From: a virus
IMG/VR virus record: IMGVR_UViG_3300042569_002501
Location: 1 to 27,233 of that record
Reading direction: 5' to 3' (one strand)
DNA length: 27,233 bases
This document shows positions 1-27,233 of the stretch, piece after piece. Position numbers and translations under genes: made by a program. The stretch's first letter is position 1, and each line of letters starts with the position of its first letter. Below the pieces are notes generated by a model. The model ran no database searches and was not told where the DNA came from. It saw nothing but the letters and a program-made list of their open reading frames with translations.

Positions 1-185
1 AAGCTGCTGGTGGGCTTGATGCCTTCATCAGCAGTATTGGTATTTCCAGCCGAACCCTTGCGGATTGGCGCCGTTATGGGGTGCCGGACACCCGCTGCCT
101 TGCGGTTGAAAAGGCGACGAATGGGGCGGTGACCGCCCAGGAACTGGCGGTGCATCGCGTTGATCGCTTGCGGGGTGCCGCCTGA
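1..185 (+). CDS. Cro/YdaS-type phage repressor, C-terminal part (5' end outside window)
   Basis: The reading frame is open from base 3 and ends at TGA 183-185, giving 60 residues of a protein whose start lies left of the window. The visible part has the shape of a small Cro/YdaS-type DNA-binding protein. It has a helix-turn-helix stretch (IGISSRTLADWRRYGVP), a conserved C-L-A-V-E-K-A-T-N-G-A-V-T segment that matches the usual 'C..IE.ATGGAVT' of this family, and a short basic tail. In lambdoid phages such proteins bind operator DNA next to the repressor gene and favour lytic growth. Its position ahead of a CII-like gene on the same strand fits that role. It ends two bases from the stop of the convergent lipoprotein gene. 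I infer the family from the motif only. Confidence 0.72.
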   Translation, partial: AAGGLDAFISSIGISSRTLADWRRYGVPDTRCLAVEKATNGAVTAQELAVHRVDRLRGAA

Positions 186-187
186 TG

Positions 188-514
188 TCATTTTCGCGCT
201 TCAGGGCAGATCACGCGCAAAACCGCATCCTCCCGGCCCGCGGCAAGCTTGATGCGGCCTTCTTCGATGATCGGCGCGTCTTTGCATTTGTCGCCAAACA
301 GGGCGTTGACCACATTGCGCGGGCCTTCAGGGGTGCCTCGGCCCAGCGGGTCCAGAAGGACAGTGCTGGCAACCGTGGTGATGCGCACGCTGTCGGCATA
401 AGCCGGGTGCGGTTCCACGCGCAGCAAGCCGTAGGCCATGGACATGTTGGCTTCCATCTTGGCGCACCCCGTCAGCAACAGCCCCAGGGCGGCGGCGGTA
501 ATTGGTTTCAGCAT
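188..514 (-). CDS. small lipoprotein of unknown function
   Basis: The gene encodes 108 residues. The N-terminus has a short charged start, a hydrophobic core and a lipobox-like L-L-T-G-C (residues 13-17), so signal peptidase II should cleave before Cys17 and the mature protein should be anchored to a membrane facing the periplasm. There are two further Cys residues (about 77 and 103) that could form a disulfide. The start at 514 is preceded by AGAAGGAG about nine bases upstream. Third codon positions are strongly G/C, whereas the overlapping plus-strand frame reads as low-complexity Arg/His/Gln/Gly. It lies convergent with the Cro-like gene and divergent from the CII-like gene, so it needs its own promoter in the 515-597 gap. 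Phage lipoproteins in such positions can be lysogenic conversion or superinfection-exclusion factors; that role is only a guess. Confidence 0.7.
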   Translation of the reverse strand: MLKPITAAALGLLLTGCAKMEANMSMAYGLLRVEPHPAYADSVRITTVASTVLLDPLGRGTPEGPRNVVNALFGDKCKDAPIIEEGRIKLAAGREDAVLRVICPEARK

Positions 515-544
515 CGCGTCATTCTCCTTCTCTGCCGGAATATG

Positions 545-582
545 GCGAAGGCTTTCGCGTTTGTCATGCGGAATGGTTCCGC
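545..582. promoter_or_regulatory. two small inverted repeats in a divergent intergenic region (possible operators)
   Basis: The 83-base gap between the minus-strand lipoprotein gene and the plus-strand CII-like gene contains GCGAA...TTCGC (545-549/554-558, 4-base loop) and GCGGAA-TGG-TTCCGC (568-573/577-582). Because both neighbours point outward from this gap, it must hold at least one promoter. The dyads could be binding sites for the Cro-like, CII-like or an unseen repressor protein. No convincing -35/-10 pair was recognised. Confidence 0.3.
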
Positions 583-597
583 GATGGGGGCGCGCTG

Positions 598-1050
598 ATG
601 CACCTGACCACGGAAGAAGAACGCCGCGCGCTCAAGACCGGGTTTCGGGTGTTGGTGCAGCAAGCGGGCGGGTTGGAAGCGGCGGCGGCTGCCACGCGGG
701 TGAATAAGACGCATCTGGCAGCAAGCTATGATCAGGAAGCGAAAGATCGCTTTCCTGCACTTGATGTTGTGGCGGATTTGGAACGCGCGGCGGGTGTGCC
801 TGTGGTCACAAAGCTGCTGGCCGGCATGCACGGCCTGGCGCTGGTGCATGTGGAACCTGTCAGCGGCTGCGCCATCAGCGCCATCGCCGCAGTCGGGCAA
901 AATGCCGGTGAGGTTTTCGCGGCCTTTGGGCGCGCGGTTGCGGATGGCGCCATCACGGATGGTGAACGCGCGGTGCTGCGGCAGGAAATGCTGGATTTGG
1001 TTGCTGTTGCCACAGAAGCGGCGGCGATTTTGGAGGGGGTGAAGAAATGA
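598..1050 (+). CDS. CII-like phage DNA-binding regulator
   Basis: This 150-residue protein begins at ATG 598, with a G-rich stretch just upstream; an in-frame extension back to 502 has no better start. Residues about 10-70 resemble the phage regulatory protein CII family. A 'GG-EAAAA-TRV-KTHLAASYD' stretch suits a helix-turn-helix that senses operator DNA, followed by 'FPALDVVADLERAAGVPVVTKLLAGM', the short conserved helix typical of these proteins. The second half (about 90-150) is an Ala-rich helical segment that may mediate oligomerisation. In lambdoid phages CII-type activators decide between lysogeny and lysis; that role is known for the family and inferred here. It is the first gene of a tightly overlapping operon (ATGA overlap with the next ORF). 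Confidence 0.62.
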   Translation: MHLTTEEERRALKTGFRVLVQQAGGLEAAAAATRVNKTHLAASYDQEAKDRFPALDVVADLERAAGVPVVTKLLAGMHGLALVHVEPVSGCAISAIAAVGQNAGEVFAAFGRAVADGAITDGERAVLRQEMLDLVAVATEAAAILEGVKK

Positions 1051-1178
1051 TCAAGGCAGCGATATGGCGCGGCATTTCTGCCGGCGCTTTCAAGGTTGCG
1101 GATGGCCTGGTGGCGCTTGGTGAATGGGCGTATCGGCGCGCGCGCTGGGTGCAGCAAAGCGCAAGGCGCCAGCCATGA
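1047..1178 (+). CDS. small ORF, 43 residues, unknown
   Basis: The ORF starts with ATG overlapping the previous stop (ATGA at 1047-1050) and ends with TGA overlapping the GcrA start (ATGA at 1175-1178). The product begins MIKAAIWRGISAGAF, has an amphipathic, partly hydrophobic first half with several Trp residues, and a basic Arg-rich end. Double ATGA coupling and the lack of any gap argue that it is translated as part of the operon. It contains no recognisable domain. It could be a small DNA- or membrane-associated peptide. Confidence 0.5.
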   Translation: MIKAAIWRGISAGAFKVADGLVALGEWAYRRARWVQQSARRQP

Positions 1179-1810
1179 GCGCGCCTCCTGGCCCATGGGA
1201 CAAGCCCGGAATGATTGATCGGCTGCGCGAATTACATGCGCGCGGCTACAGCTTCTCTGAAATCGGCAATGAACTTGGCGTGTCCAAGGGTTCCGTGGTT
1301 GGCAAGGCGCATCGGCTGAAGCTGGATGCGCGGCCTCTGCCGGCGGCGCTTGAAGGTGTGAAGAATAAGCCGCGCGTTGGTTCCTCCGCACGGCTTCGGG
1401 CGACGGGTGTTGGGGGTTCCAGGGTGGCGCCCGTCGCCCACCAAAGCTTGGCTGAGGCATCTGCCCAGCCCGGGCCGAGCGCGGCGGCGACTGCCGCGCA
1501 TGTGTCTTTCCTCCCTGTTGCAAACTCTGCGGCTGAGGCTTCCAGGCCTCGGCCGCAGCTTTTTCCGGTGCGGGGCTGTCGGTTTCCGATGTGGGGCGAC
1601 AAGGAGAGGCTGCTGGGGGAAGAACCGCGCTTTTGCGATGCGCCGGCGCGGCGGAACGAAGAAGGGCGGCAAGATAGCGCTTACTGCCCAGCGCATCACG
1701 CGCGATGTTTCAGCAAGCGCGGGGCGGCGGAAGATGATGCTCGCCCCCGGCCAAAGGATCGCGCATGGCAAGGCCCGCCCGCACGCGGAAGGTTTCCTGC
1801 CTATGTGTGA
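1175..1810 (+). CDS. gcrA: GcrA-family cell-cycle regulator (phage-borne)
   Basis: This 211-residue protein has the layout of GcrA, the alphaproteobacterial regulator that binds sigma70-RNA polymerase and stimulates promoters carrying CcrM-methylated GANTC sites. Residues 8-50 match the GcrA DNA-binding helix-turn-helix: W8, then 'IDRLRELHARGYSFSEIG', then 'GSVVGKAHRLKL'. A flexible Ala/Pro linker follows (about 55-130). The C-terminal domain has 'GCRFPMWGD', 'RFCDAP' and 'YCPAHH' with Cys135, Cys154, Cys171 and His174/175, the same Cys/His pattern seen in GcrA proteins. About 30 basic residues extend beyond that. The start at 1175 overlaps the preceding small ORF by ATGA. In a phage it may retune host cell-cycle transcription or drive phage promoters; this is inference. 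Confidence 0.85.
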   Translation: MSAPPGPWDKPGMIDRLRELHARGYSFSEIGNELGVSKGSVVGKAHRLKLDARPLPAALEGVKNKPRVGSSARLRATGVGGSRVAPVAHQSLAEASAQPGPSAAATAAHVSFLPVANSAAEASRPRPQLFPVRGCRFPMWGDKERLLGEEPRFCDAPARRNEEGRQDSAYCPAHHARCFSKRGAAEDDARPRPKDRAWQGPPARGRFPAYV

Positions 1811-2066
1811 TGGGGCGGAATTCGCGCGGCTTGGTGCCGCAGGCAAGGAAGTGCGCGAAGTGCTGGCGCGGCATGGGTTGAATGTGGATCAGGGGCAAAG
1901 GGTTCTGGCGGCGCTGATGGCGCAGAATACCCTGGCAGATCGGCGCCAGTGTGAATGGCCACAGGCCGCGCGCGCCACGGTTGATCTTGTGGGCGGCTAC
2001 ATCCTGGCCGCGCGGGCGCGCCGCATGGCAGCGCTGGCCGCTGCGCCACCAAGGGGGACCGCATGA
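1803..2066 (+). CDS. hypothetical protein, 87 residues
   Basis: The same frame is open from 1377, but translation most likely begins at ATG 1803, which overlaps the end of gcrA by eight bases and has GGAAGG about ten bases upstream. An alternative ATG pair lies near 1735. The product (MCDGAEFARLGAAGKEV...) is mostly helical and charged, with a conserved-looking 'QRVLAALMAQNTLADRRQCEW' centre and an Ala/Arg-rich end. I do not recognise the family. The ATGA overlap with the following gene and the compact operon suggest an early phage function such as replication or regulation. Confidence 0.5.
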   Translation: MCDGAEFARLGAAGKEVREVLARHGLNVDQGQRVLAALMAQNTLADRRQCEWPQAARATVDLVGGYILAARARRMAALAAAPPRGTA

Positions 2067-2320
2067 GCGCAGACCTGGCTGCCAAGCTGCTGACGCTTCT
2101 GACGCTTGCGGAAGTATGGCTGAAGATGCGCGCTTACGATGATTTGGCCATGGCGCATACGGACATGATGAAATTGCTGGATTTACCTCTGCCCAGCATT
2201 GAAATGGATTTGGCAAAGCTGCTGAGCCAAGCAAAGATCTGGCGGCTGAAGGAGGATGCGGGAAATATCCAGCGCTGCCATGCGGATATGCGCGCCTTGT
2301 TGGAAGGCTGCGTAAATTGA
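2063..2320 (+). CDS. hypothetical helical protein, 85 residues
   Basis: It starts at ATG 2063 inside an ATGA overlap with the preceding gene and ends where the next gene begins. The sequence (MSADLAAKLLTLLTLAEVW...) is almost wholly helix-forming with heptad-like Leu spacing, suggesting a small helical bundle or dimer. No enzyme motif is seen. It sits in the early operon ahead of the P-loop ATPase, so a replication-accessory or regulatory role is possible but not shown. Confidence 0.55.
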   Translation: MSADLAAKLLTLLTLAEVWLKMRAYDDLAMAHTDMMKLLDLPLPSIEMDLAKLLSQAKIWRLKEDAGNIQRCHADMRALLEGCVN

Positions 2321-2814
2321 GCGCAGCCGCCCTCGCCCCTGATCTTGCACCGCGTGGCCTGGACACCGGCATTTACGCGCCGCTGCCCAAGCGCGGCACC
2401 AAAGCCGGTGAGCAAATTGCCTGGGCCTTCCCGGAAGAACTCACGAAGCAGGATGCGGGCCACATGGCGCGCGCGATGGTGTCGCTGGGCCTCACGCGGC
2501 GGCTGATGACAGCGCCGCGCTGCGGCACGCCGCTTTGGTATGAAGCGCGGCTGCCCCAGGTGAATGCGCTGCGCGATGACAAGCTGGAATGGCCGGTGCT
2601 GCTGATGGCATCCGCCATGGAAGCGCCCGAACAGCATTCGGTTTGGGTCTGCACTGTCTCCGGTGACTGGATCACGGGTTCGGGCGGTGCGCGGGGGCGC
2701 AGCTTTGTCAGCCTTGGCCAATACATCTGGGCGGTGTCGGAATTTGAAGCCGCGCGGCGCTTGTGCCGGGCGAATGGCTATAGGGGGGTTCCACGTGTCG
2801 GCGACCTTCGATGA
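2317..2814 (+). CDS. hypothetical protein, 165 residues
   Basis: The frame begins at TTG 2317, which overlaps the previous stop (TTGA), so a non-ATG start is likely. The product is mixed alpha/beta: 'ELTKQDAGHMARAMVSLGLTRR' looks like a helical or winged-helix segment, and later Trp/Phe-rich strands ('VWVCTVSGDWITG', 'RSFVSLGQYIWAVSEFEAARRL') follow. I do not recognise the family. Its end overlaps the next gene by 20 bases, so the two are probably co-translated. The position directly before the P-loop ATPase suggests a partner in replication; this is inference. Confidence 0.6.
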   Translation: MSAAALAPDLAPRGLDTGIYAPLPKRGTKAGEQIAWAFPEELTKQDAGHMARAMVSLGLTRRLMTAPRCGTPLWYEARLPQVNALRDDKLEWPVLLMASAMEAPEQHSVWVCTVSGDWITGSGGARGRSFVSLGQYIWAVSEFEAARRLCRANGYRGVPRVGDLR

Positions 2815-4618
2815 TGGATTTGACCGCGCCCTCAATGATGCTGGCAGGCAGTTGAAGGTGGTGGAAGGCGGCAAGGGCAAGCGCCGGGGTGGGGGCGGTG
2901 ATGCTCCGCCGCCCGAATCGCCCCCGCCGGAAGACTTGGATTGGTCCGCCGCGCCTGTGGAATGCCTGGGCGTTAATGGGGAGACCTGGTGGTTTGTGGA
3001 TGCGTATCGGCAGATCATCGCGATCCAGGCTGGCAAGCTTTCCGCGCGCGGCGCGTTGAATGCGCTGCTGGGTGGGGACGCCACGGGTTGGGCGGCGCGC
3101 TATTTCCCGGAGTTCGACAAAGAAGGCATGAAGACCGGGGATTACAGCCCGCGCAAGCTGCACAAGGCCCTGGCTGAACGCATGACAGAGGTGGGGCTGT
3201 TTGACCCCACCACGCCGCGCCGCGGGCCTGGGGTTTGGCTGCATCAGGGCAAGCCCGTGGTGCATGCCGGCGCCAATGTTTTCTTTGCTGATGGGGCGCG
3301 CAAGCCCAGTTTTATTCGGGATGGCATTGCCTATATCGCGGCGCGCGCCATAGCGCAGCCGCATGATGGGCAGGATGGCCGGCCGGAAGCGGGCAGCGCC
3401 GCGCTGGCGGAAGAAGCCGAAGCCATGTTCCGGCAGTGGAATTGGGAAAACGGCGCGTCAGATCGGATGCTGCTGGGTTGGTGGGTGATCGCGAACCTTG
3501 GCGCGCTGGCGCCGATGCGGCCCTTGGCCATGATTGATGGGCAGGAAGGTGCGGGGAAATCCACTCTGTTGGAAATTCTGGCCGCGCTTTGCCCGGCTGG
3601 TGAAATGACGAATGACACCACGGAAGCCGGGTTGCGCCAGCGCATGAATCAGCGCGCGGCGCCGATGATCCTGGATGAATTTGAAGGGGAAGAATTGCTG
3701 CGCGTGTTGGCCATGCTCCGGCGGATTGTGACCGGGGAAGGTAGCCGGTCCTTCCGGGGGCAGGGCAGCCAGACCGCCGTGGTGACAGAAGTGGTGGGCA
3801 CGGCTGTGATGGGCGCCATTGGCGCGCCTGTGGCGAATAGTGCGGAAACCACGCGCATCCTGCGCCTGATGCTCTGGCCCCGCGCCCCCGGTGTGCCAAG
3901 CCTGGAAAAATCCGCCTTGCTATCCTGGTGCCAGAAGGAAGCGCCGGCCTTGTGGGGCCGCGCCATCGCCGCCTGGCCGCGCATCCACGCCAATGCGGCC
4001 ATGATGCGCCTGGTGCTGAACCGTGCGGGCTGTTCGCCGCGATACGCGGATATGCTGGGTTGGCTGATCGGCGCGCGCGAGGCCATGGTGGCTGATCTGC
4101 CCTTGACGGAAGCGCAGGCAGAAGCCGCTCTGGAATGGGCTTGGGGTTGGGTAGTGACGGAAGCTGAACAGGCGGAAGACACCACGGCTGCGCGCTGCCT
4201 GCAGCATCTGATGTCATGCCCCGTACTGACCGGGCCCGGCCATTCGGAAACCGTGGCGGTATTGGTGGAGCGCACCTTGCGCGAACCGGATGCGCCGGCG
4301 GCTAAGCTATTGGCCGAGATAGGGCTGCGACTGGCCCCGTACCCCATTGATGGTGGGGATGCGGCGCGGGTTGGGCTGTATGTGGCAGCCGGGCGAAGGC
4401 CATCGCTGGCCAGGCTGTATCAGCAAACGGAATGGCAGGGCGGGCGCTGGGGCACGGTACTGGCTCAGCTCCGGGCCAGGGTGCGGGATGCGGAGATACG
4501 CGCGCAGCCGATTAAGACCCGCGTGCGGTTTTCAGGGGAGAATGACAGGGCGCAGGCGGTGTGGCTGGCGCCTGAATTGCTGCCTTCGGGCGCGGCAAAG
4601 GGGCTCGGGATGGATTGA
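2795..4618 (+). CDS. P-loop ATPase, probable phage replication helicase/primase-type protein
   Basis: The product is 607 residues long if started at GTG 2795, which has AGGGGGG (2782-2788) six bases upstream; an in-frame ATG at 2774 is possible. Residues about 25-55 form a Lys/Gly/Pro-rich linker. A Walker A motif GQEGAGKST lies at 249-257 (Lys255) and a Walker B-like PMILDEFEGE at 290-299 (Asp294, Glu295). A further Arg-rich region 'MLRRIVTGEGSRSFRGQGSQT' follows and could carry sensor or arginine-finger residues. The C-terminal third is helical. This arrangement fits the ATPase half of phage primase-helicase proteins of the D5/SF3-like kind, with an N-terminal domain I cannot place. The gene runs straight into a repeat-rich candidate origin, which supports a replication role. 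The exact family is uncertain. Confidence 0.68.
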   Translation: MSATFDDGFDRALNDAGRQLKVVEGGKGKRRGGGGDAPPPESPPPEDLDWSAAPVECLGVNGETWWFVDAYRQIIAIQAGKLSARGALNALLGGDATGWAARYFPEFDKEGMKTGDYSPRKLHKALAERMTEVGLFDPTTPRRGPGVWLHQGKPVVHAGANVFFADGARKPSFIRDGIAYIAARAIAQPHDGQDGRPEAGSAALAEEAEAMFRQWNWENGASDRMLLGWWVIANLGALAPMRPLAMIDGQEGAGKSTLLEILAALCPAGEMTNDTTEAGLRQRMNQRAAPMILDEFEGEELLRVLAMLRRIVTGEGSRSFRGQGSQTAVVTEVVGTAVMGAIGAPVANSAETTRILRLMLWPRAPGVPSLEKSALLSWCQKEAPALWGRAIAAWPRIHANAAMMRLVLNRAGCSPRYADMLGWLIGAREAMVADLPLTEAQAEAALEWAWGWVVTEAEQAEDTTAARCLQHLMSCPVLTGPGHSETVAVLVERTLREPDAPAAKLLAEIGLRLAPYPIDGGDAARVGLYVAAGRRPSLARLYQQTEWQGGRWGTVLAQLRARVRDAEIRAQPIKTRVRFSGENDRAQAVWLAPELLPSGAAKGLGMD

Positions 4619-4805
4619 ACTGTCCCGCTGTTTGTACCGCTGACAGGCCGATTTGTCCCGCATGAAGCGGGCAAGTCATTGAAAAGCCTAGATGCGGGAC
4701 AGCGGGACAAGCGGGACAGGGCACTTCCTCATGTGTGTGCGCGCGTCGCATGTGCGCGCATTTAGGAAATAGGTGTGTCCCGCATGTCCCGCTTGTCCCG
4801 GTATG

Positions 4806-4811
4806 TATAAT
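4806..4811 (+). promoter_or_regulatory. TATAAT -10 box, candidate promoter for the gene at 4907
   Basis: A perfect TATAAT lies in the A+T-rich segment 96 bases before the next start codon. No good -35 box is found 16-18 bases upstream; that position is filled by the octamer repeats (4776-4801), so a protein bound to the repeats could activate or repress here. The block could equally be only an easily melted origin segment. Confidence 0.35.
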
Positions 4812-4825
4812 AATAAATGAAATCA

Positions 4826-4845
4826 GATAGATAGATAGATAGATA
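4826..4845. repeat. tetranucleotide repeat (GATA)x5
   Basis: Five perfect tandem copies of GATA lie between the A+T-rich stretch and the last octamers. Simple repeats of this kind are rare in G+C-rich phage DNA and could serve as a DNA-unwinding segment or as a slippage-prone spacer that changes the distance between repeats and promoter. Confidence 0.85.
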
Positions 4846-4906
4846 AGGGACAAAGGGCGGGACAGTTTCTGGTTGGGCGGGACAATTCAGCGAAAGGGGC
4901 GGCGAT

Positions 4907-5587
4907 ATGGCGGAACATCGGGCAGTGAAGGGGATCACCTTGGGGGTTGGCGTGGTCCAGCCGGGCGAGGCGTGGGTGACCGGGGATGGCATGGCTCGGC
5001 ACGCGATTGGAGTGGCCCATGCGCGTGCGATGGCCGAGGAAGCCCGCGCCGTGGCGGCTCAGTGCCACGCAACGCCGTTTTTCAGGGTGCCGGTGCAATA
5101 TGACCCTGAAGCGGCTGTACGGGCAGCGGAAGGGGCGCAGCGCAGGGCCGCGCGGCGGCTGATGTCTGACAAGCTGGCGCAGTTGGCGGAACGGGGAAGG
5201 ATCGGCCAATGCGAATGGCGGGCGGCTTTGGAAATGCGGCACGTGGTTGAATATGCGGAAGGCGGGCGCATGCCGCTGGTTCGGTCTCAGTTGCGGGAAC
5301 GGCTGCCATCTGGGGGCGATGGCACGGGTGAGTTGATTGCCACGGAAGAATTGGTGCGGATCGCCTATGTGCCATGGCGGCGGTATGCTCGGCGGTATCC
5401 AGTGACGAAGGATGCGACGCTCGAAGACCTGACGCGGGGGCCGGTGTTCAATGGCAAGGGGCTCAGGCAAGTGGCGAATGACATCGGGATTGATCAGCGC
5501 CGGGCAGAACGCCTGCTGAGGCGTAGCCTGCACCATTACGCGGGGCTGCGCGGCTGGCCCAATGCGGCGGCGGAAGAATGCTGTTGA
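4907..5587 (+). CDS. phage regulatory protein in the late-regulator (Q) position, DUF6456-like
   Basis: The gene encodes 226 residues from ATG 4907, with AAGGGG about eight bases upstream. The N-terminal 60 residues are variable. From about 75 onward the protein is basic and helical ('AQRRAARRLMSDKLAQLAERGRI'), and the C-terminal part ('FNGKGLRQVANDIGIDQRRAERLLRRSLHHYAGL') has the look of a helix-turn-helix ending in the 'LR-AL--LA-HYGL' style seen in alphaproteobacterial DUF6456 proteins; I give that family only tentatively. It is the last gene before a promoter/terminator pair and the terminase genes, the position of antiterminator or late-activator genes in lambdoid phages. Its own transcription probably starts in the repeat block upstream. 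Confidence 0.55.
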   Translation: MAEHRAVKGITLGVGVVQPGEAWVTGDGMARHAIGVAHARAMAEEARAVAAQCHATPFFRVPVQYDPEAAVRAAEGAQRRAARRLMSDKLAQLAERGRIGQCEWRAALEMRHVVEYAEGGRMPLVRSQLRERLPSGGDGTGELIATEELVRIAYVPWRRYARRYPVTKDATLEDLTRGPVFNGKGLRQVANDIGIDQRRAERLLRRSLHHYAGLRGWPNAAAEECC

Positions 5588-5613
5588 CACGCTGCCACGT
5601 TTCGGTGCATGAA
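5584..5613 (+). promoter_or_regulatory. candidate promoter with consensus -35 box
   Basis: A perfect TTGACA (5584-5589) overlaps the stop codon of the preceding gene. The sequence 17-18 bases further on (around CATGAA, 5608-5613) matches TATAAT at only three positions, so the promoter may be weak or activator-dependent. Transcripts starting here would meet the terminator at 5637-5665 almost at once. Confidence 0.35.
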
Positions 5614-5636
5614 ACCAGTAATAGGCGAATCTGCGC

Positions 5637-5665
5637 CCGGATGGCCCCACCATCTGGACTTTTTT
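5637..5665 (+). terminator. intrinsic terminator between early and late regions
   Basis: An eight-pair stem (5637-5644 with 5650-5657, one G-T pair, loop CCCCA) is followed after two bases by six T residues (5660-5665). This is a good Rho-independent terminator on the plus strand. It would stop early transcription, and short RNAs from the TTGACA promoter, before the late operon. Confidence 0.72.
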
Positions 5666-5737
5666 ATGCCCTGCACCCCTCCCGCACATCCATCGCGCGC
5701 CCATCATCATGGGTCCTTCCTGGCCCAAAATGTATGC

Positions 5738-5754
5738 GGGCGGCTAACGCGCTC
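5738..5754. other. possible cos cleavage site (weak candidate)
   Basis: GGGCGGCTAACGCGCTC followed by AAGTTTTC resembles the lambda cosN top strand (GGGCGGCGACCT, then CGCGGGTTTTC) and lies 49 bases before the terminase small-subunit start, where a cos phage would carry it. The spacing to the terminase gene is shorter than in lambda and the resemblance could be chance. Confidence 0.2.
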
Positions 5755-5771
5755 AAGTTTTCTAGTGTGGG

Positions 5772-5800
5772 GGTTCATTGAAACGGTTCATTGGAGTTCA
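5772..5800. repeat. short direct repeats before the terminase gene
   Basis: GGTTCATTG occurs at 5772-5780 and again at 5785-5793, and GTTCA recurs at 5796-5800, giving three GTTCA units 13 and 10 bases apart. They could be binding sites for the terminase small subunit (lambda cosB-like R sites) or for a late activator. The second repeat overlaps the GGAG ribosome binding site (5793-5796). Confidence 0.35.
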
Positions 5801-5802
5801 CG

Positions 5803-6324
5803 ATGGCCGCTGACGGTAAATTGACGGTCGGCACCAAGGCTGAATATGCCGCGCATCGGGGCTGTTCCCGCGCGTATGTGTCCAAACTGATCCGCGAAGG
5901 TAAGCTTGCCGCACCGGCCTTGATGGCTGATGGCAAAGTGAATTTCATCCTAGCTGACCAAATGATCGGCAAGCCATCCAGCGCTGATGCCGAATCGCTG
6001 TTTTCTGCGCCATCTGCCGGCGCCCCGAACTTCGCCGAAGAACGTGCCCGCCGCGAAGCCGCAGAGGCCACGCTGGCTGAAATGAAGTTGCAGGAAAAGC
6101 AGCGCGAAGTGCTGAAGGCCGATGCGGTAGCGCAGGCCGCGACCAGTGTTTTCGGGCGTGCCATGGCCAAGTTTTCAGAGGCCTGGGTGGAACTGGCCGT
6201 GGTGCTGGCGCCGATGACCGACCCCGCGGCCATTGCTGACCGCCTGGCTGATGAACAGCGCCGCGTGATGGCGGGGCTACACAAGGAATTCATGGAGGAT
6301 GCTGCCAACCGCTCCGCCGCGTGA
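5803..6324 (+). CDS. terS: terminase small subunit (Nu1-like)
   Basis: The product is 173 residues from ATG 5803, chosen because GGAG lies six bases upstream; a TTG at 5791 in frame is less likely. Residues about 5-33 ('TVGTKAEYAAHRGCSRAYVSKLIREGKL') form the winged helix-turn-helix typical of Nu1-type DNA-packaging proteins, which recognise the packaging site. Residues 72-115 are a strongly charged coiled-coil segment ('EERARREAAEATLAEMKLQEKQR') as expected for oligomerisation. The C-terminal end should bind the large subunit. It overlaps the large subunit gene by 26 bases, so the two are translationally coupled. It opens the late operon after the terminator at 5637-5665. Confidence 0.85.
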   Translation: MAADGKLTVGTKAEYAAHRGCSRAYVSKLIREGKLAAPALMADGKVNFILADQMIGKPSSADAESLFSAPSAGAPNFAEERARREAAEATLAEMKLQEKQREVLKADAVAQAATSVFGRAMAKFSEAWVELAVVLAPMTDPAAIADRLADEQRRVMAGLHKEFMEDAANRSAA

Positions 6325-8332
6325 TGCTGAGGCGCTGCTGCTGAATGCAGTAGCCTTCGCTTGCCGCGTGGCTCCCCCGCGTAACGTGGCGGAATGGGCG
6401 GAAGCGGAACGCATTGTGGCGGCCGAATCGGGCAGCCCTTGGCCTGGTCGCTGGAAGACTGATCGGGTGCCTTATCTGCGCCAGATCATGGAAGTGATGA
6501 CGCTCAGCCATCCGGCCAGGCGCGTGACGTTCCTGAAATCCGCGCAGATCGGCGGGTCTGAGGCGGCGTTAAATTTAATCGGCCAGGTGATGGCCGAAAC
6601 GCCAGCCCCCGTGCTGGTGATGTTGCCTTCGATTGACATGATGCGCGGCTATAATCGGCTGAAGCTTGATCCCATGATCAGCGCCAGCCCGGCCCTGGCG
6701 GCGCGCGTGGAAGAAGTGGTGGCGCGATCCGGTGAGGAAAGCACTGCCACCTTCAAGCGGTTTCCTGGCGGATATTTGCAACTTCTGACCGCCAATTCAT
6801 CGGCCAACCTGCAGATGCGATCTGCTCGGGTGCTGCTGATGGAAGAAGTTTCTGACTATCCGATGGATGCGGATGGCCGCGGTGATCCGGTTCGCCAGCT
6901 TGAAGCACGCGCCATCATCTATGCGGGCCGCGAAAAAATCTTGAAAGTCAGCACGCCGGCGGAAGAAGATTCCTGCCGGGTCACTGCAGCTTATGAGGCT
7001 TCAAGCCAGGGCAAATTTCTGGTGCCCTGCCCGCATTGCCATACCAAGCAGACGCTGGAATGGGAAAGCCTGCGCTGGCCGAAGGGGCAGCCGCAAGCGG
7101 CACAATACCATTGCAGCGAATGTGGCACCGGGATTGACCCGATCGATCGCCCCGCGATGCTGGCGCAGGGCGAATGGGTGCATGCAAAGCCTGAACTGCT
7201 GACGGAACATGCGGGCTTCGCGATCAATGCGCTGTATAGCCCTACCATTTCTTGGGCGGACCTGGCCGCCGAATTTGAAGAAGTTAAAGACGATCCCGAA
7301 GGCCTGAAAACCTTCACCCAGCAGAAGCTGGGCCGCGCCTGGCGCATTGCAGGTGAAGCACCGGAATTCCAGCGGCTTTATGATCGCCGCGAAAGCTGGG
7401 CGCCTGGTACTGTTCCGAAGGGCGGTCTGGTTCTGACCGCCGGCATTGACGTTCAGCGCAACCGAATCGAAGTGTTTGTTTGGGGTTGGGGGTGTCACCG
7501 GCAAAGCTGGTTGGTGGATCATGTGGTGGTGGTGGGCAGCCCCTTCGCGTGGCGGACCTGGGAGCAGGTCTCCGCAGTGTTGGAAACGGTCTATCCGCAC
7601 GAATCGGGCGGCGCGCTGCCCATCCGCCTATCCGCAGTTGATTCGGGTGACGGCACCACCACGGCTGAGGTCTATGCCTTCGTGCGCAAAATGGGCGCGC
7701 GCAAGGTGATCGCGGTTAAGGGCCGCGATAATCAGCCCCAGGCCATCGCGCCAGGTGGCAAGGTTGATGTGAAGCGTTCAGGCAAGCGGGTTGGTCAGTT
7801 GAAGCCCTGGCTGGTTGGTTCCAGTTACCTGAAGGGTGAATTCTACGGCCAGTTGCGTCTGGAAAAGCCCACGGCCGAAAGCGGTGCGCCTTATCCGCCC
7901 GGTTATGTGTTTCTGCCAGAGCATTTGGCCGGCGAAGAAATCTGCCGGCAGTTGGTTTCGGAAGAAATCCGACGCCACAAAATCCGCGCCGGGGTGTTTC
8001 GGCAGGAATGGGTGAAGACGCGGGAGCGAAATGAAGCGCTGGACGGCCGTGTTTATGCCCGCGCCGCGGCTTCTTTGCTCGGGATTGACCGCTGGAAAGA
8101 GCCGGATTGGGATCGCGCAGCCCGAGAATTGACACTGTTTCAGCCTGCGAAGCGCGCGATGCAGCCCGCTTTGGACATAGAAGACCAGCCGGATGATCTG
8201 GCTGGCGAAGATTTGGCCCCGGATGAAGTGCCGGAAGCGCCAGAACCCATCACCAGGCCGCCGCCGCCCGCGAAAACCGGGCGCAGCCGCTTTTGGAAAC
8301 AAAACCGCGCCGGTCTCGCCGCGCGCTTCTAA
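6299..8332 (+). CDS. terL: terminase large subunit, GpA family (ATPase and nuclease)
   Basis: The 677-residue protein matches the lambda GpA terminase family, which cuts concatemeric phage DNA and pumps it into the procapsid. The N-terminal ATPase has the Walker A-like KSAQIGGSE (80-88) and a Walker B-like VLLMEEVSDYP (178-188). A zinc-finger-like pair CPHC (244-247) and CSEC (272-275) follows. The C-terminal nuclease has 'AGIDVQRNRIEVFVWGWG' with Asp381 and 'SAVDSGDGTTTAEVYAFVR' with Asp445. The tail of about 60 residues is Pro/Asp/Glu-rich, as in proteins that dock on the portal. ATG 6299 overlaps terS; GGAGG is directly adjacent and AAGGA lies about 12 bases upstream. Confidence 0.95.
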   Translation: MLPTAPPRDAEALLLNAVAFACRVAPPRNVAEWAEAERIVAAESGSPWPGRWKTDRVPYLRQIMEVMTLSHPARRVTFLKSAQIGGSEAALNLIGQVMAETPAPVLVMLPSIDMMRGYNRLKLDPMISASPALAARVEEVVARSGEESTATFKRFPGGYLQLLTANSSANLQMRSARVLLMEEVSDYPMDADGRGDPVRQLEARAIIYAGREKILKVSTPAEEDSCRVTAAYEASSQGKFLVPCPHCHTKQTLEWESLRWPKGQPQAAQYHCSECGTGIDPIDRPAMLAQGEWVHAKPELLTEHAGFAINALYSPTISWADLAAEFEEVKDDPEGLKTFTQQKLGRAWRIAGEAPEFQRLYDRRESWAPGTVPKGGLVLTAGIDVQRNRIEVFVWGWGCHRQSWLVDHVVVVGSPFAWRTWEQVSAVLETVYPHESGGALPIRLSAVDSGDGTTTAEVYAFVRKMGARKVIAVKGRDNQPQAIAPGGKVDVKRSGKRVGQLKPWLVGSSYLKGEFYGQLRLEKPTAESGAPYPPGYVFLPEHLAGEEICRQLVSEEIRRHKIRAGVFRQEWVKTRERNEALDGRVYARAAASLLGIDRWKEPDWDRAARELTLFQPAKRAMQPALDIEDQPDDLAGEDLAPDEVPEAPEPITRPPPPAKTGRSRFWKQNRAGLAARF

Positions 8333-8343
8333 GGAAACACCGC

Positions 8344-8910
8344 ATGGCAGTGCTGGATGCTCCGCCGCTCCGTGCGGCTGCGGGCGATACCTGGGCTTGG
8401 CGCTGGGCGAATGCCGAATATCCGGCAAGCGCGGGCTGGGCGAATAATTGGCGCGTGGTGGGCGATGGCGTGGCGCTTTCCGCAGTCGCGACCACGGAAA
8501 CTGACGGTTTTCTGGTAACATTCACCGCGGCGGTAACCGGCGGCCTGACCATCAGCGCGCGCGGGGTGCCGGCCACGCTGATTGGTTGGGTAAGCAAGGC
8601 TGCTGAACGCTTCCAAGTCTATAGCGCGCCGATCTTTATCTTGCCGAACCCGGCCACCATCACGGGTGATCTGCGCGGCCATGCCACGCGCACCCTGGCC
8701 GCGATTGAAGCCATGCTGGAAGGCAGCGCGACCAAGGATCAGCGCAGCATCAAGATCGGTGACCGCGAAATCGCGCGCATCCCGATCCCGGAATTGCTGG
8801 CACTGCGGGATTATTACGCGAATGAGGCGCGGCGCGAAAATGAAGCAAACGCGCTGGCATCGGGCAGGCCGCGCACCCGGCGCGTGCTGACGCGCATGGG
8901 AAGGGGCTGA
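8344..8910 (+). CDS. head-tail joining protein, gpW-like C-terminus
   Basis: The protein is 188 residues from ATG 8344, which has AAGGA about eight bases upstream. It occupies the gpW position between terminase and portal. Residues about 1-95 are beta-rich ('TWAWRWANAEYPASAGW', 'FLVTFTAAVTGGLTISARG'), resembling a small Ig-like sandwich. Residues about 115-175 form a helical hairpin ('TRTLAAIEAMLEGSATKDQRSIKIGDREIARIPIPELLALRDYY') close to the gpW/gp53-like pattern of helix, beta hairpin and helix. gpW-type proteins close the portal and connect head and tail. The combined layout is known to me from other phages only as an unnamed protein, so the exact role is inferred from position. Confidence 0.6.
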   Translation: MAVLDAPPLRAAAGDTWAWRWANAEYPASAGWANNWRVVGDGVALSAVATTETDGFLVTFTAAVTGGLTISARGVPATLIGWVSKAAERFQVYSAPIFILPNPATITGDLRGHATRTLAAIEAMLEGSATKDQRSIKIGDREIARIPIPELLALRDYYANEARRENEANALASGRPRTRRVLTRMGRG

Positions 8911-8911
8911 T

Positions 8912-10435
8912 ATGGCGCTGCTGGACTTCTTCCGCCGCCGCAAGGCTGAACCCGTGTTACTTCGCGCCCCTGGCGCTGTGGCAACCTGGACATCGGCGCC
9001 GCAAGGCAAGCGCGGGCAAAGCGGCTGGCTTGGTGCGCAGCCTTCGCGCCTGCTGGCTGATCTGCCGGGTGGCTATGGCTTCGCGCCAAACCGCGATATT
9101 CGCTGGCAGTTGGACACGCTCCGCAATCGTTCACGCTGGTTGGCGCAGAACGAAGGCTATACGGCGGGCTTCCTGAAAAGCCTGCGCCGCAATGTGGTGG
9201 GCGCGAAGGGTTTTACGCTTCAGATGCAGGTCAAAAGTGACCGTGGCACGGGTGTGGATAAAAACGCCAATGACCGCATTGAAGCGGGCTTTGCGCGCTG
9301 GTCCCGCCGCGGGAATTGCGATGTAACCGGTCGGCATTCCTGGGTGGATATGTGCGGCCTGGTGATGCTGGCTGTGGCGCGGGATGGTGAAGCGCTGCTG
9401 CGGCTGCACCGCGCGGGTGAATACGGCTTGCAGATGGAAATGCTGGACCCTTCCCAGCTTGAAACTGACCGAAATGGCCGCCCCGAAGGCACAGCGCAGG
9501 GCAATGTGGTCCGCGCTGGCGTGGAATTGACGCCCCTGGGCCGCCCGGCTGCGTATTGGATGCGCAGCCACGTGCCGAATGATGACCCGGCGGCGCTGAG
9601 CGTGCCGCTGCGCCAGACCGTGCGTGTGCCTGCTGAAGACATGATCCACTTGTTTCTGCCGGAGTGGCCGCAACAGATTCGGGGTGTGCCCTGGATCAGC
9701 AACGGGATTCGCGCGCTGGCGATGCTGGATGGCTACGGCGAAGCGGAATTGACCGCCGCGCGCGTGGCCGCCGCCAAGATGGGCTTTTACCGCATTGATG
9801 CGGATGCGGAGCCTGATGGCGACCTGGAAGGTGATGGCACGCTGGTGCAGGAAGCCAGCGCAGGCACCTTCGAATTGCTGCCCAAGGGTGTGGATTTTCA
9901 GCAGTTTGACCCTCAGCACCCCAATGCGGCGTTCAAAGACTTCGTGGCTGCCATGCTGCGCCCAATCGCGGCCGGTGCTGGTGTTTCCTACAATGCCTTC
10001 GCGAATGATGCGGAAAATATGAATTATTCGGGCCTGCGTCATACCGCGCTGGAAGATCGCGACGAATACCGCACGCTGCAACACTGGATGATCAGCGGAT
10101 TGTGTGAGCCGATCTTCACCGCCTGGCTGCGCGAAGCGCTGATCACGGGCGCGATTGGCCTGCCTGCCGGCAAGATGTGGAAGTTCGACGCGCCGCGTTT
10201 TGTGCCGCGTGGCTGGCAATGGGTGGACCCGCTGAAGGAAGTGGCTGCGGTGGAAAAAGCTGTGGGCCTGGGTATTGCCAGCCGCACCGCAACGGTGGCG
10301 GCGCAAGGCGGTGATTTTGCTGAAACGGTGGCTGAATTGCAGGCGGAAAAGGCGCTGATGGGTGATCTGATCCAGCCCGCCAGCCCGCCGCCAGCCCCAC
10401 CCGCTGAACCCGATGCAGATGATGAGGATGATTGA
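8912..10435 (+). CDS. portal protein, lambda family
   Basis: The 507-residue product matches the lambda-type portal family, which forms the dodecameric ring for DNA entry and exit at one capsid vertex. Typical segments are 'NRDIRWQLDTLRNRSRWLAQNEGYTAGFLKSLRRNVVG' near residues 60-97, 'RDGEALLRLH' with 'LEMLDPSQLE'-like residues near 155-180, 'HLFLPEWPQQIRGVPW' near 245, and 'VSYNAFANDAENMNYSGLR' near 360, the conserved stretch just before the DNA-facing helices. Length is close to lambda gpB. The acidic C-terminus (PPAEPDADDEDD) may be disordered. The start has GGAAGGGG five bases upstream. The gene lies between the joining protein and capsid genes, as expected. Confidence 0.94.
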   Translation: MALLDFFRRRKAEPVLLRAPGAVATWTSAPQGKRGQSGWLGAQPSRLLADLPGGYGFAPNRDIRWQLDTLRNRSRWLAQNEGYTAGFLKSLRRNVVGAKGFTLQMQVKSDRGTGVDKNANDRIEAGFARWSRRGNCDVTGRHSWVDMCGLVMLAVARDGEALLRLHRAGEYGLQMEMLDPSQLETDRNGRPEGTAQGNVVRAGVELTPLGRPAAYWMRSHVPNDDPAALSVPLRQTVRVPAEDMIHLFLPEWPQQIRGVPWISNGIRALAMLDGYGEAELTAARVAAAKMGFYRIDADAEPDGDLEGDGTLVQEASAGTFELLPKGVDFQQFDPQHPNAAFKDFVAAMLRPIAAGAGVSYNAFANDAENMNYSGLRHTALEDRDEYRTLQHWMISGLCEPIFTAWLREALITGAIGLPAGKMWKFDAPRFVPRGWQWVDPLKEVAAVEKAVGLGIASRTATVAAQGGDFAETVAELQAEKALMGDLIQPASPPPAPPAEPDADDEDD

Positions 10436-10438
10436 GCC

Positions 10439-12223
10439 ATGAAATTCCCCAAGGGCGCGGAACGCCGCGCATCGCGTGCTGCAAGCTTTGAGCGCACCAC
10501 GCTGAATGAGGAAACGCGCAGCATCGAACTGGCGTTTTCATCTGAAGCGCCGGTGGAGCGGTCCTGGGGCATTGAAGTTCTCGGCCACGCGGAAAACGAA
10601 ATGGACCGTGGCTGGATTGGTGGCGGCACTGCGCCGCTGCTGTTGGATCACGATGCCCGCCAGGTGGTGGGTGTGGTGGAAGGCGTCACCCTTGGCGAGG
10701 ACCGGAAAGCCCGGGCTTTGGTGCGTTTCGGAAGAAGCGCACTGGCCGAAGAAGTGATGCGCGATGTGGCGGATGGCATCCGCACCAATGTGTCGGTTGG
10801 TTATGAGCTTCTGGATATTCGCGAAGAACCCGCGAAGAAAGGGGAGCCGCAGACCTATCGCGCGGTGCGCTGGCGTCCGCTGGAAGTAAGCCTGGTGTCA
10901 ATCCCTGCCGACATGACAGTTGGCGTGGGGCGTGAAGCGCCGGCTTCTGTTGAACCGCAACCCAAAAAGCAGGAGACCGGCATGGACCCGGAAGTAAAGG
11001 AACAGCCCGCCGCGCGGGCTGATGACGGCGCGGCTGAAGCCCGCCGCCAGAAGGAAATCATGGATTTGGCCACGCTGGCCAATGTGCGCGAACAGGGCGT
11101 TGACGCGGTGCTGAAGGGCGAAAGCCTGGAGTCCTTCCGTGGCAAGGTGCTTTTGGCGCGCCAGGGTGAAGCCAAGCCGCTTGGCGTGGCCCCTGCCATG
11201 CTGGACATGACGCGCAAGGAAGTGGAACGCTATAGCCTGTTCCGCGCCCTGAATGCCGCGCGTGAAAATGATTGGTCGGAAGCCGGCCTGGAAATGGAAG
11301 CGCACAAGGAACTTTCCAAGCGCTTCGGCATCAAGCAGGGCAAGCGCAGCTTTTTCGTGCCGCTCGATATTCAGCAGCGCGATCTTTCTGCTGTGACGGC
11401 TTCCGCTGGTGGCCGCTTGGTGGCCACTGACAATATGTCCTTCATCGACATCCTGCGCGCGCGCAGTGTGGCGATGCGGATGGGCGCCACGCGGATGACA
11501 GGCCTTGTCGGCAACGTGACCGTGCCGACGCAGACCGGCTCGGCCACGGCGGCTTGGTTGGCGAACGAAACCACGGCGGCTGGCGAAACCGACCAGACCT
11601 TCGGTCAGATGGCGCTCAGCCCGAAAAACGTGGCGGCCTATACCGAAATCAGCCGTCAGTTGATGCTGCAGTCTTCGCCTTCCGCTGAACAGATTGTGAT
11701 GAATGATCTGGCGGCAGTGGTGGCGCTGGCCGTGGATAACGCGGCGATCAATGGTTCTGGCTCTGCCGGCCAGCCGCTTGGCATTGTGGGCACGGGCGGT
11801 ATCGGTTCTGTGACCGGCACCACACTAGCTTATTCTGGCGTGTTGGAATTTCAGACCGATGTGCTGTCGGCGAATGCTTTGGTGAATGCTGGCACTGCTG
11901 GCTACGTCACCACTCCTGCGGTGGCTGCGTTGTTGGCCGGGCGTTCGCGCTTCACCAATACCGACACGCCGCTTTGGGAAGGTGGCTTGATGGATGGTCG
12001 CGTGGCGGGCTTCCCCGCCATGTCTTCCACCCAGATCGCCGCTGGCCGCATGCTGTTTGGTGATTTCAGCCAGCTTGTGATTGGTGAATGGGGCGCATTG
12101 GAACTTGATGTGAACCCTTACGCGAACTTCGCGGCGGGCATTTCCGGTGTGCGCGCTTTCTACACCGTGGATATCGGTGTCCGCTACGCGGCCGCCTTCA
12201 GCTACTCCACGGCGATCACCTGA
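10439..12223 (+). CDS. prohead protease-major capsid protein fusion (HK97-type)
   Basis: One frame of 594 residues joins two functions that are often separate. Residues 1-165 are an HK97-type prohead protease (S78-like): 'APLLLDHDARQVVG' with His71, 'IRTNVSVGYE' with Ser119 and 'LEVSLVSIPAD' near 148-158, the usual three conserved blocks. Residues about 170-320 are charged and helical like the HK97 scaffolding delta domain. Residues about 325-594 are an HK97-fold capsid protein ('SAVTASAGGRLVATDNMSFIDILRARS', 'AEISRQLMLQSSPS'-type stretch and 'ALDNAAINGSGSAGQPLGI'-type stretch). The protease is expected to cut the fusion so that mature capsid protein remains. No separate scaffold gene is present. 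Such fusions are known; the partner modules here are lambda-type. Confidence 0.93.
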   Translation: MKFPKGAERRASRAASFERTTLNEETRSIELAFSSEAPVERSWGIEVLGHAENEMDRGWIGGGTAPLLLDHDARQVVGVVEGVTLGEDRKARALVRFGRSALAEEVMRDVADGIRTNVSVGYELLDIREEPAKKGEPQTYRAVRWRPLEVSLVSIPADMTVGVGREAPASVEPQPKKQETGMDPEVKEQPAARADDGAAEARRQKEIMDLATLANVREQGVDAVLKGESLESFRGKVLLARQGEAKPLGVAPAMLDMTRKEVERYSLFRALNAARENDWSEAGLEMEAHKELSKRFGIKQGKRSFFVPLDIQQRDLSAVTASAGGRLVATDNMSFIDILRARSVAMRMGATRMTGLVGNVTVPTQTGSATAAWLANETTAAGETDQTFGQMALSPKNVAAYTEISRQLMLQSSPSAEQIVMNDLAAVVALAVDNAAINGSGSAGQPLGIVGTGGIGSVTGTTLAYSGVLEFQTDVLSANALVNAGTAGYVTTPAVAALLAGRSRFTNTDTPLWEGGLMDGRVAGFPAMSSTQIAAGRMLFGDFSQLVIGEWGALELDVNPYANFAAGISGVRAFYTVDIGVRYAAAFSYSTAIT

Positions 12224-12450
12224 TGCCCAGGGCCGATAAGGCCGCGGCGCTGGTGGCGGGGGCTTCTGCTTCCGCCACCGAAGCCCCGGTGCTGGCGGAT
12301 GGCGTGCGTGTGCGCGTGCTTCGTCAGTTTTCCACAGCCCATGAAATTCACGAAGTGGGTGAGATTTTGCATGCGCCGGCTGCCTTCGCGCGCATGCTGA
12401 TCAATGCAGGCAAGGCCGAAATCGCGGTGGATGAACCGCTGGAAGAGTGA
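12223..12450 (+). CDS. small head-completion-region protein, 75 residues, unknown
   Basis: It begins at ATG 12223 overlapping the capsid stop (TGATG). The first 30 residues are Ala/Ser-rich and probably disordered; residues 33-70 ('RVRVLRQFSTAHEIHEVGEILHAPAAFARMLINAGKAEI') look like a small compact domain with a beta strand and helix. Similar small proteins after capsid genes are common in siphophages and may decorate or connect the head. No family is recognised, and the role is inferred only from position. Confidence 0.62.
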   Translation: MPRADKAAALVAGASASATEAPVLADGVRVRVLRQFSTAHEIHEVGEILHAPAAFARMLINAGKAEIAVDEPLEE

Positions 12451-12454
12451 TGCC

Positions 12455-12769
12455 GTGACCGCCTGGGATGATGCCTTCGCCATAATCCTGTCTGATCCAG
12501 ATTTGGCGGAGGCTGCTTCCTATTACGCGCAGGGGCAGGGCCCGGCCTTGGCCCTGCGCGTGGCGCGTGATGCGCCAGACGCGACGGAACAAGCCTTCGG
12601 CGCCAGCATAGTACAGGCGACTGACGTACTTTCCGTGGCCGTGGCTGATCTGCCGGCCATTGCCATCGGTGATGTCTTTATCCTGGCCGATGCTGCGGAA
12701 TTGACTGTGGTTTCCCAGCCCATGCGCGATGTGACGCAAACCGCCTGGCAGGTGATGTGCCGCCGATGA
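12455..12769 (+). CDS. head-tail attachment protein, gpFII-like
   Basis: The product is 104 residues if started at GTG 12455, which has GGAAGAG about eight bases upstream and lies just after the previous stop; the frame is open a further 50 bases upstream but overlaps the neighbour. A short N-terminal helix ('AWDDAFAIILSDPDLAEAASYY') precedes a beta-rich body ending 'GDVFILADAAELTVVSQPMRDVTQTAWQVMCRR', the pattern of phage head-tail attachment proteins such as gpFII, where the last strands carry 'G-x-Y/L-x-V'. These proteins bridge the head connector to the tail. Family assignment is by shape and position between capsid and tail genes. Confidence 0.6.
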   Translation: MTAWDDAFAIILSDPDLAEAASYYAQGQGPALALRVARDAPDATEQAFGASIVQATDVLSVAVADLPAIAIGDVFILADAAELTVVSQPMRDVTQTAWQVMCRR

Positions 12770-13494
12770 AGTTTGTGGCGCAGGTCACCGGCAACATCGC
12801 GGAATACATGAAGCTGGAAACGGAAGGCGGCGCGCGCGCTGCTTCCCGCGTGATGGGTGAAGAAACGCGCCGGCTGCAGCTTGATTTGCGCGGCCAGATC
12901 AGCGCCGCTTTCGGCCCCAAAGGGCGCGGCATTGGCAATGCCTGGCGCGCCCGCACCTTCCCGCGCAGGCCAAACCTGGGCGCGGCGGGGCTGGTTTGGT
13001 CCAAGGTGCCAGCCATTGTGGACGCCTTCGAAAAAGGCGCCATGATCCGGCCCAAGGGTGGGAAAAAGTTTCTGGCAATCCCCACTGGCTTCAACGCGGA
13101 TCGCGGGCGCCGTGGCCGGGGCAATGGCGGCATGCGCGTGACGCCCGCGCAGATGGTGGCCAGCAAGCAGGCCTTCATGCGGCCTTTCAAATCCGGCAAG
13201 GGCTTTGTCTGGTGCCTGCCTTTGAAGCGTGGCGAAAACACCGGCAAGCAGCGCCGCACGCGGCTGATGGCGGGCGGTGTGGCGGAAGTGGGCACTGGCA
13301 ACCGCAAGGGGCGTGAAGCCTGGGCGCGCGGCCTACTGGCACAGGGCATGGTGCCCATGTTCATCCTGACGCCTGCCGTGAAACTGCCCAAGCGCCTGGA
13401 CATTCGCAAGCCCGCCGAACAAATCGCCGCGCGCATCCCGGGCCGCGTTGTCGCGGAATGGGATAAGGAGGTCCGCGCAAATGTCCGCACGTGA
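12766..13494 (+). CDS. DUF6441-like tail/connector protein
   Basis: The protein is 242 residues from ATG 12766 (ATGA overlap with the preceding stop). It follows the pattern of DUF6441 phage proteins: a basic N-terminal helix ('RAASRVMGEETRRLQLDLRGQI'), 'GNAWRARTFPRRPNLGAAGLVWSKVPAIVDAFEKGAMIRPKGGKKFLAIPT' in the middle, a 'RVTPAQM' segment and a C-terminal 'PMFILTPAVKLPKRLDI'. The family occurs in alphaproteobacterial prophages beside tail-completion genes; its function is probably a minor tail or neck component similar to lambda gpZ. It is very basic. A strong AAGGAGG lies near its end for the following gene. Confidence 0.72.
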   Translation: MKFVAQVTGNIAEYMKLETEGGARAASRVMGEETRRLQLDLRGQISAAFGPKGRGIGNAWRARTFPRRPNLGAAGLVWSKVPAIVDAFEKGAMIRPKGGKKFLAIPTGFNADRGRRGRGNGGMRVTPAQMVASKQAFMRPFKSGKGFVWCLPLKRGENTGKQRRTRLMAGGVAEVGTGNRKGREAWARGLLAQGMVPMFILTPAVKLPKRLDIRKPAEQIAARIPGRVVAEWDKEVRANVRT

Positions 13495-13930
13495 AACGGC
13501 GATTGCCGCGCTGGTGGCGCAGATTACCGCATCCGCCGCCGCCCGGCCCGCGCCCAAGCCCGTGGTGCTGCGCAATGAACCCTACCCGCAAAGCCTGCCC
13601 GCTGGTGGCCTGGTGGTAGTGCGGGATGGGGAAGTGGTGGCTTCTGAAGCCATCATGTCTCCGCTGCGCTACCACATTGAACACGCCGCCGAAGTGGAAG
13701 TGGTGGTGGCTGGCAATACTGCCGCCGCCCGCGCCGCGGCGATTGATGCTTTGCTGGTCGCCTTGTCCGCTGGCGTGTCCGCCAACCGCACGCTGGGCGG
13801 TGCGGTGGAATTTGCCGAGGTCGGCGCCGCCGATCTGGAAGACATTGAATTTGAAGGCGCTGCTGCCCTGCGTGCCGCGCGCTTTTCCGTAACCCTGCAA
13901 TTCACCGCGGCCGAAACGCCGCTTTCCTGA
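13481..13930 (+). CDS. tail terminator/completion protein (gpU-like)
   Basis: The 149-residue product starts at ATG 13481, which has AAGGAGG about ten bases upstream, and overlaps the previous gene by 14 bases. It has an N-terminal helix, a beta-rich centre ('LPAGGLVVVRDGEVVASEAIMSPLRYHIEHAAEVEVVVAG'), a long helix ('AAARAAAIDALLVALSAGV') and a final strand ('AARFSVTLQFTAAETPLS'). This is the fold order of small tail terminator proteins such as lambda gpU, which cap the tail tube at its head-proximal end. The position directly before the tail tube gene agrees. The assignment is by structure pattern and order, not by a specific motif. Confidence 0.68.
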   Translation: MSARETAIAALVAQITASAAARPAPKPVVLRNEPYPQSLPAGGLVVVRDGEVVASEAIMSPLRYHIEHAAEVEVVVAGNTAAARAAAIDALLVALSAGVSANRTLGGAVEFAEVGAADLEDIEFEGAAALRAARFSVTLQFTAAETPLS

Positions 13931-13946
13931 CCGGAAGGATACCGCC

Positions 13947-14903
13947 ATGCCGCGTGCCATTGGCGCCAATGGGCGCATTCACATGATCAAAGAAAGTACG
14001 TATGGCACCGCGCCTGGTGGCAACTGGCTGCGCATGCCGTTCATGTCTATTGACCTGGGCGCGGAACAGCCCCTGATTCAGTCTGACGTGCTGGCGGCAG
14101 GCAATAACCGCGATTCCGCTGCGCCCTTCCAGGACATTATTACGGTGCAGGGCAATGCCGTGGTGCCGATTGACGTGATCAATATCGGTCACTGGCTGCG
14201 CATGCTGTTTGGCGCGCCGGTCACCACGGGCAGCAACCCGAACTTCATCCACACCTTTGCTTCCGGCGCGGCCAGCTTGCCATCCCAGGCCATCGAAATT
14301 GCGCATCCCGATGTGCCTTCCTTCGAAGTCTGTGTGGGTGCGCGGGCGGGCAGCCTGGATATTGATTTCAGCCCAACCGGCGCGGCCCAGGCGACTATTG
14401 GCTTGATGGCGCAGGGCAGTAGCCGCGCGGCAACCACTGCCGCCGGCACGCCGACCAGCGCGGCCTATACGCGCTTCAGCAAACACCAGGGCAGCATCAG
14501 CCGGGGTGGTTCGGCCCTGGCGCAGGTGACTGGCGCGCGGCTGAATTTTAACAACAACATGGAAATGGTCCGCACCATTCGCGCGGATCGCAAGCTGGAA
14601 GGTATTGATCCCGGCGTTTCGCTTATTACCGGCCAGGTCACTACGCGCTTTGAAAGCACCACGCTGCTGACGCAAGCCGATACCGGCACAAGCGCGGAAT
14701 TCGCCTTTGCCTATACGATTGACGCGAACACCAGCCTGACCTTCACGGTGCATGAAGCGTATCTGGCGCTTGCCAAAACGCCGATCACCGGCCCAGCCGG
14801 GGTGGAAGCCACGTTTGACTTCCGCGCAGCCTTCAATGCCACGGCTACCCGCGCAATGACGGTGGTGCTGCGCAACAACCAAGCCGGCACTGTCTATGCT
14901 TAA
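13947..14903 (+). CDS. major tail tube protein
   Basis: The 318-residue protein lies between tail terminator and tail assembly chaperone, the standard tail-tube position. It begins 'MPRAIGANGRIHMIKESTYGTAPGGNWLRMPFMSIDLG', then 'GHWLRMLFG...FIHTFASG', a pattern common to siphophage tail tube proteins of the Phage_tail_2 kind. Later come beta-rich repeats ('GARLNFNNNMEMVRTIRADRKLEGIDPG', 'TSAEFAFAYTIDANTSLTFTVHEAYLALAKTPITGPAGVEATFDFRAAF'). It should form stacked hexameric rings around the tape measure. GGAAGG stands about ten bases before the ATG. Its stop is eight bases inside the next gene. Confidence 0.88.
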   Translation: MPRAIGANGRIHMIKESTYGTAPGGNWLRMPFMSIDLGAEQPLIQSDVLAAGNNRDSAAPFQDIITVQGNAVVPIDVINIGHWLRMLFGAPVTTGSNPNFIHTFASGAASLPSQAIEIAHPDVPSFEVCVGARAGSLDIDFSPTGAAQATIGLMAQGSSRAATTAAGTPTSAAYTRFSKHQGSISRGGSALAQVTGARLNFNNNMEMVRTIRADRKLEGIDPGVSLITGQVTTRFESTTLLTQADTGTSAEFAFAYTIDANTSLTFTVHEAYLALAKTPITGPAGVEATFDFRAAFNATATRAMTVVLRNNQAGTVYA

Positions 14904-15276
14904 GCTTGATCTGCCGGTCGAACCCTTCTGGGCCGATCTGCCGCATGGCGTGCGCGTGCGGATTAAGCCCGTCACCACGGCCATTGTTTCCGCCGCGCAG
15001 CACCGCGCCGCGCGGCTGGGGCGTGAAGCGGCAGAAGCCGCCGGCGGTGAATTGGATCCTGACATCAGCCGGGGCCTGGCCTTTGTGCTGATGGCAAAGG
15101 CCTTGGCGCGCTTTGCCATTGAAGCCTGGGAAGGTGTGGTGGGGCCGGATGATGCGCCCCTGCCCCTGACCGGCGATGCGGCGGAACGGCTGATGGATAT
15201 TGAAGCCATGGCCAGCGCCTTTTGGGATGCGGCGCTGCGCCCGATCCAGGTAGTGAGTGCTGAGGGAAACGGCTAA
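14896..15276 (+). CDS. tail assembly chaperone, short form (gpG-like)
   Basis: The zero-frame product has 126 residues (MLKLDLPVEPFWADLPHGVRV...). It is a mostly helical protein with 'GLAFVLMAKALARFAIEAWEGVVG' in the middle, in the position of lambda gpG between the tail tube and tape measure genes. gpG-type chaperones bind the tape measure protein and help the tube form around it. The start overlaps the tail tube gene by eight bases. Near its end the gene carries the slippery heptamer GGGAAAC, so a fraction of ribosomes should shift to the -1 frame and make a longer GT-type protein (see the entry at 15264). Confidence 0.85.
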   Translation: MLKLDLPVEPFWADLPHGVRVRIKPVTTAIVSAAQHRAARLGREAAEAAGGELDPDISRGLAFVLMAKALARFAIEAWEGVVGPDDAPLPLTGDAAERLMDIEAMASAFWDAALRPIQVVSAEGNG

Positions 15277-15311
15277 GGGCCCGCGCCGAATGGCACTTCG
15301 GCGCCGGTCCT
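15264..15311 (+). promoter_or_regulatory. programmed -1 ribosomal frameshift signal (slippery site plus stem-loop)
   Basis: GGGAAAC (15264-15270) is in the correct phase for simultaneous slippage (zero-frame codons GGA and AAC become GGG and AAA). After a five-base spacer (15271-15275), bases 15276-15290 can pair with 15297-15311 around the loop TGGCAC: 14 pairs including one G-T, with one C-C mismatch, of which the inner eight (15283-15290 with 15297-15304) are perfect. The zero-frame stop TAA (15274-15276) lies only three bases after the heptamer. Confidence 0.88.
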
Positions 15312-15599
15312 GCATACTGTAAAGGCTGCGCCGCACTTGAAAAAAGCTGCGGCGACAAGTGTCCCTATGAAGCGAATTCGCCAGAATCGGCGGAAGGCTT
15401 CACCGCCTGGCATGCCGCCATGGGCTGCGTCCAGGCAGATATGAACGGGCTTTCTTTGGATATTTCTGCCGCCTTGGCGCTGATGCGTGAAGGCGGTGTT
15501 TCAGGTTGGCCGGCAGCACAGATGCTGGTCGCGATCCGCACCGGCATGGCGCAGGCCAGCAATGAAAAGGAGGCAACCGATGGCGCAAGCACAGCATAG
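15264..15599 (+). CDS. tail assembly chaperone -1 frameshift extension (gpT-like part of a GT fusion)
   Basis: The -1 frame opens right after TGA 15261-15263, contains no plausible start codon at its beginning, and continues to TAG 15597-15599. With a shift at GGGAAAC the fusion has 125 zero-frame residues plus 109 -1 frame residues (234 in all, from ATG 14896). The extension begins RLRARAEWHFGAGPAYCKGC and carries a C-x2-C-x6-C-x3-C cluster (residues 17, 20, 27 and 31 of the extension), which could bind zinc, then a helical part. In lambda the T part bridges gpG and the tape measure protein; the same role is inferred. Codon usage in this frame looks like the neighbours, so it is real coding sequence. 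It overlaps the tape measure gene by 20 bases. Confidence 0.85.
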   Translation, partial: GKRLRARAEWHFGAGPAYCKGCAALEKSCGDKCPYEANSPESAEGFTAWHAAMGCVQADMNGLSLDISAALALMREGGVSGWPAAQMLVAIRTGMAQASNEKEATDGASTA

Positions 15600-17619
15600 G
15601 GTTGCGATCCGCCTTGGTATGGATGGCGCGCTGGAAGTCAAGCAGGGCCTGCGTGATGTGGGTGAAGCTGGCAGCCGCGAAATGGGCAAACTCGCCCAGG
15701 GCGCGCAAGTGGCGCAGCGGGCGTTTTCGCTGCTTGGGCCGGTGTTGGCGGGGATTTCTGTTGGCGCGCTGACTGCGTTCACCAAGAATGCTATCGATGC
15801 GGTTGGTGGTCTGGGCGAATTGGCGGACCAGCTTGGCGTTTCCACAGATGCGCTGCAGGCGTTAAGCCTTGCTTCCACACAGGCTGGCATCAGTGGTGAA
15901 GAATTGCAGCGCGGCCTGGCTGCGCTCACGCGCAAGATTGCCGATGCTGCAACCGGTGAGCAGGCGGCGGAGCAGGCCTTCGCGCGGTTGGGCATTGCTT
16001 TCCGCAATACTGAAGGCCAGGCGCGCCCGACTGAAGCCGTGCTGGTGGATATTGCCGAAAGGCTGCGCGAAGTTGAAAGCCCGGCTGAGCGCGCGGCAGT
16101 GGTCACTTCCATGTTTGGGGACCGCATTGGGCAAAAGCTGATCCCGATGCTGTCGCAGGGCCGCGAAGGTTTGGTGGCCATGACGGCTGAGGCAATTCGC
16201 TTCGGCACCATCGCCAGCCCGGAACTGATCGCGAAAGCCGATGAGGCTGCGGATAAGGTGGCAGCGCTGAGCGCCAGTTTTTCCGCTTTTGCGAATAACA
16301 TGGTCGCCAACGTGGCGCCGGCCATTGTTTCCGTGATTGATGGGTTGAACCGCCTGATTTTCGGGTTGAATACGGCCGAGCGGCGCGCGCAGTTGGATTT
16401 GCAGATCAGCGCGGCGCAAAGCCGCATTGAACAACTGCAGCAAGGTAGCACGGGCATTTCGCCTGGCCGCCGCGGTTCCATCCGTTCGGGCTTGGTCGGC
16501 ACGGCGCAGGGGCAAACCGGCGAAACGCCGGAAAGCCTGCTGGCTCAGGAGCGGATGCGCCTTGAGGAATTGCAGCGCGAAATGGGCGCGCTCAATCAGC
16601 GTGAACAAGAACTGCGCCAGCAGGCGGAACGTATCTTGAATCCTGCCGGCGGTACCGCAGGCGCCTTGCCTGCCACCACAGTCACCGCCCCGCGTGGCGG
16701 TGCGGCCGCGCGCGCGGCTGCGGCAGGCCGTGACCCCTTCGCGGAAACGCTGCGCGAACAGCAATCCCTGCTGCGCGCGAATGAAACAGCGTTTGAACGC
16801 TATCAGCGCCAGCGCGAAGAATTGGCCGCGCTGCAAGAACGGTTGAATGAAGCGGAAGCCCAGGGCGTAGAAATCAATGGCGTGCGGGTGCGCGCGCTTT
16901 CCACGGAAGAACTCACTCGCGCGACACAGCGCTTCGCCAATGAATTGGAACGCGCGGAAAAGCAAACCGAACGCACAGACCGCATGGGCGTGCAGATGGG
17001 CATGTCCTTCAGCAGCGCCTTTGAAGACGCGATCCTGGATGGCAAGAAATTTGGCGAAGTTCTGCAATCCCTGGAACGGGACATCGCGCGCATCATCCTG
17101 CGCACGGCGGTGACCGGCCCAGCTGGTGAAGCCATTTCTGGCGCGGTTTCTAGTGGCATGAAATCGCTTATGGGCAATTTCAGTTTTTCGGCGGCTGGTA
17201 ACTCACAAGGCGTTCCAGTCTATTCATCCGCATCTTCGGTTGGGCCGTTCCTTCCCTCCGCCAATGGCAACGCCTTCTGGGGCGGCAACGTGATCCCCTT
17301 CGCCAATGGCGGCGTTGTATCCTCCCCCACCATGTTCCCCATGGCGCGCGGCATGGGGCTGATGGGTGAAGCCGGGCCGGAAGCCATCATGCCCTTGCAG
17401 CGCGGCGCCGATGGCAAGCTTGGGGTGCGCGCGGGTGGCGGCGGGCAGGGCGGCGTGGTGATCAACCAGACCATCACGATTGACGCGCGCGGCGCAGACC
17501 CGGCTGTTGATCAGAAAATCCGTGCGGCCATGCTGATGGCAACCAAGCAAGCGCAGGCTGAAATGCTGGATGCGGTGAACCGTGGCGGCAATGCCGCCAA
17601 AATTATGGGCCGCCGCTGA
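15580..17619 (+). CDS. tape measure protein
   Basis: The 679-residue product starts at ATG 15580, preceded by a full AAGGAGG (15567-15573) six bases upstream; the frame is open further back but that part is the chaperone gene read out of frame. Residues about 35-90 contain a hydrophobic stretch ('AFSLLGPVLAGISVGALTAFTKNAID') and the 'LGELADQLGVSTDALQALS' motif common in tape measure proteins. Residues about 275-480 are charged coiled coil with Gln/Glu/Arg-rich repeats. The C-terminal 'FANGGVVSSPTMFPMARGMGLMGEAGPEAIMPL' is the signature of lambda gpH-like tails. The protein sets tail length and may help DNA entry; from its size a tail near 100 nm is expected, using about 1.5 angstrom per residue. 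Confidence 0.94.
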   Translation: MAQAQHRVAIRLGMDGALEVKQGLRDVGEAGSREMGKLAQGAQVAQRAFSLLGPVLAGISVGALTAFTKNAIDAVGGLGELADQLGVSTDALQALSLASTQAGISGEELQRGLAALTRKIADAATGEQAAEQAFARLGIAFRNTEGQARPTEAVLVDIAERLREVESPAERAAVVTSMFGDRIGQKLIPMLSQGREGLVAMTAEAIRFGTIASPELIAKADEAADKVAALSASFSAFANNMVANVAPAIVSVIDGLNRLIFGLNTAERRAQLDLQISAAQSRIEQLQQGSTGISPGRRGSIRSGLVGTAQGQTGETPESLLAQERMRLEELQREMGALNQREQELRQQAERILNPAGGTAGALPATTVTAPRGGAAARAAAAGRDPFAETLREQQSLLRANETAFERYQRQREELAALQERLNEAEAQGVEINGVRVRALSTEELTRATQRFANELERAEKQTERTDRMGVQMGMSFSSAFEDAILDGKKFGEVLQSLERDIARIILRTAVTGPAGEAISGAVSSGMKSLMGNFSFSAAGNSQGVPVYSSASSVGPFLPSANGNAFWGGNVIPFANGGVVSSPTMFPMARGMGLMGEAGPEAIMPLQRGADGKLGVRAGGGGQGGVVINQTITIDARGADPAVDQKIRAAMLMATKQAQAEMLDAVNRGGNAAKIMGRR

Positions 17620-18233
17620 TGCCTGTGCTGACCTTCCCCACCATCCGCCGCCCATCTGAAGCCGCTGAAAAGCTGATCGGCCTGACGCAGACGCATGAAA
17701 GCCCCTTCGATGGCACCATGCAAACGCTGGAAATGCCGGGCGCGCGCTGGGAATTCACAGTCACCTGGCAGACCCTTTCGCCGGATGATCGGCGCGAATT
17801 ATCCGCCTTTCTGGCGCGGCTGCGTGGCCGGGCCGGGCGTTTCACCTATGGGCCCATCTGGTCGCCGCGCCGCGCTACGGGTGGCGGTTTCCCCGCGATC
17901 AATGGCGCCGGGCAATCCGGCGAAGTGCTTTCCACCAGCGGCTGGACTGCGAATGCCCAGGCCATGCGCGCAGGCGATTGGCTTTCCTATGTGGATTTGG
18001 GCGGCAGGCAGCGCCTGCACCAGGTGGTTGCTAATGCCTCGGCCAATCCTTCAGGCATTGCGGCACTGACCATCAGCCCGCCCATTCGCCGCGCGGGCAG
18101 CAATGGTGCGGCGGTGGAAATTGCCGCGCCGGTCGGCGCCTTCATGTTGCCGCAGGATGAAGCGCCCAGCCTGAATATCCGCCCGCCCAGCTTTGGCCAG
18201 GTGACCATCACCATGCGGGAGGCCTTGGTATGA
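17619..18233 (+). CDS. minor tail / tail-tip protein (gpM position)
   Basis: This 204-residue protein starts in a TGATG overlap with the tape measure stop. It begins 'MPVLTFPTIRRPSEAAEKLIGLTQTHESPFDGTMQTLEMPGARWEFTVTWQTLSPDDRREL', a beta-rich pattern found in siphophage distal-tail proteins; 'RAGRFTYGPIWSPRR' then follows, and the rest is beta-rich. In lambda order this place belongs to gpM, part of the tail tip. The family name is unknown to me; the function comes from position and the pattern. Confidence 0.7.
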   Translation: MPVLTFPTIRRPSEAAEKLIGLTQTHESPFDGTMQTLEMPGARWEFTVTWQTLSPDDRRELSAFLARLRGRAGRFTYGPIWSPRRATGGGFPAINGAGQSGEVLSTSGWTANAQAMRAGDWLSYVDLGGRQRLHQVVANASANPSGIAALTISPPIRRAGSNGAAVEIAAPVGAFMLPQDEAPSLNIRPPSFGQVTITMREALV

Positions 18234-18802
18234 CCCGCGGGCTTTCGGGCGCCCAGCAGGCCGCCGCGGCGGCTGAACATGTGGCGCGCACTGTGGCGTG
18301 TGAATTGGATTTTCCGGATGGCTTTGCGCGCTTCCATGGCGGGCATGACAGCATCATGATTGGCGGCGCCGAATTCCTGGGCGTGGGCCAGCTTGGCAGC
18401 ATTAGCGTCGCGGAAGAAAGCGCGGAATTGCGCGCCTGTGGCCTTGTGGTAAAGCTTTCCGGCGTACCGCGTGATGTGGTGGCCTATGCGCTGGGCCAAG
18501 CCTATCAGGGCCGCAAGGGCACGGTTTGGGAAGTGCAGCTTGACCCCGCCACCTTCCAAGTGATCGGCACGCCTTTGGTGGTGTTTCGGGGCCGGATGGA
18601 CCAGCTTGATATTTCCCTTGGCGCCCAGGCCAGTGTGACCTGCCGGCTGGAAAACCGGCTGGCGGATTGGGACCTCCCCCGCATTCAGCGCTTCACAGAT
18701 GATGAACAGCGCCGGCGTGATCCCGCCGATGGCAGCTTTCGGTTTCTTTCTGCCACCACGGAAAAGGAAATCATCTGGCCGGCGCGGAGCTTCACCGGAT
18801 GA
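18230..18802 (+). CDS. minor tail protein (gpL position)
   Basis: The 190-residue product overlaps its neighbour at ATGA 18230. The middle and end ('RGRMDQLDISLGAQASVTCRLENRLADWDLPRIQRFTDDEQRRRDPADGSFRF') are a well-conserved pattern of tail-tip hub proteins in siphophages of Proteobacteria. The N-terminus is helical, then 'ACELDFPDGFARFHGGHDSIMIGGAEFLGVGQLGSI' is beta-rich. In lambda the same place is held by gpL. I would expect it to connect the tube end to the J-like tip. Lambda gpL carries a Cys-based metal site; no such cluster is seen here. Confidence 0.75.
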   Translation: MTRGLSGAQQAAAAAEHVARTVACELDFPDGFARFHGGHDSIMIGGAEFLGVGQLGSISVAEESAELRACGLVVKLSGVPRDVVAYALGQAYQGRKGTVWEVQLDPATFQVIGTPLVVFRGRMDQLDISLGAQASVTCRLENRLADWDLPRIQRFTDDEQRRRDPADGSFRFLSATTEKEIIWPARSFTG

Positions 18803-19218
18803 TCCGCGCCGCCCGCCTGCCCGATTGGCCTGAAAGGCTGGCCGCCTTCATTGAAGCGCGGCGGGATATTCCGTTTGACTGGGCGGTGAATGATTGTTGC
18901 GTGCTGGCCGCAGATGCGGTGCTGGCCATGACCGGGCGGGATTTCCTGGCCGATTATCGTGGCCGCTACATGACTGAGGCACAGGCGGAAGCGCTGATGG
19001 GCGAAGGTGGTATCACTGCCTTCCTGCCGCGCGTGATGGCGGCCTTCGGTGCGCAGGAAGTGCCGCCTGCAGGCGCGCAGCGCGGCGATGTGGCGCTGAT
19101 TGGGCTTGAGAATCAGTTGGTGTGCGGTGTGGTGACAGGCCCGCACATCGCAGCCCCTGGCGCGCGCGGCCTGGCCTTCGTGCCGCTGCGCCGCGCCGCC
19201 CTGGCTTGGGGGGTATAG
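18799..19218 (+). CDS. DUF6950-like tail protein (NlpC/P60-type, gpK position)
   Basis: The protein has 139 residues and starts in an ATGA overlap. The early segment 'DIPFDWAVNDCCVLAADAVLAMTGRD' (residues 23-48) holds the Asp-Cys pair that marks DUF6950/NlpC/P60-like phage tail proteins, with Cys33 as the probable nucleophile. A His near residue 115 ('VTGPHIAAPGARGLAFVPL') could be the second catalytic residue. Proteins of this type are thought to cleave or bind peptidoglycan while the phage enters. The order M-L-K-J matches lambda; gpI is missing, at least as a separate gene. Confidence 0.8.
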   Translation: MIRAARLPDWPERLAAFIEARRDIPFDWAVNDCCVLAADAVLAMTGRDFLADYRGRYMTEAQAEALMGEGGITAFLPRVMAAFGAQEVPPAGAQRGDVALIGLENQLVCGVVTGPHIAAPGARGLAFVPLRRAALAWGV

Positions 19219-19221
19219 GCC

Positions 19222-21879
19222 ATGCCGATGGTGGTGGTTGCGGTTGTCGCGGCGGTTGCGACCGCTGGCGTCACTGCCGCCGTGACGGGCGCTGTTGTCG
19301 CGGGCATAACGATTGGGATTGTCGGCGCTACCATGATCGGCGCTTTGGCCGGCGCGGTTGTCGCTTATGCTGGTGGTCAGCTTGTGCAAAGCATTACGGG
19401 GAAGCCGAAGTCTCGGGATGCAACCGGTACGGCGGCAGAAGCGCAGGACGCCAAGCGCCTAGTGCGTGGTAGTGCGGAAGCCCGCCGCATCATCTACGGC
19501 CGCGCCCGCGTATCCGGCCCGCTGATCTACGCCGCTTCCTACGGCGCGCAGAAAGAATGGATCATGCTGGTGATCCCGCTGGCGGATCATCCCTGCCAAA
19601 GCATAGACGCGATCTGGCTTGGTGAAACGCGCGTCGCGTCGGCAGAAATTGACGGGAATGGCTTGGTGGTCGCCGGGCGCTTCGCCAACAATGTGTATGT
19701 CAAGCGCTACCTTGGTACGCAGACCAGCGCCGATGCGGATTTGGTGGCGAATAGCCCGGATGGCTGGGCCGCCGCTGATAAGCTAACGGGCATCACCTAC
19801 ATCTACCTGCGCATGCGCTTTAATGCCGATCTGTTCCCCTATGGCATTCCCAATATCAGCGCGGAGGTAACAGGCAAGACGCAAATACCCGAACCGCGCG
19901 ACACAGTTTTGGGTGGGCCTTCCACCCCAACAGGCTACAGCAATAATTGGGCGCTTTGCATCCTGGACTATCTGAAAGCCGAATACGGCCTGGCCGCGAC
20001 GGATGATGAAATAGACCTGCCCAGCTTCATCGCCGCTGCCAACCTTGCCGATGAAGCCGTGCCCCTGAACCAGGCTGGCACGGAAGCGCAAAAGCGCTAT
20101 ACGCTGGATGGCAGCTTCACGCTGGATGAAGCGCCGATTGATGTGATTGAAAAAATGCTGGCGCCCGGCGGAGGCGCGCTGGTTTATGTGGCGGGGAAAT
20201 ACCGCATCTATGGCGGGGCCTATAACGCGCCAGCCATCACCTTGACGCCTTCTGACATGGCGGGGGACTTTGAGGTCACCACCAAGCCCCCGCGCCGGGA
20301 CTTGTTCAATTCCGTGCGCGGAAACTTCATTGACCCGGGCCGCTTCTGGCAGTCTTCCGAATTCCCGCCCCAGCAATCGGCGGCGCTGATCACGGAAGAT
20401 GGCGAAGAAATTTGGCGGGAAATTGATCTGCCCTTCGTGCTGGACGCCACGCGCGCCCAGCGTATCGCAAAGCAGCTTCTGCTGCGCGCGCGTCAATCCA
20501 TCATGTTCAAGGGCAGCTTTCGCTACGCCAGCCTTGACCTAGCTGTCTGGCAGGTGGTGGCACTGACCATCCCCGATCTGGGATGGGTGGCCAAGCCCTT
20601 CCGCATCATGTCCTGGTCCTTCAGCCCGGAAAGCGGCTTGATCAGCCTGATCATGCAGGAAGAACAGGCATCATCCTACGCCTGGATCTGGGATGCGTCC
20701 GCGAATACGCCTTACATCGCAGACACCACGCTGGCCAGCCCGTTCAATGTGCCTGCGCCCAAAGGCCTGGCCGCCACTGAAAGCCTTTACGTCACGCGCG
20801 ACGGTGCTGGCGTGCGCACTGCTGTCGCGCTGGATTTTCTGCCACCAGAAAATCCCTTCATCCGCGAATACCAGGTGCAATACGCGCGGGAAGGCGCAGC
20901 TTCTTGGGAGTCCGCCGTGGGGGTGCCGGTGCCGCCGGCGCGGGTGCTTGATTTGGAAAGCGGCACTTACGATTTCCGGGTGCGGGCTGTTACCGCGGCG
21001 GCTGAGGGGCAGTGGGCATATTTGCGCTTTTCTGTGGGTGGCTTGGCGGCACAGCCCCCTGGTGCTGTAACGGGCTTAAACCTGCAATCCATCGGCGGCT
21101 TCGCGTGGCTTGCTTGGGATAGGCATCCCGAAATTGATGTGCGGGTGGGCGGGCGCTTTGAAATTCGGCATTCGCCAAGCGTGGGCGGCCCGCCCTGGGC
21201 CAATGCTACCAGCCTGGGCCCGGCGCTGAATGGTGAAGCCACCTATGCCCCCGTGCCGCTGCGCGCTGGCACGTATCTGATCCGTCCTGTGGATGCTGGC
21301 GGGGTGTATGGTGCGGCTGCTTCTATTGAGGCGAGTCAGGCCACGGCGCTGCCCTTCGCCAATGTCACCAGCGTGCAGGAAGATGCGGGCTTCACAGGTG
21401 TGAAGGCTGATGTTTTGGCATCGGCTGGCGTGCTGAAGCTGGACAGCGCTGGGAACTGGGATTCCATTGCCAGTGTTGATGCGGTGGTGGATGTGGATGC
21501 GCTTGGCCTTGCAAGGCCATCCGGCGTTTATACTTTTTCGGGCGGGATAGATTTGGGCAGCGTCAAATCAATTCGGCTGAGTTCACATCTGTTGGCTAAT
21601 GTGGTTTCCTTCGGCGCCAACTGGGATCAGCGCGTGTCCCCCATTGATGAATGGGGGCGCATTGATGATGTTTTCGGCGGTGAGGCTGACGCCTGGGTTG
21701 AAGCGCGGCGCACCAATGATAACCCGGCCGGGTCGCCCACCTGGTCTGCCTGGCAGCGGCTGGATAGTGCGGAATTTAAGGCCCGCGGGTTTCAGTTTCG
21801 CGCGCAGCTTCGTTCCTATCAACCTGAATACAACATCGAAGTCACGCAGCTTCGCGTGGCGGCGGATGAGGTGATCTGA
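19222..21879 (+). CDS. tail tip / host-specificity protein J-like
   Basis: The 885-residue protein has an N-terminal Gly/Ala/Val-rich hydrophobic stretch (1-55) typical of tip proteins of this kind. Next comes 'AEARRIIYGRARVSGPLIYAASYG' (about 85-110), a conserved start of the J-type ring domain. Around 240-480 lies the tail-tip core ('YLKAEYGLAATDDEIDLPSFIAAANLADEAVP' and 'FRIMSWSFSPESGLISLIMQEE'). Two fibronectin III-like domains follow (about 507-610 and 612-697). The C-terminal beta-rich domain (about 757-883) probably touches the host or fibre. It is shorter than lambda J. The gene starts three bases after the K-like gene and its end overlaps the fibre gene (TGATG). Confidence 0.9.
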   Translation: MPMVVVAVVAAVATAGVTAAVTGAVVAGITIGIVGATMIGALAGAVVAYAGGQLVQSITGKPKSRDATGTAAEAQDAKRLVRGSAEARRIIYGRARVSGPLIYAASYGAQKEWIMLVIPLADHPCQSIDAIWLGETRVASAEIDGNGLVVAGRFANNVYVKRYLGTQTSADADLVANSPDGWAAADKLTGITYIYLRMRFNADLFPYGIPNISAEVTGKTQIPEPRDTVLGGPSTPTGYSNNWALCILDYLKAEYGLAATDDEIDLPSFIAAANLADEAVPLNQAGTEAQKRYTLDGSFTLDEAPIDVIEKMLAPGGGALVYVAGKYRIYGGAYNAPAITLTPSDMAGDFEVTTKPPRRDLFNSVRGNFIDPGRFWQSSEFPPQQSAALITEDGEEIWREIDLPFVLDATRAQRIAKQLLLRARQSIMFKGSFRYASLDLAVWQVVALTIPDLGWVAKPFRIMSWSFSPESGLISLIMQEEQASSYAWIWDASANTPYIADTTLASPFNVPAPKGLAATESLYVTRDGAGVRTAVALDFLPPENPFIREYQVQYAREGAASWESAVGVPVPPARVLDLESGTYDFRVRAVTAAAEGQWAYLRFSVGGLAAQPPGAVTGLNLQSIGGFAWLAWDRHPEIDVRVGGRFEIRHSPSVGGPPWANATSLGPALNGEATYAPVPLRAGTYLIRPVDAGGVYGAAASIEASQATALPFANVTSVQEDAGFTGVKADVLASAGVLKLDSAGNWDSIASVDAVVDVDALGLARPSGVYTFSGGIDLGSVKSIRLSSHLLANVVSFGANWDQRVSPIDEWGRIDDVFGGEADAWVEARRTNDNPAGSPTWSAWQRLDSAEFKARGFQFRAQLRSYQPEYNIEVTQLRVAADEVI

Positions 21880-22835
21880 TGCCCCAGCATGATATGATTC
21901 TTGATAACGCATCCGGTGCGGCATTCCGGGCTGATGCGAACGCCGCCCTGGCCGCGCTGGCCAGCACCATGAAGGGGCCGAATGCCCCGCCTGCGCCCAT
22001 CGCTGGCATGATGTGGCTGGATGATGATACGCCCAGCGCATCGGTCTGGACCCTAAAAATCTATGATGGGGCGGATTGGTTGGCAGTTGGCTTCTTTGAT
22101 ATTTCTGCAAATACCTTCGCCCCGGCGATCGCAAGGCTTATTTTGGATAATGGGTTTTCTACGGTGCCCACATTTTCGTTTTCTTCTGATAGTGATACGG
22201 GGATTTATCTAAAGTCTGATGGTGTGCTGGCCATTTCCTGTGCCGGCGTGGAGCGGATGACGATTTCCGCGGCCGCGTTACTGGCTGCAAGTGCAGACGC
22301 GAGATTTGAGAAAAGCAATGTGCGCCTGCGGCTGGTGTCCAGTGTCGGAACGCCTTCAACCCTGATCGGTGGCAGCGATTCGGCTGCTAGTTTTATGGGG
22401 ACCGAAACCAATACCCGCTTTTATATGATGACTAACGGCGTGGAGCGCATGGGTGTCGCGGCCAGCGGGGGGGTGGATGTAGCGGGTAACCTCAGTTTCA
22501 ATTCCGGCTATGGTTCCGCCGCGCTGGCCTTCGGTTGCCGCGCCTGGGTAAATTTTAACGGGACCGGCGCGGTGGCTATTCGCGGCAGCGGCGGCGTCAC
22601 CAGCATCACTGATAATGGGTTGGGTGACTACACGGTGAATTTCAACTTCACCATGCCAGGGACAAACTACGCGGCGGCTGTATCTGGTGGTAGCGCGGGC
22701 ACTTTGGCCAGCGCGAATGCGGCAACCGCTTGGCCAGCAATTTATTCAACGACTTCATTGAGGATTGGTGTTTCTGACAATAGTACCGACACCAATGTAG
22801 ATGTCGAAAATGTGAACGTGATTGTGGTGCGATAA
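21879..22835 (+). CDS. tail fibre protein
   Basis: The product is 318 residues and starts in a TGATG overlap. The N-terminal 85 residues ('MPQHDMILDNASGAAFRADANAALAAL', 'PAPIAGMMWLDDDTP', 'LKIYDGADWLAVG') are the common anchor of phage fibres that begin with a particle-docking module. The middle (about 95-215) has fibre-type short repeats ('GVERMTIS', 'NGVERMGVA', 'SSDSDTGIYLKSDGVLAIS'). The last third ('NFNGTGAVAIRGSGGVTSITDNGLGDYTVNF') is the frequent C-terminal domain that may bind receptors or trimerise. Between about 22080 and 22260 the DNA is richer in A+T than its neighbours, as often seen in exchanged fibre segments. Confidence 0.83.
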   Translation: MPQHDMILDNASGAAFRADANAALAALASTMKGPNAPPAPIAGMMWLDDDTPSASVWTLKIYDGADWLAVGFFDISANTFAPAIARLILDNGFSTVPTFSFSSDSDTGIYLKSDGVLAISCAGVERMTISAAALLAASADARFEKSNVRLRLVSSVGTPSTLIGGSDSAASFMGTETNTRFYMMTNGVERMGVAASGGVDVAGNLSFNSGYGSAALAFGCRAWVNFNGTGAVAIRGSGGVTSITDNGLGDYTVNFNFTMPGTNYAAAVSGGSAGTLASANAATAWPAIYSTTSLRIGVSDNSTDTNVDVENVNVIVVR

Positions 22836-22846
22836 GGAAACCCGCC

Positions 22847-23239
22847 ATGCAAGCCATCATCTCCCCGAATCAAACCTCCATCGCGGTCATTCGCCCGCTT
22901 GAATGCGGCCTGACCATTCAGGAAATCGCGCGCAAGGATGTGCCCTTCGGCGTCCCGTACCGCATTATTGATGCTGCACTGATCCCTGAAAACCGCACAT
23001 ATCGCGATGCCTGGACGGCAGATTTTAGCGCCCCAGACGGCACCGGCCTTGGGCCGCATCGCTGGTGGATTGGGCAATTCACGGCGGAAATCGCGCAGCT
23101 TGAAGCGCGCATTGCCCCTGCAGAGCAAGACGCTGCGGCGAAGTTTGAGGTAGATCGCGCGGCTGAAATCGCCGCGCTGCAAGCCAAGATCGCCCAAATG
23201 AAGGCCGAGGTTCTGGAAATTGAAGGGGTGCAGCTATGA
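22847..23239 (+). CDS. phage tail-associated protein with C-terminal coiled coil, 130 residues
   Basis: The gene has AAGGAAA before ATG 22847. The N-terminal domain has 'ALIPENRTYRDAWTADFSAPDG', a segment often found in small proteins encoded after phage tail fibres. Residues about 78-128 ('IAQLEARIAPAEQDAAAKFEVDRAAEIAALQAKIAQMKAEVLEI') form a coiled coil. This could be a fibre chaperone or part of the fibre tip. The ATGA overlap with the next gene links the pair. Confidence 0.66.
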   Translation: MQAIISPNQTSIAVIRPLECGLTIQEIARKDVPFGVPYRIIDAALIPENRTYRDAWTADFSAPDGTGLGPHRWWIGQFTAEIAQLEARIAPAEQDAAAKFEVDRAAEIAALQAKIAQMKAEVLEIEGVQL

Positions 23240-23538
23240 TCACGATTGACGCAGCGAAGGCGGCAGAAATTGACCGCCGGGCAGTGCCGCAGGAAGTGTC
23301 CAACTTCCAGGCCCGCGCCCTGCTGATGGGCATGCCGGGCAGTGCGCAGGGCCGTAGCCTGTTCCAGGATGTGGATGATGCGCTCCGCGCCCTTGGCGGG
23401 GTGGAATGGCAAGCGTGGGAATACACCACGATCTTCCCGCGCAACAGCCAGCTTATCGCCACACTCGGCACCCAGCTTGGGCTTACTGATGCGCAGCTTG
23501 ACCAGATGTTTATCGCCGCCGCGGCGGTTGGCGTCTGA
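23236..23538 (+). CDS. small conserved phage protein, 100 residues, unknown
   Basis: It starts in an ATGA overlap with the preceding gene and ends in a TGATG overlap with the next. The pattern 'AVPQEVSNFQARALLMGMPG' followed by 'LFQDVDDALRAL' and 'LGLTDAQLDQMFIAAA' recurs in small proteins next to the fibre and lysis genes of many phages. The protein is helical and has no signal peptide. I know no function; a fibre-related or virion role is possible from its coupling with the coiled-coil gene. Confidence 0.66.
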   Translation: MITIDAAKAAEIDRRAVPQEVSNFQARALLMGMPGSAQGRSLFQDVDDALRALGGVEWQAWEYTTIFPRNSQLIATLGTQLGLTDAQLDQMFIAAAAVGV

Positions 23539-23924
23539 TGAAAAAGCTTCGCCTGATCCTGGCGGAATTGGCAAGGCCGGGCGCGCAGCGTGATAGCTGG
23601 TTTGCCTGGGCGGCTGGGCAGATGGCGCACGCCTTAATCGGCGCGGTGCTGGCTGGTGGGGCGCTGTTCTTTGTGCCGCCGCACACGGCCTTTCTGGCTG
23701 CGGCGCTTGGCTATGCGCTGGGCAAGGAAGTGCCTGACTTCTTCCGCGCCCCCGGCTGGGCCAATGCGCGCGATTGCACGCAAGATGCGCTTTTTGTGAC
23801 CGCTGGCGCGGCGCTGGCCGTGGCCATCGCCGGCGCGCATGAGCGACTGTTTTTGGTTGCACTGATCGCAGCGGCCATTGGCCTTTGGTTGGGCGTTTCC
23901 GCGCGGCTCAAGCCGCCAATCTAA
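23538..23924 (+). CDS. multi-pass membrane protein, possible lysis function
   Basis: The 128-residue product has a basic N-terminus (MKKLRLILAELARP) and three to four hydrophobic segments, around residues 28-45, 48-65, 85-102 and 104-122. The segments are rich in Ala/Gly. It precedes the holin candidate, so it may belong to the lysis cassette as a second membrane component or antiholin. The segment 'YALGKEVPDFFRAPGWANARDCTQDALF' is a charged loop. The hydrophobicity is clear; the lysis role is only inferred from position. Confidence 0.62.
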   Translation: MKKLRLILAELARPGAQRDSWFAWAAGQMAHALIGAVLAGGALFFVPPHTAFLAAALGYALGKEVPDFFRAPGWANARDCTQDALFVTAGAALAVAIAGAHERLFLVALIAAAIGLWLGVSARLKPPI

Positions 23925-23949
23925 TCCTGTATCCGTAAGGAATTCCAAT

Positions 23950-24252
23950 ATGGCGGAAGATTCACTTGGCTTTATTGCCAAAGTGGCGGCGGCTGCGGCT
24001 GGCATGGGCGCGGTTGTGCGCGTGGCCTTCGCCGCGCAGGGCGGCGCGCGTGGCTGGCGGCTGGTGATTGAAGCCTTTGTTGGCGCGGCGCTAGGGGTTA
24101 TCGCCGCCGCGGCTGCGGTGTGGCTTGACCCGGCCTTGAAGGCAGATTCCTGGGCGATTTTCATCACCGCCGGCGCGGCTGGCCTGGCTGGTGCCATGGG
24201 CACGCGCGGGTTGGATTTAATGACCGAATGGCTTTCGCGGAAAGCGAAGTAA
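23950..24252 (+). CDS. holin candidate
   Basis: This 100-residue protein starts at ATG 23950 with AAGGAA eight bases upstream; the frame is open upstream but out of gene context. It has three probable membrane segments (about 9-28, 38-58 and 67-85), small residues in each, and a charged C-terminus ('MTEWLSRKAK'). This is the usual design of class I holins, which form lesions in the inner membrane at the end of the lytic cycle. 'FITAGAAGLAGAMGTRGLDLMTEWL' resembles the C-terminal part of known phage holins. No endolysin gene is seen beside it; the next gene is the large tail-type ORF. Confidence 0.65.
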   Translation: MAEDSLGFIAKVAAAAAGMGAVVRVAFAAQGGARGWRLVIEAFVGAALGVIAAAAAVWLDPALKADSWAIFITAGAAGLAGAMGTRGLDLMTEWLSRKAK

Positions 24253-27233
24253 ATGGCTAACCAAACCATCACAACAGCCGTCAATTATGACAGCGCCGCG
24301 ATCTCGGGGCTGCTGGACGGCGAAAGCATCACGATCAACGGCGGGTCGCTCACGATTAACGCTGACACGCGCTGGAACCAGCAGGCGGCGGTTTTTGGCA
24401 ACATCCCGGTGTCGTCAACCTTGGGTGGCGTGGTGGCGATTGATGGCACTCAGATATGGGAAGTGCCTTTCTCTGTGGCCGTGGGTCTTGTCCCGACACA
24501 AGCCGCCCTTGGGTCCAATACGGTTACAGGAGGTACCAGCGGCGCGACAGGCGAGCTTACCCGTGTATGGGCTAGTGGATCGTTCACGCCTGCCACGGCG
24601 GGCGGTGCGATGCCTGCGGCGGGCTTCATCAAGCTAAGGTCCAAGACCGGGAATTTCCAGGCTGGCGAGACCGTAACGCTACCGGGGGGCGCTACGATTG
24701 TCGCCGCCAATGCGGGCAAGCGAAGCTGGATTCACGTTGTTGGGGCAAGCGGCTCCACCATGACTACGCCTCGCATGGCGAACGCCACCGCGACGGGGGA
24801 CTGGCACGAAATTGGCACGACTGACGGCACTGACAATCAGACAATCCAGATGCCTGTGCGCGACGAATTTCCCGCCGTGCAGGTTGAGACTGCGCCGGGA
24901 TCGGGCGTTTATGAGTGGTGGGCCAATGCCGCCGATGCGTGGAATGGCCTGTACCCAAATACAGACCTAGCTTCGGGGAACACGAACACAACCTTCACGA
25001 GAAACGCAATCGCCGGCCCTCCGAATTATCCAGCGGCGGAACGTGTGCGGGAGACTGCGGCAAGCGGCGTCCACTCGTGGAACGGCCAGAATTTGCAAGC
25101 GCTACAGATGGAAGGAGGGTCGTATACTCATCGCGCAATCGTGAAGCAGGAAACGCGCCAATGGTGCGTCGTGCAGCTTTCCACCAACGGCGGTGCTGAC
25201 CGATACGGTGCGCTTGTGGACATGGCGGCGGGTACCATTATCGCCAACCCTAGCGTCGGCTCGCCAACCGGCGTCAGTTCTTCTATCACTTCGCTGGGCG
25301 GCGGCTGGTATGAAGTCAGTGTGACGCTGAACCACATTAACAACACCAACCTGACTAGCTTCGTCGCCCTGGCTGACTCTGCGACCCCGACCTATTCAAG
25401 CGGTCTGCCAACCTACACCGGCAGCGTTGCGCAGGGCATGTATGTGGGGTTTTGGACTGTGATCCAAAACAGCCACGCCTTCATCCCTACCGACGTGCGC
25501 GGCAAGTTTTTCTACTCCGATCCCTTCGCCGGCACCATTCAGTTCGCCAAGCGAGGGACAAACAATGCGGGTTTTAAGCCTGCCTCTGGTCTGAAAATCA
25601 GAATCCCGAACGTCATCCTTGGAACGTCCACGGCGGCAGACTACACCGCTCAATATGTTTCGTATCAAGCGCGGTACGTTATGAATATCTCGGGGGGTGT
25701 GTTCAACCAAGACACTGTCGCTTTTGGTTGGCAGTTGACAAACGTAACTCCCATCACGTTCACCCTCAAGAACTCAGTTTTTGCAAATACTCTGTCCATC
25801 TTAAACTTCTATACTGAAATTCGAAATTCGTGTATCGCGCCGGTTCTTTACCAAAATGGTAGCGGATTGGTGCTTCAAAACAGCGCGAATTTATTTCTAT
25901 ATGACTCTAGGATTGTGCGGGCATTTGGTGCTGCTTTCCAAACTATAGCTTCAGCAAATATCAATGCGTATAATTCCAGATTTGAGCAGATCAAGCAGGG
26001 GGTGCAGGGCCGGTCACAGAGAACCGCTGCTGTTGGGCAGCTTCCTATTCTGGTACAAGTGGCGTCGTCTGGCGGCGAATTTGTGAATTGCACGCTTGTC
26101 GGGGGCGCGGCCAGCTTCAATGTGCAGAATTTTGCTATTCGGAACCCGACGCATTGCGACAATATGACCGGCACCACACCTGCCGTGGCATCACGAGCGA
26201 TTGGTGTGCAAGGCACGAATATCTTGGTTGATGGCCTGTCTGCTCTTGCAGGAATAGACAATAACCACCCATTCACTGATTATATCGGCACAACAGGTTT
26301 CACCGCCAATCTCACCGTTCGGAACATTGGCTCTCCCGCCGCCCCGCTGAACGCAGGCACGATCAACCCCGCTGGATATATTGTCTCAGTTGGCGCGGCA
26401 GGGACAACCTCCGAGGTGCGGCGGTGCTACGCGGTTAATTTGCGGCTGGGCGTTATTCAGCAGGCTCTTTCTACACCGGTTTTTGCCGCCTATGATGTCT
26501 GGGGCGATGGCGCTACACCGCAAACCATAGCGACGGCAAACGCCATTTCGCGCGGCGGTCGCTGGACCAACCAGCGTGTAGGGGCATCGGGCAACGCAGG
26601 CTCGCATTGGGACGATGCGTATAATTCGACCACTACTGGCCGAATTACCATTATGGCTAACGAGCCAACACTTGCGTCAGCAGCGCAATGTTCGGCAACA
26701 CTTGGCATAGGCTCTGGCTTCAACGGCTCTGGCTCGATGATTATCTCGCGCCTGACTGATATGGTGAACTGGACCACGCCGCTCAAAATGTATGGACATA
26801 CCGTCTTCGCGGGTGGGTGCGCGGTTACAGGTACGGACTGTCAAAACCTGATCTTCGAGTACAAGATTGATACCGGATCGGGCTACGGCGCCTCCTGGGC
26901 GTTCCTTGCGAATACCGTGCGCCGGGCGAGCGGCGGTGTGCTTGGCGGCAACACGGTCACGGTCACCACGGCGGATCGCACTGCCCTGACGCGCCAGCCC
27001 CAAGTAGGGGATTTCGTACAGACAAGCCTATTCAAACTGCCAGCCAATACGACCGTCACCAATGTCGCGGGCGATGTCATCACCTGCTCGGCCAACTTCA
27101 CGGCCAACCTCGCGGCAAACGAGTTTGTCACCTTCTCGCCAGTCAATGTGGCGGTGGTGGCGGCGGATGGGTATCTGCTTCAGGTTCGCACCTACCCGAC
27201 CGTAGCGGCGGCGACCACGCTGCTGACCTCGCT
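24253..27233 (+). CDS. very large beta-rich tail spike/receptor-binding protein (3' end outside window)
   Basis: The frame is open without a stop from ATG 24253 (directly after the holin stop, TAAATG, with GGAAAG upstream) to the end of the window: 993 codons and counting. Residues 1-235 begin 'MANQTITTAVNYDSAAISGLLDGESITINGG' and contain 'GFIKLRSKTGNFQAGETVTL' and 'FPAVQVETAPGSGVYEWW', a pattern I recall from large phage tail proteins. Residues about 237-405 look like a carbohydrate-binding-module-type beta sandwich ('YTHRAIVKQETRQWCVVQLS', 'SITSLGGGWYEVSVTL'). From about 413 ('TDVRGKFFYSDPFAGTIQFA') the first domain seems to resume. Residues about 440-860 are Ser/Asn/Thr-rich short strands, as in a right-handed beta helix. 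It may bind or degrade surface polysaccharide. Confidence 0.8.
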   Translation, partial: MANQTITTAVNYDSAAISGLLDGESITINGGSLTINADTRWNQQAAVFGNIPVSSTLGGVVAIDGTQIWEVPFSVAVGLVPTQAALGSNTVTGGTSGATGELTRVWASGSFTPATAGGAMPAAGFIKLRSKTGNFQAGETVTLPGGATIVAANAGKRSWIHVVGASGSTMTTPRMANATATGDWHEIGTTDGTDNQTIQMPVRDEFPAVQVETAPGSGVYEWWANAADAWNGLYPNTDLASGNTNTTFTRNAIAGPPNYPAAERVRETAASGVHSWNGQNLQALQMEGGSYTHRAIVKQETRQWCVVQLSTNGGADRYGALVDMAAGTIIANPSVGSPTGVSSSITSLGGGWYEVSVTLNHINNTNLTSFVALADSATPTYSSGLPTYTGSVAQGMYVGFWTVIQNSHAFIPTDVRGKFFYSDPFAGTIQFAKRGTNNAGFKPASGLKIRIPNVILGTSTAADYTAQYVSYQARYVMNISGGVFNQDTVAFGWQLTNVTPITFTLKNSVFANTLSILNFYTEIRNSCIAPVLYQNGSGLVLQNSANLFLYDSRIVRAFGAAFQTIASANINAYNSRFEQIKQGVQGRSQRTAAVGQLPILVQVASSGGEFVNCTLVGGAASFNVQNFAIRNPTHCDNMTGTTPAVASRAIGVQGTNILVDGLSALAGIDNNHPFTDYIGTTGFTANLTVRNIGSPAAPLNAGTINPAGYIVSVGAAGTTSEVRRCYAVNLRLGVIQQALSTPVFAAYDVWGDGATPQTIATANAISRGGRWTNQRVGASGNAGSHWDDAYNSTTTGRITIMANEPTLASAAQCSATLGIGSGFNGSGSMIISRLTDMVNWTTPLKMYGHTVFAGGCAVTGTDCQNLIFEYKIDTGSGYGASWAFLANTVRRASGGVLGGNTVTVTTADRTALTRQPQVGDFVQTSLFKLPANTTVTNVAGDVITCSANFTANLAANEFVTFSPVNVAVVAADGYLLQVRTYPTVAAATTLLTS

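Follow-up and report, generated by a model that had tools for sequence, protein, structure and literature searches.

SaPI Rep and SCCmec Cch2 bind, through their C-terminal domains, repeats located directly downstream of their own genes, and for SaPI Rep two hexamers have been proposed to assemble at two repeat arms (PMC7581432). In the SaPI/PICI Rep-ori arrangement, two sets of repeats flank an A+T-rich region and the C-terminal domain is the reader. A further example is phage P4, in which the C-terminal domain of the primase-helicase alpha recognises short origin repeats; replication of P4 relies on two distinct regions, ori and crr, and alpha carries its own primase. Here, we analysed a viral DNA stretch of 27,233 bases (the window), in which an initial annotation had pointed to a repeat-rich non-coding block next to a P-loop ATPase gene as a candidate replication origin. 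Our results support this interpretation, with the comparative evidence all pointing to an origin to which the ATPase binds. Judged from sequence comparison, the block is very probably where replication of the phage begins, the ATPase acting as a self-loading initiator helicase with a C-terminal repeat reader.

The repeat block and the preceding ATPase

The octamer GCGGGACA is present in nine exact copies, all within 4621–4884 and none elsewhere in the window, compared to a mean of 1.47 and a maximum of 6 in dinucleotide shuffles of the whole window. The shuffle mean corresponds to about 0.016 copies per 288 bases, slightly higher than the originally estimated value of less than 0.01, but of the same order. 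The nine exact octamers and three near copies reported between the ATPase gene and the next gene were all located, the near copies being TGTACCGC (4633–4640) and TGTCCCGG (4794–4801), with one mismatch each, and AAGGGACA (4845–4852), with two. The palindrome of about 108 bp was recovered as an inner palindrome of 108 bp (4694–4801) with three sites on each side of a 57-bp centre, as were TATAAT (4806–4811), the A+T-rich stretch (4802–4846, 18% GC) and five GATA units (4826–4845). The proposed layout of three facing copies per side holds for this inner part, but the full array is larger, comprising 12 sites over 264 bp in four triplets (<<< >>> <<< >>>). The first site begins 2 bp past the ATPase stop, and the start-to-start spacing of the sites is 12, 21, 40, 8, 9 / 65 / 9, 9, 51, 12, 20 (slashes set off the central interval). 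The features, with their basis in brackets, are as follows:

2777–4618, + strand: initiator-helicase-like AAA+ ATPase, 613 aa (phrog matches, AlphaFold2 model, Cch match)
4208–4615, + strand: ATPase C-terminal region, proposed repeat reader (model; covariation in relatives)
4619–4906, no strand: candidate replication origin, 12-site dyad block (sites, layout, relatives)
4621–4628, − strand: site 1, outer left, exact
4633–4640, − strand: site 2, outer left, one mismatch (exact in 17/17 close relatives)
4654–4661, − strand: site 3, outer left, exact
4672–4684, − strand: IHF-like site in the left arm, CAAGTCATTGAAA, one mismatch to YAANNNNTTGATW
4694–4701, + strand: site 4, inner left, exact
4702–4709, + strand: site 5, inner left, exact
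4711–4718, + strand: site 6, inner left, exact
4719–4775, no strand: 57-bp dyad centre, alternating purine/pyrimidine-rich (TGTGTGTGCGCGCG...)
4776–4783, − strand: site 7, inner right, exact
4785–4792, − strand: site 8, inner right, exact
4794–4801, − strand: site 9, inner right, one mismatch
4802–4846: A+T-rich stretch (18% GC) with TATAAT and (GATA)x5, candidate melting region; also in close relatives
4845–4852, + strand: site 10, outer right, degenerate AAGGGACA
4857–4864, + strand: site 11, outer right, exact
4877–4884, + strand: site 12, outer right, exact
4907–5587, + strand: gene after the block, 226 aa, without a family match (regarded as an ordinary neighbour outside the origin)

Site 10 reads AAGGGACA in the window and at the same place in 17 relatives, never GCGGGACA, and is perhaps a selected weak site beside the A+T-rich stretch. 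The block has no match to an Rfam family, and GC skew does not change sign at it. A literature search, which covered few subscription papers, found no paper in which GCGGGACA/TGTCCCGC is named as an origin repeat of a phage.

The ATPase reading frame is open from 2663, and its start codon was assigned in this analysis. The protein matches phrog_21086 (E 1.4e-83) and phrog_35358, annotated as ‘DNA primase’; no Pfam primase domain was reported for the window ATPase. In a Foldseek search with its AlphaFold2 model, built with 54 family members (pLDDT 86, pTM 0.78), SCCmec Cch (5dgk) came out on top with an E of 6.6e-9, ahead of NrS-1, the SaPI5 primase-helicase, D5 and MCM. VIA-align also ranks 5dgk first (441 residues, span 50–607, Z 16.6, rmsd 5.6), while the sequence match to 5dgk reaches an E of only 0.093. 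The predicted fold, consisting of an N-terminal domain, an AAA+ core and a C-terminal domain, corresponds to that of Cch-like MCM-type initiator helicases. Modelled alone, the C-terminal region forms two helix-helix-beta-hairpin units. A fold search with this isolated domain was considered as proof of a winged helix, but it returned no match in the PDB, so that ‘winged helix’ is a reading of secondary structure alone.

Two further genes lie upstream of the ATPase. One codes for a CII-like transcriptional activator (502–1050; phrog_101, E 1.5e-13), which suggests that the phage is temperate, and the other for a phage-borne GcrA-like cell-cycle regulator (1124–1810; Pfam GcrA E 3.2e-10, above the gathering score).

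The block in close and distant relatives

Searches with the ATPase protein yielded ATPases 82–99% identical on 17 contigs, 16 of them viral and one from a Roseomonas MAG. The initial annotation had proposed to look for the octamer block beside homologous ATPase genes, and in all 17 close relatives it lies directly behind the ATPase stop, with exactly 12 sites whose order is unchanged and whose spacing is nearly identical. Among 13 sequences of the window's clade, pairwise identity is 98.3% in the octamer columns and 79.2% in the other columns, indicating that the octamers are what selection keeps. The nearest relatives of this clade, L155 and L157 (ATPase identity 66–69%), display near-perfect mirror spacing (10, 12, 42, 8, 9 / 62 / 9, 8, 42, 12, 9 and 12, 20, 41, 9, 8 / 57 / 9, 9, 42, 20, 12, respectively).

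Distant loci were fetched from IMG/VR in two sets by ATPase alignment, blind to the octamer; the count covered those in which the sequence continues for at least 350 bp past the ATPase stop, and some of the contigs are near-duplicates. A block of repeated 7-mers was detected behind the stop at 41 of 69 loci in one set and at 54 of 75 in the other, counts exceeding those of each of 20 shuffles in both sets; in about a third of the relatives no repeat block was detected by the 7-mer method. The repeat units are diverse, namely, CGGGACA, CTCTACA, CGTTGCA, CGGTACA, CACAACG, GCTGACA, CGTAACA, CGTTACA, CGTAAGA, CCTAACA, CGTGAGA, GGTAACA, TATACAA and others. Their arrangement recurs: an arm with inner sites 8–9 bp apart, then an interval of 40–46 bp and then one of 11–13 bp is found in 36 of 62 blocks, with 20 of the 38 different repeats, whereas gap-order shuffles give a mean of 13 and a maximum of 22 blocks. 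Both arms have this geometry in 16 blocks (shuffle maximum 6). The window itself, with the spacing given above, fails the strict arm rule used in this count. One locus (L161, on the same contig as L093) has the usual spacing, but its inner-group repeats face away from the centre, opposite to those of the window. Octamer-pair matches across IMG/VR were discarded as evidence, since a reversed control pattern gave at least 120 matches against 115, and only clusters adjoining ATPase genes count.

The initial annotation had set its reading against relatives that keep the ATPase and carry unrelated sequence after it. In the distant relatives the repeat does differ, but it occupies the same place and often retains the same geometry, and the proposed reader domain differs along with the repeat in those carrying other repeat sequences. 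Among relatives the repeat sequence has been rewritten while the arrangement was kept, and this rewriting apparently went hand in hand with changes at the helicase C-terminus.

The arms, which make up 44% of the block length, contain 14 of the 15 exact matches to the IHF consensus WATCAANNNNTTR and 46 of the 49 matches with at most one mismatch. Within strict arm gaps there are 13 exact matches, whereas 300 letter-permuted patterns give 0.29 on average, and the runner-up among the latter, AWTCRANNNNTTA, is itself almost identical to the IHF pattern. These permutations replaced a single permuted control, WTACAANNNNTTR, which had many near matches because it resembles some of the repeats. The window has one IHF-like site, with one mismatch, and many relatives have none.

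Which protein reads the repeat

It had been left open whether the ATPase or a neighbour binds the block; of the two, the ATPase is better supported. Across 61 loci, the genes found next to the block fall into 28 families, and no gene other than the replication ATPase is common to the array-bearing loci, which makes the ATPase the constant partner. In one subfamily, C-termini are more similar in same-repeat pairs at equal body identity (residual +0.061, permutation p 0.0025); the segment preceding the C-terminus shows no such effect in the same comparison (p 0.63). The best of 527 alignment columns for repeat class is position 512, immediately preceding a conserved Phe, where the residue is R with CGTAACA/CGTTACA, Y with CGTAAGA/CGTGAGA, W with CCTAAC-/CGTTAGG and otherwise mostly S or C, although such column tests are confounded by shared ancestry and other columns score too. 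Over the whole C-terminal domain, a median test for enrichment of covarying columns was not significant (p 0.58). Two pairs of loci differ mainly at the repeat and the C-terminus. L362 and L387 are 97% identical in the ATPase body and 65% in the C-terminal region, with flanking genes 72–97% identical; their repeats are CGTAACA and CGTAAGA, with TRF and VYF, respectively, at the key position. L350 and L353, also 97% identical in the body and with next genes 100% and 97% identical, have TGTAACA and TATACAA, with VRF and VKY. A swap of the downstream gene between unrelated proteins was ruled out, the two types of that gene being 57% identical. From these data we infer that the repeat is read by the C-terminal domain of the ATPase.

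The position of the block, just upstream of a gene and a terminase-head operon, would also suit operators through which a regulatory protein of the phage, perhaps encoded by the next gene, controls late genes. Cooperative operators can be repeated, and the 226-aa protein has a weak sigma-like match in NCBIfam (E 0.029). However, no sigma-70 promoter was found in the block, TATAAT not being part of one, and the turnover of the next gene beside a constant ATPase gene does not fit a regulator encoded there. Moreover, the repeats covary with the ATPase C-terminus, and the next gene of L350 and L353 is 100% identical despite the changed repeats. We consider control by operators very unlikely. A role in packaging (cos/pac) is the least probable of the alternatives. 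Phage lambda cosB combines repeated terminase sites with an IHF site, and a terminase small subunit could bind the present repeats with IHF in the same way; indeed, terS (phrog_57) lies about 0.9 kb downstream of the block in the window. In other families, by contrast, what follows the block is not terminase but a processivity factor of DNA polymerase or a tail gene, and the repeat varies together with the ATPase.

Arrays with the core GGGACA also occur beside unrelated AAA_25/RepA-like and DnaB-like helicases, as might be expected if the origin were read by another factor, a small phage or host protein that recruits the ATPase. Yet the array-bearing loci have only the replication ATPase in common, and one C-terminal residue of the ATPase covaries with the repeat. 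The AAA_25-class arrays differ in spacing and were picked by the octamer search itself, and unselected AAA_25 relatives carry other repeats (GCGTGACA, GGGGGAGA) or none, for which reasons a GGGACA code common to all helicase classes was rejected as well. Recruitment by another factor is, in our estimate, marginally less probable than the operator function.

Several arrays in other phages are of separate interest. The lytic Escherichia phage SSL-2009a (Dhillonvirus; L133:6374–6474) has seven GGGACA repeats, mostly GCGGGACA, directly after its replicative helicase-primase gene, forming a candidate origin in a phage that is convenient for laboratory work. In our view, AAA_25 helicase loci with GCGGGACA arrays, such as this one, are a parallel and not the same system, as the spacing differs. 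Arrays after a replication ATPase were also observed in Rhizobium phage RHph_X2_25 (L140:6170–6600), Salmonella phage STP-1 (L141:6290–6600), Bdellovibrio phage phi1422 (L145:5350–5700) and Synechococcus phage MinM1 (L134:5713–5948), with the units GCGTGACA, GGGGGAGA, GGTAACA and GCTCACA. The gene order of MinM1 resembles that of the window (ATPase, array, gene, gene before terL, terL), and the gene after its array (L134:5949–6578), in the position of the window's 226-aa gene, looks by eye like a NusG/RfaH-type antiterminator. Three unusually large arrays (L051:9266–10752, L068:509–1959 and L076:6938–8350), in which about 45–54 copies of GGGACA form two clusters separated by 662 bp, adjoin a protein of ~740 aa, which has no Pfam match in L051.

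The putative origin and known systems

For an origin bound by the ATPase, the following mechanism can be envisaged. The gene before the block would encode an initiator helicase that loads by itself and belongs with the Cch/MCM-like and D5-like proteins, with the octamer recognised by its C-terminal domain. The 12 sites in two mirror arms, each with three outer and three inner sites, suggest that two hexamers could assemble, one per arm, as proposed for SaPI Rep. A bend in the ~40-bp stretch between the outer and inner triplets, probably made by IHF in many relatives, would bring the outer sites onto the inner ones. Melting may then occur at the centre or in the neighbouring A+T-rich stretch, and loading of the two hexamers would lead to bidirectional replication.

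What is new, we infer from sequence, is a fixed 12-site dyad in tailed phages, the repeats of which are recoded together with the reader domain. It seems rather likely that these loci represent a large family of tailed-phage origins with constant geometry (12 sites, two six-site arms, IHF-bent, two hexamers), a freely drifting recognition sequence and a co-changing C-terminal reader. The joint rewriting of all repeat copies, accompanied by change in the reader, suggests that origin specificity changes over evolution in the manner of immunity or incompatibility types. With the findings on this locus, phrog_21086, a family without known function, likely comprises initiators, and origins of ATPase relatives could be found by a simple rule, a 12-site mirror array behind the ATPase stop. 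Furthermore, natural pairs differing mainly in repeat and reader would make the protein–DNA recognition code and origin compatibility directly testable, and the geometry amounts to a testable statement on the placement of two helicase rings at an origin.

Among known systems, the primase-helicases of vaccinia (D5), NrS-1 and ASFV share the helicase domain fold of the ATPase but have a fused primase, and we know of no repeat origin of the window's kind for them. P4 alpha resembles the proposed system in that the C-terminal domain of a helicase binds short origin repeats; a second, P4-like repeat region could lie outside the window. SCCmec Cch provides the best whole-chain fold match of the window ATPase, although the Cch2 module has only three AAGTG repeats, compared to 12 sites here, and neither the CCPol-MP pair nor the recombinase context of SCCmec was seen in the annotated part of the window. 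With SaPI/PICI Rep-ori, the locus has in common an initiator-type helicase and a putative short-repeat origin directly 3′ of its gene. Its two mirror arms surround a 57-bp centre, with the A+T-rich stretch located in the right arm and not in the centre. It differs in belonging to a tailed phage with terminase large subunit and portal genes rather than to a satellite. Overall, the block appears to be a putative origin functionally like SaPI/PICI Rep-ori and SCCmec Cch2, distinguished from the former by its 12-site dyad, IHF-like arms and a repeat recoded among relatives at constant geometry.
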